Below are positions 1 to 64,000 of a stretch of DNA of 64,000 nt, piece after piece. The DNA is taken from NCBI GenBank assembly GCA_036702865.1, contig DATNQD010000063.1, forward strand, positions 1-64,000. Direction: 5' to 3'. This DNA comes from Trichocoleus sp. (GTDB taxonomy: Bacteria; Cyanobacteriota; Cyanobacteriia; Elainellales; Elainellaceae). The first letter of the stretch is position 1. Every line of letters starts with the position of its first letter. The position numbers were made by a program, and so were the translations under genes. The notes beneath the pieces were generated by a model. The model was not told the origin of the DNA. It saw only the letters and a list, made by a program, of their open reading frames with translations, and made no database searches.

Positions 1-75
1 GAAGGTGAGGCTTCCCCTCTGCTTGAGTCCAGCGTTATACTCAGACCAGTTGCGGATGCGGTATTGAGGTTTCAT
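1..75 (-). mobile_element. IS5-type transposase, N-terminal 25 codons, runs off the left edge
   Basis: Reading the minus strand from the ATG at 75-73 gives an open frame of exactly 25 codons to the window edge, beginning MKPQYRIRNWSEYNAGLKQR. The 'RNWSEYN..L..RG' start is typical of DDE transposases of the IS5 group (family knowledge). Only the start is present, so I cannot say whether the element is intact. The terminal inverted repeat should lie in 76-167 but cannot be defined from one end. Confidence 0.7.
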
Positions 76-167
76 GGCTTGTTGCGGTGTGGTAACTACA
101 ACTTACCATCCCTCTTCCCTCCGCAACCCCTCTTCATGCAATAACGCCCCAAACTGGTTAAATTGCG

Positions 168-863
168 CTATCCGATTGATTGAACAGATACATCATAATT
201 CTCTTCAGAGCTTGCCTGAATTACCTGCTGTTGTGCTTGATAGTTACATACTCCGTTGGAATCCCATTGCAGTTCTGCAACTAGAAAGACACTGCCGCCG
301 ATGATGAGTCCAGTGACGAGCTGTTGCCAAATCCCCACATAAGGCAGCATCCCAATCGCCAACAAATGCAGGAGACCGAGCAGGAAAAAAGCTCTCGATC
401 GCATCCCAACTCCGGTAATTAAGTATCCAATTGCACTTAATCCGAGCCAGAGTGGACAAATCCGCATTAAAACGTTGCTCCAACTAAAAAAAATACTTAA
501 ATCTGTCACAATTGCGCCAATCAGCATTAAGAAAACCCAGGAAAATAGAATCCAGGTGAGTCGATCGACGACTGTTAGATGCCAGGTCAGATAGACCATA
601 CCCAGGACACCAATGAGGGTTAATGCAGAAGCAAATATGGCTTGAGTAATCCAGCTAATTGGAAAAAATTGAGCAACAACAAAAATGCCGCCTGAAATGA
701 TTCCCCAAAGCAGGCAAGCTTGGTCATGTTTTGTATAAAATGATGCAAAAAGAGTTGAGCTACCAAGTTGAAAATGAATCAGCCAAACTCCTGGTGCGGC
801 AGGAGCTTCAAGGGCTGGTTTCTTTCTAGAAATAACCGGAATTTCAGGATTAAAAAAGCTCAT
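168..863 (-). CDS. Hypothetical multi-pass membrane protein
   Basis: This 231-residue protein has a soluble N-terminal ~45 residues and then about six hydrophobic segments (roughly residues 46-65, 70-95, 102-125, 132-150, 153-175 and 178-198), followed by a polar Gln-rich tail. It looks like a small integral membrane protein of cyanobacteria, but I recognise no named family and no catalytic motif. A terminator-like hairpin lies just upstream (876-911), so it is probably transcribed separately from the YbjN-like gene behind it. Its 3' end lies about 90 bp from a transposase start, so an insertion sequence has landed next to it without visibly disrupting it. Confidence 0.65.
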   Translation of the reverse strand: MSFFNPEIPVISRKKPALEAPAAPGVWLIHFQLGSSTLFASFYTKHDQACLLWGIISGGIFVVAQFFPISWITQAIFASALTLIGVLGMVYLTWHLTVVDRLTWILFSWVFLMLIGAIVTDLSIFFSWSNVLMRICPLWLGLSAIGYLITGVGMRSRAFFLLGLLHLLAIGMLPYVGIWQQLVTGLIIGGSVFLVAELQWDSNGVCNYQAQQQVIQASSEENYDVSVQSIG

Positions 864-875
864 AAATGCTGCAAA

Positions 876-911
876 TAAAAAAGCTAATTATTGTTATCAT
901 TAGCTTCTCTT
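876..911 (-). terminator. Rho-independent terminator (minus strand)
   Basis: On the minus strand a stem AGCTAAT / ATTAGCT (arms 899-905 and 882-888) closes a ten-base loop and is followed by a run of six T. It would end transcription from the YbjN-like gene. It sits only about 13 bases before the next ATG at 863, so read-through or an internal promoter must supply that gene. Confidence 0.65.
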
Positions 912-1014
912 AATAGCATTGATCCTGAATCTATCACCAGAGCAGAATCGAAATTTTTAAGAATCTACCTGAAGAGATAAGGCTATTTCATCTGAAATAA
1001 CTCCTGTGGACTGA

Positions 1015-1512
1015 TCACTGTAAATTTGGCGAGAGAGATACCGATCGATCGGCGGCGCGTTTTCCCCCAAACTGATCGGCAATAATATCGTCGTAGGTGT
1101 CTGCGATCGTCACAACTGACAAAATGCAGGTCTGTAGTTCCATTAAATCCATGTTTTCGCCGCCTAATACACTGTTGGCAAACAAGACTTCTCCCTCGTC
1201 GCCAAGCTGAAACGCGCCAAACCGCATCCGCGAACTTTCCATCAGCAGATAGCGCATGAGTTCATGGCTGAGTTCACTCCCCACAGTCACACAACTAACT
1301 GCTCGCACAACCGCCAGTTCCCCAGTATCCCAGGGATGGACATCCCAAGCCCGTACCTCTACGTCCACCCTCGCTGAGCCATAGGTGAGATAAAACACAG
1401 GCTGATCTGCTACCACTTCAAGCGAGTCTTTAAACAAAGCTGCTGTCGTTAAATAATCTAAAACCTTGCGATAGGTCAGTTCTTGAGCACTGTTCGTAAA
1501 TGTGAAAGACAT
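1015..1512 (-). CDS. YbjN-domain (type III secretion chaperone-like fold) protein
   Basis: The reading frame is open from 1581, but its first 23 residues are hydrophobic and atypical. The conserved family start appears to be the internal ATG at 1512 (MSFTFTNSAQEL...), giving 165 residues. The pattern of a 'MRFGAFQLGDEGEVLF' strand-turn-strand followed by an acidic helix with 'ADTYDDIIADQFGG' matches YbjN-like proteins common in cyanobacteria. Their role is unclear, and they resemble secretion chaperones structurally. The gene lies 19 bp (from the longer frame) downstream of devA on the same strand and may be co-transcribed. The start is uncertain because neither candidate has a strong ribosome binding site. 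Confidence 0.65.
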   Translation of the reverse strand: MSFTFTNSAQELTYRKVLDYLTTAALFKDSLEVVADQPVFYLTYGSARVDVEVRAWDVHPWDTGELAVVRAVSCVTVGSELSHELMRYLLMESSRMRFGAFQLGDEGEVLFANSVLGGENMDLMELQTCILSVVTIADTYDDIIADQFGGKRAADRSVSLSPNLQ

Positions 1513-1599
1513 GAGGAACGAATAAGGAATGAAGGGGATGAAAAACGAGGATGAAAGAGGAGAGATGAAGTTGAGAGACATCTCTATCCCCTGTTGTCC

Positions 1600-2388
1600 T
1601 TACATCATAAACATCCGGCGATCGAGGCTTTTAGGCTCCTGGGTGTTAACAAAGTCTTCCAGGCTTTCGTCAGACTCAAGATGACCATCAACCAAGTTAA
1701 TGATGCGATCGGCAACGTCTAGAATGCGGTTATCATGAGTGACCATTAGAATCGTGCAGTTTTGTTCCTGTGCCAATTGTTGCAGGAGAGTCACAACTTC
1801 TCGACCCGATTTTTTGTCTAGCGCAGCGGTTGGTTCATCTGCCAGGATGAGGGTGGGTCGGTTGACCAATGCACGGGCAATTGCGACTCGCTGTTTTTGG
1901 CCACCGGAGAGGGCGTTGGGTTTGTAGTCTACTCGTTCGGCTAATCCAAGTTGGCTCAGCATCTCGATCGCCAGCGTTCGCTTTTCACGCCAGTTCTGAG
2001 TCAGCTCAACGGACATCTCCACGTTTTGTGAGGCAGTCAGAGAGTCAAACAGGTTATGTGCCTGGAAGATAAAGCCAATGTTGCGGCGCACCTTCACCAG
2101 TTGAGCGTTACTGAGTCCAACAATTTCCTGTCCCAAAACGCTTAAGCTGCCATCCTGTACAGTCCGTAAAGCACCAATCAGCGTCAGGAGGGTTGTTTTA
2201 CCAGAGCCAGAAGGACCCGTCATAATCACAATCTGACCTTTGGGCAAGTCAAGATTAATCTCAAACAATACCTGCTTTCGCAGATCGCCTTGCCCGTAGT
2301 AGTAATTCAGGTTGCGAATCTGCACTGCCATTTCAGGAGTTGCGGCATTCGATCGCCTGGACTCGTCTGGAATGATCGAAGTACTCAT
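1600..2388 (-). CDS. devA: DevA-family ABC exporter ATP-binding protein
   Basis: This 262-residue ATPase energises the DevC permeases encoded immediately upstream. It has a Walker A GPSGSGKT (residues 58-65), the Q-loop region '[13 protein letters not shown]', a signature LSGGQKQR, Walker B LILADEP and the H-loop 'MVTHDNRI', all intact. It belongs to the LolD/MacB-like subfamily. In Nostoc/Anabaena, DevBCA exports heterocyst envelope glycolipid with an HlyD-like DevB and TolC; paralogous DevCA sets in other cyanobacteria have unknown cargo. The ATG overlaps the preceding devC stop by four bases, indicating translational coupling. The substrate cannot be inferred from sequence. Confidence 0.9.
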
Positions 2389-3557
2389 GACCCAAACACC
2401 TCAGCCGGATCAGCTGCCTGGACACGACGAACCGCGATCGCTCCAGAAATAATACACATGAGAAATGTGGCAATGAGCAAGTTAACCACCCGTGATACTG
2501 TCATTTGCATGAGTAAGCCAGTTGCGTTTGCTGTTAGGTGATACAGTCCAAGGCTGAGGAAAAACGCAGGGACAAATCCTAAAAACGCGAGCAGGGCTGC
2601 TTCTTGTAAGATAACGCCAAACAAGTAGCGATTTGAGTAACCGATCGCCTTCAAGGTCGCGTATTCTGTCCAGTGATCGGCAACATCGGTATAGAGGATT
2701 TGGTAGACCAGAATTATCCCCACCATAAAGCTCATCGTTGTTAGCAGCGAGAACACGAATCCAATGTTGGTATTTTTGCGCCAGTAATTCAGTTCTTGCT
2801 CCACAAACTCGTCTTTCGTCCAAATCGAGACATCTTGCGGCAGCCGCTCACGCAGCACTTTAACAATTCTTGCTGGATCAGCATCCGGAGCAACGCGCAG
2901 CAAACCAATATCCACCGTATTTAAGGTGCGGCTGTCTTCGTCGGGTCCCAAATTGGCAAAATAGCGCAGAAAGTTTTGATCGCTCATGATCACATTGCCA
3001 TTCCCTGCCGCAAAATCAGTTCCCAGGCTAAATGTGCCCACGAGCTTGACTCGCTTTTCTGCTAACTCCGTCTCAATGCCTGCCTGAGTTGGTCCCACTT
3101 CTGAGCGAGATTTGTCGTCGATCAGTGCTGTCCAGGGCAGGGTTAACGCCGATCGATGCTGCAAAATTCCGGGCAGAGGCAAAACCGGATCATTTGGGTT
3201 AAATGCCAGCACCCGTAGCGGACGCACCTTTTTAGTGATCGGATCTTTCCAGTTTGCGGTCGTGGTGTAGAGCGGATAGGCAGCCGTCACTCCATCAAAC
3301 GCTTCCGCCTGATATAAGCGGCGACGGGCAAACTGTTCCGGGACAAACATGTTGTACTTAACCCGATTCACCATGACAATCTCGCCATTAAACTGCTTTA
3401 CTAGCTGCACCTGACTGTCATACAAAGCATTCTCAAAACCGCGAAAAATAAACATCAGCAGCACTGCAAAGGATACACCCGCAATGGCAGTGAGCAAACG
3501 ACGACGTTCATAGGTCAGGTTAAACCAGGCAAGCGGCGTGCGGCGAAAAAAGCGCAT
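2385..3557 (-). CDS. devC: DevC-family ABC exporter permease (second copy)
   Basis: This 390-residue MacB/FtsX-type permease has one N-terminal transmembrane helix (about 20-40), a periplasmic domain of about 220 residues, and three C-terminal helices (about 265-290, 315-345 and 350-375). The opening motif 'PLAWFNLTYERRRLLTAIAGVSFAVLLMF' is diagnostic of DevC. It overlaps devA by four bases and starts three bases after the stop of the other devC, so the three genes form one tight operon. It is clearly homologous to its neighbour but well diverged, so the duplication is old. The pair may form a heterodimeric channel, which is inference. Confidence 0.9.
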   Translation of the reverse strand: MRFFRRTPLAWFNLTYERRRLLTAIAGVSFAVLLMFIFRGFENALYDSQVQLVKQFNGEIVMVNRVKYNMFVPEQFARRRLYQAEAFDGVTAAYPLYTTTANWKDPITKKVRPLRVLAFNPNDPVLPLPGILQHRSALTLPWTALIDDKSRSEVGPTQAGIETELAEKRVKLVGTFSLGTDFAAGNGNVIMSDQNFLRYFANLGPDEDSRTLNTVDIGLLRVAPDADPARIVKVLRERLPQDVSIWTKDEFVEQELNYWRKNTNIGFVFSLLTTMSFMVGIILVYQILYTDVADHWTEYATLKAIGYSNRYLFGVILQEAALLAFLGFVPAFFLSLGLYHLTANATGLLMQMTVSRVVNLLIATFLMCIISGAIAVRRVQAADPAEVFGS

Positions 3558-3559
3558 GG

Positions 3560-4702
3560 TTAAAATACCTCAGCCGGATCGGTTGTAATGACGCGACGAA
3601 CAGAAATCAGTGCCGATAAACTACACATAACAACGGTTAGCAGCAGCACAAACAGGGCGCGATTCAACTCCATTGTCATTGGTAAACCGCCATTGGTCGC
3701 TCTTAATGTCAGCTCATATAAGCCGAGTGAAACAGCAAAGCCGGGAATGTACCCCAATATTGCCAGGATGACCGCTTCTTGCAGTACGACCTTGAATAGA
3801 AATCCACTCCGATAGCCCATTGCCTTCAGCGTGGCATATTGCTTCATGTGATCAGAAATGTCGGTGTAGAGAATCTGATAAACAATGACCACGCCGACAA
3901 TGCAGGACACGGCAACGCCCATACCAAAGATGAATCCGGTTGATGTAGCAGTGATCCAATAGTCCCGATCGCGGGCAATAATCTGCTCCTGCGTTAGCAC
4001 AATCACATCTGGGGGCAGTGCTTTTTGTAATTGTTCTACAACTTGCAGCGCATCAACCCCTGGCTTGAGTTTAATTAGCCCTAAGTTAATCAGGCTGAGC
4101 GGGAAGGGATCGAAATAGCGACGGAAGTTTTGATCGCTCATGATCAAGGTGCCATCTGCCGTAAAACCGCCGCCCATCGTATATTGCCCACCGATAGTTG
4201 CTTTTCTGCGGTCTGCTTCGGTTACGGTGCCAGTGGCTTGCGGTCCAAATTCTGGTCGAGAAAGGCGATCGATCAGGACGGTATCCGGTCGCCGTAATGC
4301 TGTCAGATTTTCTGGAGCCTGGAGATCGGGCATGAGGAATACTGGATCTTCTGGCGTAATGCCATAGACAAACATTGCCCGACTTTTGCGCGTCTCCGGA
4401 TTGCGCCACTGCACATAGCTCACGTAGAGTGGCATGACCCGCTCGACTCCGTTTACGCCGCCTGCCTGATAGATGCGTTCGATCGGGAAGGGCTTTGTTG
4501 TACTAATTTCCAAGCTCTGCGGCGAAATTAAAAAAATATCGGCGTTGATCTGGCTGTAGATCATAGAAGCCGTTTTTGATAATGACCCCAAAAAGCCCAA
4601 GTTCATAAACACTAGAATTACCGCAAAGGCAACGCCCGCAATTGCCACGAGCAGACGCGGTTTTTCATGAGTTAAATTGAGCCAGGCGATCGGGGTTCTC
4701 AT
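3560..4702 (-). CDS. devC: DevC-family ABC exporter permease (first copy)
   Basis: This first gene of the devC-devC-devA operon encodes 380 residues. An N-terminal helix (about 20-40, 'LLVAIAGVAFAVILVFMNLG') is followed by a large periplasmic domain and three C-terminal helices, the MacB/FtsX topology. Conserved blocks shared with the next gene include 'VYQILYTDISDH', 'YATLKAMGY' and 'TTDPAEVF' at the extreme C-terminus. No membrane-fusion gene (devB/hlyD-like) precedes it: the 270 bp upstream are non-coding and then comes typA. A DevB partner would have to be encoded elsewhere. Confidence 0.9.
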   Translation of the reverse strand: MRTPIAWLNLTHEKPRLLVAIAGVAFAVILVFMNLGFLGSLSKTASMIYSQINADIFLISPQSLEISTTKPFPIERIYQAGGVNGVERVMPLYVSYVQWRNPETRKSRAMFVYGITPEDPVFLMPDLQAPENLTALRRPDTVLIDRLSRPEFGPQATGTVTEADRRKATIGGQYTMGGGFTADGTLIMSDQNFRRYFDPFPLSLINLGLIKLKPGVDALQVVEQLQKALPPDVIVLTQEQIIARDRDYWITATSTGFIFGMGVAVSCIVGVVIVYQILYTDISDHMKQYATLKAMGYRSGFLFKVVLQEAVILAILGYIPGFAVSLGLYELTLRATNGGLPMTMELNRALFVLLLTVVMCSLSALISVRRVITTDPAEVF

Positions 4703-4914
4703 GCGGTGAAATCAGACAGAGGTCGCGATCGAGGGAAGTAACTCTTCACTATTCTAAGGTTTCTACCCCGCAGATCAGGATCACTGGAGTGCCTCCCGGG
4801 AAGTCCGAGTCAAGTTGGGGTTGCCAGCTTGTAAAGGCAATGGGAATGCCAACGTGCTGACACTGCTTAATGGATTGTCCCTTCGTCAAAATTTCCAAGG
4901 TTGATATGAAAGCA

Positions 4915-4946
4915 CAAAAAAAGGGGCGGACAAACTGCCCACCTCT
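4915..4946 (-). terminator. Rho-independent terminator of typA
   Basis: On the minus strand the stem GGTGGGC / GTCCGCC (with G-T pairs) around a short A-G-T loop is followed by CC and a run of seven T. It lies about 30 bases past the typA stop and separates typA from the devC-devC-devA operon. Confidence 0.7.
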
Positions 4947-4972
4947 TAAATGAGTTGATGAATGAAGCGAAT

Positions 4973-6763
4973 TTATCGCTTTGCTAATTTCTTGCTGACT
5001 TTCCGCAAACGGATTGAAGTCGGTGTTACTTCAAGCAGTTCATCAGACCCAATATATTCCAGTGCCCGCTCCAGGCTCATATCCACTGGGGTTTGAAGCT
5101 GGACGAGTTCTTCGCCGCCAGATGCCCGGTGGTTTGTCAACTGCTTCGCCTTGCAGACGTTTAATTCCAGGTCTTGCTGACGGTTATGCTCACCGACAAT
5201 CATGCCCTTATACACCTTGGTTCCAGGCGTGATGAAGAAGACACCCCGATCTTCAGCGTTCTTCATGGCGTAGAAAGTCGCCGTTCCTTCTTCAAAAGAG
5301 ATGAGCACTCCGTTGCGACGAGTCTCTAGATCACCACAAATCTGACGATAATCCAGGAAGCTGTGGTTCATAATGCCGTCCCCACGGGTCAAGCGCATGA
5401 ACTCACCCCGGAAGCCAATCAGCCCTCTTGCCGGAATGATGAATTCTAGCTGAGTCCGACTATTGCCACCGACCTGCATGTTCTGCATTTCGCCCTTCCG
5501 CTGACCGAGCCGCTCAATACAGCCGCCCACGCCTTCCTCAGGAACGTCCAGCACCAACAACTCGTAAGGTTCGCAGGGTTGCCCATTCACTTCGCGGTAA
5601 ATTACCTGTGGCTGGGATACCTGAAACTCATAGCCTTCCCGCCGCATCGTCTCAATCAAGATACCGAGGTGGAGTTCACCCCGTCCCGAAACCAGGAATT
5701 TGTCGGGTGAATCCGTTTCTTCGACGCGCAGAGCAACGTTTGTTTCAAGTTCACGCATCAACCGATCGCGCACCTGACGAGAAGTAACATAAGTTCCTTC
5801 CTGTCCGCAGAAAGGCGAGTCGTTGACCGAGAAAGTCATTTGCAGGGTTGGCTCGTCTACCTTAATCAGCGGCAGTGCATGTGGCTCGTTGGGGCAGGTA
5901 ATCGTTTCGCCAATGTTGGCATCTGCAAAACCAGCAACCGCCACGATGTTTCCGGCAGAGGCTTGATCCAGGTCAATCCGCTTCAGTCCTTCAAAGCCCA
6001 TGAGCTTCGAGATTTTCGCTTTGACGATCGAGCCGTCTTCTTTCACTAGTGCAGCTTGCTGCCCCATTTTGAGCACACCATTGTGGATGCGACCAATCAC
6101 AATCCGACCAAGGTAATCGGAATAATCCAGCGTTGTCACCTGAAGCTGAAGTGGCTTTTCTGGATCACCCACTGGCGGTGGTACATGGCGCAAGATCGCG
6201 TCAAACAGCGGCTTCATATCGACTGGCTCATCGTCTAGCCCATCTTTGGCATATCCAGCCAGACCGGAAGCAAACAAATAAGGGAATTCGCACTGGTCAT
6301 CATCTGCACCAAGTTCTAGGAACAGATCCAGCACTTTGTCGATCGCACCATAAGGATCAGCCTGGGGACGATCGATTTTGTTAACAACAACGATTGGGCG
6401 TAGCCCTTTTTCCAAAGCTTTCTTCAACACAAAGCGGGTCTGCGGCATCGGGCCTTCGTTGGCATCCACGATCAGGATACAGCCGTCCACCATACCCAAC
6501 ACCCGCTCAACTTCACCCCCAAAGTCAGCGTGACCAGGGGTATCGACGATGTTAATTACGGTTTCGTTGTAACGAACTGCCGTATTTTTAGACAGGATAG
6601 TAATGCCGCGCTCGCGCTCCAGCGTATTGGAGTCCATTACGCAGTCTGGAACCTCCTCTCCTTCTCGGAATGTGCCGGACTGCTTCAACAGAGCATCAAC
6701 TAGAGTTGTTTTGCCGTGGTCAACGTGAGCAATGATGGCTACATTGCGGATAGGCAGCGTCAT
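4973..6763 (-). CDS. typA: Ribosome-associated translational GTPase TypA/BipA
   Basis: TypA binds the ribosome in a GTP-dependent way and supports translation and 50S assembly under stress. The frame is open from 6853, but family homology begins at the ATG at 6763 ([20 protein letters not shown]), giving 596 residues, the usual length. G1 AHVDHGKTT (12-20), the G2 region with RGITI, G3 DTPGHAD and G4 NKID are all present. These are followed by translation-factor domain II, an EF-G-like domain and the TypA-specific C-terminal domain ending in lysine/arginine-rich '[10 protein letters not shown]'. It is a single-gene unit with its own terminator downstream. Confidence 0.95.
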
Positions 6764-7100
6764 AAAGAGGTTCCAGTGTGTAACGGAGTAATTAAGCAAA
6801 TGGTCTGATTTAGAAGTTCGGCTTCTTCGATAAGTTTTCCAGAAAATCTTCAACTTCTGTAAAGAAGCCGTAATGATCTTAGCTTAATCTCTTCTCGATC
6901 GACTGAGGAAAACCCAAGGATTGTCAAGAATGAGACATACTAAATTAATTATAGAATATTTTCGATGGGTACTCGGTGACCTATAGATAGAATCCAATAC
7001 AAGAAAGGACTGGATGAGGAATCATCTAATCAGGACAAGCAGCTTAACTCTCCTGAGCAGGATCGGTGGGCTGCTCACCTCCAGGCTACCCATTTTACCC

Positions 7101-7832
7101 TTATGGCTTTGCCTGCCCCGGTTGTACTGTACAGGGCTGCGTTTGACAGTTATTGATGTAAAGCTGCTCTACATAAGGCTCTTGCCAGTTAAGCGGCACC
7201 TCTAGCAGATCTCTTGTGCCCGTCAAGCCCTGACCAACAAACAACAGCAGCGCGACGCAGTTCAGGACAACATGGACAGTTCGCCAGCGATTAGTGCGGT
7301 CTTTGTAAATTTCCGGGAAGATTGCCAGCGAGAAGATCATCAGCATTGCGGCAGTAATCCCGTAATAGTAGTGGGAAACGTACCACTCAAAGCCTCGTCG
7401 GTATACTTCCGGCTGACAGCCTAGCAAAACCAGCCCGATTCCAGTCAAAACTGCAAATCCACCGCGCTGTAACCGATTATGCACGAAATTGAGCAGGACG
7501 AGTGAAGCGATCGTCAGCCCAAACAGCACAATCAGCAAGCCTGCCCGCAAAGGCTCTTGTTTATCAGCGGGAGCCGCTACAAATTTCGAGAAGATGGCAT
7601 AGGCTAGGCCAACCAGGGCAACACCCACAACGGCATTGCTCAACCACCGACCGACCCGCAGGTGTTCGGGTCCAACTTTGGCAGAAATGGAGCTTTTGCC
7701 GCCTTGAGCAGCGACTAGGCGACGTTGACGGGTCTGCCAGGCATAGTTCACAACAATGCCAATGAGCGGGAAGACAAAAGCAATTGCCAGAATTGGATGA
7801 ATCAAACTTGCAAAGTCAATTGCACTGATCAT
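7101..7832 (-). CDS. DUF4079 family membrane protein
   Basis: A 243-residue integral membrane protein with the DUF4079 hallmark start ('SLIHPILAIAFVFPLIGIVVNYAW'), about five to six hydrophobic segments, an intracellular basic stretch 'QTRQRRLVAAQGGKSS', and a central 'YVSHYYYGITAAMLMIFSLAIFPEI' with conserved histidine and tyrosines. The C-terminus carries two cysteines spaced CQTQPC. DUF4079 proteins are widespread in cyanobacteria and chloroplast-bearing lineages. The histidine placement recalls cytochrome b561-like proteins, but function is not established. It is transcribed divergently from the bcsA-like gene. Confidence 0.75.
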   Translation of the reverse strand: MISAIDFASLIHPILAIAFVFPLIGIVVNYAWQTRQRRLVAAQGGKSSISAKVGPEHLRVGRWLSNAVVGVALVGLAYAIFSKFVAAPADKQEPLRAGLLIVLFGLTIASLVLLNFVHNRLQRGGFAVLTGIGLVLLGCQPEVYRRGFEWYVSHYYYGITAAMLMIFSLAIFPEIYKDRTNRWRTVHVVLNCVALLLFVGQGLTGTRDLLEVPLNWQEPYVEQLYINNCQTQPCTVQPGQAKP

Positions 7833-8404
7833 GTTGGGTAAGACCTTAGGAGTCAGGGGGTTGATTTTGAAAATGAGGCAGGCAAGCTTCCAGTTGCGTC
7901 GAGTTTGCTCCTATTTGCCTGTTACTTCGTCATCACGAATCAGGTGAGTGCTACAACATTCCTTCCGAAATCATATCGCCTCTGATGCTATCCTCTGGTT
8001 GCTGTCCTGCGCTTTTTCTTGCTACCAATTTTCTTGCTACCAATATGTTCGCCAAAATGTCGTTGCCAATATGTCATGCTGCACCAGTTATAAAAAATTC
8101 TATTCCCTGAAAATGTATCTTATTCTCTGAGAATGCATCTAATTAGATAGACTGCCCGTAGTGTGAAATAGAACTTGCTGGAGCAATGGCAACTCGATCG
8201 CCTTTATGAATTCTGATTGATTTTGCAAAGGGATCTGCTATGACAGGTGTAATTAATCTCTGGGTAATACTCTACCGAACTTGACTGAAATTCGCTGTAC
8301 TTGAGGGTTTGCTGCAACTGGGGTGACCTGGTTCGATGACAACGAGAGCAACGATCATTCAGAAAGTAGTGAACGCTCACTGACAAGGAAAAAAAGGAGC
8401 ATCC
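7833..8404. other. Intergenic region between divergent genes; short tandem repeat
   Basis: 572 bases separate the divergent DUF4079 and BcsA-like genes. A perfect 15-bp tandem duplication (TTTCTTGCTACCAAT) occupies 8015-8044, followed by AT-rich sequence. No convincing gene is present; the short frames here lack ribosome binding sites. A good Shine-Dalgarno (AAGGAG) sits six bases before the BcsA-like ATG. Promoters for both genes must lie here, but I could not assign boxes. Confidence 0.5.
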
Positions 8405-10708
8405 ATGAGAACTTCAGCAAAAAGCACAACGCTGATTCAACCCCCTGGTGGGAGGCGTAGCGATCAGCCGATGTTCCGTCCCCAAATTGCCACATTTGTT
8501 TTGATGGGGGTAGTTTTGCTGTCTGGGGCGATCGTTGCAGGTTGGTTTACCGGACAAGGAACGATCAGCAAGATCTTCGCTCAACTGAACACCCTCCAGG
8601 GAAAACCGCCGCTGTGGCTGGAGGTTCCGATGGTCGCTGGGGGCTATCTACTCTTTCCAACCGTTGCTCTGTTTTTAATTGTGCTGCTGGTGATGCGAGT
8701 TTCACCGCAGCCGCGATTCTGGTCACGAGTGATCGTTGTTGGCATTTTGCTGGCTTTAACGCTGCGCTATTTGCTGTGGCGATCGCTCTCGACGCTCAAT
8801 GTCAACACTCCCCTCAACGGCGTATTCAGCCTGGGGCTATTTTTTCTCGAATTGATCATGCTCACCAATGGCACGATCTCCCTGTTTCTGATGCTTAAAG
8901 TCCGCGATCGAAAACGCGAAGCAGACTGGCTGGCAATGGATGTAGCTGAGGGGAGATATACGCCCAGCGTCGATGTCATGATTCCTACATACAATGAGCC
9001 AGTCTTTATTTTGAGGCGCACGATTATTGGCTGTCAGGCGCTAGATTATGCTGCTAAAGCGATTTATTTGCTAGATGATACGCGCCGACCTGAAGTTAAA
9101 GCCCTAGCAGAGGAATTGGGCTGCCAATATTTAACCCGTCCTGATAATCGCTTTGCAAAAGCAGGCAATTTGAATCATGCGATCGGTCAAACCAGAGGTG
9201 AGCTGATCGTTGTATTCGATGCTGACTTTGTGCCAACCCGCAATTTCTTAAGTCGTACCGTTGGCTTTTTTCAAGATCCTCAGGTGGGGCTAGTGCAAAC
9301 GCCCCAAAGCTTCTACAACTCAGACCCGATCGCTCGAAATCTGGGTTTAGAGGATGTCTTAACACCAGAAGAAGAGGTGTTTTACCGCCAAGTGCAGCCC
9401 ATTCGCGATGGCGCAGGCAGCGTTATTTGTTCAGGGACATCCTTTGTGGTGCGTCGGAGTGCCCTAGAAGCCGCCGGAGGATTCGTGACCGATTCGCTCA
9501 GCGAAGACTACTTTACAGGAATTCGGCTATCGGCTCAGGGCTATCGGCTAGTGTATTTAGATGAGAAGCTAAGTGCTGGATTAGCTGCCGAAAACATTGC
9601 AGCTCATGCTGTACAGCGGCTGCGCTGGGCGAGAGGCACACTACAAGCCTTTTTTATCAAAGCCAATCCACTGACTATTCCCGGACTCAACCCGCTTCAG
9701 CGACTGGCTCACCTGGAAGGATTATTGCATTGGTTTACCAGTATTTCGAGAGTAGGCTTCTTGCTGATGCCGTTGGCTTACTCGTTTTTGGGCGTGATCC
9801 CGATTCGTGCCACTGCTGCTGAACTCCTTTATTTTTTCCTGCCCTACTATCTGGTGCAGCTTGTCGCTTTCTCCTGGCTTAACTATCGATCGCGCTCTGC
9901 ACTGTTATCAGATATCTATTCACTGGTGCTTTGTGTTCCATTAGCGGCAACAGTCATTCAAGTGATGCTCAATCCGTTTTCTAAGGGATTCAATGTCACG
10001 CCTAAGGGAACGGCAAGCGATCGGTTTTCATTCAACTGGAATCTTGCCTGGCCTCTGCTCATTCTGTTTGTTGCAACCGCAGTTAGTCTGTGGGTTAACT
10101 TTGGACTATGCATGATCAAAGGAGCCTGGATGGAAACAGTGCCGCCGGATGTCGCGCTGCAAGTCAAAGGTATTGGCTTAGGCTGGATCTGGAGCACCTA
10201 CAACCTGGTGATGCTGGGGATTGCGCTCCTGATTCTGCTGGATGTTCCACGTCCCAGCCCTTATGAGTGGTTTGACTTACGCCGCCCAGCCAAACTGTTG
10301 GTGACAGACAATCAGGGGGAACAAACTTTTTGGGGCTTCACGACGATGATCTCCGAAATTGGTGCAGAAGTTGCTCTAACTCAGGCAGGCTTTCCGCTAC
10401 TGGCAGCAGCAGAATCGTTGCCAATCCTACTAGAACTGCCGGAACAGGGCATTGTGCTCCATGGACAAATTAACCGAACAGGATGGGAAGACGATTTTCC
10501 AACAGTGCGGGTTGTGTTTGAGCAACTAACGCTCACGCAACAGCGGCAGCTTGTCGAAATGCTGTTCTGTCGTCCGGGACAGTGGAAGCGACGCTCGTCT
10601 CCGGGTGAGTTTGCATCACTATGGCTGCTGGTTAGAATTCTGTTGCGTCCGCGTGTTCTATTCGATCGCCAGATTGAAGTGAGTGCAGTTTCGGTCGCGC
10701 AGGTTTAG
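8405..10708 (+). CDS. Cellulose synthase-like processive glycosyltransferase (BcsA family, GT2) with degenerate PilZ domain
   Basis: A 767-residue membrane glycosyltransferase that should polymerise a beta-glycan from UDP-sugar and extrude it. Two to four helices precede the GT2 domain (about 180-430), which carries the full processive signature: DD at 224-225, DAD 272-274, ED with catalytic Asp368, and QRLRW 404-408. C-terminal helices follow, with the 'FNVTPKG' gating-loop motif. The last ~140 residues are PilZ-like, but the c-di-GMP RxxxR is RRPAK (626-630) and the [D/N]xSxxG is MISEIG (648-653). Homologous cyanobacterial proteins make cellulose in c-di-GMP-controlled aggregation. The gene stands alone: no bcsB, tolC-like or hlyD-like partner is adjacent, so the product could be cellulose or a related glucan. 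Confidence 0.85.
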   Translation: MRTSAKSTTLIQPPGGRRSDQPMFRPQIATFVLMGVVLLSGAIVAGWFTGQGTISKIFAQLNTLQGKPPLWLEVPMVAGGYLLFPTVALFLIVLLVMRVSPQPRFWSRVIVVGILLALTLRYLLWRSLSTLNVNTPLNGVFSLGLFFLELIMLTNGTISLFLMLKVRDRKREADWLAMDVAEGRYTPSVDVMIPTYNEPVFILRRTIIGCQALDYAAKAIYLLDDTRRPEVKALAEELGCQYLTRPDNRFAKAGNLNHAIGQTRGELIVVFDADFVPTRNFLSRTVGFFQDPQVGLVQTPQSFYNSDPIARNLGLEDVLTPEEEVFYRQVQPIRDGAGSVICSGTSFVVRRSALEAAGGFVTDSLSEDYFTGIRLSAQGYRLVYLDEKLSAGLAAENIAAHAVQRLRWARGTLQAFFIKANPLTIPGLNPLQRLAHLEGLLHWFTSISRVGFLLMPLAYSFLGVIPIRATAAELLYFFLPYYLVQLVAFSWLNYRSRSALLSDIYSLVLCVPLAATVIQVMLNPFSKGFNVTPKGTASDRFSFNWNLAWPLLILFVATAVSLWVNFGLCMIKGAWMETVPPDVALQVKGIGLGWIWSTYNLVMLGIALLILLDVPRPSPYEWFDLRRPAKLLVTDNQGEQTFWGFTTMISEIGAEVALTQAGFPLLAAAESLPILLELPEQGIVLHGQINRTGWEDDFPTVRVVFEQLTLTQQRQLVEMLFCRPGQWKRRSSPGEFASLWLLVRILLRPRVLFDRQIEVSAVSVAQV

Positions 10709-10800
10709 CAGACTGCGAGTTGGCTGCGATCTCTTTGCAAGGACTGGGCAATCTCTAAAGTAAGAGCGATTTCATCTGTTACGACTTAGAGGTTGCGAGA

Positions 10801-11793
10801 ATGCGTCATCGAAAAGGACTGCGGCTGCTTGGCACAACGGTATTTGCCTTTGTATTGCTCAATCAACTGGGGATTCATTTGCCCCAACCGGGTTCATTGA
10901 ACTGGCATGGGCAAGGCGATCGGGTGGAAGCAGCGAAGTCAGGTGGGCGATCGGGGGGAGGGTCGTTTAGTCGAGGTTCTTCCTCTCGATCAAGCTCCCG
11001 CTCAAGTTCTCCGACTCGTTCCCGCACCACTCCCAGTAACAGCGACAGCAACAGTTTCCGCACTGCTCCCAGTAATAGTAGCAGCGTTGTCATCGTGAAT
11101 AGCCATAGCAACGGCACAACCAGTTCTTTAGGTAGCCTCATTTTCATTCTAATTTGCCTGACTGTTCTGATTGTTGTAGCAGTTCTTTGTTATCGACTGC
11201 TGAAGCAAACGGGTTCAAAAGAGGAAGAGCGAACGAATGATATTGTCACGCTCACTCGATTGCAGGTTGCATTGATGGCGCAAGACGGAGAGCTTCAGGC
11301 GCAGCTTAATCAGACTGTGCTTGCGGCAGATACGAGTACGAGTGCTGGGTTGGTCAGTCTATTGCAAGAAGCCGTTCTACTGTTGCTCCGATCGCCCGAT
11401 CGCTATTCTCATGTTGCCAGTCATTCTGAAACTTACAAAACTCGTGAGCTTGCGAGTCAGCAATTTCAGACAATCTCGCTGCAAGAGCGCAGTAAATTTA
11501 GTGCAGAGACTTTGGTAAATGTGGGAGGACAAACACAACAGCGCAAAGCAACTGTTTCAGGAGACGAAATTGGTTATTTCGTGATGACGCTTTTGATCGG
11601 CACAGAAGATGATCAGCCGCTCTTGAGTAAGATTCATACGATCGCAGAACTGAAAACAGTTTTAGAACAGCTAGGAACAATCACAGAAGACAACTTGTTG
11701 ATTTTTGAGTTGCTTTGGACTCCCCAAAACGAAGGTGAACGACTGACATCGGATGAGTTGCTCGTTGGATACCCTGATTTGATCCAGCTATAG
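10801..11793 (+). CDS. DUF1517 family protein with Ser/Arg/Gly-rich linker
   Basis: The 330-residue product has an N-terminal hydrophobic segment (about 8-25), a low-complexity Gly/Ser/Arg stretch (45-95), a transmembrane helix (about 108-132) and a C-terminal ~195-residue domain matching DUF1517, with the characteristic 'VSGDEIGYFVMTLLIGTEDDQP' and a Ser-Gln-rich helix before it. DUF1517 proteins are found in cyanobacteria and chloroplasts with no proven function. The gene begins 92 bp after the BcsA-like gene on the same strand and might be co-transcribed. The low-complexity part uses many AGC/AGT serine codons with no sign of frameshift. Confidence 0.75.
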   Translation: MRHRKGLRLLGTTVFAFVLLNQLGIHLPQPGSLNWHGQGDRVEAAKSGGRSGGGSFSRGSSSRSSSRSSSPTRSRTTPSNSDSNSFRTAPSNSSSVVIVNSHSNGTTSSLGSLIFILICLTVLIVVAVLCYRLLKQTGSKEEERTNDIVTLTRLQVALMAQDGELQAQLNQTVLAADTSTSAGLVSLLQEAVLLLLRSPDRYSHVASHSETYKTRELASQQFQTISLQERSKFSAETLVNVGGQTQQRKATVSGDEIGYFVMTLLIGTEDDQPLLSKIHTIAELKTVLEQLGTITEDNLLIFELLWTPQNEGERLTSDELLVGYPDLIQL

Positions 11794-12272
11794 CGTCATT
11801 GCAATCAATGAAATAGAGTCTCTCAAGGCGATCGTTGATTCAGAAGCGCAAAATCAGGATATGCCATCACGCTATTTTCAGGCAGATAGTTTCAGCAGAT
11901 AGGCTGAAGTCTTCCAACACCTACTCATCTGTGAAATCGCCTGTGAAAATATGGTCAGCATTGTTGAATTCAAGCATGATTCACCTCCCTAACTGCCCGC
12001 TCAGAGGAACAAGTCTTCAAAGTTCCCAGAATGAGGAAATTGAGGGGGCAGTGCAAGAAGTCAATTCGCAACTTCACCCTTTTACAAGCAATGATGTAAA
12101 TCTCAAATCTCCTTAATATTTTTCCATAACCTTGGTAGACTGGTTCAGACAGCGAAATATTAACGTGAGTTAACATTCTCGTTAAATAGGGATCAATCGC
12201 TTTTTAGTTTGAATAAGAAGCCATCATCGAGTCCAGTCTAGTTAAACCCTAAAACTTACTCTCTAGAAGCCT
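11794..12272. other. Intergenic region upstream of the radical-SAM pseudogene
   Basis: 479 bases with no well-supported plus-strand gene. On the minus strand a tiny 18-codon frame with an excellent ribosome binding site is listed separately. The flanking gene on the right is decayed, so part of this stretch may be decayed sequence too; I could not recognise any protein remnant in it. Confidence 0.4.
11921..11977 (-). CDS. Possible 18-residue peptide with strong Shine-Dalgarno
   Basis: The minus-strand frame MLEFNNADHIFTGDFTDE starts with ATG at 11977, five bases after a near-perfect GGGAGGTGA (complement at 11982-11989), and ends with TAG at 11921. The ribosome site is better than that of most genes in this window, but the peptide is acidic and not recognised. 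It may be a small translated ORF, a leader peptide, or the start of a decayed gene. Confidence 0.25.
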   Translation of the reverse strand: MLEFNNADHIFTGDFTDE

Positions 12273-12749
12273 ATGCCTCCTTTTGTTGCAAACTACTACC
12301 TCACCTACCGCTGTAATGCGCGTTGCCATTTCTGCGATATTTGGGCACTGGAGCCAAAACAAGAGGCAAGCTTGGAGACTATCCAACAAAACCCGCATGA
12401 TCTGAAGCGGTTGGGCATTCATTTTGACTTTACTGGAGGAGAACCTCTCGCCACATGGTGAGCTGCTGTTGCCCTGTGATCACTTTGCCCAAACAAGTTT
12501 GCCGATCGAAGGACGGTTATCTGACCTGTACCGAGAATTGGAAACCGTTGAGGAATATCGCAAGTCTCAGGGCAAACTATCCGTATGTGAAGGCTGTACG
12601 GTGTAGGGTTACCTCATCCCCAGCTTTCTCAAAGGTATCGACAAATCGACAACTACTGGTTCCTTAATCAACTGACCTATGCCGGAGAATTCTTGGCGCG
12701 AAAGCGATTCTTACAGCGACCCGTCGCTAATGAACTCACTCCTGTCTAA
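12273..12749 (+). pseudogene. Decayed radical-SAM protein gene
   Basis: The first frame encodes a radical-SAM start with the cluster motif CNARCHFC (CxxxCxxC) and the 'FTGGEPL' SAM-binding strand, then stops at about residue 61. Downstream, a second frame from about 12450 gives the C-terminal part ('GELLLPCDHFAQTSLPIEG...VCEGCTV'), a TAG stop at 12604 where TGG is expected, and then 'GYLIPSFLKGID'. An 8-bp tandem duplication (ATCGACAA at 12637-12644 and 12645-12652) shifts the frame, after which 'NYWFLNQLTYAGEFLARKR...' runs to TAA at 12747. Three lesions are therefore visible: a large internal deletion, a nonsense change and a duplication frameshift. The tail overlaps the first 71 bases of mgdA in another frame. 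Confidence 0.85.
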
Positions 12750-14133
12750 TTTATCGGAAACGTTCGCCGACTTTGAAGATCCAGAAGAAGACCCCTATGA
12801 GCGGGGAATGGCAGGACGGAGGCGGAAAGCTGCCCTCACCCTAACAGCCATTTGGGGTGGGACGATCGCGTTGCATCTCCTCTCCTGGGGAACTTGGCTG
12901 ATCTGGGGCTTGACGACCCTGATGAGCATTCATGCAATGCGGGTTTTGTTGGCGCGTCCATTGCCTGTTCCGAAGCCGTTAGCAGGCGAGAACCCAGAAG
13001 ATTATCCCTATGTCTCACTCTTGGTTGCTGCTAAGAATGAGGAGGCGGTCATTGCTTCCCTGGTAGAAGACCTGTGCAATCTCAACTATCCTCCTAGCCG
13101 CTATGACCTATGGGTCATCGATGACAACAGCACCGATCGCACTCCGCTTGTTTTAGAGAAACTGTCGCAGGAATACACACAACTGAACGTGTTTCGGCGA
13201 TCTGCAAACTCAGGTGGCGGTAAATCTGGGGCGCTGAATGATGTGCTCAAGCTGGCTCAGGGTGAGGTAATTGGTGTATTTGATGCTGACGCTCAAGTTC
13301 CCAAAGATCTGCTGCGGCGCGTTGTGCCCCTCTTCGATCGAGAAACTGTTGGTGCTGTCCAGGTACGAAAAGCAATTGCGAATGGTGCAACGAATCTCTG
13401 GACAAAAGGACAGGTTGCTGAAATGGCATTTGACAGCCAGGTACAGCGACAGCGCATCGCCATTGGCGGTTTAGGTGAACTGCGCGGCAATGGGCAGTTT
13501 GTCCGACGAGCAGCCCTGGAAAGCTGTGGTGGTTGGAATGAGCAAACGATTACGGATGATCTGGATCTGACGCTGCGACTCCATCTGGCTCATTGGGATA
13601 TCGACTTGCTGATGATGCCCCCAGTTTCTGAAGAAGGCGTTACTCAGGCGGTTGGGCTATGGCATCAGCGGAACCGATGGGCAGAAGGCGGCTACCAGCG
13701 ATATCTCGACTACTGGCGGTTGATTGCTCGAAATCGCATGGGCACAGCTAAGACGATCGATCTAGTCATGTTTATGATGACGCAATATCTTTTGCCAACG
13801 GCATCGGTTCCTGATCTGCTCATGGCATTGGCGCGGAGTACGCCCCCCGTTTTTGCCCCTGTCACCAGCCTGATGATCCTGTTCTCGCTCATTAATATGT
13901 TTTTTGGGCTACGAGCAACCCAGAGGGACAGTCAGCGAATTCGCAAACTCCCTGTTGCGGTTATCAGAACGGCTCTACAAACGCTGTTTGGTACTGTCTA
14001 TATGCTGCACTGGCTCCCAGTGATGGCAAGCACCACATTTCGGATGTCGATCCGCCCGAAGCGGCTAAAATGGGTCAAAACGGTGCATCATGGCTCAGGA
14101 GATGCCTGGGTTGATGTGACCGAGCAAGGCTAG
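12679..14133 (+). CDS. mgdA: Monoglucosyldiacylglycerol synthase (GT2), Sll1377-type
   Basis: MgdA transfers glucose from UDP-glucose to diacylglycerol, the first step of cyanobacterial galactolipid synthesis. The 484-residue product matches Synechocystis Sll1377 throughout as I recall it, including the 'MP.NSW' start, which supports the ATG at 12679 even though it overlaps the pseudogene. GT2 motifs: 'LLVAAKNEEAVI', 'IDDNSTDRTP', 'FDADAQV', 'ITDDLDLTLRL' and the acceptor-side HQRNRW. One N-terminal helix pair (about 50-85) and C-terminal helices place it in the membrane. The C-terminal 'RMS.RPKRLKWVKT' is also conserved. It is 22 bp upstream of an ABC-2 permease on the same strand. Confidence 0.9.
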   Translation: MPENSWRESDSYSDPSLMNSLLSNLSETFADFEDPEEDPYERGMAGRRRKAALTLTAIWGGTIALHLLSWGTWLIWGLTTLMSIHAMRVLLARPLPVPKPLAGENPEDYPYVSLLVAAKNEEAVIASLVEDLCNLNYPPSRYDLWVIDDNSTDRTPLVLEKLSQEYTQLNVFRRSANSGGGKSGALNDVLKLAQGEVIGVFDADAQVPKDLLRRVVPLFDRETVGAVQVRKAIANGATNLWTKGQVAEMAFDSQVQRQRIAIGGLGELRGNGQFVRRAALESCGGWNEQTITDDLDLTLRLHLAHWDIDLLMMPPVSEEGVTQAVGLWHQRNRWAEGGYQRYLDYWRLIARNRMGTAKTIDLVMFMMTQYLLPTASVPDLLMALARSTPPVFAPVTSLMILFSLINMFFGLRATQRDSQRIRKLPVAVIRTALQTLFGTVYMLHWLPVMASTTFRMSIRPKRLKWVKTVHHGSGDAWVDVTEQG

Positions 14134-14155
14134 ATTAGCGCTAGATCATTCACTC

Positions 14156-14947
14156 ATGCCTCAACTCAGACGCTACTGGAAGGTTCTTAAGATCTTTTGG
14201 TCAACGGCTTTGGCTGCTGAACTGGAGTATCGAGTTAATTTTGCGATCGCAACGCTCACCAGTCTGGGTAGCCTGGCAGGCAGCCTGTTTAGTTTGTCGC
14301 TGTTCTACCAAACGGGCTACCGCTTCCAGGGTTGGAGTTGGGAAGAAGCATTAATTGTCCTGGGTATTTTCACCGTGCTGCAAGGCTTCTCTGCGACATT
14401 CCTCGCCCCAAACCTCAACCAGATTGTGAAGCAGGTGCAGGAGGGAACCCTCGATTTTGTTTTGCTGAAGCCCATTAGTTCTCAGTTCTGGCTCTCTGCT
14501 CGTAGCGTTTCTCCTTGGGGACTGCCTGATCTCATTTTTGGCTTCATCATCATTGGCTATGCAGGAGGACGGCTAGGTCTTCATCCCGCAGTCTATTCGC
14601 TGGGTGTTGTGCCGCTGTTGTTTGGCGCACTCATCCTCTATAGCCTTTGGTTTGTGCTGGGAGCGACAAGTATCTGGTTTGTCAAAATCTACAATGTGAC
14701 TGAGGTGCTGCGCGGCTTACTGGAAGCAGGACGATTCCCAATGGCAGCTTATCCGGTTGCCTATCGCTTCTTTTTCACCTTTGTTGTTCCCGTTGCGTTT
14801 CTGACCACGATTCCGGCTCAGGCAATTTTGCAGCAAGCGGACTTTCGCTGGATTGTGGGTGCAGGCATTTTAGCGATCGCGCTCCTGATTTTTGCCCGCA
14901 ATTTCTGGCGATTTGCCTTACGGTTCTACACCAGCGCATCCAGTTAA
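14156..14947 (+). CDS. ABC-2 type transporter permease (DUF990-like)
   Basis: A 263-residue permease with six hydrophobic segments and the DUF990/COG3694 style layout: a polar N-terminus 'YWKVLKIFWSTALAAELEYRVNF', the central 'VQEGTLDFVLLKPISSQFWLSAR' amphipathic segment, and a C-terminal 'RNFWRFALRFYTSASS'. Such permeases normally need a separate ATPase, and often a second permease, neither of which is adjacent. It starts 22 bp after mgdA and is probably co-transcribed, but a lipid-transport role is only suggested by that context. It is convergent with the pentapeptide-repeat gene 17 bp away. Confidence 0.8.
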   Translation: MPQLRRYWKVLKIFWSTALAAELEYRVNFAIATLTSLGSLAGSLFSLSLFYQTGYRFQGWSWEEALIVLGIFTVLQGFSATFLAPNLNQIVKQVQEGTLDFVLLKPISSQFWLSARSVSPWGLPDLIFGFIIIGYAGGRLGLHPAVYSLGVVPLLFGALILYSLWFVLGATSIWFVKIYNVTEVLRGLLEAGRFPMAAYPVAYRFFFTFVVPVAFLTTIPAQAILQQADFRWIVGAGILAIALLIFARNFWRFALRFYTSASS

Positions 14948-14964
14948 AGAGCGCTATGACCAGA

Positions 14965-15786
14965 CTACAGCCCGAACTGTCCTGCGCCACCTTGCAGGAA
15001 AAGTTGCAGCACTAATCCAACTGCCGATCCCAGGAAGTTAAGGAAGTTGCCGCCGCCGCTGCTACCACCATTGGCGATTCTGGCTCGTTCTTTAGCCGTC
15101 TCCTCTGATGCCTGAACGCCTGCAATAAACTGAGTGACGGCCTGCTGACCCTCTGCATCGCCTTGAGCTGCGTAGAGTTCTCCAGCTCGTTGAGCATCGA
15201 CGATCGCCCCTGTATCATCCCCCAACCGCATCCGAGAGATACCCCGTGCCAAATAAGCATGAGCAAAATTAGCGTTCTGGCCAATTGCCTGATTGTAATT
15301 CTCGATCGCGCCTCGAAAATCACCTCTTTTCGCTTCTGCTAAGCCCCAGGTATAGAGGTTTTCGGGGGTTGCAATCTGAGTGGGTAGCCCAACTGCCTGC
15401 ATAAAGTTTGCCCCCTCCAGTTTTGCTCCCTCGATATTTGCCCCCGATAGGATAGCTCCGCGCAGGTCAGCATTTCGCAGGTCGGCATTTTGCAGGTCAG
15501 CCCCGCTTAAATTGGCATTAAACAACACTGCTCCCGCTAAATTTGCTCCACTCAAATTGGCACTGCTAAGATTTGCTCGGCTCAAATTTGCCTGCACCAG
15601 GTTTGCTTGATTGAGGTTTGCGCCAATTAGATCGGCATACACTAGACCCGCTTGGCTCAGATCACACTGTTCACACTGCTTGGTGTCCATTAACTGCCGG
15701 GTGTGTTCCAGGTTCTCAGCTTGAGCTGCCGTCGTCCAGCAAAAGGCAGTGAAAACTGTAATTGCAGGTAAAAGGTGTACTTTCAT
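14965..15786 (-). CDS. Secreted pentapeptide-repeat and TPR protein
   Basis: The chosen start at 15786 (MKVHLLPAITVFTAFCWTTAAQA) gives a clean signal peptide cleaved after AQA; an upstream in-frame ATG at 15822 would add 12 residues before it. The mature protein has a short Cys-containing segment 'CEQCDLSQAGL', then about 17 A(N/D)LXX pentapeptide repeats (roughly mature residues 20-110) that should form a beta-helix, then TPR-like repeats (about 135-200), and a Gly-rich hydrophobic tail 'LNFLGSAVGLVLQLFLQGG' that might anchor it in a membrane. Pentapeptide proteins of this type are common in the cyanobacterial lumen or periplasm without known function. Confidence 0.8.
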   Translation of the reverse strand: MKVHLLPAITVFTAFCWTTAAQAENLEHTRQLMDTKQCEQCDLSQAGLVYADLIGANLNQANLVQANLSRANLSSANLSGANLAGAVLFNANLSGADLQNADLRNADLRGAILSGANIEGAKLEGANFMQAVGLPTQIATPENLYTWGLAEAKRGDFRGAIENYNQAIGQNANFAHAYLARGISRMRLGDDTGAIVDAQRAGELYAAQGDAEGQQAVTQFIAGVQASEETAKERARIANGGSSGGGNFLNFLGSAVGLVLQLFLQGGAGQFGL

Positions 15787-16000
15787 ATTCTCTTCACACC
15801 AGATATAGAGTTCTATTCTCAACCTCTACAGCAGAGATTGATAGCTGTAGTGTGATACCAAAGTGTACTGAAAATTTCAGCGATCGGGCAAAGTTTGCTG
15901 CGAGAGATAAGAGTCGGGAAGCAGGGAAAGTCAGCAGTTCGCTCTCCATTACAAGCAGTGTTTAGCATAAAGGAAAGAAATTGTCTAATCTCGACGAACC

Positions 16001-16540
16001 ATGAACCGGTTTTTTATCGCGCTCATTCCGCCTCAGAATGTTCAAGATGATGCCTCTCGCGTCATTCAAGACCTAACCGATCGCTACGGTACCGCAACTG
16101 CGAAAGCTCCGCCCCATGTTACGCTCCAGCCGCCTTTTATGTGGCAAATGGCAGCCCTCTCTGATCTGGAACAGTGCCTCCAAAACTTTGCTCAAAGGCG
16201 ATCGTCCATTTCCGTCACAATTTCAGGATTTGGGGCTTTTCCGCCGCGCGTCTTGTATTTGAATGTCTTGAAAACACCTGAATTGCTGTCTTTACAGTTT
16301 GATTTAATGAATCAACTAGAGGTACAGCTTGGCATCGCTGACCCAACCACAAAGCAACGTGGGTTTTCTCCGCATCTCACGGTTGCCTCCCGCAACATCA
16401 ATAAATCAATTTTTCAGCAAGCCTGGGTAGAGCTTCAGCCTCAATCGATCGAGTATCAGTTCAGCAGCGATCGAATTACCTTGCTGCTCCATGATGGGCA
16501 ACGCTGGCAGGTGCGATCGGAGTTTGTTTGCTCTAAGTAA
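16001..16540 (+). CDS. 2H phosphoesterase / 2'-5' RNA ligase family protein
   Basis: This 179-residue LigT-like enzyme carries the two defining HxT motifs, PHVTL (His39, Thr41) and PHLTV (His125, Thr127), in symmetrical halves. Family members hydrolyse 2',3'-cyclic phosphates (for example, products of RNA or tRNA processing) or join RNA ends in vitro. The length and motif spacing match the bacterial ThpR/LigT group. It is a single gene with no obvious partner; the next gene downstream is the riboswitch-controlled DUF4278 gene 225 bp away. Confidence 0.85.
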   Translation: MNRFFIALIPPQNVQDDASRVIQDLTDRYGTATAKAPPHVTLQPPFMWQMAALSDLEQCLQNFAQRRSSISVTISGFGAFPPRVLYLNVLKTPELLSLQFDLMNQLEVQLGIADPTTKQRGFSPHLTVASRNINKSIFQQAWVELQPQSIEYQFSSDRITLLLHDGQRWQVRSEFVCSK

Positions 16541-16592
16541 TTAATGTAAGCGTAATTAATGTGAGCGTTTTCTGACAATTGGCAGTTTTAGG

Positions 16593-16621
16593 TTGACAGC
16601 AAAAATTAAAACAGTAACAAT
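16593..16621 (+). promoter_or_regulatory. Sigma-70-type promoter of the riboswitch transcript
   Basis: A perfect -35 TTGACA (16593-16598) is followed after 16-17 bases by TAACAAT (-10). The predicted start near 16628 lies just ahead of the glutamine aptamer, which is the expected arrangement. Confidence 0.5.
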
Positions 16622-16635
16622 AGATACAGAAATAA

Positions 16636-16726
16636 ATCGTTCATCCCTCCAAGACCCAGCGCTAACTTAAGTGAAACCTGGATTGAGAGAGACGGAAGTA
16701 GGGATTCTTCCCGAAGGAACGCGCCT
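16636..16726 (+). promoter_or_regulatory. Glutamine riboswitch (glnA / Downstream-peptide motif)
   Basis: The leader contains, in order, ATCGTTCATCC (16636-16646), a variable hairpin closed by CCAG...CTGG, GACGGAAGTAGG (16691-16702), a small GGGATTCTTCCC hairpin, and CCGAAGGAACGCG (16711-16723). CGTTC pairs with GAACG as P1. These are the conserved blocks of the cyanobacterial glutamine aptamer (Ames and Breaker), recalled from family knowledge. It ends about 40 bases before the ATG of the DUF4278 gene; a purine-rich site AAGAGGCG lies in that gap. Control at translation initiation or termination cannot be decided by eye. Confidence 0.85.
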
Positions 16727-16765
16727 CATTTCACCCAACACACTTCAAGAAAAGAGGCGAAAGCT

Positions 16766-17185
16766 ATGAAACTGACATATCGTGGTGTTACTTACGACTA
16801 CAATCCTCCCCAAGTGGAGTATGGCGATCGAGCAGCAGTCGGCAAATATCGGGGCGTTGATATCCGGTTCCGCAACATCCAAAAAGCACCAGTGCTTCAG
16901 CCCACGCTTGATCTAATTTATCGCGGCGCTGCCCATACAGTTAATCCGGCTCCCGTGCCTGAGACTGCAAAAGCACCTGCATTGTCTGTGTCCGATCGGG
17001 CAAGAGTTTTGATGATGGATCATCATCGCTCTGTGAAGCGGCGTCAGCAAGCAATGCTCGCTCGAACAGATGCTCAAGTCGGGTTAGATGCTAAAGCGGC
17101 ATCAAGCTTCTGGAACCACATTCAAGGCACAACACATCCTTCGTTTAACGACAGCTACGATCGGAGCCATGCTGCCCTGAGCTAA
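16766..17185 (+). CDS. DUF4278 protein under glutamine-riboswitch control
   Basis: The 139-residue protein begins with the DUF4278 signature 'MKLTYRGVTYDYNPP' and contains a second partial copy 'LIYRGAAHTVNP' (about 50-61), so it looks like two small repeats followed by a basic, helix-rich tail ('MMDHHRSVKRRQQAMLARTDAQ'). A good ribosome site AAGAGG precedes the ATG. The glutamine aptamer upstream means expression should follow intracellular glutamine, linking this otherwise uncharacterised family to nitrogen status. A strong terminator follows. It is convergent with agrE, an arginine-catabolic nitrogen gene. Confidence 0.8.
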   Translation: MKLTYRGVTYDYNPPQVEYGDRAAVGKYRGVDIRFRNIQKAPVLQPTLDLIYRGAAHTVNPAPVPETAKAPALSVSDRARVLMMDHHRSVKRRQQAMLARTDAQVGLDAKAASSFWNHIQGTTHPSFNDSYDRSHAALS

Positions 17186-17228
17186 GCCTTTGAATCCTCA
17201 AGTTTGTCTCTAGTTAGCTGATTAAACG

Positions 17229-17252
17229 CACCCCTTCGTGGGGTGTTTTTTG
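17229..17252 (+). terminator. Rho-independent terminator of the DUF4278 gene
   Basis: A perfect CACCCC-TTCG-TGGGGTG hairpin (UUCG tetraloop) is followed by six T. A second inverted repeat GGTAGCC/...AGCTACC at 17264-17289, nearer agrE, has no T-run. Confidence 0.9.
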
Positions 17253-17299
17253 TTGGCGCTAGGGTAGCCTCTTTTTCTGGAAGCTACCCAATCCGCTAA

Positions 17300-19429
17300 T
17301 TAGGACGTTCTTGCCAGTTGATAAGGACTGGTCAACCGATCGAGCTGCTGCACCATCAGGCTCAAGAACAAACCGACATCAGTAACAACGCCGACTGACT
17401 CAACCGAACCTCGATCGCTCAGTTTCGTTACAACTGCCGGGTTGATATCGACGCAAACCATCTTCACGCCTGCGGGGGTCATGTTGCCTGTGCCGATCGA
17501 ATGCAGCATGGAGGAGAGCATCAAGATCAGGTCAGCCCCTTTGATCAGTTCAGCATATTCTTGCTGAGCGCGGATCAAGTCCATTTGGGTATCCGGCAGA
17601 GGACCATCATCGCGGATTGAGCCTGCCAGCGCAAAGGGGACGTTCTGCTTAACGCACTCGTAGAAGATGCCGTTTGTTAGAATGCCTTGCTCGACTGCTT
17701 CAGGGATGCTGCCTGCTCGGCGAATCGTGTTGATGGCTTTCAGGTGATGGCGATGCCCGCCCCGAACTGAAACGCCTCGCTTCATGTCCATTCCCAGGGA
17801 TGTGCCCATCATGGACTGCTCAATGTCATGCACTGCGATCGCATTGCCGCCCAGAAGTGCCTGAACATAGCCTTCGCGGATCAGGTGTGCCAGGTGTTCG
17901 CCGCCGCCAGTATGGATGACAACAGGGCCTGCAACCACAACGACTTTGCCGCCCTGGTCACGAATTTTGCGAAGTTCCCAGGCGATTTGTTCGACTACCA
18001 GTTCTACCCGCCGTTCGCTAGAAACGCCAGACCCCATAAAGCTGAATTCTTCCGGCTTCGTTTGGTTGCTCCGTTGCTCACGGGATTCGGTCTTGCGGAT
18101 TGTGCGAATTCCATCAACGCCAACAATTACCTTGTCGTCAACTTTGAGGTCGCGCAGCAGTTTGCATTCAGCAGCGATGCCAGTTGGAGTTTGACTAACA
18201 ACGATCGCCCCATCCATGCGCTGATTCTCGACTTTGACCCATTCACAGTTGACGCGAACTTCAGTCGGATAAATCGTGGTGACATAGAAATCATCGGGAG
18301 CAACACCATCTTTGGTCACAACTTCCAATGGGTTATCGCACACTTCTTGGGGACGCGGCACTGCCCCAATGTCGATCACTTGCGTCATGATGTTCTCCAT
18401 CACGTCATGATCAGGAGCGGTGACCTTAATTTCAGCCGTTGAGGTGCTTTGCCGCTGTTCTCCTAAGCAGAAATTTAAGACTTGGAAGCTGCCGCCTGCC
18501 TCAACGATCGCATCTAATGCTCGGTTGATAATGCCAGAATCGAGCAAATGTCCTTGCAGTTGAACCACCCGGCTCTCGATCGCAGCAACAGCATGATGTA
18601 ATGGCTGAACCGATTCGGTGACGCGTAACGTGAGACATTTTGCCGCTCCGCCTGCCTTGAGGAATTCAGTGAGCGGGGTTTCGAGTACCTGGAACCCAGC
18701 AGATGCCAATCGCTGCTTCAGTTCATCGCTGGCTTTGTTCATGATGACGAGGCGATCGATGTTCACCGCATTACAGGCAAAATTGACGGCATCAGGTTCG
18801 CTCACGGCAATTCGCTTCGACTCTGGCACTCGCATTTCAATCATGCGGTTAGAGTAGGAATCAAACGCAGGTGGATAGTAGAGTAAGTAGCCATCGAGCA
18901 GCGGACAGAAACAGGTATCAAGGTGATAAAATCGCTCATCCATCAAGCGCAAAGACAGCACTTCAATGTCCAGCCACTTTGCTAAATAAGGATGGGAATC
19001 AAGTTCTGAGCGGAAGCCATAGCCTGCCCAAAGCCAACGTCCTTCTCGATCGAGCAAAGCATCGCCTGCACCTTCAAAAGGCAAATCTTTTGGTAGCACA
19101 TGAACGGTAAAGCCCTGATCCTCAAACCACTGCTGGAAATAAGGCTCTTCACCCTGCCGCTCCTTGTGATAGAAACGACTCAAAACCACCGTATTTTCTA
19201 GGACTAAGCCAGCGTTTGCGGTAAATACGAGGTCGGGAACACCTTTTTGCGGTGTGATTAAATCAACCAGTGCATGTTCCTTTATGATGTGATACAGTCC
19301 TTCCCACTGCTCCACCGCCCGATCGCGCGAAGACTTGTGAATGTTTCCTTCCATCCAGGGGTTAATCACATAGTCCACATCATAATGATCGGGGGCGCAC
19401 ATCAGAAACCGAATCGGTGAGGTACTCAT
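17300..19429 (-). CDS. agrE: Arginine dihydrolase / ornithine cyclodeaminase-like bifunctional enzyme (AgrE/ArgZ)
   Basis: AgrE (Anabaena) or ArgZ (Synechocystis) removes the guanidinium group of arginine, giving ornithine, CO2 and two ammonia; in AgrE the C-terminal LOR/SDH domain then produces proline. The frame is open from 19501, but homology starts at the ATG at 19429 (MSTSPIRFLMCAPDHYDVDY), giving 709 residues. The guanidine-modifying domain (1-285) keeps the catalytic Cys265 in GGAAKCLTL and the 'FYHLDTCFCPL' histidine. A linker and the DUF6917-like middle domain lead to the Rossmann-type C-terminal domain ('GKVVVVAGPVVIHTGGG'). Together they mobilise nitrogen from arginine and cyanophycin. 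Confidence 0.93.
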   Translation of the reverse strand: MSTSPIRFLMCAPDHYDVDYVINPWMEGNIHKSSRDRAVEQWEGLYHIIKEHALVDLITPQKGVPDLVFTANAGLVLENTVVLSRFYHKERQGEEPYFQQWFEDQGFTVHVLPKDLPFEGAGDALLDREGRWLWAGYGFRSELDSHPYLAKWLDIEVLSLRLMDERFYHLDTCFCPLLDGYLLYYPPAFDSYSNRMIEMRVPESKRIAVSEPDAVNFACNAVNIDRLVIMNKASDELKQRLASAGFQVLETPLTEFLKAGGAAKCLTLRVTESVQPLHHAVAAIESRVVQLQGHLLDSGIINRALDAIVEAGGSFQVLNFCLGEQRQSTSTAEIKVTAPDHDVMENIMTQVIDIGAVPRPQEVCDNPLEVVTKDGVAPDDFYVTTIYPTEVRVNCEWVKVENQRMDGAIVVSQTPTGIAAECKLLRDLKVDDKVIVGVDGIRTIRKTESREQRSNQTKPEEFSFMGSGVSSERRVELVVEQIAWELRKIRDQGGKVVVVAGPVVIHTGGGEHLAHLIREGYVQALLGGNAIAVHDIEQSMMGTSLGMDMKRGVSVRGGHRHHLKAINTIRRAGSIPEAVEQGILTNGIFYECVKQNVPFALAGSIRDDGPLPDTQMDLIRAQQEYAELIKGADLILMLSSMLHSIGTGNMTPAGVKMVCVDINPAVVTKLSDRGSVESVGVVTDVGLFLSLMVQQLDRLTSPYQLARTS

Positions 19430-19666
19430 AATAAACCTGTAGCGTTGTGTGTGATGGATGCAGCAAAACCTGTGCAACCTTGGCTTTAGCCCAAAGGTCA
19501 ACGATGATACTGAAAATCTGACGATTCAAATTGTGTCCAAACGAACAGCTTGAGAAACTGTTAGAAAAAGCCAACTTTTTATCTTGGCATAAGATTCGCG
19601 TCTAGTGCTTTAAGTTTTGCAGTCCATCCTTCCCTTCAATCCTAATCAATTCTTGTTGCATTGCTC

Positions 19667-20512
19667 ATGACTCTTTGGCAAGCTGATTTGTACCGTCGTC
19701 CGCTTCAAGATGAGGCAGGCAATTCTTTGTGGGAACTGGTTGTTTGTGATGTCGATCGCGCGTTCACTGCCACTGCATTTTGTCCTCAATCACAGGTTGA
19801 TTCTGCCTGGATTACGCAACAGCTCCAGCAATGGATTGAGACATCTAGCAAGCCCGATCGTCTGCAAGTATTTCGCCCCCAGGCTGCTAGTCTATTGGCT
19901 TCTGCTTGTGAACCGCTGGGTATTAAAGTGGAGCCAACTCGTCGGACTGCGGTACTAAAGCAATATTTACAGCAAAGAGCTAAAGAATATCCGCAACTGC
20001 CAAACTACAACAACCAGCCTTATGAGCCTGTCAAGCTCGACAAACCTGCTCCCTTACCGCTGTCAGAAAGCCTCTGGGGAGATCAATGGCGTTTTGCCTC
20101 GATCGCCGCTGCTGATTTGATTTCTGCCTTTGAGCATCGCCCCATTCCGATTCGAGAAATCCCCGATTTTCTATTACCAATTAACCTACAAATTCCTTCC
20201 ACAACGCCAATTCCTGGTGTGATTATTGACGGCGGTAAAAAGTCAATGCAGTTGGCAAAATGGCTGCAGCGATCGCGCCCGGTTTCGCTGAACTATATTC
20301 CTGGTCAACCCGATGGTTTGATTCTGGAAGCTGGATTGGTCGAACGATGGGTGCTGACGACGTTTGAGGATAGTGATGTGATTACGGCTGCGCGATTGTT
20401 TCGAGAACGGCAAATAGCGGCAAAAGGTCTACATTTTTTGTTAGTACAACCCGACGATTCAGGAATGACCTACAGCGGATTTTGGCTGCTGCAAAACGAA
20501 GTAGATAGATAA
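19667..20512 (+). CDS. Tab2/Atab2-family RNA-binding protein
   Basis: The protein (281 residues from the ATG at 19667; a TTG two codons earlier is less likely) begins 'MTLWQADLYRRPL' and contains the conserved 'LWELVVCD', 'QVFRPQ', 'ALASACEPLGIKVEPTRRT'-like and 'WGDQWRFASI' blocks of the Tab2/DUF1092 family. In Chlamydomonas and Arabidopsis, Tab2/Atab2 bind psaB mRNA and activate photosystem I translation; cyanobacterial homologues are assumed to have a related RNA role. The gene is divergent from agrE across a 237-bp gap and is followed by the CapA-like gene. Confidence 0.85.
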   Translation: MTLWQADLYRRPLQDEAGNSLWELVVCDVDRAFTATAFCPQSQVDSAWITQQLQQWIETSSKPDRLQVFRPQAASLLASACEPLGIKVEPTRRTAVLKQYLQQRAKEYPQLPNYNNQPYEPVKLDKPAPLPLSESLWGDQWRFASIAAADLISAFEHRPIPIREIPDFLLPINLQIPSTTPIPGVIIDGGKKSMQLAKWLQRSRPVSLNYIPGQPDGLILEAGLVERWVLTTFEDSDVITAARLFRERQIAAKGLHFLLVQPDDSGMTYSGFWLLQNEVDR

Positions 20513-20603
20513 AATTTGAATTTTTCGCCAGATGTAGCTTTACTATTTTGCTTTGTCTCTAGAATTAGAGCCATCTATCTCTTGCTTCAGTGAGATTTGA
20601 ACT

Positions 20604-22358
20604 GTGAACTATCAAGATAGGTTAGTTCAGGCTAGACAAGGGAACGCTGCTGCCATTGCTACACTGCTGCAACAAGCCCTCGCAACGAGAGGTATCCAGG
20701 TTCGGGCAATCTGCCAAGATAAGCGTTTGCACGTTTTGCTGGAGGCGGATCAAGTCCCCGATCGCCAAATTTATACTCGTGCTGTTTATGCTGCTCTGCT
20801 GTGCTTAGGAGCGCAGAACGTTTATTCAGTTCGGATTTATGGACGAGAAACCCATGCGTCTCAACCGACCTGGACGCAAAGCTTTACGGTGAAACAATTG
20901 GTTTTGCCCGCCTTACTGCAGCCCCCGATCGTAGAGAAGCCCCCGATCATAGAGAAGCAATCTGTTGAGAAGCAATCAAAATCTCCAGTTGTCAGTCAAC
21001 CTGCAAAGAGCAAGCCTACAATAAACCGATCGCGTCAGGCAAAATTGCGGCGGAGACCAAAGCTGAAAACGCCTGCATTTGTTTCATCACAGCCCTTATC
21101 CTCCAAAGCTAACGATTATCGATCGGGCTTACCGTTTTTGCTAATTGTTGGTGCGAGTCTGGGAATCGGGCTGGGTGCGAATGCTCTCTTAAACGGACGC
21201 GAAACCGGAAATCCTGCAGCCACCGCAAAACTGACGATCCCCGAAACCCCTGCCCCGATCGCACCTTCACCTATTGCTGCCCCTAACCCCCAATCTGAAC
21301 TGCCGATCGCTCCCCCTGCGGCTCAAACTCAACAAACCATCACTATCAAAGCAGTCGGAGATCTGATCCCAGGGAGTAATGCGACAGGCAGCCCTTTACC
21401 CGCTGATGTAGGAGAAGCCTTAGCAGGCGAGAAACAGCTTTTGTTCGGCAATATCAAGGCTTTCTTAGGCGAAGCCGATATCACCTTTGGCAACTTTGAA
21501 AGCACGCTGACTGATTATCCTTACTCCGCGAAAGATACAAGTCAGAATATGACCTTTGCCTTCCGCACACCCCCAGTTTATGCCCAGATGTTGAAGGACG
21601 TGGGCTTTGATGTGTTGAGTGTGGCAAACAATCACTCAATGGATTTTGGTGAGCAGGGGTTTGAAGACACGATCGCCAACATCAACCAAACGGGCATGAA
21701 AGCGGTGGGCAAAAAGGGGCAGATCCTCTATCTGGAGGTGAACCAGGTGCCGATCGCCTTTATTGGCTTTAGCTATCTCGACTATCACAATTCCATCAAC
21801 GACCTGGAATCTGCTGCTGCTCTGGTGCAGGAAGCCAAACAGAAAGCAAAAATTGTCGTCATTTCTGTTCATGCCGGAGCCGAAGGCAGCGACCAAACCC
21901 ATGTGAGCAACCAAACCGAATACTTTTATGGCGAGAATCGGGGCAATCTCGTTCAGTTTGCTCGTTTCGTGATCGATCAGGGTGCATCGCTGGTGCTGGG
22001 GCATGGTCCGCATGTTCCGAGAGCCGTCGAACTCTATCAGGGTAAGCTAATTGCCTATTCGCTCGGTAACTTTATGGGTTATGGCACCCTTTCCACTGAG
22101 GGCGCGTTAGGCTACTCGCTGATTCTGCAAGCCCAGTTGGATACCCAAGGTGGTTTTGTTGGAGGCAGAGTTTTGCCTGTCGCATTAGACCGAAACGGCA
22201 TCCCTTATTTGGACGACTATTTTCAGAGCGTCATTCTGGTTCGCAATATGACCCAAAACAACTTTCCCCAAACTCCGCTGGCGATCGATGATATGGGCTA
22301 TATTGTCCGCACTGATCAGCAGCAGGTTTTCCCTGGTGGTTCTCCTCCTGATCCCTAA
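20604..22358 (+). CDS. CapA-like metallophosphoesterase fused to a cyanobacterial N-terminal domain
   Basis: The start is GTG at 20604. Residues 1-95 ('QARQGNAAAIATLL...VYSVRIYGRE') form a small cytosolic module seen on many cyanobacterial proteins. A Pro/Lys-rich linker (about 105-165) with an 18-bp tandem repeat (PPI.EK) and a transmembrane helix (about 173-195) follow. The periplasmic CapA domain (about 250-560) shows 'GDLIPGSN', 'GNFESTL', 'VANNHSMDFGEQG', 'SVHAGAE' and 'VLGHGPHVPR', the metal-ligand motifs of this calcineurin-like fold. CapA proteins act in poly-gamma-glutamate or other envelope polymer metabolism. No capB/capC neighbours exist, so the substrate is open. It is convergent with mrdA, with seven bases between the stops. 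Confidence 0.85.
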   Translation: MNYQDRLVQARQGNAAAIATLLQQALATRGIQVRAICQDKRLHVLLEADQVPDRQIYTRAVYAALLCLGAQNVYSVRIYGRETHASQPTWTQSFTVKQLVLPALLQPPIVEKPPIIEKQSVEKQSKSPVVSQPAKSKPTINRSRQAKLRRRPKLKTPAFVSSQPLSSKANDYRSGLPFLLIVGASLGIGLGANALLNGRETGNPAATAKLTIPETPAPIAPSPIAAPNPQSELPIAPPAAQTQQTITIKAVGDLIPGSNATGSPLPADVGEALAGEKQLLFGNIKAFLGEADITFGNFESTLTDYPYSAKDTSQNMTFAFRTPPVYAQMLKDVGFDVLSVANNHSMDFGEQGFEDTIANINQTGMKAVGKKGQILYLEVNQVPIAFIGFSYLDYHNSINDLESAAALVQEAKQKAKIVVISVHAGAEGSDQTHVSNQTEYFYGENRGNLVQFARFVIDQGASLVLGHGPHVPRAVELYQGKLIAYSLGNFMGYGTLSTEGALGYSLILQAQLDTQGGFVGGRVLPVALDRNGIPYLDDYFQSVILVRNMTQNNFPQTPLAIDDMGYIVRTDQQQVFPGGSPPDP

Positions 22359-22365
22359 TCCCCCC

Positions 22366-24189
22366 TTAATCTGTCCGTACTGCTGCTGGCTGAGCTGCCT
22401 CTTTCACTGGAGTTCCGTTGAAATAAGTCTCTAGTACCTGACGTACCATTGGAGCTGCAACTGAACCCCCGCCTCCCCCAGAATTTTCGCCAAACGACAC
22501 AACGACAATTTCGGGCTTACTAGCAGGTGCATAGGCTCCAAACCAAGTATGAGACGGGCGTGGAGGATCTTCTGCTGTTCCACTTTTTCCAGCAACCGGA
22601 GGCAGCGTCGATACATTTAAGGCTGTGCCTGTGCCGCTTGTAATCACCTGACGCAATCCAGCCTCTAGAGTTTCTATGGTTTCTGGACGCATTTTGAGGG
22701 ACTCCCGCCAGCGTTCAACTTGGTTATCCATCAGCAAGTGTGGCTTGACCCGATAGCCTCCATTCGCTGCAACGGCAAACATGACAGCAACCTGAAGCGG
22801 CGAGGTTTGGATATAGCCCTGCCCGATCGACATGTTCACTGTATCGCCCACATACCAGGGTTCTTTGAGTTCTTTCTCTTTCCAGGGTGGATCAGGAACC
22901 AGTCCTGCCGCTTCTTCAGCCGCGATCTCGATTCCCGTTTTTTGTCCGAATCCAAAGCGACGCATCCACTGAACCAGAGGTTCTTCACCCATACCAAGGG
23001 CAGTTTGATAGAAAAAGGTGTCGCTACTCCATGCCATCGCCCCCGGAAAATCGAGTGGACCAAAGCCTGCCCGATTCCAGTCCCAAAACTGAATGCCGCC
23101 CACCTCAACATAGGGATAAGTGGGTAAGACCGTGCCAATTGGAAACTTACCCGACTCGATCGCCGCTGTCGTCGTCACAATCTTGAAGGTACTGGCAGGC
23201 GGATAGCCTTGAAGTGCTCGATTCACAAATGGAAATTCCAGGCTCTGAAGCTGCTTCCACTGAGCATCCGTAATATAGGTTGAGAACAAATTGGGGTCAA
23301 ATGCTGGACGACTCACCATTGCCAACACTGCCCCATTGCGGGGATCGATGGCCACAATTGACCCTTTGCGATCGCCTAATGCTCGCTCTGCAGCACGCTG
23401 AAGATCCAGATCAATGGTTAGCTGTACGTCGTTTCCGGCTCTGGCAGGCTTTTCACCTAAAACTCGTAAGACTCGCCCAATTCCATCAACCTCAACCTGT
23501 TGCCCACCCCATTCGCCGCGTAACTGCTGCTCAAATGCCGACTCAACCCCCATCTGCCCGATCACATCACCCAGACGATAGCCCTCTCCCTGCTTTGCTT
23601 TCAGGTCTGCATCGCTCATTTCACCCGTATAGCCTAAGACGTGGGCAGCCAGGTCTCCATAAGGGTAGTTGCGAACGGCTTCTGCATTAACCTGCACGCC
23701 CTTAAGTGCCTGACTATACTCGGCTAACGCAGTAACCTGTGCTGGGCTGAGACCTCGCGCAATCCGCACCAGCACCGGAGACTCATAGCCCGCTTGCTTC
23801 AGGCGGCTTTCGATCGTCTTTTGCGGAATGTTCAGAATTCTGGCGAGATGGGGGAGAATCCTTGTCCACTCTTCTTTTGAGTTCGAGATGGGCCAGAGAA
23901 ACACCGCATAAGATAAGCGATTTCCAGCAAGAATTTTGCCACGTCGATCGAGAACTTTACCGCGTTCGGGCTGGCGTGGAATCAGTCGAATCCGGTTAGT
24001 GTCGGCAAGTTGACGGTTCCGATCACCCTGAAATAGCTGTAAGTAAGCTAAACGGCTGCCAATTCCGCCCAAAAGCAGCAAGCTAATGACGAGCATCACC
24101 AGCAGAGATTGATATTGCCGCCCAACGGTTCGCGCATTGTTTCGCTGATGAGAAGACTGAGAAAGCGGTGAGGGTTGTGATAAAGCCAT
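22366..24189 (-). CDS. mrdA: Penicillin-binding protein 2 (peptidoglycan transpeptidase)
   Basis: This class B PBP cross-links peptidoglycan in lateral growth with RodA. The 607 residues comprise a cytosolic N-terminus, one helix (about 28-52), the dimerisation/pedestal domain beginning 'RGKVLDRRGKILAGN', and a transpeptidase domain with the active-site STFK (Ser333), SSD in place of the usual SxN, and KSGT near residue 530. All motifs are intact. The SSD variant is normal for PBP2. No mreBCD or rodA is adjacent. It ends seven bases from the CapA-like gene on the other strand. Confidence 0.92.
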   Translation of the reverse strand: MALSQPSPLSQSSHQRNNARTVGRQYQSLLVMLVISLLLLGGIGSRLAYLQLFQGDRNRQLADTNRIRLIPRQPERGKVLDRRGKILAGNRLSYAVFLWPISNSKEEWTRILPHLARILNIPQKTIESRLKQAGYESPVLVRIARGLSPAQVTALAEYSQALKGVQVNAEAVRNYPYGDLAAHVLGYTGEMSDADLKAKQGEGYRLGDVIGQMGVESAFEQQLRGEWGGQQVEVDGIGRVLRVLGEKPARAGNDVQLTIDLDLQRAAERALGDRKGSIVAIDPRNGAVLAMVSRPAFDPNLFSTYITDAQWKQLQSLEFPFVNRALQGYPPASTFKIVTTTAAIESGKFPIGTVLPTYPYVEVGGIQFWDWNRAGFGPLDFPGAMAWSSDTFFYQTALGMGEEPLVQWMRRFGFGQKTGIEIAAEEAAGLVPDPPWKEKELKEPWYVGDTVNMSIGQGYIQTSPLQVAVMFAVAANGGYRVKPHLLMDNQVERWRESLKMRPETIETLEAGLRQVITSGTGTALNVSTLPPVAGKSGTAEDPPRPSHTWFGAYAPASKPEIVVVSFGENSGGGGGSVAAPMVRQVLETYFNGTPVKEAAQPAAVRTD

Positions 24190-24868
24190 AGACGAGATTG
24201 AATTCTACTGAATCAGCAGGAAACGGAAAAGATGGCAAGCCACGATCGAAGACAATCAAGTCGATCGCTTCATCAGTATTATCGTTTGTCTTACTTGGAT
24301 TCTTTTAAGATGCGGGATATCCAACGAACGAATACAGGCGAATACAGGTTGAATGCTGCCCCAGTCGAGATTTGTGATTCATTTAACATGATTCATTCAA
24401 CTCGACAAATGAGTAAGTGGGTTGAATCAAGGTGTTCAAATCTAGGTTGAACCACTCCCCGCTACCCTCTGATTAAGAAGCTAAAGATAGAGGAATCATG
24501 TGAATTTCAAAACTCACCCATTTCAGTCAGTAAAGGGTGCTTGGTTATTTTACCCGATCGATCGCAGATTTGCTTGCTTTGAATTATCAGTAATATTCCT
24601 CGGTTCCCGGTACGATTTCACACCCGCAATACCCAATTTATACTTTTTGTACCTAAGCTCTGTTTCTCCGATCGAGTGATTTTGAGAAAAATCAAAGTAG
24701 CTTGCTAAAAAATTGTCTTAAATTTGTCCAGCAGAGCAGCAATGAATTTTGGGTGCTGGGGTATGCTAGGGGGGACAAGCCACCCAGGTTGAGGGGTTGT
24801 TCTGCTTGATCCGCTTGTGAATGTTATCTAGGACACAAGCCGATGGAACGCAAGGAAACTGACAAACT
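24190..24868. other. Long intergenic region upstream of potA
   Basis: 679 bases between the divergent mrdA and potA. The left part contains a 10-bp tandem repeat (CGAATACAGG at about 24329-24348) and degenerate GTTGAA/GTTCAA elements; the right part (24740-24840) is G-rich, with 'GGGGGGACAAGCCACCC' able to fold. I found no coding signal and no riboswitch consensus I can name. Promoters for both genes, and a long potA leader, probably lie here. Confidence 0.4.
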
Positions 24869-25996
24869 ATGTCTCAGACTGCTGTAAAAGACCAGAATGC
24901 CTCTGAAACCAACACAAAGCTAGACGTAGAACTCCGCAAAGTCTTTAAAGTATTCGAGGGTGAAACTGCAGTCCGAGGCATCGATCTGGACATTCGGCAG
25001 GGCGAGTTTTTTAGTATTTTGGGTCCATCAGGCTGTGGTAAAACCACGACACTGCGATTAGTTGCTGGCTTTGAAGAACCGACAGGCGGAGAGATCCTGA
25101 TTCGGGGTGAATCCATGACTCATGTACCACCCTACAAACGACCTGTTAATACAGTTTTTCAGAGCTACGCCTTGTTCAATCACATGACCGTTTGGGACAA
25201 TGTTGCCTTTGGCTTGCGAATCAAGCGAAACCGGGCTTCAGAGGTGCATCAACGAGTAACAGACGTGCTGCGCTTGGTGAAGATGGAGTCTTTTGCCCGA
25301 CGCTACCCAGCTCAACTTTCAGGGGGACAACAGCAAAGAGTTGCTTTGGCAAGAGCACTGGTCAATCGTCCAACTGTCGTGCTGCTTGATGAACCCCTTG
25401 GCGCCTTGGATCTCAAGCTGCGTAAGGAAATGCAGATGGAACTCTCCAACCTGCATCAAGATCTGGGGGTGACGTTTGTGATGGTGACGCATGACCAGGA
25501 AGAAGCGCTGAGCCTGTCCGATCGCATTGCAGTGATGAACAACGGCAGGATTGAGCAAATTGGTTCTCCCAGCGAAATTTATGAACTGCCTCAGACCCCA
25601 TTTGTCGCAGACTTTATTGGCGACACGAATTTGTTTCAAGCGAGAGTCGAAGCGGTTTATGCCTCCTCCTTGCAAGTCGTGACAGACAAAGGCTTAAAAC
25701 TTCTGGTCAAGCCGCAAGCAGGCTGGCATACCTCCCCTCCCACCGAAGTTGTTGTGAGTGTCCGCCCTGAAAAGATTCATGTTGGTCCGGTAGAACGGAG
25801 TGATCAGGTCAACTCATTTGAGGGCAAGCTAAAAAATGTCATGTATCTAGGAACGCACGTTCACTATGTTGTAGAACTGACCACGGGCGATCGACTGACA
25901 GTTTTACAGCCCAATCGGGCAGAGAGCCTGTTAGATCTACATTGTTCTGTCCAGGTCTGCTGGTCTGCCTCTGATTGTCTAGCCCTATCTTCTTAA
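24869..25996 (+). CDS. potA: Spermidine/putrescine ABC importer ATPase PotA
   Basis: This ATPase of the PotABCD polyamine importer has 375 residues, Walker A GPSGCGKT, signature LSGGQQQR, Walker B VVLLDEP, H-loop 'MVTHDQEEA' and a C-terminal TOBE-type regulatory domain (about 285-370). 'LGALDLKLRKEMQ' is the Pot/Ugp-type D-loop. The site AAGGAAA lies upstream of the ATG. It is first in the order potA-potD-potB-potC. The last ~10 residues (WSASDCLALSS) are shorter than in E. coli, with no other anomaly. Confidence 0.93.
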   Translation: MSQTAVKDQNASETNTKLDVELRKVFKVFEGETAVRGIDLDIRQGEFFSILGPSGCGKTTTLRLVAGFEEPTGGEILIRGESMTHVPPYKRPVNTVFQSYALFNHMTVWDNVAFGLRIKRNRASEVHQRVTDVLRLVKMESFARRYPAQLSGGQQQRVALARALVNRPTVVLLDEPLGALDLKLRKEMQMELSNLHQDLGVTFVMVTHDQEEALSLSDRIAVMNNGRIEQIGSPSEIYELPQTPFVADFIGDTNLFQARVEAVYASSLQVVTDKGLKLLVKPQAGWHTSPPTEVVVSVRPEKIHVGPVERSDQVNSFEGKLKNVMYLGTHVHYVVELTTGDRLTVLQPNRAESLLDLHCSVQVCWSASDCLALSS

Positions 25997-26145
25997 GTTT
26001 CTTCAGCAAGTTTATTCTTGGTTTAGAGGGAGCAGAGCGCCATGATCCTGGCACATTGAACGAAAATCAGCCCTGAGCCCCTGACTTGTTAAGGGATTCG
26101 CTTATGCTAATTCCTGTACGATTTTCCATGCAGTAGGAGAGAGCT

Positions 26146-27321
26146 ATGCCGCCAACCCATTCTCGGGCTTCTCGCCCAGTTGCCCAATCGCCACAGGAAA
26201 CCGCAACGAATAGACGCAAATTTCTTAGCACTGTTGCAGCGGCAGCTTCTAGCATTGTGCTCTCAAACTGTGCCCGCAATTTGTCAAACCCCAATGTTTC
26301 TGCAAGTGAAAGCCCTGGTTCTGGCAGCCCTAGCCCTGGAGCCAACAACAGGACGCTCTATATCTACACCTGGGCAAACTATACCGATGATGAACTGCTA
26401 AAAAGCTTTGAGGCAAAAACTGGCATTCGCCCCGTTGTCGATATTTTTGACTCCAATGAGGCAATGCTGGCAAAGATTCAGTCTGGGGGTGGGAGTGCTT
26501 ACAGCATCATCTTTCCCTCCGACTATATGGTGGTGGAGATGATTGGGCTGGGACTACTTTCGCCGCTGGACAAATCAAAACTTCCAGGGCTAGATAACCT
26601 CAATCCCAAGTGGAGCAATCCGATTTATGACCCCAACAATGCTCACAGCGTTCCGGCAACTTGGGGTACAACTGGGCTAATTTATAATCCAGAGAAGCTC
26701 GGCAAAGCGATCACAGACTGGAACTTCCTCTGGCAAAACAAAGGTTCTCTGAAGCGACAAGTCACGCTAATTAATGACGTGCGTGAAGTGATGGGGGCAG
26801 CTCTTCGGTCGCTCGGCTACTCCTACAACTCAACTGACCCAGCCCAGATCGAAAAAGCTTACAAAAAGCTCGTTGAGCTAAAACCAACGATCGCCTCTTT
26901 TCTGACGAACGGTTGGGAAGACCAGCTCGCCAGCGGTGACATTTCCATTGCCATGGCTTACTCTTCCGATGCACTGGCTCTAATCGAAGAAAAACCTTCT
27001 CTCAAGTATGTCATTCCTCAATCGGGCAGTTCTCTGTGGACAGATACAATGGTCATCCCCAAATCTGCCCCAAACCCCGATGCAGCTTACCAGTGGCTCA
27101 ACTTTCTCCTCGACCCCCAAAACGCAGCTAAGCTCGTTGAGCGCCTCAAGTTCGCCACACCCAATCAAGCAGCCTATAAACTCCTCCCCACTGATCTGAA
27201 AAATAACAAGGGGCTATTTCCCCCCAACAACCTGCTGGCAAAATCTGAGGGGGTTGCTCCCGTCCCGACCAAAACTGCTGATCTCTACGATCGCTACTGG
27301 ACGCAGCTTACCAGCGCCTAA
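26146..27321 (+). CDS. potD: Polyamine-binding protein PotD, Tat-type lipoprotein
   Basis: This periplasmic substrate-binding protein has 391 residues. The N-terminus carries a twin-arginine motif NRRKFLSTV (Arg23-Arg24) followed by an Ala-rich core and a lipobox LSNC with Cys42, so it is probably exported folded and lipid-anchored. After a Ser/Pro/Gly linker the domain begins 'LYIYTWANYTDDELLKSFEAKTG', typical of PotD/PotF. Binding-site aromatic and acidic blocks such as 'SDYMV', 'WGTTGLIYN' and 'AMAYSSDAL' are present. It starts about 150 bp after potA, with potB 80 bp downstream. Confidence 0.92.
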   Translation: MPPTHSRASRPVAQSPQETATNRRKFLSTVAAAASSIVLSNCARNLSNPNVSASESPGSGSPSPGANNRTLYIYTWANYTDDELLKSFEAKTGIRPVVDIFDSNEAMLAKIQSGGGSAYSIIFPSDYMVVEMIGLGLLSPLDKSKLPGLDNLNPKWSNPIYDPNNAHSVPATWGTTGLIYNPEKLGKAITDWNFLWQNKGSLKRQVTLINDVREVMGAALRSLGYSYNSTDPAQIEKAYKKLVELKPTIASFLTNGWEDQLASGDISIAMAYSSDALALIEEKPSLKYVIPQSGSSLWTDTMVIPKSAPNPDAAYQWLNFLLDPQNAAKLVERLKFATPNQAAYKLLPTDLKNNKGLFPPNNLLAKSEGVAPVPTKTADLYDRYWTQLTSA

Positions 27322-27400
27322 CCAATCTCTTCAAATTCTTGCTGCTCTCTCGCATCCATTCACTTGATCAGCTTTCCGCGTCTCTTCATCCCACATCCTC

Positions 27401-28336
27401 ATGTCTTCTCCACCCGTCTCTCTTACTGACTCTCCGCCTGCCCCCTCTCGCTGGAAACGCTGGTTCAGTAAGCTGATCGAGCCGATCGTTCTACTACTCC
27501 CTTCTGGGGTCTGGTTATTGTTGCTGCTGGTCATCCCAACTTTGATGATTCTGGAACTCAGTTTGATCCCAGGATTTCGATTAGGGCAATCCGCAGGAGG
27601 CTATGGCATTGGCAATTATCTGGAGATTCTGAAGCCTGCAAATCCCTACCTGCAAGAGCCGACCAACCCCTATCTGCAAGTGATTAGTCGATCGCTATTC
27701 TTTGCCTTCGGTTCAACCGTTCTCACCCTGCTGTTTGGGTTTCCGGTTGCTTACTGGATTGGGGTGATGGCTCCCGCTCGCTGGCGGAATCTGCTGCTGG
27801 TGGGGTTTGTGCTGCCGCTCTGGACATCTTCCCTGCTGCGTGCCTATGCCTGGATTACCATTCTGCGTTCAACGGGGCTGCTGAATTCAGTCCTGACGGC
27901 GATCGGCATCCCGGGTCAGGAATGGCTGAACCGCAGCCCGGCTGTGTTTATTGGCATGGCATATAGCTTTTTGCCCTATATGGTGCTAATTCTCTATGCT
28001 TCCCTGGAAAAGCTTGATAAACGATTACTAGAAGCAGCGGCAGACTTAGGCGCAACTCCTCAACAGTCCTTCTGGAGAATTACTGTACCGCAAACGCTGC
28101 CTGGTATTGCCGCAGGGGGTCTGCTGGTTTTCATTGCCAGTTTGGGCGATTTTGTTGTGCCAGAACTCTTGGGGGGTGCTTCCAGCATGACCATTTCCCG
28201 CTTTATCTTCAACCAGTTTTTGGGGGCAACGCGCAACTGGGGGCTGGGTTCAAGCCTCAGCATGATTCTGATTTTGGCAGTGAGTATTGCAATTGCCTTG
28301 ATGATTCGGTATGGCGATCGGGATGCGGTTGGATGA
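27401..28336 (+). CDS. potB: Polyamine ABC importer permease PotB
   Basis: The 311-residue inner-membrane permease has a Pro/Ser-rich cytosolic start, six helices and the EAA-loop 'EAAADLGATPQQSFWRITVPQTLPG' that docks onto PotA. 'GDFVVPELLGG' is a conserved PotB block. Its stop overlaps the potC ATG by four bases, indicating coupled translation. Confidence 0.93.
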   Translation: MSSPPVSLTDSPPAPSRWKRWFSKLIEPIVLLLPSGVWLLLLLVIPTLMILELSLIPGFRLGQSAGGYGIGNYLEILKPANPYLQEPTNPYLQVISRSLFFAFGSTVLTLLFGFPVAYWIGVMAPARWRNLLLVGFVLPLWTSSLLRAYAWITILRSTGLLNSVLTAIGIPGQEWLNRSPAVFIGMAYSFLPYMVLILYASLEKLDKRLLEAAADLGATPQQSFWRITVPQTLPGIAAGGLLVFIASLGDFVVPELLGGASSMTISRFIFNQFLGATRNWGLGSSLSMILILAVSIAIALMIRYGDRDAVG

Positions 28337-29175
28337 GCACAAAGATTGAAATGGAGGAAGATCCTGTGATGCTCCGTTCACCAAAACCAAAGCTCCGCTT
28401 CTCCTGGCAGATGCTCTTTACGCTGCTCATGTTTGGGTTTATGTATTTTCCCATTCTGGTGCTCGCGTTCTATAGCTTCAATGGGTCGCGGTTTAGTTCA
28501 AACTGGGGCGGCTTTAGCCTCAAATGGTACATGAGCCTGCTGAACGATAGTCGAATTCAGTCCGCGCTGCAAGATAGCCTGGTTGTGGCGTTTACTGCAG
28601 TCAGCATCTCGGCGGTATTGGGAACGATGATGGCAGTTGGGCTGGCAAAATATCGCTTTCCGGGTAAGGGGCTTTATCGCGGCATTTCCTATCTACCGCT
28701 GATTATTCCAGACATTGCGATCGCAGTTGCGACGTTGGTTTTTCTGGTTTATGTGGGCGTTTCCCTGAGTCTCTGGACGATTATTGCAGCCCATATTGTG
28801 TTTTGTTTGGCGTATGTCGCTGTGGTTGTCTCAACGCGACTTGCAGGCTTAAATCCTCATCTTGAAGAAGCTGCCCTTGATCTGGGAGCAACGCCAACCC
28901 AGGCATTTATTAAGGTTCTTTTGCCCGAACTGATGCCTGCCATCCTATCTGGTTGTCTGCTGGCGTTTGTGCTGAGCATGGATGATCTGCTGATTTCCAG
29001 CTTCACTGCGGGTGGGGGCGCAAATACGCTGCCCATGGAAATCTTTAGCCGCGTTCGGACAGGCGTCAAGCCCGACATTAATGCGCTGAGCGTTGTGCTG
29101 ATCCTGACTTCTGGCGTTCTGGCATTTGCCTCAGAGTACATTCGCTATCGCAGCACTCGCCGCAGGCTTCAGTAG
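28333..29175 (+). CDS. potC: Polyamine ABC importer permease PotC
   Basis: The 280-residue second permease of the importer has six predicted helices, the EAA-loop 'EAALDLGATPTQAFIKVLLPELMPA', and the PotC-typical 'FSMDDL'-like 'LSMDDLLISSF'. It begins within the potB stop and ends the operon, facing the GT4 gene 35 bp away with no clear terminator between. An internal ATG 13 codons in, at 28372, is an alternative start. Confidence 0.93.
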   Translation: MSTKIEMEEDPVMLRSPKPKLRFSWQMLFTLLMFGFMYFPILVLAFYSFNGSRFSSNWGGFSLKWYMSLLNDSRIQSALQDSLVVAFTAVSISAVLGTMMAVGLAKYRFPGKGLYRGISYLPLIIPDIAIAVATLVFLVYVGVSLSLWTIIAAHIVFCLAYVAVVVSTRLAGLNPHLEEAALDLGATPTQAFIKVLLPELMPAILSGCLLAFVLSMDDLLISSFTAGGGANTLPMEIFSRVRTGVKPDINALSVVLILTSGVLAFASEYIRYRSTRRRLQ

Positions 29176-29210
29176 AGCATTTCCTAAACCTGGGATAGAG
29201 CCTGGGAAAA

Positions 29211-30362
29211 CTAGACAGAACTGCTGAAATAGACCCGCTGTTCTTGCAGCACCTTCTTGTAGAGGGCTTCTATCTGCGTAATATTTTCTTTGAGCGTGTA
29301 GCGATCGAGAACTCGTTGACGAGCTTTTCGCCCCAGAAGCATTGTCAGTTCAGGATGGTCTTGAAAGAGCGGCAGGAGCGTTTGCAGTTGAGTTGCAACT
29401 CGTTGTGTGCTCAAAACTACCCCGGCTCCGCTTTCCATGACTTCTCCATCAGCTCCGGCGTCAGTGGCGAAGCAGGCAACTCCACAAGCCATTGCTTCCA
29501 GAAGGGAGAGAGACAGCCCTTCGACCAGGGAAGGCAGGATAAATACATCAGAGCCCCGCAAGATCTGGATGCGCTGCTGTTCGTCTGCCACAAAGCCCAG
29601 CCAAATCACGCCCATTTCTTCGCCATAGGTTGCCATGAGGGAAGGTGCAAGCGGACCGTTGCCCACAATCACCAGTTTGCTGCCCTGCCTCATCTCAGAG
29701 TGCTTCCAGGCACGCAGTAAGGACTCGACGTTCTTCTCAACTGAAATCCGACCCTGGTAGACAAAGATTCGCTGAGCGTTCAGCTCGGTTTTAAGTTTTG
29801 ATAGACCCGGAGAGTATTTCTCGGCATCCACTCCATTCGGAATAACGGCAAGCTTCGCTTTGGGAACGCCTAACCGGGCTAGAAGGTCTCGCTGAATCTT
29901 CGAGAAAACGATCGTTCGGTCGTAGTTTGCCAGCGAGGGAGCATAAAGCTGGTAGGTAAGCTGCTGAGTACTGGAGGTCAAGTTCCGAGGCTTACGGGCA
30001 AAGGGAGGATGGAATGTGGCAACGAGGGGTAGGTTTAACTCCTGACAAATTTCAGGCAGCAGAAAATCCAGCGGAGAAAGGGTCAGTGATGCATGAACCA
30101 GATCAGGCTTGAGCTTTCGCAGTGCTTGAGTCAAGACCCGACTCGATTTGAGCGATGGAATCGTATAGATCTGCGACTTGTAGAGGAAAGGAATCGGGAC
30201 TTCCTGACAATCCCCCCATCCGTCTGTGACTGTTGTTTCTTCCTGGGCAAAGTGAAGAAAACTAACTTGATGTCCCCGATCGAGGAGAGCATTTGTAACT
30301 TCTCGACCATAGGTGACGTTGCCGCAAAACGGAGATTTCTTTCCAATCCAGGCAATGTGCAT
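29211..30362 (-). CDS. GT4-family glycosyltransferase, possibly a glycolipid synthase
   Basis: A 383-residue GT-B enzyme. The N-terminal domain starts 'MHIAWIGKKSPFCGNVTYGREV', and the C-terminal domain has 'VYQGRISVEKNVESLL', 'VIVGNGP' and the donor-binding 'LPSLVEGLSLSLLEAMACG' (EX7E motif). It is soluble or peripheral, with no helix. The product is not certain: cyanobacterial DgdA (Slr1508) belongs to GT4, and this may be that enzyme, but I cannot confirm the orthology by eye. It lies 91 bp downstream of the MFS gene on the same strand. Confidence 0.75.
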   Translation of the reverse strand: MHIAWIGKKSPFCGNVTYGREVTNALLDRGHQVSFLHFAQEETTVTDGWGDCQEVPIPFLYKSQIYTIPSLKSSRVLTQALRKLKPDLVHASLTLSPLDFLLPEICQELNLPLVATFHPPFARKPRNLTSSTQQLTYQLYAPSLANYDRTIVFSKIQRDLLARLGVPKAKLAVIPNGVDAEKYSPGLSKLKTELNAQRIFVYQGRISVEKNVESLLRAWKHSEMRQGSKLVIVGNGPLAPSLMATYGEEMGVIWLGFVADEQQRIQILRGSDVFILPSLVEGLSLSLLEAMACGVACFATDAGADGEVMESGAGVVLSTQRVATQLQTLLPLFQDHPELTMLLGRKARQRVLDRYTLKENITQIEALYKKVLQEQRVYFSSSV

Positions 30363-30453
30363 TCAAGGTGATCGCTTTATCGAATAATTATTAATCGCGT
30401 ATTAAGGATTTTAATCGTTCGTGTCACCATTGCAACCTTTTCGCTAAGAGAAA

Positions 30454-32175
30454 TCATGATTGGTGGAATGATTGACGAGAAAGCGACCAAGTGAGCGTTC
30501 CGCCCAGCAGTGCTAGAGCCGCCAGAGCCAGAAAGACAGCTTGTAGCCCAAACAGCGTCTCGGCAACTCCCGCAAGTGCCAGAGGTAGACTGAGCGCGAT
30601 GTTGATTGCATTGTTTTGCAACCCAAAGACTTTGCCGCGCATATCTTCGGGCGTTTCTTCTTGAATTGCCGTTTGCATTGGGACTCCAGCAGTGGCAGCG
30701 CAAGCCCCCAAGACCACTAAGAGCGGCAGCGTCGGCAGCAGATGATGCGAGACAAAGGAGATCATTGCCAGCGCCAGCGCCATCCCGATCGAGCCAAACA
30801 GGCTGAGCTGAGCATGAGTGAACCGCTGTCCAAACTGTCCGACTAGCACTGCCCCGATCGCCATTCCAACCCCACCCGCAGCCAGCAAGAAGCCAAACTG
30901 GGAAGCTTTGATCTCTGGCATCACCTCCGCCAACCGGACTGCCAGAACTGCCAGCGCCGCAAAGATAGAAAACAGAATGACCAGATGAATCATTGCTGCG
31001 CGAACATGGCTCTTCTCTTTCAGGTAGCGCAGCCCATCGCGAATATTGACCCAGACATCGGGCAGGGTTTCATCTGAATCGATCGTCTTTTCATTCGTCC
31101 GTAGCAGCATCAGCAGCAGCCCAGCCGCCGCGTAGCTACCCCCAACCAGCACCTCTCGACCAATTTCCGCTGGGAAATGAAACTGTTGGGCGATCGGTGT
31201 TGCAATTGTATCTGCCAGCGCTAACAGCGGTTCTCCCAGCGCAAAGCCGACAATCACCGATGCCATCATCGTCATTGTGTAGAGAGAATTGGCGGAGAGC
31301 AGATGACGACGATCGACAATAAGCGGAATCACTGCCTGCTCTGCCGGAGCAAAGAACTGGGTTAGCGTCGAGACGAGAAAGGTTACCCCTAAGACAATCA
31401 GGAACCCGACAGGCAAGCTGCCACCTGTCCAACCCTGCGTTGCCCATAGCAGGATCGGCAGACTGAGCACCAGCCCCCCACGCAACAGATTTGTAGAAAC
31501 TAAAACTGCCCGCTTCCGCCAGTGATCGACATAGACACCCGCGATCGAGCCAAACAAAACTGCCGGAATTGTGAAAGCAACCATCAGGGAAGATACCCAA
31601 CCGCTGATCGATTGGTTCTCAGCTTGAAACCGGGTTGAAATCAGGGCAATCATCAGCACCAGATAGACTTTATCGGCAAGCTGAGAGAAAACTTGCCCAC
31701 TCCAGAGCGTCAGAAAATCCCGGTTCTTGAGGACAGGCAATAAGCCGCGTTCCGGTTCTAAATCGCTTGCATCTGAATCTTCTGAGCCGATCGAACCGTT
31801 ACCACTGCTGCCACTGCCATCCGTAGAGACAGGTTGAGAGACAGGTTGTTGATCAGGGCTTGTCAAACCAGCTTGTTCTGGATGAGCTTCTAAAGCTGTT
31901 TGAGCCGAATGACCCTGCCCATTCCCTAACGGGGGCTGCGTGTTTGGATCGGGGACAAGCTCAGCCGTAGGATTTGTTTCAATCGCCGGATTCTCGCCAT
32001 CGTTCTCTGAATCCTCAAACGTATAGTCTGGCAATCGGGAGGAAGGAGCCCAGTTTGGCTTTTCTGTGGAATGAGCAGTATGGGGCTGCCCTTTCCCGAT
32101 GCGTGGATCGAGCTGGCTGGATAACCGGGACTGATTTGTAGATGTCTTGGGTTGAGAGTCAAACGATCGCGTCAT
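30454..32175 (-). CDS. Major facilitator superfamily transporter with long disordered N-terminus
   Basis: From the likely ATG at 32175 (MTRSFDSQPK) the protein has 573 residues; the frame is also open to 32223. Residues 1-~145 are polar, rich in Ser, Pro, Gln and Asn, and apparently disordered. Transport helices begin at 'NRDFLTLWSGQVFSQLADKVYLVLM', followed by about 12 segments and the 'GVYVDHWRKRAVL' MFS loop typical of the enterobactin-exporter-like (MFS_3) group. A drug or metabolite exporter role is likely. The start overlaps the end of recO by 17 bases. No regulator is nearby. Confidence 0.82.
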   Translation of the reverse strand: MTRSFDSQPKTSTNQSRLSSQLDPRIGKGQPHTAHSTEKPNWAPSSRLPDYTFEDSENDGENPAIETNPTAELVPDPNTQPPLGNGQGHSAQTALEAHPEQAGLTSPDQQPVSQPVSTDGSGSSGNGSIGSEDSDASDLEPERGLLPVLKNRDFLTLWSGQVFSQLADKVYLVLMIALISTRFQAENQSISGWVSSLMVAFTIPAVLFGSIAGVYVDHWRKRAVLVSTNLLRGGLVLSLPILLWATQGWTGGSLPVGFLIVLGVTFLVSTLTQFFAPAEQAVIPLIVDRRHLLSANSLYTMTMMASVIVGFALGEPLLALADTIATPIAQQFHFPAEIGREVLVGGSYAAAGLLLMLLRTNEKTIDSDETLPDVWVNIRDGLRYLKEKSHVRAAMIHLVILFSIFAALAVLAVRLAEVMPEIKASQFGFLLAAGGVGMAIGAVLVGQFGQRFTHAQLSLFGSIGMALALAMISFVSHHLLPTLPLLVVLGACAATAGVPMQTAIQEETPEDMRGKVFGLQNNAINIALSLPLALAGVAETLFGLQAVFLALAALALLGGTLTWSLSRQSFHQS

Positions 32176-33124
32176 GGTCTCTGGGGAACGAAGGGGCATC
32201 AGCAGGAGCAAAGCAAGTGTCAATCAGGGCGGCAGAGCGAATGGGTCGGTCGAAGTAATACTGAGCATAGTGCCGTAGAACTCGCTCAATTGGCAGCCAG
32301 ACCTGGTTGGATGCAAAGACGGGTGGGTCAGCTGTCGTGAGGGTTTCAATGAGATTGGGCTGGGTCAATTGCTGGAGCAAGTAAAGCTCGATCGCCGTCA
32401 GTTGGGTTTGCAGTTCAGGTGGCGATTTCGTTCGAACAATTGCCCGATTCGCAGCTTGTGCCTTCGATGGCAGGGATGACAAACCGACAGAAAGCTTTTT
32501 AACTGGCAATTGTTTAGTGGGCGAATTCGATGGCAAACCATCAAGCTGAAGATTTTCCAAGTCCGACAGTAAAACAGTGCCTCCTGCTACCACACTAAAC
32601 CCGACTCGCCAGTTTGGATCAGCGAAATTTGGGACGATCGGCTGTTGGCTAACGCAGCACCCATGAACCTGAGGCGAGACCCCTGCCAGCGCCAGCAGAT
32701 GAAACATAGCGTGAACCAGACAGGGCAAGGTTACTGTCCCAGGCAACTGCTCCAGCCGACTCAGATGCTCGCGCAGCAGATGATATAGCTCTGCTTGAGG
32801 TTGGTCGGTGAATGCCTCACAGAGCGCAATTTCTGCAAGATACTGGGCAGCAGTCAGCTTGCGCAGATCTTGACTCAACCCCGGAAAGGATTCAATGCTC
32901 TCTGCCTGAATGACCTTATCCAGACTTTTACCATTAGCAATTAATAATTCATTGATGACAAATAAGCCGCTTCTGCCACCCAGGCTAGACTTGTGCTTAC
33001 GCGACCCCGGAGCCACCGCCCGGACAAATCCAGTATCTTCCGTCAGAATCGTCAATAGGCGATCGGACTCCCCAAAAGGAGTGCTCTTTAAGTTGATACC
33101 GATCGCCTTGTACGTTCCACTCAT
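32159..33124 (-). CDS. recO: DNA repair protein RecO
   Basis: RecO anneals ssDNA and helps RecR load RecA in gap repair. The product begins 'MSGTYKAIGINLKSTPFGESDRLLTILTEDTGFVRAVAPGSRK', the OB-fold start of the family, with the helical/zinc-finger-like region after residue 80 ('CEAF', 'GCCVSQQP'). At 321 residues it is longer than E. coli RecO (about 242); the excess is mostly an insert around 185-240, common in cyanobacterial forms. It overlaps the MFS gene. Confidence 0.9.
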   Translation of the reverse strand: MSGTYKAIGINLKSTPFGESDRLLTILTEDTGFVRAVAPGSRKHKSSLGGRSGLFVINELLIANGKSLDKVIQAESIESFPGLSQDLRKLTAAQYLAEIALCEAFTDQPQAELYHLLREHLSRLEQLPGTVTLPCLVHAMFHLLALAGVSPQVHGCCVSQQPIVPNFADPNWRVGFSVVAGGTVLLSDLENLQLDGLPSNSPTKQLPVKKLSVGLSSLPSKAQAANRAIVRTKSPPELQTQLTAIELYLLQQLTQPNLIETLTTADPPVFASNQVWLPIERVLRHYAQYYFDRPIRSAALIDTCFAPADAPSFPRDHDAIV

Positions 33125-33230
33125 GACCTTAAATCCGTAACAGCTTAGAAGGATGAAGGTTAAGCACCTGAACTAAACCCTAATTTTTGAATCCTTAACC
33201 CCTGAAACCGAAACCTGATTCATCCCTCAT

Positions 33231-33268
33231 CTTTGCAATCCTTAACCTTCTTTGCAATCCTTAACTTT
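33231..33268. repeat. 19-bp tandem repeat at the deoC stop
   Basis: Two adjacent copies of CTTTGCAATCCTTAAC(C/T)TT (33231-33249 and 33250-33268, one mismatch); a related ATCCTTAACC lies 30 bp left. The second copy overlaps the deoC stop codon. Probably replication slippage. Confidence 0.7.
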
Positions 33269-33941
33269 ATTTCTCCAGGTTATCGCGTTGGCGCATGAGT
33301 TCGACACCATAGGAGGTGCCTAATCGATTTGCACCCGCCAAAATCAGCTCGATCGCCTGAGCCGCCGTCCGGATTCCTCCAGATGCTTTGATGCCGACTC
33401 GTTCCTTGGCAATTTGCTTCAAAAGTTTGACATCTTCGACGGTTGCGCCGCCAAACCAACCCGTACTCGTCTTGAGGAAAGCAACCCCAGCATCCATACA
33501 GATATCGGCTGCCAGTTTTTTTTCTTCTTCTGTGAGAAGTGCCATTTCCAGGATTGCCTTGACTGGCTTATCGGTTGCTTCGCAGATCGTTGCCAGGTCG
33601 CGATGCACTTCGTTGGTTTTACCTACCTTTAACCACCCCAGGTTAATCACTACATCCAATTCATCGGCTCCGTTCTCCACGGCTTCTTGTGCTTCATAGA
33701 GCTTGACTGCAGAAGTCGTCGCGCCGCTCGGAAACCCAATGACTGCACAAACTTGAGGACGCTTATTCAGCAAAATTTCCACCGCCTGCCGCACATGTAC
33801 CGGGTAGATACAAACCGTTGCAAAGCCAAAACGATCGGCTTCAGCACAGTATTGAGACACCTGCTCAGCCGTTGCGATGGGGCTTAAGAGCGAATGATCA
33901 ATAAATTGAGCCAGGTTAATTTCAGGGTGTTGCTCAGCCAT
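33267..33941 (-). CDS. deoC: Deoxyribose-phosphate aldolase
   Basis: DeoC cleaves 2-deoxyribose 5-phosphate to acetaldehyde and glyceraldehyde 3-phosphate. The frame is open from 34079, but the ATG at 33941, preceded by GAGAGGGG, begins the family sequence ([20 protein letters not shown]) and gives 224 residues. The Schiff-base Lys157 (AFLKTSTGW) and the second Lys185 (GIKASGGIR) are present. The 46 extra residues upstream are low-complexity Ser/Arg and not conserved in the family. It lies about 140 bp upstream of recO on the same strand. Confidence 0.93.
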
Positions 33942-34168
33942 TTTTTGACCCCTCTCTTCTTCATCACTTGTATCAGAAAAAGTTAATGAAGATGTATTTC
34001 TCAGGCTTGATTCTATATGCGATCGTTTTACGAAAGCCCTTAAACTCCTTAAATTGGATGAAATCGTGTCGAGCAACACATCCGATTTGGGAGGCTACGT
34101 TATCCTAGAAACGCGGGGTTAAATTTTGTTGCGGTTCCCCTGCTACCTTCCCGTCCTCAGAGGTTAAT

Positions 34169-34363
34169 ATGGCTTCTCCTTCGACAACTCGCCGCCAATC
34201 TTCCGATGATATGATTTGGGACAACTTGAAGCGGGCAATTGCTACCAGTTCTGGGTTTCAACGCTGGCAGGTTGAACGAGCAGTTTCTCCATCCCTTAAC
34301 GATGATCTGGAACAGCAGGTCAGGGGCTATCTGCGGGAGACGCTGGAAACGCTTGCTTATTGA
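34169..34363 (+). CDS. Small conserved cyanobacterial protein (64 aa)
   Basis: A 64-residue acidic/basic helical protein, 'DDMIWDNLKRAIATSSGFQRWQ ... LREltLETLAY' type, which I recall as conserved across cyanobacteria with no assigned function. No helix, signal peptide or metal motif. It is a lone plus-strand gene between two minus-strand genes, with its own promoter presumably in 34080-34168. Confidence 0.65.
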   Translation: MASPSTTRRQSSDDMIWDNLKRAIATSSGFQRWQVERAVSPSLNDDLEQQVRGYLRETLETLAY

Positions 34364-34442
34364 GCGTAATATTTGAGCGCGATAAAAAGGCGAAGCCCAG
34401 TTCGCCTGAATAGAATTTCTGAGCAGTCGCTGTAAGACAAGC

Positions 34443-35006
34443 CTAGAACAACTGAAAGTCTCCAAGGATATTGGTAATGCCTCCCTGGAGTCTTTTTAGT
34501 GTGTTGGCTGCATCTGCTAGACGATCGCCTTCCACGACAATTGCCCCCGTTGGGTAATTTTGAATGACCTCAATTAAGCTAATTTGGTTATCTTGAGCGG
34601 CAGAGGCAATCAGCGCCGATCGCATTGCTGGAAGATCAGCCGTTCGCCCGGGGGAGTGAATGTAGTTGCTGAGTTGTCCCAAGATTACATCTCCCACAGG
34701 GCTGTTCAGCAGGCGATCGAGCGTTACCAAGTTCACTGAAATCGGCTCAGTGAGAATTTGTCGCACCTGATCTGGCTTTTGCCCTGTCCTCCCCAGCAAC
34801 CGATTGAGTCTACGAGGGGCTTCCCCGGTTTCTGCCAGAGCTGTGAGATCCTCTGTACGAATTGAGCCTTGGAAGATGCGATATTTCCACATCACTTGTC
34901 CGGCAGCAACCGTAGCAGGCTGATGTGCCAGAAGGGAAAGAAGCATTGCCGTCATCCCCAAAACCAAACTCGATCGCCGGCAGAATCCTTTTTGTTTCCC
35001 GTTCAT
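34443..35006 (-). CDS. DUF1400-domain secreted protein
   Basis: From the ATG at 35006 (SD AGCGAGGAG nine bases upstream; the earlier in-frame ATG at 35051 lacks one) the product has 187 residues. A signal peptide ('SLVLGMTAMLLSLLAHQPATVAA') is followed by a ~140-residue domain matching DUF1400 ('LKYRIFQ.SI..EDLT..AETGE', 'VNLVTLDRLLNSPVG', 'ALIASAAQDNQISLIEVIQNYPT'). In cyanobacteria this domain usually precedes an alpha/beta hydrolase; here it stands alone, either a natural short form or the result of hydrolase loss. Confidence 0.8.
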   Translation of the reverse strand: MNGKQKGFCRRSSLVLGMTAMLLSLLAHQPATVAAGQVMWKYRIFQGSIRTEDLTALAETGEAPRRLNRLLGRTGQKPDQVRQILTEPISVNLVTLDRLLNSPVGDVILGQLSNYIHSPGRTADLPAMRSALIASAAQDNQISLIEVIQNYPTGAIVVEGDRLADAANTLKRLQGGITNILGDFQLF

Positions 35007-35163
35007 GCGGTGCTCCTCGCTGGTTTGATGATGAGTACCCAATGCAATCAATTCCCCCTCCGGTCGTCCTGCTGCGTCAGGCGAGTTTCAGGTTTACGCC
35101 TTGGCTCGCTCTTCTAGTTTCTAACAATGAGCATTCAACACATAACCCAACTAGGACAGTAAA

Positions 35164-36219
35164 TTACTCCCGCAGGGTTATCTCTGTTTGTGGACTAGTC
35201 TGATTGCCCTCAGTTGCTGTTGCTTGGACGCGATAGCGCAAGCCCGGAACTGGGATTTGTGGGGCAGGCACATTGACCTGGAACCGGCCGCTGCTGTCTG
35301 CTCTGACCTGCTGATCGACTACGGTTTCACCCCCAACGGGTACACCAAACACCGTTGCCCCTGCAACAACCCTGATCTGCACATTAGCATTGGGGCGGGT
35401 TTGACCGATGAGAGTAAAGCTTTGGCGTCCGACTCGTCCACCATTCTGGTAGTTGGTAAACCGAGGCTGGAGGTCTGCGATCGTTCCAGGTGTTCCCGGA
35501 TTACCCCCTGGGTTGCCCCCTGGATTACCCCCTGGGTTGCCGCCGGGTGTGGAGTTAAAAGCAACGCCTTGAGCCGCTGCTGCATAGGTCGCTTGGGTTT
35601 GTCGCCGCAGACGAGCCAGCACAATCCCCTCAGCCACCCGATCGCTCGCTTGGACGGTGTAGGTTGCTCGATAGACCCCTGCGGTCGTTTCGGTTGCGGG
35701 TAATTCCCGAATGGTGCGTCCATCTTGAATGAGCAGGACAGAGGCTTGCCCCCCTGGTGTGCCGTTGAACGTAATATTCAGCGTTGCGCCCGTCGCCAGT
35801 GGAGTTTGTCCAGCGTTTGTTGTTACGGATGTAATTTGAATCGGCTGTGCTTGCTGGACGGTGAAAGACCAGCCGATCGATCGAAACTCGCCGTTTGTGT
35901 TGCGGTATTCCACCCGTACCTGATTCACCCCTGCTGTCAGAGGTTGGGTGGGGCGATAGGTAAAGAAATTGGGTGTAATCGTGCTTTGGCTGGTAATGTC
36001 TTGCCCATTCAAAGATATTCGAACGGATGATACATCAACGGTTGCGGCGTTGGCAGTCTCAAACTGCCCTGAAATTGAAGTACTGGGCGAAACATTGGTG
36101 CTGTTGCTGGCAGGCGTAACGCTCACGACTCGCTGCGCCAAGGCAGGCTGAACGATCGCTGGTGTAGAAAGCAGCACCCCGGTTGTGGTCAATCCGATTA
36201 AGAAGGATCGGGAAGTCAT
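35164..36219 (-). CDS. Secreted Ig-like-domain protein with GGNP repeats
   Basis: The 351 residues have a signal peptide (cleaved after PALAQ), a bacterial Ig-like domain ('[23 protein letters not shown]...[14 protein letters not shown]'), a second beta-rich domain (about 125-215), a GGNP-type repeat linker (about 226-240; four 12-bp units at about 35497-35545) and a C-terminal beta domain. It is likely periplasmic or surface-exposed; no enzyme motif is present. Its start overlaps the mtnP stop by four bases, an unusual coupling with a cytosolic salvage enzyme. Confidence 0.75.
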
Positions 36220-37088
36220 AGATACTTTTGCAACAGAAGTTTCAGATTGTCTTTTGTGGTTGGGGGAACCTTATCGAGCGGCGTAATAATTGCGTATTTC
36301 AGTGCTGAGTGAGCATCGGAGACGAAAGGATCTTGGGTCAGGCGGCGGATTGTTTCTTGAATGACTCGCTGAGCGTTCCCAGCATTTTTGCTCAGGTTAG
36401 CAATAACCATCTCAACCGTCACGCTATCATGATCCGGATACCAGCAGTCATAGTCTGTTACCAGTGCCAGAGTCGCATAGGCAATTTCTGCCTCCCTTGC
36501 GAGTTTTGCTTCCGGCAAATTGGTCATGCCAATGATCGTCGCGCCCCAACTGCGGTACAGATGGGATTCTGCCTTCGTTGAAAAAGCTGGACCTTCCATG
36601 CAGACATAGGTACCACCTCGATGCAGCGTGACCTCAGGCAAATTCAAACTGTCGATCGCCTCTGCCAAAACATTTGTTAGTTTGGGACAAACCGGATCGC
36701 CAAAGGCAATATGTCCGACAATCCCCTCACCGAAGAAAGTCGAGATCCGATTTTTGGTGCGATCGATAAACTGATCAGGAATGACCATATCAAGCGGTTT
36801 GGCTTCTGCCTGCAAAGAACCCACGGCTGACGCAGAAATAAGATATTCCACCCCCAGGCTCTTCATTGCATAGACGTTCGCGCGGTACGGGAGTTCCGAA
36901 GGCATCAAAGTATGATTGCGCCCATGTCTTGCTAAAAATGCGACTCTTGTTCCATCCAGAGTGCCGACAATCAGCGCATCAGAAGGAGCGCCAAATGGTG
37001 TTTCAACCCGGACTTCCTCAACCTCTTTCAGCGCCTCCATTTTATAAAGTCCACTGCCGCCAATGATGCCAATTTTGACCTGTTCCAT
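36216..37088 (-). CDS. mtnP: S-methyl-5'-thioadenosine phosphorylase
   Basis: MtnP phosphorolyses 5'-methylthioadenosine, a by-product of polyamine and ethylene-type reactions, to adenine and 5-methylthioribose 1-phosphate. The 290-residue sequence has the family start '[11 protein letters not shown]', '[26 protein letters not shown]', and '[18 protein letters not shown]' (MTAP-type substrate loop), all typical. The C-terminus '[11 protein letters not shown]' is intact. Upstream, 37115-37183 holds several imperfect TGCCTGAGT repeats. Confidence 0.92.
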
Positions 37089-37114
37089 CGTTCTCCCCTT
37101 CTGTCTCTCTGCAG

Positions 37115-37183
37115 TGCCTTGATCGTGCCTCAGTTTGCCTGATTGTTGCCTGAGTTTAGTGATGCCTGAGTAATGCCTGAGTA
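37115..37183. repeat. Imperfect short repeats TGCCT(GAGT)
   Basis: At least five spaced copies of TGCCTGA or TGCCT occur between the mtnP start and the EamA gene end. No known regulatory motif; probably slippage-derived. Confidence 0.4.
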
Positions 37184-37245
37184 TTGTACGGGAAAAGCGA
37201 TCGAAGCAAGCATGATTTGGGCAAGAAGCAGCAAGGAGGGAGTGT

Positions 37246-38202
37246 TTAGGAGGGAGTCAGGGGCGGGTGAACTTGGCGGAGTTGGAGTGAGGTGACAGCA
37301 CCAAGCACAAGAATGCTGCCCAAAATTTGAGCGGGAGTGAGTGCTTGACCCAAGACCAACCAGGCAAGAATCGCAGCGAGTACAGGTTCCAGGGTCGCAC
37401 CGATCGCCCCTCGTTCAGCTTTGACTTGTTGAATCCCCCAGCAGAGAAGACAAAACGGAACCAGTGTGCCACCAATGCCAACAAACAAAATACCGGGAAA
37501 AACACCAGGAACAGTCTGGAGTTGAAACAGCTTTGTTGCAGCCCCATGATTCAGCCCTTGGCTGATTTCGATAGCCAGTTGCACTGTCACCCAGAACAAG
37601 CTTGAGACGACAAAGCCACGAAACATGACCCCAAGTGCGCCATAACGGTTGACGACAGCTTCACTAAACAAGGTATAGCCCGCAAAAAACAGGGCACTAA
37701 AGGCAGCGGCAACCAATCCGAGGAAATCTAGCTGAAGTTGGCTGGTTCCAAAGCCTGACACCAGCATGATACCGAACAGGGCAACCAGAGAAGCCAATCC
37801 TGTTGAGAGCGTTGGAAGCCGCTGATTTCGGAGTGCATTTAGCAAAACGACAATTGCCGGAGCCGTGTACTGAATCACAAGCGCTACCGCAACCGAGAGC
37901 CGCGAAATGGCAATGTAATAAGTCACCGTCACAAATGCCAGACATAACCCTAGACTCAGGATTTTCCAGTCCCATTGCCACCGAGCTGCTGGTTTTCCAT
38001 AGAGCAGGATGCCCAAACCAATCGCCGCAATCACCGATCGCAGCATCGTTAGTTCAGTAGGGGTCACTCCTGCTTGGAATAAGCGACTTGCAGCAATGGC
38101 ACCTGTTGCCCAGAGAAGTGCAGCAAAAGCGATCGCGATAAACCCTAGATTCACTAAGCGATCGGGTGAATTAACCTCAAGTGATTTTGAATATTTTTTC
38201 AT
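37246..38202 (-). CDS. EamA/DMT-family transporter
   Basis: A 318-residue drug/metabolite transporter with ten hydrophobic segments arranged as two EamA repeats. '[33 protein letters not shown]' starts repeat one, and '[24 protein letters not shown]' marks the end of repeat two. The substrate is unknown; members export amino acids or other metabolites. It is the last minus-strand gene before the kinase and has no tight partner. Confidence 0.85.
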
Positions 38203-38585
38203 TCTCGAAGGTGAAATGAAGCAATTTTATCAGTCTTACTGATCAATCAACGGCTGGAATCGTACAGGTGGGTGACGTTGCAATGAGGCTGCCGCAGCGG
38301 ATGGGTTCTTGAGCCTTGGCTGTTGAGTTATGAGTGAGCTAAATCAAGATATTTAATTTATCTGCTGACATTAAATGAGATGCCTGGTTAAGGAACTTTA
38401 CTTAACTTAGATAAATCCTGTGGAAGTTACTACTATAGAGAGAGGTTAAAGGCATTTTCACTTCAAGCCGTCCGCGAAATTAAGTAGATGCAAAATTTCC
38501 CTTTATGGGAGATAGGAATAGATAGGGGTTAGCAGCTTTTTGAGACAGCTTCTTTTTATTTCACTTTCTTCTTTGATAAAACCTT
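38203..38585. other. Intergenic region between divergent EamA and kinase genes
   Basis: 383 bases of AT-rich sequence. A run of AT-rich hexamers (38345-38430) could hold the kinase promoter, but I could not identify a convincing -35/-10 pair. No RNA gene or repeat seen. Confidence 0.35.
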
Positions 38586-41500
38586 ATGAAACTGCTCCGA
38601 TCGCCTCAGACAACACCCCTACTAAGCTCTGCTTTTTATGTGCGAAGTAGCCAGCAGATTGAAACAGAGATTCAAGAAGTGCTAGGTTTTCTGCCACCGT
38701 TTTTTATGGCAGCGATGGGTAATTCCCAGGTACTAGAGAGCCTGTGGCAGCAGACGCTCCATCAATATATTTTTAATCCCCTACCGGATATTTTTAAAGA
38801 AAAACTAAGTGCTTATTTATCGCGCTTTTGTGCAATCCCCTATTGCATGATTTGCCATAGCTGCCAACTCTATTCTTTGGGGATTCATGCAAAAGAAATT
38901 TTGGAATTATTGACTGCTCTACCTCCTACTGATTTAGCGATTGAGTATTATCTGAAAGTTCTAGAGACCTTGGATGATGAAATTTTAGATCTCGATCAAC
39001 TAGAGCCTGAGATCGAAACAAGCTTGCTGGCTTGTGCCACATTTCTGGCGCTTACATCACAGCAGGTAGAGCGGTGTAATTCAGCGCTGAAGAGGGTTTT
39101 GGGAACGGTTAACTATCAGCATCTAGTTGCTTTCATTGCTTTTGTCAAAACCTGTCATGTTTGGGTTGAGGCACATCCTGAGATCTGCTACAAGGCTGAC
39201 TATCGAGTTCAGCAGCATTTTGGTCGGTTGGTTGAAGAAAATCCTGATTTGGCGGATTTCTTTACTCATTATTGGGAACAAGTCCAGTACGATCGCCAAA
39301 CTTGGCTAGAGCAGCAAGCAACGATCGCGGAACGAAGTCGCAATGAAGCAGTTTTTAGACAGGTTACAGATAAGAATCGCTGCTTAGCTCATGCTCTGGC
39401 TTCTATGTCAGAAGGTGTTTTTGTCACTGATCCAAATCAGACGGACAACCCAATTATTTATAGCAATGTCGCTTTTTCCCGCAGCACAGAATATCCGCCT
39501 GAAGAGGTGGCTGGGCGGAACTTTCAATTTCTTTGGGGCGCAGCAACCGATCGAGCAGTGCTAGATCAGATTCACCAGGCAATTGAGGCACGTCGAGAAA
39601 TTAAAGCAACGCTGCTGAGCTACCGCAAGAGCGGTCAACCTTTTTGGAGTGAACTCAGAATTACGCCTGTATTCTCGGAGACAAGTGATCTCCTTTACTA
39701 TGTCGCAATTCAAACTGATATTACTGAACGAAAACGAGCAGAAGAAGCGTTACGCCACAGTGAATCTACGCTGAGAAGCTTCTTCAACAGTGCCTCAATG
39801 ATGATGGGTATTGTGGAGCTTCGAGAAGATGACGTCTTGCATATTTCAGGTAATGCAGCGACAGCTCAATACTTTGGCATTCCATCGGAATTAATGAAAA
39901 ACCGACTCGTTAGCCAAATGGGTGTGCCTGAGTTTTATCGAAAACAATGGATTCAGCATTACCGAGAAGCCGCGCGAACACGCTGCCCGGTAAGGTTTGA
40001 ATATACTCGTGAGATGCCTCAGGGTACAGTTTGGCTTTATGTGACTGTTACTGCGATCGCGGATGATGAAGCACAGCCTTTGCGGTTCGCTTACATTGCT
40101 GAAGATATTACAGAGCGCAAGCAAGCAGAACAAAAAATTCGAGAGCAGGCAGCCCTGCTGAACATTGCCACTGATGCGATCGTGGTGCGTGATTTGAACT
40201 ACAAAGTTCTGTTTTGGAATCGAGGTGCAGAACGGCTCTATGGCTGGCAAGCTGAAGAAGTTTTGGGCAAAAAATCGCTCGATTTGCTTTATCCAAAATC
40301 ACATTCTCAAGTGAATGAAGCCTTAGCAATTGTGATGGAGCAAGGAGAATGGCAGGGAGAACTGTCGATGGTGACAAAAGCGGGCAAGCCATCAGTGGTG
40401 TCGAGCCGTTGGACATTGGTTCGAGATGAAGCACAGCAGCCAAAATCAATTCTGGTTGTTGATACAGATATTAGCGAAAAGAAACTTTTAGAAACACAGT
40501 TTCTCCGAGCGCAGCGAATGGAAAGTATCGGCACATTAGCAGGCGGAATTGCTCATGATTTGAATAATGTTCTGACGCCAATTCTTTCTTCTGCCCAATT
40601 GCTGCTCATACAGACCGATGACAAGAATACTAAACAGCAGCGCTTACTAGAAATGATTCAAACCAATGCTAAACGAGGCGCAAATTTGATTAAGCAAGTC
40701 CTCTCGTTTGCGCGGGGTGTAGAAGGCAAACATATCGCGCTGCAAGCTCGGCATTTGATCTCAGAGATTCGGCAAATTGCTCAAGAAACGTTCCCTAAGT
40801 CGATCGATTTGCATATTGATTTGGCAAGTAATTTATGGCTGGTATCAGGAGATGCAACCCAACTCCATCAGGTGCTGATGAATCTCTGTGTTAACGCGCG
40901 AGATGCCATGAGCAAAGGAGGAACGCTGAGTATTTGTGCCACTAATGTATGGATTGATGACCACTATAAGCAGATGAATTTTGATGCTCAACCTGGAGCA
41001 TACGTCATGATCAGCGTGTCTGATACCGGAACGGGCATTCCGCCTGAAGTGGTCGATCGCATTTTTGAGCCATTTTTTACCACGAAAGAGATGGGAAAGG
41101 GGACAGGACTGGGGCTTTCAACGGTGTTGGGAATTGTGCGTGGACATGGTGGTTTTGTTGAGGTTAACAGTACCCTGGGTCAAGGAACAGAATTTAAGGT
41201 TTATCTGCCTGCTGTTAAAGCAGAAGAACCGCAGATCTCTCTGGAACAAGAGTTAGTTTTGGGACAGGGCGAATTAATTTTGGTTGTTGATGACGAGAAA
41301 ATGATTCGAGAGGTGAGCCAGGCAACCCTAGAAGCCTATAACTATCAGGTTCTCACTGCTGCTGACGGGATTGAAGCGATCGCCCTTTATGCCGAACATA
41401 AAAGTGATATTCGTCTCGCGATTGTTGATTTAATGATGCCTGTGATGGATGGTGAAACCACTATTCACACGCTGAAGAAAATTGATCCTCAGGTCAAAAT

Positions 41501-41627
41501 CATTGCAGTTAGCGGCTTAATGGTCAGCAGCCAAATTGCCGGGACGATCGGCAAGGAGATTTATGTGTTTCTGAATAAGCCTTACTCAGCCAAGGAGCTA
41601 GTGAAAGCGATTCAGGGTGTGTTGTAG
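38586..41627 (+). CDS. Hybrid histidine kinase with AhpD-like N-terminus, three PAS domains and receiver
   Basis: A 1013-residue soluble hybrid kinase. Residues 1-~250 form a helical domain resembling AhpD/carboxymuconolactone decarboxylase proteins, with a cysteine cluster (Cys82, Cys87, Cys90, Cys93; C87xxC90). Then come PAS1 (268-385, LOV-like but with Phe313 in GRNFQFLWG where the photoactive Cys would be), PAS2 (395-515), PAS3 (518-640), HisKA with His657 (LAGGIAHDLNN), HATPase (765-885; N-box 'NLCVNARDAM', G-box 'GKGTGLGLS') and a C-terminal receiver with Asp948 and a conserved Lys. The phosphate path is therefore intra-molecular, with a partner regulator encoded elsewhere. Output domains closely resemble those of the kinase at 51 kb. 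Confidence 0.88.
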   Translation: MKLLRSPQTTPLLSSAFYVRSSQQIETEIQEVLGFLPPFFMAAMGNSQVLESLWQQTLHQYIFNPLPDIFKEKLSAYLSRFCAIPYCMICHSCQLYSLGIHAKEILELLTALPPTDLAIEYYLKVLETLDDEILDLDQLEPEIETSLLACATFLALTSQQVERCNSALKRVLGTVNYQHLVAFIAFVKTCHVWVEAHPEICYKADYRVQQHFGRLVEENPDLADFFTHYWEQVQYDRQTWLEQQATIAERSRNEAVFRQVTDKNRCLAHALASMSEGVFVTDPNQTDNPIIYSNVAFSRSTEYPPEEVAGRNFQFLWGAATDRAVLDQIHQAIEARREIKATLLSYRKSGQPFWSELRITPVFSETSDLLYYVAIQTDITERKRAEEALRHSESTLRSFFNSASMMMGIVELREDDVLHISGNAATAQYFGIPSELMKNRLVSQMGVPEFYRKQWIQHYREAARTRCPVRFEYTREMPQGTVWLYVTVTAIADDEAQPLRFAYIAEDITERKQAEQKIREQAALLNIATDAIVVRDLNYKVLFWNRGAERLYGWQAEEVLGKKSLDLLYPKSHSQVNEALAIVMEQGEWQGELSMVTKAGKPSVVSSRWTLVRDEAQQPKSILVVDTDISEKKLLETQFLRAQRMESIGTLAGGIAHDLNNVLTPILSSAQLLLIQTDDKNTKQQRLLEMIQTNAKRGANLIKQVLSFARGVEGKHIALQARHLISEIRQIAQETFPKSIDLHIDLASNLWLVSGDATQLHQVLMNLCVNARDAMSKGGTLSICATNVWIDDHYKQMNFDAQPGAYVMISVSDTGTGIPPEVVDRIFEPFFTTKEMGKGTGLGLSTVLGIVRGHGGFVEVNSTLGQGTEFKVYLPAVKAEEPQISLEQELVLGQGELILVVDDEKMIREVSQATLEAYNYQVLTAADGIEAIALYAEHKSDIRLAIVDLMMPVMDGETTIHTLKKIDPQVKIIAVSGLMVSSQIAGTIGKEIYVFLNKPYSAKELVKAIQGVL

Positions 41628-41841
41628 CGCTGATCTCAATCTAATCTCAATCTAGAAACGGCAACGATTGAGCCATCACAGCAACTACAACGGCTGAAAT
41701 TGTTGAGACAACTGTCGCTAAATGGGGCGATCGTCCGTCATTGATTGCATCTCTATTGCTTGTGCTGATGCTTGTTGTGGATCGACCCTGAATCTTTGAA
41801 AGTACTCCTGTTCCCTGTCACTTAGCACAGCTTATAACCAG

Positions 41842-41870
41842 AAAGAGTACTGCTATGGGTACTCTTTTTT
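41842..41870 (+). terminator. Rho-independent terminator after the hybrid kinase gene
   Basis: A perfect AAAGAGTAC / GTACTCTTT stem around TGCTATGG is followed by a T-run. The ATG inside its loop (41855) opens the next reading frame, which argues that the real start of that gene is downstream. Confidence 0.8.
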
Positions 41871-41935
41871 ATCCGCAAAATGAATGGATCAGGGTGAAGC
41901 TTATCTCAGCAAACACAACTGATGAGGCTCTACCA

Positions 41936-42376
41936 ATGCCATTAACTCAACCCAAAATTGTCACCGTTTATCAGTTCACCGCTCAGGCTCCTCAAGGTTC
42001 TGGCTGGCGATTCTTCTACTCTACAGATGTGAATGAAGGTAAGAAAAACGGCTGGACAATTAGCAGCGGTATCGCATTTTATGCCTATGGTGCTTCTGGC
42101 AGTAATATTGCTGCAGTGAATCGATTTGTTGCAAAAGAACCCTGGAGATACCAATATTCTACGAAGTCAGCGGTTAACGGTGGTGGCTGGAAACTAGAAG
42201 GACCTGCTTTTTATGCCAGCACAAAGCAAATTCCTGGTACAGTACCCGTTTATCAGTATTACGCCATTATGAAAGATGGTGGCTGGAAGTATATGTACTC
42301 TACAACGAACAAACCTGAAATGGATGGCTGGAAGAACGAAGGAATTGCATTTTATGTGCCTGAACCAGGCTGCTAA
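41936..42376 (+). CDS. DUF5648-like repeat protein
   Basis: The frame is open from 41855, but that ATG lies in a terminator loop. I prefer the ATG at 41936 (MPLTQPKIVTVYQF), which has GAGG eight bases upstream, giving 146 residues. The protein consists of three beta repeats, each ending in the 'GW...G.AFYA/V' motif (near residues 40-50, 85-95 and 130-140), with 'VYQF..QAPQGSGWRFFYST' typical of DUF5648, a domain found in secreted hydrolases and lectin-like proteins. No signal peptide is evident. Function is unknown. Confidence 0.7.
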   Translation: MPLTQPKIVTVYQFTAQAPQGSGWRFFYSTDVNEGKKNGWTISSGIAFYAYGASGSNIAAVNRFVAKEPWRYQYSTKSAVNGGGWKLEGPAFYASTKQIPGTVPVYQYYAIMKDGGWKYMYSTTNKPEMDGWKNEGIAFYVPEPGC

Positions 42377-42512
42377 ACCCTTCAAAAAAGAGTAATTAAA
42401 TCCCCGATCGCCCGTCCAAACTTTGTCTTTCTCGTTCCCTAATTCCTCCAGTTTCAAAAATGCAAAGTTATTGAGAGTTGGAGGGTTAGGGGGCTACAAA
42501 ATGCCTGTAAAT

Positions 42513-43016
42513 TCATTTAAACTCATTGTTTTTTTGATTGGCAGCAATCACAATTTGGGCACAGGCTTCTGCATCAGACAATGCCTGGTGATGATTCAGT
42601 GCAATGTTTAAAAACTCGCAAACGTTGGGTAGTTTGGTGGGATGAAGATTCCAGGTTTTTCGCGCTAACTGCACGGTACAGATGAACGGATGCGTTGGTC
42701 TGGGCAGACGATAGGCATCACAGCAAGCATAGAGAACCCCCTGATCAAAAGAGGCGTTGTGCGCTGCAATGAAATCAGCATCTTTGAGTAGAGGTTCAAC
42801 AATTTGCCAAATTTCGCCGAAGACAGGCTGATGAGCAACATCGTGCCAGCGAATTCCATGAATGTGGGTAAAGAAAACCTGCCGTCGGGGCGGACGAATC
42901 AAATAATGAGCCCGATCGACAATTTGGTTATTTTCCACGCGAACCAACCCGATCGCACAGGCACTATCTCGACGACTGTCTGCGGTTTCAAAATCTAGTG
43001 CGACAAACGTATTCAT
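42513..43016 (-). CDS. DEDDh 3'-5' exonuclease (DnaQ-like)
   Basis: From the ATG at 43016 (MNTFVALDFETAD) the product has 167 residues, the right length for the exonuclease domain; the frame extends to 43091. Motif I is DFE (Asp8, Glu10), motif II 'FIAAHNASFD', and motif III 'HHQALSDAEACAQI' with the DEDDh histidine, so the active site is complete. It resembles DNA polymerase III epsilon but stands alone as a free exonuclease. No strong ribosome site is seen at either start. Confidence 0.85.
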   Translation of the reverse strand: MNTFVALDFETADSRRDSACAIGLVRVENNQIVDRAHYLIRPPRRQVFFTHIHGIRWHDVAHQPVFGEIWQIVEPLLKDADFIAAHNASFDQGVLYACCDAYRLPRPTHPFICTVQLARKTWNLHPTKLPNVCEFLNIALNHHQALSDAEACAQIVIAANQKNNEFK

Positions 43017-43075
43017 GCAAGATAAAGTCAGCGATTCACAGCGAGTAGATGTTAATCGATAGCTAATTGAGTAGT

Positions 43076-43792
43076 TTAACCCCAGTTCCACAGAATTGGA
43101 CTATCGTCGAGATGATCAGTAACGGTACGCCCGATCGCGTCGATTTCTGCCAGTTCTTCTGGTGAAAGCTGAACAGATGCGGCTGCGGCATTTTGAGTTG
43201 CTTGGGTAGCATTTCGTACTCCCACGATCGCCTGGGCTTGGGGTTGGGCAATCAACCAGGCAAGTGCGAGGTTTCCCAGGCTGGTTTGGTGACGGTCTGC
43301 GATCGGTTTTAGCTGCGCCAGAGCCGCCTACGCCCGTTGATAGGTCTCGCTTTGAAACAGCTTATTTTTGGCGCGATTGTCTTGTGGATCAAATCGATGG
43401 TCAGGAGCAAACTTACCCGTCAGCAGCCCTTGAGCCAGCGATGAGTAAGCCAGAATTGAAATGTGATTCTTGACGCAATAAGGCACTAATTCTTTTTCGC
43501 TATATCGCCAGAACAGGGAGTAAGGTGGCTAAAGGCTGTCAATTTGTCCATATTGGGCGGCGTTTTCTAGCTGAGCCAGCGAAAAATTAGAAACGCCAAT
43601 TGCCCGGATTTTACCCTGCTGTTTCAGGTCATTGAGTGCTTGCATGGTTTCAGCGATCGGTACGGTTTCGCTGCCAAAAGAGCCAGCAGGCCAGTGAATT
43701 TGATACAGGTCAATGTAATCTGCTTTCAGGTTTTGTAATGAGTTCTCACAAGCATCGATCACTTGCTGATACTTTAGGTGGTTCGGAGTGAT
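43076..43792 (-). pseudogene. Aldo/keto reductase pseudogene, 5' truncated with two stops
   Basis: A single minus-strand frame of 239 codons (43792-43076) reads as an aldo/keto reductase from '[19 protein letters not shown]', '[12 protein letters not shown]', '[16 protein letters not shown]', 'LAYSSLAQGLLTGKF' and 'AIVGVRNATQATQNA' to the natural stop, with only two internal TAG stops, at 43529-43531 and 43328-43330. About 85 N-terminal residues, including the catalytic Asp/Tyr, are absent; the homology begins two bases after the alpha/beta-hydrolase stop. No frameshifts are found, so decay is recent. Confidence 0.85.
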
Positions 43793-43794
43793 CT

Positions 43795-44709
43795 TTAATG
43801 ATTATAGGTTTGTATCGCTGAGGCGACCTGTTGTGGTTGTTCGAGATGAGGTGTGTGACCGCAGTGTTTGATCCATTGCAGTTTACTTTGCTCGATCGCT
43901 TGTTCAAATTGATGAGCGTCTGCTATCCCCAACACATCATCTTTTTCGCCCCAAAGAATTAACGTTGGATGTTTGATTGCTTGGATCTTGCTGTGCAAAT
44001 CATCATATCCGCCGCTCTGAGTCCATGAGACGATCGCCTGTTTCCATCCGGGCATCGCTTGATGGAGTTGAGCACAGCGAATTGCATCGGTCAGGGCTGG
44101 ATCTGGAAAGACAGACGCTGCGCCAATGGCAGCCCACTTGCGAACAAACAGCCAGTCTGCACCCCAATCACAAACAAAATCAGGTAAAAACTGCCCGATC
44201 GGGAAGCCGCCTGAAAAGCCAACACTGTCAATTAAGACGAGCGATCGAACCAGTTCAGGATAATGCAGCGTAAAGTCGATTGCTGTTGCTCCACCCAGCG
44301 AAGCCCCAACCAGGATAACGGGACGTTGAATGAAAGCCTGCCAAACAGCGTAGAGGTGCTGTCGAATTGAGCCTGGATCAACGGCAATACCTGGCACAAA
44401 CTCGGTAAAGCCAGAACCAAATCGATCGACTGCCCAAACCGATTGTTGGGTTGACAGCAGCGGCAACAGGTGGCGGAACTCGAGAAGGGAACTGTCGAAT
44501 CCAGGAAGCAGCAAGATCGGTGCAGTGTTTGTAGTCGGGCAGGCGCGATGAACATAAGCGGTAGAAACTGAAATGGTCTGATGCTGCAACGAAACGGAAA
44601 GCGTGTAGTGCTGGATTTGCTGAATCAGTTCGATCGCAGTTCGATCGCGAATGACTTGAGTTGCCTGAGCAAGCAGTCTTTTGGCATCAATCCTTTTGGC
44701 ATTGATCAT
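43795..44709 (-). CDS. Alpha/beta hydrolase
   Basis: A 304-residue alpha/beta-hydrolase fold enzyme. The oxyanion loop follows 'LLLPGFDSS', the nucleophile elbow is GASLGG with Ser137, the acid lies in '[10 protein letters not shown]' and the histidine in '[12 protein letters not shown]'. The triad is complete. The cap domain spans about 165-235. Substrate unknown; the short-chain, aromatic-ester-type family is broad. Its 3' end abuts the truncated AKR pseudogene, suggesting a deletion whose edge fell just past this stop; the C-terminus nevertheless looks complete. Confidence 0.82.
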
Positions 44710-44978
44710 TGTGAATTCATCAAAGTTGATTTATCAAAAATATTTGGAGCAGTCATGTTAAGAAAATGGACATTGCTCAACAAAAGTATGAGGTTGCGAA
44801 CTGAGTTCCTGCATCGCTCCCTAAATCCCCGGTTTCCTAACAAGTTACCTAATTGTAATAAACCTGCTATTTTGTTGAGTCAGCTTATATGATGAGCATA
44901 CGTTTTAGCACTTCAATTCAATCAGGAACTCACTGCCCCTGAATTTCAGCATTCTGATGTCCCAATGGAGAAATAATC

Positions 44979-47900
44979 ATGCCGAGTAAACTACAAGAAA
45001 AACCTGAATTTAGACAGGAATTCCGTTTAGGTTTAGTCGTCTATGGCGGTGTTTCTCTAGCAATCTACATGAACGGCGTCTGCCGAGAGTTTTATGAAGC
45101 GGTTCGGGGACGAGGTATCTATAAACTGATTAAAGCTTTAACCGATTCAGATATTATTGTTGATGTGGTTTCGGGCACTTCTGCTGGAGGCGTAAACGGT
45201 GTTTTACTCAGCTATGCCCTAACGAATAGTAATGAAAAGATAGCAGTTGAATTTGAGAATTTTGCGAACATTTGGCGTGAAAGCGGGGACATTGGCAAAC
45301 TGCTGCGTTCTGTAGAACCGTTCCAAGTGCCAACGCCAGAGCGGAAGGTGAATTCGCTTTTAGATGGTGAGGGATATTATGAAAGTCAGCTATTTCAAGC
45401 TCTACAGGCAGCAAAGCTTGAGCCAACTCGGTTTACAAGTGAGTGGTTTTCAGAATCGAGTGAGTTAGATCTTTTTGTCACAGGAACCGACGTTTTAGGG
45501 AAAGTTTCAACCGCCTTTGATAATACAGGTCGCGTGATTGAAGTCAAAGACCATCGATCGGTTTTTCACCTGAAGCATCGGCGCGATCGAAAAGAGCCTT
45601 TTGTGCCTGAACCGATTACTCAACGTGCCCTGGCAAAACTGTGCCGGATTACTTCTTGTTTTCCGGTTGCCTTTCCAGTCGTTTGTGTCAAGTTGGACAG
45701 CAGCAATGACCCTGATTCTAAGCTGGTTGAATGGGGAGCACTCAAAAATCGATCGCTGCCTGCTAGAGAGGAAGTGCCGCTAGAAAATCGAGAAAATGGC
45801 AGTCGTCAGCTTTATTTTGTGGATGGCGGTGTACTGGATAATCGTCCGTTCAGCTATACCATTCAAGAAATTTACTACCGTACTGCCTATCGTCCCGTTG
45901 AGCGAAGACTCTTTTATATTGATCCCAGTCCCGATCGCTTTTTTGATAGCCCAACCTATCGAGAAATGCCCAAGCCCAATCTGTTGCAGGTTGTTGGAGA
46001 TTCTCTGGTGGGGATGCCTAGCTATGAAAGTATTGCTAATGATTTAAAGGCGATCGAAGAACATAACCAGCGAGTTCGGCGCTATCGGCGGTTGATGGCG
46101 GTGATCAAAGATTTGCCGCCCCAATCTCAAAGTTCTTCAGCAGAAGCGCACCAAGCACCTTCAAACGCAGAAATTATCTATCTTCGCTGCCGTTTTATTG
46201 AGTTACGCGATCGAGTTTTACAACTGCTGTTTCAAGAGGTCAATGAGTCAGATAACCCCGACAGCTTGATGCTTAATCGAGACAAAAAACAAACTTTAGA
46301 GAAAGCAGCAAAGCTTTTAACGCAATCTGCTAAGACCGAAGAAGAGCGGCAAGAACGAGAGGTTAAACTGCAAGGGTTGAGCCAGGAAATCCGCAATCTT
46401 GATGTTGAATATGCTTTAAGAAAGCACTTTTATCTTCTAGAAAATATCTGGCAGCAAATGTGCGGTGACCAATCCGAAACGGCTGCGGTAATGGATGGAG
46501 AAACCTACGCTGTCTTTAAAAATTTAGCAGGGGACATCAGCAGACAGGTTGAATTATTGGAAGTCGTCCGATCGGCTCTATCTTTTCTATTTCAACTGGA
46601 TACCGTTCGGCAAGCTTTTAATTCACGCTTAGATGCTGCTGCCGCAAACCAAGCTGGCACTGTAGAAGTTTATGACTATCTCTTAAAACTCCACCGCTTT
46701 CTCCTGGATGACAGTGGCTTAGAAGCATTTCTGCCGACTTCAGAACAAACAACTCGTTCCATGAATCCTCTCCAGCCTGTCCCGGCAGACTTTCTGAAAA
46801 CGATCGATGCTCCACTGGAACCGCAAAAATCATCTTATGGTTTGTCGTCTCAAACAATTTCGAGTATCTTCGAGCAGTTGAAGCGGAGAGCAGCCCAACT
46901 GAATACAGCAGCCGAATTAGAAACGCTTCTCGCGCCTTATTCCTATCGGGGCAATGAAAATGATAATGATCAGTACCGCAGCATTTTGCGCCGAATTGAA
47001 CGCTTTTCTGGAAACTTAATTGCGCTTCGATCGCTTGATGAAACAACTAATCTGCTGAATAAATTCAATAACTTCCGTGATGTTGATGCAACGCTTTATT
47101 CCTACGAATATCTAGCAGACTTTTCCTCAAAAGAAATGATCGAGCTTTTCCGTATCAGCCCAAATGATGCCGATCGGGGCTATGGGAAGGGCAAGAACCT
47201 CAACAATAAATTAGCAGGAGATCAGTTTCTCGCATTTGGCGGCTTTTTCAAGCGATCGTGGCGCTCAAATGACATTTTGTGGGGCAGGTTAGATGGCTTG
47301 AATCGTCTGATCGATGCGCTAATTACGCCAGAGGCTCTGAAGAATTTCCCTAATTTTGTTCAGCGACAATCAGAACAACTCGGCATGGAGCCTGCTGACT
47401 ATTTAAGTGAGCTGTTAACCCTGCTTCCCCAGAGTTCAAAAGCAGAAGAGCAAAGCAAGATTGCTGAGTATCTGCAAAAGCTGCAAACGGATGGAGCACT
47501 TCCAAGTGACGAATTTGAGGACTTTTTGAATCAGCTAGTCACCGTTGGACATCGAGATATCTTAGAAGCAGATCTCGATCGGGTGATCCAGGATGAAATT
47601 AATGAACAGCTTGGCTGGGAGTCTCCGCGTGTCGCAACTGCCTCAGCATCGTCAACCACAGGTAGCGTAGCCAAACCAGCAGTTCAATACATGCCCACGA
47701 CTGGCGCATTTAATCAAACAATCAATACGTTAATGGCACAGTCGCTTGCCACAAATGCTCTGAAGGATCTCGATCGAGAAAGTTTCTTTAAGGACGGCTA
47801 TCAGGTTGGTTCTGAGACGCTAACTGGCAGTATCCCTGAAATTGTTCTCAAAAATTTGATTGCTCGAACCGGATTAATTCTACGAGATGTTATTGCGTCT

Positions 47901-48212
47901 TTTCCCAGCGATCCTATCCGCTATCAAGGCTTACGAAACAACCGGATCTACCGCTTGGGGAATAAACTGCTGCAATTCTTTTATCTATCTGTTCAACGTA
48001 AGAGCCCGAAAGGATTACAGAGCAGCGCAGCATCTCGTCAGCTTTTCTGGTTTGATTGGGATTCTATTTTGCTCTTTTTTGTGGTTGCCAGCATCGTTGT
48101 TATTCTGGCAAGTCTAGTTGCGCTTGCTTTCAAATTACCGCTGTTCGGTTTAACGTTACTTGGGGTTGTGGTACTGGCTCTGAGTGTCCTGGCGCTTAGA
48201 TGGTTCTCTTAG
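44979..48212 (+). CDS. Large patatin-like phospholipase family protein with C-terminal membrane anchor
   Basis: A 1077-residue protein. The N-terminal ~310 residues form a patatin domain with the glycine-rich 'VYGGVSLAIYMNGV', the GTSAGG nucleophile (Ser68) and the DGG with Asp282. Patatins hydrolyse acyl esters of phospho- or galactolipids. The central ~650 residues are helical and include predicted coiled-coil segments (about 390-450), similar to the DUF3376-type extension, and the C-terminus has two hydrophobic helices (about 1028-1050 and 1054-1075) ahead of a short RWFS tail. The dyad is intact. Substrate is unproven; membrane lipid remodelling is plausible. Confidence 0.82.
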   Translation: MPSKLQEKPEFRQEFRLGLVVYGGVSLAIYMNGVCREFYEAVRGRGIYKLIKALTDSDIIVDVVSGTSAGGVNGVLLSYALTNSNEKIAVEFENFANIWRESGDIGKLLRSVEPFQVPTPERKVNSLLDGEGYYESQLFQALQAAKLEPTRFTSEWFSESSELDLFVTGTDVLGKVSTAFDNTGRVIEVKDHRSVFHLKHRRDRKEPFVPEPITQRALAKLCRITSCFPVAFPVVCVKLDSSNDPDSKLVEWGALKNRSLPAREEVPLENRENGSRQLYFVDGGVLDNRPFSYTIQEIYYRTAYRPVERRLFYIDPSPDRFFDSPTYREMPKPNLLQVVGDSLVGMPSYESIANDLKAIEEHNQRVRRYRRLMAVIKDLPPQSQSSSAEAHQAPSNAEIIYLRCRFIELRDRVLQLLFQEVNESDNPDSLMLNRDKKQTLEKAAKLLTQSAKTEEERQEREVKLQGLSQEIRNLDVEYALRKHFYLLENIWQQMCGDQSETAAVMDGETYAVFKNLAGDISRQVELLEVVRSALSFLFQLDTVRQAFNSRLDAAAANQAGTVEVYDYLLKLHRFLLDDSGLEAFLPTSEQTTRSMNPLQPVPADFLKTIDAPLEPQKSSYGLSSQTISSIFEQLKRRAAQLNTAAELETLLAPYSYRGNENDNDQYRSILRRIERFSGNLIALRSLDETTNLLNKFNNFRDVDATLYSYEYLADFSSKEMIELFRISPNDADRGYGKGKNLNNKLAGDQFLAFGGFFKRSWRSNDILWGRLDGLNRLIDALITPEALKNFPNFVQRQSEQLGMEPADYLSELLTLLPQSSKAEEQSKIAEYLQKLQTDGALPSDEFEDFLNQLVTVGHRDILEADLDRVIQDEINEQLGWESPRVATASASSTTGSVAKPAVQYMPTTGAFNQTINTLMAQSLATNALKDLDRESFFKDGYQVGSETLTGSIPEIVLKNLIARTGLILRDVIASFPSDPIRYQGLRNNRIYRLGNKLLQFFYLSVQRKSPKGLQSSAASRQLFWFDWDSILLFFVVASIVVILASLVALAFKLPLFGLTLLGVVVLALSVLALRWFS

Positions 48213-48884
48213 TTCTCTTAACAGTTACACGTTACTTTTGATGTTGATAACTGCAAAAAAAACCCCCACTAACAACATGGGGGTCGTCTTTCTAGTTGGA
48301 ATACAAGATTACTCTTAAACAATTGAGAACAGTAATAACGCTACCTGGAACACCATCTAGAGCAGATTGGCATGCCCGAGAAACGCTTGTAAGAACGATG
48401 AAACGAGCCAGAATGAGAATTGATGTCAGCAATTATTCTGTTGTTCTTGACGGATAATCAGTGACGTTCTTTTCAGACTGGCTTTAGGTTATCTACTTAC
48501 GCTTACTACAATAGCAATTGAGTGTGTTAAATAATGTCTCTCCTTTTGCCAGATTCATGTTAAACATTGCTGTATCTTCTATTACAGCGAATTAATTCTT
48601 GGTGCTCCAACGACTGTTAATGCGGTTGCTCCACAGCAAGCTTACTGCCATATTGGGAACCCGAATAAAGCGATTCTTAAAACGAAGTAAACTGAGTGGG
48701 CACTGTCAGTCTGAGAAGAGCGTTACAATTGTTCATGTCACCGCAATGACCATGCTAGGGCAACTCGATCGGGTGCAACCCTGGGAGAGGCTTCTACCTC
48801 GCTTCCGACCACCTGGCTCCTAGTCAATGTGAATCTCGGTGAATTGATTGAGCCGTAACGATCGCAAAAAGGCAGTGAGAGGCT
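48213..48884. other. Long intergenic region, possible unannotated minus-strand RNA
   Basis: 672 bases between the patatin-like and oxygenase genes with no convincing protein-coding frame. A minus-strand terminator at 48254-48285 has no minus-strand gene upstream of it, so a small RNA transcript may lie in about 48286-48700 (minus). I could not assign its promoter. Confidence 0.4.
48254..48285 (-). terminator. Strong terminator on the minus strand
   Basis: On the minus strand the stem ACCCCC / GGGGGT around a loop of about 11 bases is followed by eight T. On the plus strand the same stem has only a weak CTTTCT tail, so it may also serve the patatin-like gene poorly. Confidence 0.7.
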
Positions 48885-50351
48885 ATGGAAACAACGCCGA
48901 CGCTTCATCGGGAAATGGAAATGGGTCAAGCAATTGACCAGAACGATCGCCAACCCAGTGAACTACCCGCAGGTGGGGATGACCCCGATCGGTTTGATTG
49001 GCTTGAGGCATGGCATCCGGTTTTTTATGTCGAAGATCTGGATAAAGATCAGCTCACGCCGTTAACGCTACTCGACATCAATGTTGTGATTTGGTGGGAT
49101 CGACAGAGCGAATCCTGGTGCGTGCTGGAAGACAAATGCCCACATCGCCTCGCGCCGCTCTCGGAAGGCAGAATTGCTGCAGATGGTCTATTGGAATGCC
49201 CCTATCATGGCTGGGCGTTTACGGGAGAAGGAACCTGCGATCGAATTCCGCAACAGCGAGAAGGGGGAGCCGCTGAAACTTCTCAACGAGCTTGTGTGCG
49301 GTCATTTCCGGCAGTGGTGAAGCAGGGCTTGCTGTTTGTTTATCCGGGCAAGGTGGAAAATGCCGCAAGGGTCAAGGTTCCCATCATTGAAGCAATGGAG
49401 GAATCGCCCTCTGAGTGGGTTTGCCTCAACACCTTCCGTGATTTGCCCTATGACGCGCTGACGCTGCTCGAAAACGTCCTGGACTCAAGCCATGTTCCTT
49501 TTACGCATCATCAATCGGTCGGCAATCGATCGAATGCCAGCCCAGTTGAGTTAGAGGTAGTGGCATCCGGCAGGCAAGGGTTTGATGGTGTTTGGGAGGA
49601 AGGACCGCGTAAGGGCACATTGGGACGACAGCAGACAAAATTTGTTGCTCCCAATTTCATGTGGCATGATTTGACCTCGAAACAGTTTGGCAGAACGCTA
49701 ACGGTGGTTTATGCAACCCCAACCCGCAAGGGAGAATGTCGTCTGTTTGCGCGCTTTCCGTTCAAGTTCTCGTCCAAAATTCCGGCACTGGCAATCAAAC
49801 TAACGCCTCGCTGGTATTCGCACATTGGGCAAAATGGCGTTCTTGAAGATGATCAAATTTTCCTGCATTATCAAGAACGTTACCTGGAAGCGGCAGGCGG
49901 GACTGCTAATGTGAATAAGGCATTCTATATGCCCACCAAAGCGGATGCCTTTATCAAAGCATTTCGACAGTGGGTCAATCAGTTCCAGGCAGAGCCATTT
50001 GCTGGGGAGCCTTTAACCCCTCCTCGCTCAAAAGCCGCCCTCCTCGATCGCTACCATTCTCATACTGAACAATGCAGCAGTTGTCGTGCCGCGCTGCGGC
50101 GAGTTCAGCAAATTCAGAGATTGGTTGGAATTGTCGGAGCAAGTGTTTGGTTGGTTACACCTCTGCTCACCGTGCTGCTGGGCTACTCCGCCCCGTTACC
50201 GATCGCCTTCTCGACTGGGACAAGCCTGCTGCTGGGAGGCTTATGGCTGGGGCTAAACCGCCTCAAACGCCAGTTCTATGAAGGTCGAGCTGTTCCACCC
50301 CGCAATTTCCCCGAAAAAGCTGCCCGTTCAAGCACCACAAAATCATCCTGA
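48885..50351 (+). CDS. Pheophorbide a oxygenase-family Rieske monooxygenase
   Basis: A 488-residue membrane-anchored Rieske-type non-haem iron oxygenase of the PAO/Tic55/PTC52 group. The Rieske centre is CPH (Cys85, His87) and CPYH (Cys105, His108), followed by the mononuclear iron region 'LLENVLDSSHVPFTHHQSVG', the PAO-specific CxxC (Cys397, Cys400) and two C-terminal helices (about 410-435 and 440-460). Plant members act on chlorophyll catabolites or in thylakoid/envelope redox; cyanobacterial ones are associated with chlorophyll or stress functions. GAGG precedes the ATG. The next gene starts four bases after the stop and looks co-translated. Confidence 0.88.
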   Translation: METTPTLHREMEMGQAIDQNDRQPSELPAGGDDPDRFDWLEAWHPVFYVEDLDKDQLTPLTLLDINVVIWWDRQSESWCVLEDKCPHRLAPLSEGRIAADGLLECPYHGWAFTGEGTCDRIPQQREGGAAETSQRACVRSFPAVVKQGLLFVYPGKVENAARVKVPIIEAMEESPSEWVCLNTFRDLPYDALTLLENVLDSSHVPFTHHQSVGNRSNASPVELEVVASGRQGFDGVWEEGPRKGTLGRQQTKFVAPNFMWHDLTSKQFGRTLTVVYATPTRKGECRLFARFPFKFSSKIPALAIKLTPRWYSHIGQNGVLEDDQIFLHYQERYLEAAGGTANVNKAFYMPTKADAFIKAFRQWVNQFQAEPFAGEPLTPPRSKAALLDRYHSHTEQCSSCRAALRRVQQIQRLVGIVGASVWLVTPLLTVLLGYSAPLPIAFSTGTSLLLGGLWLGLNRLKRQFYEGRAVPPRNFPEKAARSSTTKSS

Positions 50352-50355
50352 CGCT

Positions 50356-50871
50356 ATGCCCACTGATCTGCCCCTTGATGACCTGCTGCCCCAACCGATC
50401 GTCGATCGCCTTGACCAGTTTCGTCAAACCCGCAAACTTAGCTCAATTCGAGACGCCCTGATTGTGGCACTAGCAGAATTCTTTGAGGAGCAGTCATCTG
50501 CTTCGGTTTCTCCAGCAGTGTCTCAAGCCTCCGACTCATCCAGCGAAATTGCAGCCCTGCAACGGCGGCTATCGCAAGTGGAGGTGATGCTGCTGGAGTT
50601 GGTCAGTCGGGTAGAACAAATGCAGCCAGTCTCTACGCTATCCCCGATCGCTCCTGTCATTCACAGAATTGTCGATGACACGGATGATGATATTGAAGAC
50701 GAACCGGATGAAATCCTCTACAGCTTTTTGTCCCCAGCACCATCGCCATCAGTCTATTCTCAACAGAATTCAGGCTTCCCCGTTTCAACAAACAAAAATC
50801 TCGCTTCCCAGTCCGATGAAGATGAACCTGACGAGATTCTCTACAGTTTCCTGGAGCCTGAAAAAGAATAG
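50356..50871 (+). CDS. Small acidic protein with duplicated DEPDEILYSFL motif
   Basis: From the ATG at 50356, four bases after the oxygenase stop, the product has 171 residues (an earlier in-frame start at 50278 overlaps the oxygenase). The N-terminus has 'LDQFRQTRKLSSIRDALIVALAEFFE', reminiscent of a ribbon-helix-helix dimer, then a coiled coil (about 62-88) and a Ser/Pro-rich acidic C-terminal half with two copies of DEPDEILYSFL (50698-50730 and 50821-50853), coded with different codons. The motif may bind a partner. Family not recognised. Confidence 0.65.
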   Translation: MPTDLPLDDLLPQPIVDRLDQFRQTRKLSSIRDALIVALAEFFEEQSSASVSPAVSQASDSSSEIAALQRRLSQVEVMLLELVSRVEQMQPVSTLSPIAPVIHRIVDDTDDDIEDEPDEILYSFLSPAPSPSVYSQQNSGFPVSTNKNLASQSDEDEPDEILYSFLEPEKE

Positions 50872-51015
50872 CTGCATTTATCCATGACGTTGTACTTGAG
50901 ATTCTTAAAGTGAATTGCAAAGAATAATCACTTAGTACAGTTTTGTAACTACCAGGGATTACTAAAAGAGAGAATAAAACAATAGACAACTCAAAATCCC
51001 ATTGGAGTACGCAGA

Positions 51016-54000
51016 ATGGGGAGTGGGCAACAGTCCTCCTGGAAACAAATTAGAGCGCAGTCTTTGGGGTTTGCCATTGCTTTAGGGTTAGGTCTGAGTA
51101 TCGGTACAGTCTGGATGAGTAGACTGCTTGATCCGATCGAATCTGCCCTCCAACAGGTAATTCTCTACCAAGATAAATTACCCTTAGACAGTTCGGTTTT
51201 TGTTCAAGTGCACCGATTGCGGCTCCTGCGAACTGCTTTTCTCGTTAGTGGGTTATCTGCATCCTGGCTGCTCGCTCTGACATTGCTTTTGGGGCAGTTC
51301 TTCCCGGTTCGCTTCAAACAGCGGCACTCTGCTCAGCCACTTCCCCCAGCAGAAACAGACAGCTCCAAAGAAAGGTTGTTGCAGGTTCACCAACAGCTAC
51401 TAGAGATGATTGCTACGGGGGCATCTTTACAGGCTGTTTTAGATGGACTGGCAGAAACTGCCGAAGCTCACTTCAGGGAAATGTTCTGCTCAATTTCGTT
51501 GCTAGAGCCGGATGGTCTGCACTTGCAGCAAGGAACAGCCCCTCGCTTACCCAATGACTACAGCCCGATCGATGAGTTTTTCCTTGCCTCACGATTGAGT
51601 CCCTGTGGAGCGGCTGCTTTCCCTAGCCAAACGGTTATTGTGTCTGACATTGCTACTGATCCACGCTGGCCCGAATTGCAGGATCTTGCTCTCTCTCATC
51701 CTCTCCGTGCCTGCTGGTCTACGCCGATTTTGTCCAATAAAAATTCCAATAAAAACCAGGTGTTGGGAATGGTTGCGCTCTACTGCCCGGAGCCACGCAG
51801 CCCTGCACTAGAAGACATTGAACTGCTGAACACAATCTCTCATCTTGCTGGAATTGCGATCGAACAGAGACAGTCTGAAGCTGAGCTACAGCAGCGTGAA
51901 GCCCACATTCGGGCGATCTTTGAGGCAGAACCAGAATGTGTCAAGCTCATGACCGCAGAAGGCATTTTGCTAGAGATCAATGCTGCGGGGCTGTCTATGC
52001 TGGAGGCTGAGCAAGCAGAAGCGGTGATTGGACAGTCAGTTTATCCCCTGATAACGCCGGAATATCGGGATCGCTTTAAGGCATTTAATCAATATATCTG
52101 TGCTGGAAATCGCGGTTCTCTGGAGTTTGAGCTGATCAGCTATCAAGGGAAGCGTCGCTGGATGGAAACCCATGCTGTGCCGTTACGCAACCCCACAGAT
52201 GGATCGATCGCCCATCTTGCCATTACACGCGATATCACTCAACGGAAGCAAATTGAGGCTGCCCTACGCGAAAGCGAAGAACGGTGGCAGCTTGCATTGC
52301 GCGGTAACAATGATGGTATCTGGGACTGGAATCTGAAAACAAACGAGGTATTTCACTCCTCACGCTGGAAATCGATGCTGGGATACACAGACGATGACCT
52401 CTTAAATTGCTTGAACGCATGGTCAGAGCGAGTTCATCCTGACGATCTCGATCGAGTGACGCAGAAAGTCCAGGCCCATCTACAGCAGCAAACCTCTTTT
52501 TACATCAGCGAACATCGGATGAGGTGCAAAGACGGCTCCTACCGCTGGATTCTCGATCGCGGGCAAGCCCTCTGGGACGAGCAAGGCACCCCCATTCGTA
52601 TGGTTGGTTCTCACACCGATATCACCGAGCGCAAGCAAGCAGAAGAAGACCTGCGGCAGCAAAAAGAACTGCTGCAAACCATTTTTGACCATGTGCCAGT
52701 CATGCTTACTTTCTTCAACTCGGAAGGCAGAATGATTCGGTCTAATCGGGAGTGGGAAAAGGTGATGAGCTGGAAATTAGAAGAATTGCCCGAAGACATT
52801 GATTTACTTAAAGAGTTCTATCCTGACCCAACCGATCGCCAGGAAGCAATTCGGTTCATTGCAGCAGCGGATAAGCAGTGGCGTGACTTTAAAACGCAGA
52901 TTAGAACGGGCGAGGTGATTGATACAACTTGGGCAAATTTGCGGCTTTCGGATGGCAGCACGATCGGCATTGGTCAAGATATTACCCATCGCAAACAAGC
53001 TGAAGCCGCCCTACAACACCAGGCAGATCAATCGCGACTCGTCACTGAAATTACCCAGCACATTCGTCAATCGCTCCAACTGGAAGATGTGCTGAACACA
53101 GCCGTTCTGGAGGTGCGGAAGTTTCTTCAGTGCGATCGGGTGTTAATTTATCGGTTTCAGGAAGACTGGTCGGGGCAGGTGGTTGTGGAGTCTGTTGAGC
53201 CGCAGTACCCCACAATTTTGGGAACAACGATCGCTGATTCTTTTTTCAAAAATGGCATTGTTCGCCAAAGCTATGCTCAAGGACAAATTATGGCAGAGCC
53301 AGATGTTTACAAGGCTCAGCTGTCTCCCTGTCATCTCACGCTGCTAGAAACGTTTCAGATTCGCGCCAATCTGGTTGTGCCAATCCTGCAAGAAGAAGCA
53401 CTTTGGGGACTGTTGGTTGCGAATCAATGCGCCGAGCCGCGTCAGTGGCAGCTTCATGAAATTGATTTGCTCAGGCAGTTAGCAACCCAGCTCGAAATTG
53501 CCATCCACCAATCTCAGTTGTTTCGGCAAGTCCAGGCAGAACTGCATGAGCGTGAGCGAGCCGAACAAAAGATTCGAGAACAGGCTGCTCTTTTGGATGT
53601 GGCGACGGACGCAATTTTAGTGCGCGATCTAAACCATCACATCCTTTACTGGAATAAAGGCGCAGAGCAACTCTATGGTTGGCGGGCAGAAGAAGCGATC
53701 GGTCGGATTGTGAGTGAGCTACTCTATCAGCACTCATCATCACTTCCCCCGGAGGTTTACCAAATCTTGCTAGAACGGGGAGAATGGCGCGGCGAACTAC
53801 AGCATGTGACTAAAAATGGACAAGATATCACGGTCGAAAGCCGCTGGACGCTGGTACAAGCTGCTTCCGGACAACCCAAAGCCGTTTTGATGGTCAATAC
53901 AGACATTACTCAAAAGAAACTCCTGGAGCGGCAGTTCCTTCGATCGCAGCGAATGGAGAGTATTGGCACATTAGCAGGCGGCATCGCTCACGATCTCAAC

Positions 54001-55059
54001 AACATTCTCGCGCCGATTTTGATGTCGATCGAGCTACTGCGAATAAAACTTGGTGATGATCAGAGTCAGCAATGGCTAGAAGTTTTGGAAACCAGTGCCC
54101 GACGCGGCTCAGACCTGATCAAACAAGTCCTTTCATTTGCGCGCGGGCTAGAGGGAGAACAGGGCATTTTGCAGGTTCGGCATTTGATCAACGAGGTCAA
54201 GCAAATTGTCGAAGAAACCTTCCCGCGATCGATTCGCATTGTCACAAATATCTCACAAGAACTTTGGACCGTTTGCGGTGATGCTACTCATCTGCATCAG
54301 GTATTAATGAACCTGTGTGTTAATGCGAGAGATGCAATGCCCCAAGGCGGCACGCTGACAATTGAGGCGGCGAATCTAGAAATTGACGAAGAGGTTGCCC
54401 GCAGCAATTTAGATGCTCAACCTGGAATGTACACCACAATTACCGTTGCCGATACGGGTGCTGGCATTCCATCTGACCTGCTCGATCGAATCTTCGAACC
54501 TTTCTTCACCACCAAAGAAGTTGGGAAAGGAACTGGTCTGGGGCTGTCCACTGTTTTGGCTATTGTGCGCAGCCACCGAGGATTTATTCTCGTTTCTAGT
54601 CAGCAGAACATCGGAACCCAGTTTCAGGTCTTTCTACCAGCAGTCGTTCAGGCGGAAGGGGTACTAGAGGAAGTGCCAGATTTATCAGTAGGTCGGGGCG
54701 AGTGGATTCTGCTGGTGGATGATGAAGCTTCGATTCGGCAAATCACCAAAGATACCCTTCAAACTTATAACTACCATGTTCTAACTGCCAGCGATGGTAT
54801 TGAGGCGATTGCCGTTTTTGCTCAACACCAGGACAAAATTCGTGCAGTCTTGATCGATATGATGATGCCCTCCCTGGATGGCGCAACCACAATTCGGACG
54901 CTGCAAAAATTTAAGCCCGGTGTCCCGATCGTCGCTTCCAGCGGCATGATCTCTAGCGATAGCTTAAACCATCGCATCGATGAAAATATTCCCTTTCTTG
55001 CCAAGCCCTACAGCACAGAAGCCCTACTCACTACCCTTCACAGAATGCTTCACCCTTAG
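51016..55059 (+). CDS. Membrane hybrid histidine kinase with GAF, PAS and cyanobacteriochrome-like GAF domains
   Basis: A 1347-residue hybrid kinase. Two helices (about 15-38 and 70-97) flank a short periplasmic loop. Cytosolic modules: GAF1 (118-292), PAS1 (295-412), PAS2 (415-545), PAS3 (550-655), GAF2 (667-845), PAS4 (855-975), HisKA with His992, HATPase (about 1090-1205) and receiver with Asp1281. GAF2 has the phytochrome/cyanobacteriochrome pattern 'LSPCHLTLLETFQIRANLVVP', with Cys772-His773 at the bilin attachment position; the second-Cys DXCF motif is DSFF (741-744). So GAF2 may bind bilin, unlike GAF1. PAS4-to-receiver closely matches the kinase at 38.6 kb. Confidence 0.85.
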   Translation: MGSGQQSSWKQIRAQSLGFAIALGLGLSIGTVWMSRLLDPIESALQQVILYQDKLPLDSSVFVQVHRLRLLRTAFLVSGLSASWLLALTLLLGQFFPVRFKQRHSAQPLPPAETDSSKERLLQVHQQLLEMIATGASLQAVLDGLAETAEAHFREMFCSISLLEPDGLHLQQGTAPRLPNDYSPIDEFFLASRLSPCGAAAFPSQTVIVSDIATDPRWPELQDLALSHPLRACWSTPILSNKNSNKNQVLGMVALYCPEPRSPALEDIELLNTISHLAGIAIEQRQSEAELQQREAHIRAIFEAEPECVKLMTAEGILLEINAAGLSMLEAEQAEAVIGQSVYPLITPEYRDRFKAFNQYICAGNRGSLEFELISYQGKRRWMETHAVPLRNPTDGSIAHLAITRDITQRKQIEAALRESEERWQLALRGNNDGIWDWNLKTNEVFHSSRWKSMLGYTDDDLLNCLNAWSERVHPDDLDRVTQKVQAHLQQQTSFYISEHRMRCKDGSYRWILDRGQALWDEQGTPIRMVGSHTDITERKQAEEDLRQQKELLQTIFDHVPVMLTFFNSEGRMIRSNREWEKVMSWKLEELPEDIDLLKEFYPDPTDRQEAIRFIAAADKQWRDFKTQIRTGEVIDTTWANLRLSDGSTIGIGQDITHRKQAEAALQHQADQSRLVTEITQHIRQSLQLEDVLNTAVLEVRKFLQCDRVLIYRFQEDWSGQVVVESVEPQYPTILGTTIADSFFKNGIVRQSYAQGQIMAEPDVYKAQLSPCHLTLLETFQIRANLVVPILQEEALWGLLVANQCAEPRQWQLHEIDLLRQLATQLEIAIHQSQLFRQVQAELHERERAEQKIREQAALLDVATDAILVRDLNHHILYWNKGAEQLYGWRAEEAIGRIVSELLYQHSSSLPPEVYQILLERGEWRGELQHVTKNGQDITVESRWTLVQAASGQPKAVLMVNTDITQKKLLERQFLRSQRMESIGTLAGGIAHDLNNILAPILMSIELLRIKLGDDQSQQWLEVLETSARRGSDLIKQVLSFARGLEGEQGILQVRHLINEVKQIVEETFPRSIRIVTNISQELWTVCGDATHLHQVLMNLCVNARDAMPQGGTLTIEAANLEIDEEVARSNLDAQPGMYTTITVADTGAGIPSDLLDRIFEPFFTTKEVGKGTGLGLSTVLAIVRSHRGFILVSSQQNIGTQFQVFLPAVVQAEGVLEEVPDLSVGRGEWILLVDDEASIRQITKDTLQTYNYHVLTASDGIEAIAVFAQHQDKIRAVLIDMMMPSLDGATTIRTLQKFKPGVPIVASSGMISSDSLNHRIDENIPFLAKPYSTEALLTTLHRMLHP

Positions 55060-55080
55060 CGATCCCGGATTCTTGCCGAT

Positions 55081-55105
55081 AAAAAAAGCAGGCGTTTTGC
55101 CTGCT
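55081..55105 (-). terminator. Rho-independent terminator of the aminotransferase gene
   Basis: On the minus strand AGCAGGC-AAAAC-GCCTGCT is followed by seven T. The plus-strand kinase gene that ends 22 bases away has no T-run after the same stem. Confidence 0.85.
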
Positions 55106-55149
55106 AATCAGAATTAAAAATTGCCGTAAAAAACGACAGCTTAAGAACC

Positions 55150-56304
55150 CTAACCCTGGCTCAAAACACGGGCTGCTGCTGCAACACCTGCTCCGGCATT
55201 CAGGTTTTCGTAACCCACTTCTTGCAGGGCTGCCTCGATCGCCCCAACTGCAGTCAGGATATCTCGATCGCAAACAAAGCCCAGATGCCCAATGCGGAAA
55301 ATCTTGCCCTTGAGATGATCTTGTCCACCTGCCAGCGCAATATCAAACTTCTTCCGCAGAATCGATCGAATTTGCTCTGAATCCACATTCACGGGCGCAA
55401 CGGCAGTGATCGCAGGGCTGGCAGCATGATCTGCGGCAAACAGCGGCATTCCCAGCGCTTTCATCGCGGCGCGAGTGGCATTAGTATGGCGCTGATGACG
55501 GGCAAAAATACTTTCTAGCCCTTCTGCCTGCATCATTTTTAGGGCAACTTGAAGCCCAAAGAACATATTGACGGGCGGCGTGAAAGGAGTGCTGTTTTTA
55601 GCGGCGTCCTTGCGATATTTACCCAAATCCAGGTAGAAGCGGGGTAGTTTTGCGGTTTCGTATGCTTTCCAGGCTTTAGCACTCACCGATACAAAGCCCA
55701 ACCCAGGTGGCAGCATATAGCCCTTCTGGGAACCTGAACCTACTACATCTAAGCCCCAGGCATCGATCGGCACATTTGCAGCACCCAAACTGGTCACGGC
55801 ATCGACAATAATCAGGGCTTCGCCATGCGCTTTAACGTGACGATTGATCGTCTCCAGGTCGTTCAAAACGCCAGTGGAAGTTTCACTATGCGTCAGGATG
55901 ACGGCTTTGATTTGCTTAGCCGTATCTGCTTCCAGACGGTTGCGGAATTCTTCAGGATCAAGCTGTTTGCCCCACTCAGCGGTGATGGAATCAACGGTTA
56001 AGCCATAGGTTTCACAAACCTTTGCCCAGCGCTCGCCAAACTTACCATTGTTTCCCACTAAAACTCGATCGCCCGGACTGAGGAAGTTAACAATTCCCGC
56101 TTCCATTGCTCCGGTTCCGCTGGCGGCAAGGATCAGCACATCATTTTGCGTTTGGTGCAGCCACTTCAATCCCTGGGTCACTTCTGCCATGATCTTGCCG
56201 AAGTCGCCGCTTCGGTGTCCGATCGGGTGCTTCGCCATCGCCAGCAATACCTGTTCAGGTACGGGCGTTGGACCCGGGATCATTAACATCAACTTATCGT
56301 CCAT
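55150..56304 (-). CDS. Serine/alanine-glyoxylate aminotransferase
   Basis: A 384-residue class V PLP enzyme that transaminates glyoxylate in photorespiration, producing glycine. The PLP lysine is Lys194 in GSQKGYMLPPG, with 'AASGTGAMEAG', 'VGNNGKFGERW' and 'IVDAVTSLG' as cofactor-binding blocks. In cyanobacteria this protein has sometimes been annotated as a small hydrogenase subunit because of an old purification. It has its own terminator. The last ~20 residues (AGVAAAARVLSQG) are low-complexity and species-specific. Confidence 0.9.
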   Translation of the reverse strand: MDDKLMLMIPGPTPVPEQVLLAMAKHPIGHRSGDFGKIMAEVTQGLKWLHQTQNDVLILAASGTGAMEAGIVNFLSPGDRVLVGNNGKFGERWAKVCETYGLTVDSITAEWGKQLDPEEFRNRLEADTAKQIKAVILTHSETSTGVLNDLETINRHVKAHGEALIIVDAVTSLGAANVPIDAWGLDVVGSGSQKGYMLPPGLGFVSVSAKAWKAYETAKLPRFYLDLGKYRKDAAKNSTPFTPPVNMFFGLQVALKMMQAEGLESIFARHQRHTNATRAAMKALGMPLFAADHAASPAITAVAPVNVDSEQIRSILRKKFDIALAGGQDHLKGKIFRIGHLGFVCDRDILTAVGAIEAALQEVGYENLNAGAGVAAAARVLSQG

Positions 56305-56439
56305 CGCTCTGTCCTGCTACTCTGTCCTTAGTCGAGGGGTCTATCTGTCTGCAGATATACAAACCACGATGATACAACTTTTCCCAGTCTTCATCACTTT
56401 GTCGCTATCTGTAACATAGCCGTAACATTTTAGCTGAGG

Positions 56440-57726
56440 TTAGATCCGGGTACCATCTTCCATCGTTTGGGAGCGTCGCTTGACCAGAAACTCAGGCAGT
56501 TCTACGGTCGTCAGGCGGGACATCGGCAATGTTGAAGGTTCATTGATTTGGGTGGCGGCTGCTTGGAGGGCGTTTAGTAAGTCTTCTGGAACTGGAATTG
56601 TGGGGTCAGCCGCATGGTGATTTAGGAGTTGCTGCACCAGTGATTTGAGATGCGACTGTTGGTTATGGCTACGGTGATAGCGGTCTTTCCAATACTGCAC
56701 GGCAGTTTCATATTCTGTGGCTTGCTGCGCCTGATGCAAAATCTGCTCTTGCATCTCAGCCATCTGCTCTTCTAGTTCAGTGACGCGCCCTTGCAGTCGA
56801 TCGCGCTCGGTTTCAAGTTCCTGGTTGCGCTGCTGCCAGCGGCTTTGCTGAATTGTATGCTGTGTCAGTTGGCTTTCCAGTTCCCCAATCTGCCGACGAG
56901 CCGCTTCCAGATCTGACTGTGCAGAAGATTGAATCACTCTCGTTTGAGGAACGATCGTCTGTTGCCAGGCGGCGATCCGCTGCTGTTGTTCAACCAGAGA
57001 GGCTTGCACCCGCTCTAGCTGGCTTTCTAGGTGGGCATAGCTGGTTTCCTGCTGGCACAAATGCACCGAAAGCTCATGGATTTGCTCTTGAGCAATTTCA
57101 AGCTGCCCCTGGAGCGTCGCCGAAAGGCTGCGGGCTGTCAGAGTAACAGACTCTAGCTCAACGACGCGCTGCTGTCTGGAATCAAGCGCATTCTGTAAAT
57201 CTTGAATCTGTTTGTTGAGGCGTTGCCGCTGCGTTTGGTTTTCCAGTTGGTCTTGGGCAATCCGCAACCGCAGTCGCTCGACTTCTTTTTGCTGTGCCTG
57301 GGTGATTCCCTCGATCGACTGGAGTAGTTCTTGAATTGCCTGATCGCGCTGCTGGGTTTCAACAGTTTGAAGGTCAAGCGCCTGCTGCTGTTCGGCAAGC
57401 TGAAGTTTGAGTCGGGCGATCGCCTGCTGTTGAACCTGAGCAAATTCTTCAGTCGCAGCAAGCTGGGTTTCGAGGATGTACTGTTCCTGGAGCTGCACCC
57501 GCAATTCATCCAAACAGGCAAGTGCTTGATCGAGCGCCTGTTCCAGATGGTAAATGCGATCGACCCGTTCTTGGTCAAGGGTTTGCGCCTGAGCAAGATC
57601 ATCTAGCACTGCCTGATAGTCTGCCAGCGTCAGCGCCAGATTTTGCTCCCCAGATGCCAGTGGCGAGGATTGAGCTTCAAGGGATTGAGGGACAATGCAA
57701 TCAAGATCTGCGTCAGGCTGTGACAC
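56440..57726 (-). CDS. Long coiled-coil protein
   Basis: The better start is GTG at 57726, six bases after GGAGG; a TTG at 57732 also opens the frame. The product has about 428 residues, nearly all a Gln/Leu/Glu-rich coiled coil (about 40-350) with heptads such as 'LERVQASLVEQQQRIAAW', then 'HNQQSHLKSLVQQLLNHHA' and a polar tail 'LPEFLVKRRSQTMEDG'. There is no signal peptide or transmembrane segment. Filament-forming or scaffold roles are known for some cyanobacterial coiled-coil proteins, but nothing ties this one to them. Confidence 0.7.
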   Translation of the reverse strand: MSQPDADLDCIVPQSLEAQSSPLASGEQNLALTLADYQAVLDDLAQAQTLDQERVDRIYHLEQALDQALACLDELRVQLQEQYILETQLAATEEFAQVQQQAIARLKLQLAEQQQALDLQTVETQQRDQAIQELLQSIEGITQAQQKEVERLRLRIAQDQLENQTQRQRLNKQIQDLQNALDSRQQRVVELESVTLTARSLSATLQGQLEIAQEQIHELSVHLCQQETSYAHLESQLERVQASLVEQQQRIAAWQQTIVPQTRVIQSSAQSDLEAARRQIGELESQLTQHTIQQSRWQQRNQELETERDRLQGRVTELEEQMAEMQEQILHQAQQATEYETAVQYWKDRYHRSHNQQSHLKSLVQQLLNHHAADPTIPVPEDLLNALQAAATQINEPSTLPMSRLTTVELPEFLVKRRSQTMEDGTRI

Positions 57727-57899
57727 TCCCAACCTCCAGGGAATTCACACAGGGATTACCGAGGCGATATTGCTCAACAGTCTACCGGATGAATCCTGAA
57801 CTAGCACTCATCCAGACAAGAATTCTTGTACGACGGAGTAAAACTCTGCCATAACCCGTCTAAAGAGTGCCGTTTCAGCAGTTCTGGAGAATTTGTCGT

Positions 57900-58178
57900 T
57901 CAGCACAAGTCTGGAGAAACGGGAGGAGTGACCGCAGGCGTAACAGGATTGGCACTTCCCTGATTAAGCGACCAGCGGTAGTCGATCGGCTGGTTTAACC
58001 GTTTACAGCTTTCCTCAATCTGCTTTTGCTGGCTAAGAGCCTTCCGCAGTGTGATGATGAGCTCATGAACTTGCTCTTGTTGCGGCGATCGATAGCCGAC
58101 TGCCTGCATAGTCTGGCGTTCCAGCAGTTGCAACAGTAACTCGTAGTGAATATGAGATGGAAGAGGGATAGGCTCCAT
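57900..58178 (-). CDS. DUF5340 small protein
   Basis: A 92-residue protein beginning 'MEPIPLPSHIHYELLLQLLERQTM', the conserved core of cyanobacterial DUF5340, with a C-terminal Pro/Ser tail. All-helical, no motif. Located between the coiled-coil gene and trpC on the same strand; possibly co-transcribed. Function unknown. Confidence 0.75.
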   Translation of the reverse strand: MEPIPLPSHIHYELLLQLLERQTMQAVGYRSPQQEQVHELIITLRKALSQQKQIEESCKRLNQPIDYRWSLNQGSANPVTPAVTPPVSPDLC

Positions 58179-58253
58179 GCAACCTGGGTTTACGGAAGGT
58201 AAATGAATCTAAACATAATCCTAAGTATGCACCCAAATTTCAAGGCAGGCGAG

Positions 58254-59162
58254 TTAGATGCTCTCAGAACTAGCCACTCCTTCAGCAAAGAGAGCACCGA
58301 TCGCGGCGGCTGGGTCAGGTTGCCTCACCAAAGATTCGCCGATCAATACTGCTCCTGCTCCTGCTCTCTGAACGCGCTGTAAGTCTTCGCTATTGTGGAT
58401 TCCAGACTCACTGACAACCAGAATGTTTTGAGCCTGGAGGCGATCGGCACTGGTTGCTAGGATGTCGCAGGTGGTTTGCAGATCCACTGAAAAGTTCTCC
58501 AAATTGCGGTTGTTAATCCCAATTAGAGAGACCCCTTCCAATGCCAGAACCCGATCCATTTCTGCCTGGGTATGCACCTCAATTAGGGCTGTCATGTCCA
58601 GTTTACGGGCAATCTTGAGAAAATACTGCAAGTCTTTGTCTGGCAGAATTGCGGCAATCAACAGCACTGCATCTGCTCCATTCAGCCTGGCTAGATAGAT
58701 CTGATAGGGATATATCAAGAAATCCTTACAAAGCAGCGGCACATCGACCGATGATCGCACTCGCTTTAGGTTCTCAAAACTGCCCTGGAAGAATTTTTCG
58801 TCTGTCAAAACTGAAATACAGGCAGCTCCGCCTTGAACATAAGACTGGGCGATCGAAACAGGATCAAAGTCTTCCCGCAACACTCCTTTGCTGGGAGAGG
58901 CTTTTTTTACTTCCGCAATCAGAGCAGGCTGCTTTTTTGCCTGACGCAGGGAAGCAACGAAGTCGTGAGTCGGAGGAGCATCGGCAATCTGTTTCTGAAG
59001 TTCCATCAGGGGCACGCGCTCGCGCATCTGGTCAACTTCTTTTTCTTTCTGCCAGACAATTTCTTCCAGGATGTGCTTTGGCTCAGCATCCGGCACCTTG
59101 GTCTGATAGCGTAAGTATTCAATAGCGACAGCCGGATTAGGTTGACGGCGGCGAATCTGCAT
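58254..59162 (-). CDS. trpC: Indole-3-glycerol phosphate synthase
   Basis: TrpC catalyses ring closure in tryptophan synthesis. The 302 residues carry an N-terminal cyanobacterial extension ('[39 protein letters not shown]' region) followed by the (beta/alpha)8 barrel with '[11 protein letters not shown]', '[11 protein letters not shown]', '[11 protein letters not shown]', '[11 protein letters not shown]' and 'VSESGIHN'. The active-site lysines and glutamates are present. It starts 36 bp after lpdA ends, and the pair is likely one transcript. Confidence 0.93.
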
Positions 59163-59198
59163 AGGGAGTGAATTGGGTGAGTGAGGATTGAGGGTGGG

Positions 59199-60632
59199 TT
59201 AGTGAGCTGAGACAGCCCGCTTAAAGGCTTCGTCTAGCACTTCAGAGAGGGTGGGGTGCGTATGGACGTTGAAGGCAAGTTCCCGCACCGATCGCCGTTC
59301 TGCAATTGCGTTGGCAGCTTCTTGAATCAGGTCGGAAGCATGAAGCCCCAGGATGTGCACACCGAGCAGTTCGCCTGTATCGTCTCGATAGATAATTTTT
59401 GCTAACCCATCGGTTTCGCCTTCTGCGATCGCCTTTGAGTTGCCTTTGAAGTAAGAACGACTGGTCGCAACTTTGAAGCCTTCTGCCTCTGCCAGTTCCT
59501 TTGCCTGGGGTTCGGTCAGCCCCACAAAACTGACTTCTGGATGGGTAAAGGCAGCTGCCGGGATACTGCGATAATCCACCTTACGGTCTCGACCACAGAT
59601 ATTTTCAACTGCAACAATGCCCTGAGCTGAAGCTGCGTGAGCCAGCATCATTTTGCCGGTGGCATCGCCGATCGCCCAGAGATGTGGGACAGGTTCACCC
59701 GCAACCAATACTTCCATCTTGTCGTTGACTGGAATAAAGCCTCGGCGATCGAGTTCGACGCTCACTGACTCTAGGCCCAAATTTTTTGTTGCCGGAATTC
59801 GTCCCGTTGCCACCAGGCAAGCATCCACTTCCAGAACGTCTACCACTTCCTTCGTTTTGGCATCTGCCAGTTCAATGGTCACAGGCGAACCTGGAATCAC
59901 TCGCTTTGCCAGAACTCCCACCTTCGTTTCGATATCGCGTGGAGCAATCAGGACGCGCTGCGCTTGCTTAGCAATATCGGGGTCAAACCCAGGCATCAGC
60001 TGATCGAGTGCTTCAATCATGGTCACTTCGCTGCCCAAGGCTGTATAGACATCAGCAAACTCTAGCCCAATGTAGCCGCTGCCGATGACTGCAATCCAAC
60101 TGGGCAGTTGCTCTAATCTAACGCCATCATCGCTTGTGAAAACCGTCTTGCCGTCGATTTCAATGCCAGGAGGAACGAAAGGGATCGATCCCGCTGAAAT
60201 CATAATGTCTTTGCCAGTGATGGTCTTTTCACCTGCATCCGTTGTCACCGTTACCTTTTGCGGTCCGGCAACCTTGCCCCAACCTCGGATCGTATCGACG
60301 CCAAGTCGTTTGAGGCTATTGGTCAAATCTTCTCGAATTTTGCGAACCAAATTATTCGCGTGCTCAGCGATCGCCTGCCGCTCAAAGGAAACATTCTGGA
60401 CTTGAATACCCAGTGCTTGCAGATGGTGAGCATCCCGCAACTCGCGCACTCGCCCTGAAGCAGCAAGCAGGGCTTTCGAGGGAATACAGCCGCGATTCAC
60501 ACAGGTTCCACCCATATCCCCTGCTTCGATAATGGCGGTCTTCAGTCCACAACTGACAGCATGAAGGGCAGCTCCATGTCCACCAACTCCAGCACCGACA
60601 ATAACCAGGTCGTAATCGAATCCGTGACTCAC
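59199..60632 (-). CDS. lpdA: Dihydrolipoamide dehydrogenase
   Basis: The E3 component of pyruvate dehydrogenase and the glycine cleavage system. The 477-residue flavoprotein has the FAD site '[15 protein letters not shown]', the redox-active pair in GGTCVNRGC (Cys44, Cys49), the NAD site '[14 protein letters not shown]', '[15 protein letters not shown]', and the His-Glu dimer-interface motif '[13 protein letters not shown]' with catalytic His. All complete. Confidence 0.94.
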
Positions 60633-60864
60633 TTCTCTCTTCCTTTGGGTACTTTGGGGTACTGCTCAGTCTCCTATTGTCTGCGGTTTGGGGGTGATTA
60701 GACAACTCCCAACAATTCCCAACTAAGGTTCCAACTAGGGATGAGGGACGAGGAAGAGAGGGTGGACGGAGGAGAGAGGATGCAACAGGTTCCGTGATTG
60801 TACTCGGTGATGCCTGCAGCGAATTGGGAATTCTAGGGAGGATAAATTTGGGTTGATTATCGCT

Positions 60865-61122
60865 ATGGATCAACATCAGCAGGAGTTACGTCGGGCTGCC
60901 CTAGAGGCATTTATGGCATCGCTGGAGCAGTTAGAAGATGCGATGGAGTCGTCCCATCTGGAAACGGCTGATGTTTTGCCAACCCTTGATCGCGCATTAC
61001 CAAAGACAGAACCGCTTGCCGCTTCTAATCTGGATGCTCTTAATCTAGATGCGCTGGCTCTCGAAGCTGCTGCTGCGGATATCGAACAATTTATACAGGC
61101 AAAAAAAGCTGAGGAAAAATGA
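60865..61122 (+). CDS. Small helical cyanobacterial protein
   Basis: Preferred start is ATG 60865 (MDQHQQELRRAALEAFMASLEQL), giving 85 residues; a TTG four codons upstream (60853) lacks a ribosome site. Acidic, helical, Ala-rich, with a repeat-like 'LDALNLDALALEAAAADIEQF' tail. Resembles small conserved cyanobacterial proteins of unknown function. It lies between lpdA and the methyltransferase gene, convergent with the latter. Confidence 0.55.
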   Translation: MDQHQQELRRAALEAFMASLEQLEDAMESSHLETADVLPTLDRALPKTEPLAASNLDALNLDALALEAAAADIEQFIQAKKAEEK

Positions 61123-61139
61123 AAAGCAGGTGATAAGGG

Positions 61140-61982
61140 TTAAGCTTCCCCTTCCAGGGATCCCCCTGATTCCTCATCGCTGCCAAGACCCCTTTGCCGT
61201 TTTGCTTCATACAGCATCAAAGCAGCGGCGATCGCTACGTTCAATGATTCGACACCGGGAGCCAGCGGAATGCGGACGGTGACATCGGCGAGGGCTGCCA
61301 GGTTGGCAGAAAGTCCGGCGCCTTCGTTACCCAGGAGAATTAAGCTGGGGTGGGTCAGGTCTACTTCCCAGTAGGTAAGGGTTGCATTGGGTAGGGTGGC
61401 GATGACCTGAACGCCCTGTGCCTGAAACTGCTGAATGTCTGCTTTTAAGTCAGCGGTGACAGTCATGGGTAGGCGAAACCATTGACCAGCGGTCGATCGC
61501 AGCACCTTGGGATGATCGAGATCGACGCTATCTTCTGTGAGCCACAACCCATTCACGCCAGCAGCGGCGGCAGTTCGGATCACAGTGCCTAAATTTCCGG
61601 GGTCTTGCAACGTTTCCAGGGCAATACCCAGACTAATGTTATGTCCAATGGTCGGTTGAGTGACCCGCTGCGCCGTCGCAACGACTCCATCTGGATTGAC
61701 GGTTGTGGCAATGGCTTGTAAGACTTCCTCACTGACGAGTTCCGATCGCGCTGCCCGTTCAAGCGCCGTTTCCCACAGTTGCGGATGCTGGGCTTGCCAG
61801 TCGGGGGTGCAACAAATAACAGACAGCGGCAAGTCAACTGCACAGGCTTCTTCTAACAGGTGCGTCCCTTCCAGCAGAAATACACCCTGCTCTCGGCGAT
61901 CTTTTGCCCGGTGGAGTTTTCGCAGTTGCTTAATCAGAGGATTTTGTACGCTGGTCAACATTGTTTGATTTGCCTCCGCCAC
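61140..61982 (-). CDS. TrmH/SpoU-family RNA 2'-O-methyltransferase
   Basis: This 280-residue SPOUT methyltransferase methylates ribose 2'-OH in rRNA or tRNA. The N-terminal RNA-binding domain ('NPLIKQLRKLHRAKDRREQGVFLLEG') matches the RlmB/TsnR-type substrate domain, and the knot carries 'ALETLQDPGNLGTVIRTAAAAG', 'LILLGNEGAGLS' and 'IPLAPGVESLNVAIAAALMLYE', the three SPOUT motifs. The substrate is not decided by sequence. The gene is convergent with the small protein gene 17 bp away. Confidence 0.87.
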   Translation of the reverse strand: MAEANQTMLTSVQNPLIKQLRKLHRAKDRREQGVFLLEGTHLLEEACAVDLPLSVICCTPDWQAQHPQLWETALERAARSELVSEEVLQAIATTVNPDGVVATAQRVTQPTIGHNISLGIALETLQDPGNLGTVIRTAAAAGVNGLWLTEDSVDLDHPKVLRSTAGQWFRLPMTVTADLKADIQQFQAQGVQVIATLPNATLTYWEVDLTHPSLILLGNEGAGLSANLAALADVTVRIPLAPGVESLNVAIAAALMLYEAKRQRGLGSDEESGGSLEGEA

Positions 61983-62117
61983 ATCTGCCTTCCCAAAACT
62001 TCTGCCTTCCCAAAACTTATGTCAGCTTGCAGCAACAGTTGGCGGAAATGATCAAAATTTTATGATCAAGAGAGGTAAATTGATTAAGAATCTTTAAGAG
62101 TGAATCAATCAGTCCAA

Positions 62118-62152
62118 CAAAAAAGTCAGAAACCTAGATAAGCTTCTGACCA
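62118..62152 (-). terminator. Rho-independent terminator of tRNA-Leu
   Basis: On the minus strand GTCAGAAGCTTAT...GGTTTCTGAC forms a 7-bp stem followed by six T, about 35 bases past the tRNA 3' end. Confidence 0.75.
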
Positions 62153-62187
62153 TTTGAAGATTTAATCTTCAGATTAATTTTTGCTGA

Positions 62188-62271
62188 TGCGGAACCCGGG
62201 ACTTGAACCCGGAAGTCTTTGCAGACACTAGAACCTGAATCTAGCGCGTCTACCAATTCCGCCAGTTCCGC
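62188..62271 (-). tRNA. tRNA-Leu (CAG anticodon)
   Basis: The minus-strand sequence folds as a cloverleaf: acceptor GCGGAAC / GTTCCGC with discriminator A, D-arm 'TGGTAGACGC', anticodon stem CTAGA / TCTAG closing loop TTCAGGT with anticodon CAG, a long class II variable arm (TGTCTGCAAAGACT), and T-loop GGTTCAAGTCC. The variable arm and A73 identify leucine. CCA is not encoded. The 84-base gene lies alone between the methyltransferase and murA genes. Confidence 0.95.
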
Positions 62272-62523
62272 TGGCTTTTCTCGAACTTTGAGCGAAAATA
62301 AAGGTTGTTTCGCATCTCAGCCGCGATTTCTAATCTTGCCGCAAATTCCCCGATTCGTCAACTGGCGAGATTAAGATTTTGCTGATAGAAGAAACAAATT
62401 TGATATTTACGCTTTGCAAATGTTCAAACGCTCATTACACTCGTTCTGGACAATCTGAAACTTTCCGGTAGAATCAGTACCAAATTTGAAGACGATACAG
62501 CTGAAAACTGTACTCACTAGGTT

Positions 62524-63912
62524 TTGGAGGATAGAGCCATCACTTCCATTCTCAACATATCAAGCCCCTACTCTCCGCCAGAGGAAGATAAGTCCGTGCT
62601 GCAAATCTGGGGAAGACATTCGCTTCAAGGTGAAGTCCGAATTAGCGGTGCGAAAAACTCGGCGTTAGTCATCCTGGCAGGTGCGTTACTGTGCCCTGGA
62701 GATTGCCGCATTCGTAATGTTCCCTCGCTGGTCGATGTCGATCGCATGGGGGAAATTTTGTCGGCCTTGGGCGTTAAGCTTGAGCGTCATGGTGAAGTAC
62801 TTGAGATTAATGCCAGCCATATTGAGCAGTCGAAAGCTCCTTATGAGTTAGTCAGCCAACTGCGAGCGAGCTTCTTTGTAATCGGTCCGCTATTGGCAAG
62901 ATTAGGGGTGGCGCGAGTGCCCCTGCCAGGGGGTTGTGCGATCGGGGCACGTCCCGTCGATCTGCATGTCCGGGGGCTACAGGCAATGGGTGCAGATGTT
63001 CAAATTGATCATGGGACAGTCTACGCTTCCGTTAAAGGAAATAAGCGAAGACTTCAGGGTGCCAAGATCTACCTTGACTGTCCCAGTGTGGGTGCGACGG
63101 AAACCCTGATGATGGCAGCAACCCTGGCGGAAGGTGAAACGATTCTTGAGAATGCGGCTCAAGAACCAGAAGTGGTTGATCTGGCAAACTTCTGTTGCTC
63201 AATGGGGGCAAAAATTCAGGGAGCTGGAACCAATACAATTGTCATTTCTGGCGTTCCTAGCTTGCATTCCACTGAGTACAGCATTGTGCCCGATCGGATT
63301 GAAGCCGGAACGTTCCTAGTAGCGGGGGCAATCACTCAGTCTGAAATCAGCTTATTCCCAGTCGTGCCTGACCATCTGACCGCAGTCCTGGCAAAGTTGC
63401 GGAGTACAGGGGCAGAAGTGATCACGGAAGCAGCCGATCGCTTGCGAATCATTCCCAGTCGCCAGTCGGTTGCCACAGACATCAAAACGATGCCGTTCCC
63501 CGGTTTCCCCACCGATATGCAGGCACAGTTTATGGCTCTGCTAACGCTGAGTGAAGGCAACAGTATCGTCACAGAAACGGTTTTTGAGAACCGCCTGCGG
63601 CACGTTGCGGAGCTAAACCGCATGGGGGCTGACATTCGCGTCAAAGGCAATCATGCGATCGTTCGCGGTGTGCCAAAACTTTCTGGTGCGCCTGTTGTTG
63701 CAACTGACCTCAGAGCCTCTGCGGCGCTGGTGTTGGCTGGTTTGGCAGCAGAAGGAATGACTACGATTCAGGGGCTACATCACCTCGATCGGGGCTACGA
63801 CAACCTGGAAGGAAAGCTGCTGGGCTTAGGCGCAAAAATACAGCGAATTCGGGGTGAAGAGTTGCCATCTCAAGGGACGCCTGTTGAGCCTGCTCCTGTT
63901 GGAACGCCCTAA
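62524..63912 (+). CDS. murA: UDP-N-acetylglucosamine 1-carboxyvinyltransferase
   Basis: MurA transfers enolpyruvate from PEP to UDP-GlcNAc, the first committed step of peptidoglycan synthesis. The frame opens at TTG 62524 (462 residues), but a GTG at 62596 with AGAGGA about ten bases upstream ([14 protein letters not shown]...) gives 438 residues and puts the catalytic cysteine ([12 protein letters not shown]) at 114, against 115 in E. coli; I think that start more likely. '[10 protein letters not shown]', '[17 protein letters not shown]' and '[18 protein letters not shown]' match the family. The extra ~40 C-terminal residues are cyanobacterial. Confidence 0.9.
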
Positions 63913-64000
63913 GTATGGCTGATTTGTAACGAGTGATTGGTAATTGGTGATTGGTAGTCGCAACTGGAAACTGTGGTCGTCCTGTCTGTTCGGCAACATG

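What the first reader, a model, noticed from the sequence alone, without database searches (positions are those of the whole stretch)
16593..17252. DUF4278 gene behind a canonical glutamine riboswitch
Promoter, aptamer blocks (CGTTCATCC, GACGGAAGTAGG, CGAAGGAACGCG), gene with good ribosome site and strong terminator form a tidy single-gene unit. Known glutamine riboswitches control nitrogen genes and short 'downstream peptides'. A DUF4278 protein of 139 residues under glutamine control suggests that this widely distributed, unassigned family works in nitrogen signalling. I recall the aptamer consensus; I have not aligned it.
Basis: partly seen in the sequence, partly recalled or inferred. Interest (0 to 1): 0.6.

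Follow-up and report, generated by a model that had tools for sequence, protein, structure and literature searches.

The report
Glutamine-switched glutamine synthetase inhibitor gene (gifB)
The gene is gifB, which makes a small protein that shuts off the cyanobacterial enzyme glutamine synthetase, and it sits behind an RNA switch that senses glutamine; this feedback loop is already known, but two sister genes in the same genome carry the same switch and front domain on a different inhibitor-like module.

Summary
Rfam's glutamine riboswitch (RF01739) covers 16636-16725 at 47 bits, cut-off 35, before a 139-residue ORF with N-terminal DUF4278. The gene is gifB (IF17). Its riboswitch and DUF4278 N-terminus are in print (PMC6316151), so this is a known feedback loop, not a new pathway. 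Detail added here: a perfect NtcA box overlaps the -10 element (16614-16627; same place in 58 of 83 leaders), and a strand just 3' of the aptamer pairs with the ribosome site (6 or more pairs in 64 of 83 leaders). More interesting are two sister genes: the same genome has two more riboswitch-led DUF4278 genes whose C-termini resemble PirA, the PII-binding brake on arginine synthesis, though below the curated PirA cut-off. In 59 genomes there are 31 in-frame DUF4278-PirA-like ORFs, 17 with the riboswitch. The PirA paper left such extended forms as possible misannotations (PMC8092223).

The parts
16593..16621 (+). sigma-70-like promoter, TTGACA - 17 nt - AACAAT
   Evidence: consensus scan, 10 of 12 matches; 2 promoter-like sites found in the kilobase, 1.2 expected; not tested for function
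16614..16627 (+). NtcA box GTA-N8-TAC, overlapping the -10 hexamer (repressor position)
   Evidence: perfect match (4 in the window, 3.5 expected by chance, so it is the position that counts); same place in 58 of 83 glutamine riboswitch leaders, 1.7 expected by shuffling
16636..16725 (+). type 1 glutamine riboswitch aptamer (RF01739)
   Evidence: 47 bits, gathering 35
16722..16727 (+). anti-Shine-Dalgarno strand CGCCTC, directly 3' of P1
   Evidence: pairs 6 of 6 with 16754-16759
16754..16759 (+). ribosome-binding site GAGGCG, 6 nt before ATG, partner of the anti-SD strand
16766..17185 (+). gifB, IF17 glutamine synthetase inactivating factor, 139 aa: DUF4278 (1-56), linker, IF7-type domain (74-139)
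   Evidence: PF14105 74.3 bits; NF052599 88.7 bits, cut-off 70
17228..17252 (+). intrinsic terminator
   Evidence: 7-pair stem and T run

Best explanation
This is gifB. Its product IF17 binds glutamine synthetase (GS) and switches it off. Transcription is held down by NtcA, bound over the -10 element, when nitrogen is short (2-oxoglutarate high). When nitrogen is ample NtcA leaves and the mRNA is made, but its ribosome site is paired with CGCCUC just 3' of the aptamer's P1 helix. Glutamine binding recruits the first base of that strand (C16722) into the bound aptamer and so loosens the anti-SD helix; IF17 is translated and inhibits GS, which lowers glutamine. Shown here by sequence: aptamer, both protein domains, NtcA box, covarying anti-SD helix, GS gene in the genome. 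Taken from literature on Synechocystis: IF17 inhibits GS, NtcA represses gifB, glutamine raises IF17. Inferred: that C16722 is the base contested between the two structures, and that all this holds in this organism.
For: Aptamer over gathering score. IF domain over the curated cut-off. R80, R93 and R100 are invariant in 39 aligned homologues and, by my own reading, line up with R8/R21/R28 of the genome's own IF7; the review speaks of three essential arginines of IF7, that these are R8/R21/R28 is recalled. Riboswitch in front of 28 of 32 DUF4278+IF genes in 59 genomes and of 76 of 80 named IF17-like loci (56 by pattern, 20 of the other 24 by Rfam; missing L184, L195, L208, L213). NtcA box ending 7-18 nt before the aptamer in 58 of 83 leaders, 1.7 expected, and before 53 of the 56 pattern-found aptamers of the named loci. 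Tail-to-SD helix of 6 or more pairs in 64 of 83 leaders; true partners pair better than re-dealt ones (mean score 16.2 against 15.2, maximum 15.94 in 300 permutations, 72 unique leaders; shuffled ribosome sites 9.8), with paired changes CGCTTC:GAAGCG (L002, L135) and CGCTTC:GGAGCG (L066, L067, two related genomes). GS gene present, GlnA model 690 bits. No terminator-like site between aptamer and ATG.
Against: No expression or binding data for this organism. The folded leader as a whole is not more stable than shuffles (z -1.06), and its MFE shows P1 and the anti-SD hairpin side by side, so mutual exclusion rests on one base known from crystal work (recalled as G23-C60; [quoted passage not shown] 19 of 83 leaders lack a 6-pair helix, the paralogue C54 (L001) among them, and L103 has the changed tail without a matching ribosome site. 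The start-codon rule chose a wrong ATG at least in L091 and L092. The structure model is weak (pLDDT 65, pTM 0.32) and gave no fold match.
Confidence: 0.93

Rival explanations
1. One reading: a DUF4278 protein of unassigned function with its own new role in nitrogen signalling.
For: DUF4278 is present and most glutamine riboswitches found precede DUF4278 genes: 66 of 83.
Against: The C-terminal 66 residues match the IF family over its curated cut-off; this architecture is published as IF17.
Confidence: 0.03
2. The aptamer acts on transcription (attenuation) and not on translation.
For: Only that a leader platform of either kind is possible in principle; no positive evidence found.
Against: No terminator-like site between aptamer and ATG; the conserved covarying element pairs with the ribosome site.
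Confidence: 0.08
3. NtcA alone controls the gene and the aptamer is a relic.
For: A perfect NtcA box overlaps the -10; 4 of 32 DUF4278+IF genes had no RF01739 match.
Against: Aptamer and platform are intact and match the consensus; found at 76 of 80 named loci.
Confidence: 0.04

Closest known systems
gifB / IF17 (sll1515) of Synechocystis sp. PCC 6803
   Same: DUF4278 N-terminus plus IF7-like C-terminus; type 1 glutamine riboswitch in the 5' UTR; NtcA-repressed (PMC6316151, passages, section)
   Different: 139 residues here; the two other riboswitch-led DUF4278 genes of this genome carry a PirA-like C-terminus. The Synechocystis sequence itself was not compared.
gifA / IF7
   Same: homologous to residues 74-139; own copy at G000:C85:69290-69487
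   Different: no DUF4278 match, and no RF01739 match at that place
[quoted passage not shown]
   Same: small nitrogen-regulated inhibitor protein; a similar segment is fused to DUF4278 in paralogues C54 and C88
   Different: no PirA match in the window gene
RF01739 glutamine riboswitch (glnA motif)
   Same: full-length match
   Different: 39 bases in the P2 arm where the consensus has 4, otherwise ordinary

Membership tests
Type 1 glutamine riboswitch (RF01739) | score over the Rfam gathering threshold with P1, P2, P3 | tested here: met
   47 bits vs 35, model 1-53
Type 1 glutamine riboswitch (RF01739) | binds L-glutamine and raises expression | not testable with these tools
   needs in-line probing and a reporter
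IF17 / GifB | C-terminal IF7-like domain | tested here: met
   NF052599 88.7 bits vs 70, residues 74-139
IF17 / GifB | DUF4278 N-terminus | tested here: met
   PF14105 74.3 bits vs 25.3
IF17 / GifB | conserved arginines of the GS-binding region | tested here: met
   R80, R93, R100 invariant in 39 sequences; which residues were mutated in the literature is recalled
IF17 / GifB | NtcA site in the promoter | tested here: met
   GTAACAATAGATAC 16614-16627
IF17 / GifB | inhibits glutamine synthetase | not testable with these tools
   target gene present
PirA (considered for paralogues C54 and C88, not for the window gene) | score over the NF050139 cut-off of 50 bits | tested here: not met
   42.7 and 44.6 bits, E 4e-11 and 1e-11: PirA-like, not PirA; 20 of 31 DUF4278-PirA-like ORFs in 59 genomes do pass

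The most novel reading that the evidence does not exclude
DUF4278 is a shared carrier domain of a glutamine-riboswitch regulon. It is fused to different inhibitor modules: IF7 (acts on glutamine synthetase) or PirA-like (would act on PII and hence arginine synthesis). Glutamine would then brake both nitrogen entry and nitrogen storage through one kind of RNA switch, with NtcA as a second lock on both. In this genome the three RF01739 switches and the three DUF4278 genes pair one to one: one DUF4278-IF and two DUF4278-PirA-like. This would make the N-extended PirA proteins that PMC8092223 set aside as possible misannotations real, glutamine-controlled regulators.
Probability: 0.6. Interest if true: 0.6.

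Novelty: new member of a known kind. Interest (0 to 1): 0.36.

Why it matters
For the window gene: it is one more copy of a known feedback loop, and naming it closes the finding. For the wider set: the survey gives many DUF4278-PirA-like proteins a start codon, an NtcA box and a switch, so the statement that the function of N-extended PirA forms 'remains elusive' (PMC8092223) becomes directly testable, and it suggests that glutamine sensing in cyanobacteria may reach arginine synthesis as well as glutamine synthetase.

Tried and rejected
Rejected: that the convergent neighbour ArgZ (17300-19501, minus strand) is functionally linked; it was found in none of 80 IF17-like loci within the flank held (up to 2,500 bases, less where contigs end), whereas a LigT-like gene was found in 29 of 80, which looks like plain synteny.

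Rejected: a solved relative of the protein; phmmer against PDB gave one chance hit at E 0.16 and Foldseek nothing at E 0.001 or better. The AlphaFold model (three beta-hairpins at the YRG motifs, linker, helix 75-105) is too weak to argue from.

Inconclusive: a tree of 61 DUF4278 domains on 75 columns (63 had been collected, two were lost because two rows bore one name). Labels are clustered (12 changes against 28.4 when shuffled), well-supported branches force at least 3 changes for IF and 1 for PirA-like, and long branches meet; whether C-termini were swapped once or often is open.

Caveats on counts: the DUF4278 list was cut at its weak end, so counts of DUF4278 genes are lower bounds; by eye L060, L063 and L075, counted as lacking DUF4278, begin with YRG motifs. 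IF and PirA rows include matches below the curated cut-offs (E 0.001 or better). 4 of 83 riboswitch matches are under the gathering score, and one search used stricter filters; L146 was picked up only later. L156 was fetched but not searched with Rfam. The scan kept 80 of 95 relatives. In one search the start codon was the first ATG with 38 or more codons, wrong at least in L091 and L092; these rows were kept. Of the eight pairs the pair L091/L092 is void for that reason; the rest are four PirA-like pairs (three of them among three related genomes) and three IF pairs.

Literature: Klahn et al. 2018 (PMC6212724) is not held, so the anti-SD helix and PirA-like targets may already be described there. 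PMC6316151: passages and section 12. PMC11288750, PMC7760959, PMC8092223, PMC12475003, PMC8400943, PMC5393176: passages only. The search PirA + DUF4278 returned 0 papers of the held library; of the 40 papers listed (58 found) two hold the word DUF4278.

Full report
1. The observation. Rfam's covariance model for the glutamine riboswitch matches 16636-16725 over its whole length at 47 bits, gathering score 35; the only other family that reaches its threshold in the 64 kb window is a tRNA. The ORF 16766-17185 encodes 139 residues.

2. What the gene is. Pfam finds DUF4278 in residues 1-56. NCBIfam finds the glutamine synthetase inactivating factor family NF052599 in residues 74-139 at 88.7 bits, above its cut-off of 70. 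DUF4278 plus an IF7-like C-terminus is the published architecture of IF17, product of gifB; the review PMC6316151 states that DUF4278 covers the N-terminal part of IF17, that glutamine aptamers are mainly associated with DUF4278 genes, and that the aptamer in the gifB leader controls IF17 production. Another paper (PMC8400943, passages) reports one of two gifB candidates directly behind a glutamine riboswitch in Limnospira. In an alignment of 39 sequences R80, R93 and R100 are invariant. The window gene is thus gifB.

3. Context in its genome. There are three RF01739 matches and three DUF4278 genes and they pair one to one. gifA (IF7) is separate at C85, a stand-alone PirA at C36 (85.2 bits), and glutamine synthetase at C59. 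The upstream neighbour is a LigT-like phosphoesterase, the convergent neighbour ArgZ. A LigT-like gene lies in 29 of 80 IF17-like loci, ArgZ in none within the flank held.

4. How it is likely switched. A perfect GTA-N8-TAC box (16614-16627) overlaps the -10 hexamer. Such boxes are not rare (4 in the window, 3.5 expected), but across 83 riboswitch leaders from 40 of the 59 genomes 58 have one ending 7-18 nt before the aptamer, against 1.7 expected from shuffles and 1 hit in the control stretch -280 to -120. Directly after the P1 helix, CGCCTC (16722-16727) can pair with the ribosome site GAGGCG (16754-16759); this hairpin is in the MFE of the isolated stretch (z -1.98, 7 of 200 shuffles as stable). 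In 64 of 83 leaders the tail and the ribosome site form a helix of at least 6 pairs. Natural partners pair better than re-dealt ones (16.2 against a maximum of 15.94 in 300 permutations, 72 unique leaders). Five tails read CGCTTC; four of them (two from closely related genomes) meet ribosome sites changed to GAAGCG or GGAGCG, the fifth, L103, does not. In crystal work G22 and G23 of the aptamer are disordered in the free state (PMC5393176, passage); I recall, without having read it here, that G23 pairs in the bound state with the base that corresponds to C16722. That would let glutamine take C16722 out of the anti-SD helix. No terminator-like site lies between aptamer and ATG. Against: the full leader is not unusually stable (z -1.06), its MFE shows P1 and the hairpin together, and 19 of 83 leaders, including the paralogue C54, lack the 6-pair helix.

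5. Survey. In 59 genomes of the class, the window's own included (joined): 83 riboswitch matches in 40 genomes (79 over the gathering score); 66 of 83 are followed within 400 nt by a listed DUF4278 match, 28 of these with an IF match; 28 of 32 DUF4278+IF genes, 39 of 118 other listed DUF4278 matches and 3 of 45 IF matches without a listed DUF4278 have the riboswitch. One of those three, L075, begins with YRG motifs by eye, so DUF4278 counts are lower bounds. Among 80 named IF17-like loci (Elainella saxicola 71% identical, among the nearest) 76 have it.

6. The unexpected part. The other two DUF4278 proteins of this genome end in a segment that matches PirA_Argsyn (NF050139) at 42.7 and 44.6 bits, E 4e-11 and 1e-11, below the curated cut-off of 50. 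In the 59 genomes there are 31 DUF4278-PirA-like ORFs, all 31 in frame, 20 of them over the cut-off; 16 have RF01739, and cmscan of the other 15 adds one, L146, leaving 14 without. The 16 also have the NtcA box (16 of 16). dN/dS is 0.06-0.16 in the four DUF4278-PirA-like pairs compared, from five genomes, which speaks for selection on the whole protein. Nine genomes carry riboswitch-led versions of both kinds, weak IF matches counted. The PirA paper says that N-extended PirA forms are suggested by annotations in a few strains, that false annotation cannot be excluded, and that their function remains elusive (PMC8092223, passage). No held paper has both words PirA and DUF4278. Binding to PII is inferred, not shown.

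7. Verdict. The finding is correct in observation and ordinary in kind: gifB under its known riboswitch. Its value lies in the sister genes.

Noticed in passing
L001 1036-1455 (-) and L002 1026-1460 (-), same genome: Two further riboswitch-led DUF4278 genes with PirA-like C-termini and perfect NtcA boxes.
   Followed up: yes
L062, L064, L065, L068, L069, L070, L072, just after the riboswitch: Seven glutamine riboswitches precede a 42-53 residue protein, apparently one membrane span with a P-x-x-CW-x-L motif (read by eye). Two of the seven were scanned: L069 had no NCBIfam or Pfam match, L062 no Pfam match.
   Followed up: partly
L074 (G005:C58): A glutamine riboswitch with no listed DUF4278 gene leads a short weakly IF-like ORF (23.8 bits) followed, in the same orientation, by a PirA-like ORF over the PirA cut-off (84.2 bits).
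   Followed up: partly
L076 (G043:C1:1849552): An IF-like protein of 80 residues (68.7 bits, just under the cut-off of 70) directly behind a glutamine riboswitch, without a listed DUF4278 match.
   Followed up: no
L171, L111, L139: IF17-like proteins that stop after the arginine-rich helix (about residue 107 of the window protein) and lack the IQGK...YDRS part.
   Followed up: no
L066 and L067: A 140-residue protein behind a glutamine riboswitch in two related genomes; the L066 copy had no NCBIfam match and no Pfam match over cut-off.
   Followed up: no
L112, L120-L122 (G046:C2, G081:C360): Two tandem triplets of 56-residue DUF4278-only genes, each gene with its own glutamine riboswitch.
   Followed up: no
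window 17300-19501 (-): ArgZ, bifunctional arginine dihydrolase/ornithine cyclodeaminase, convergent with gifB.
   Followed up: yes
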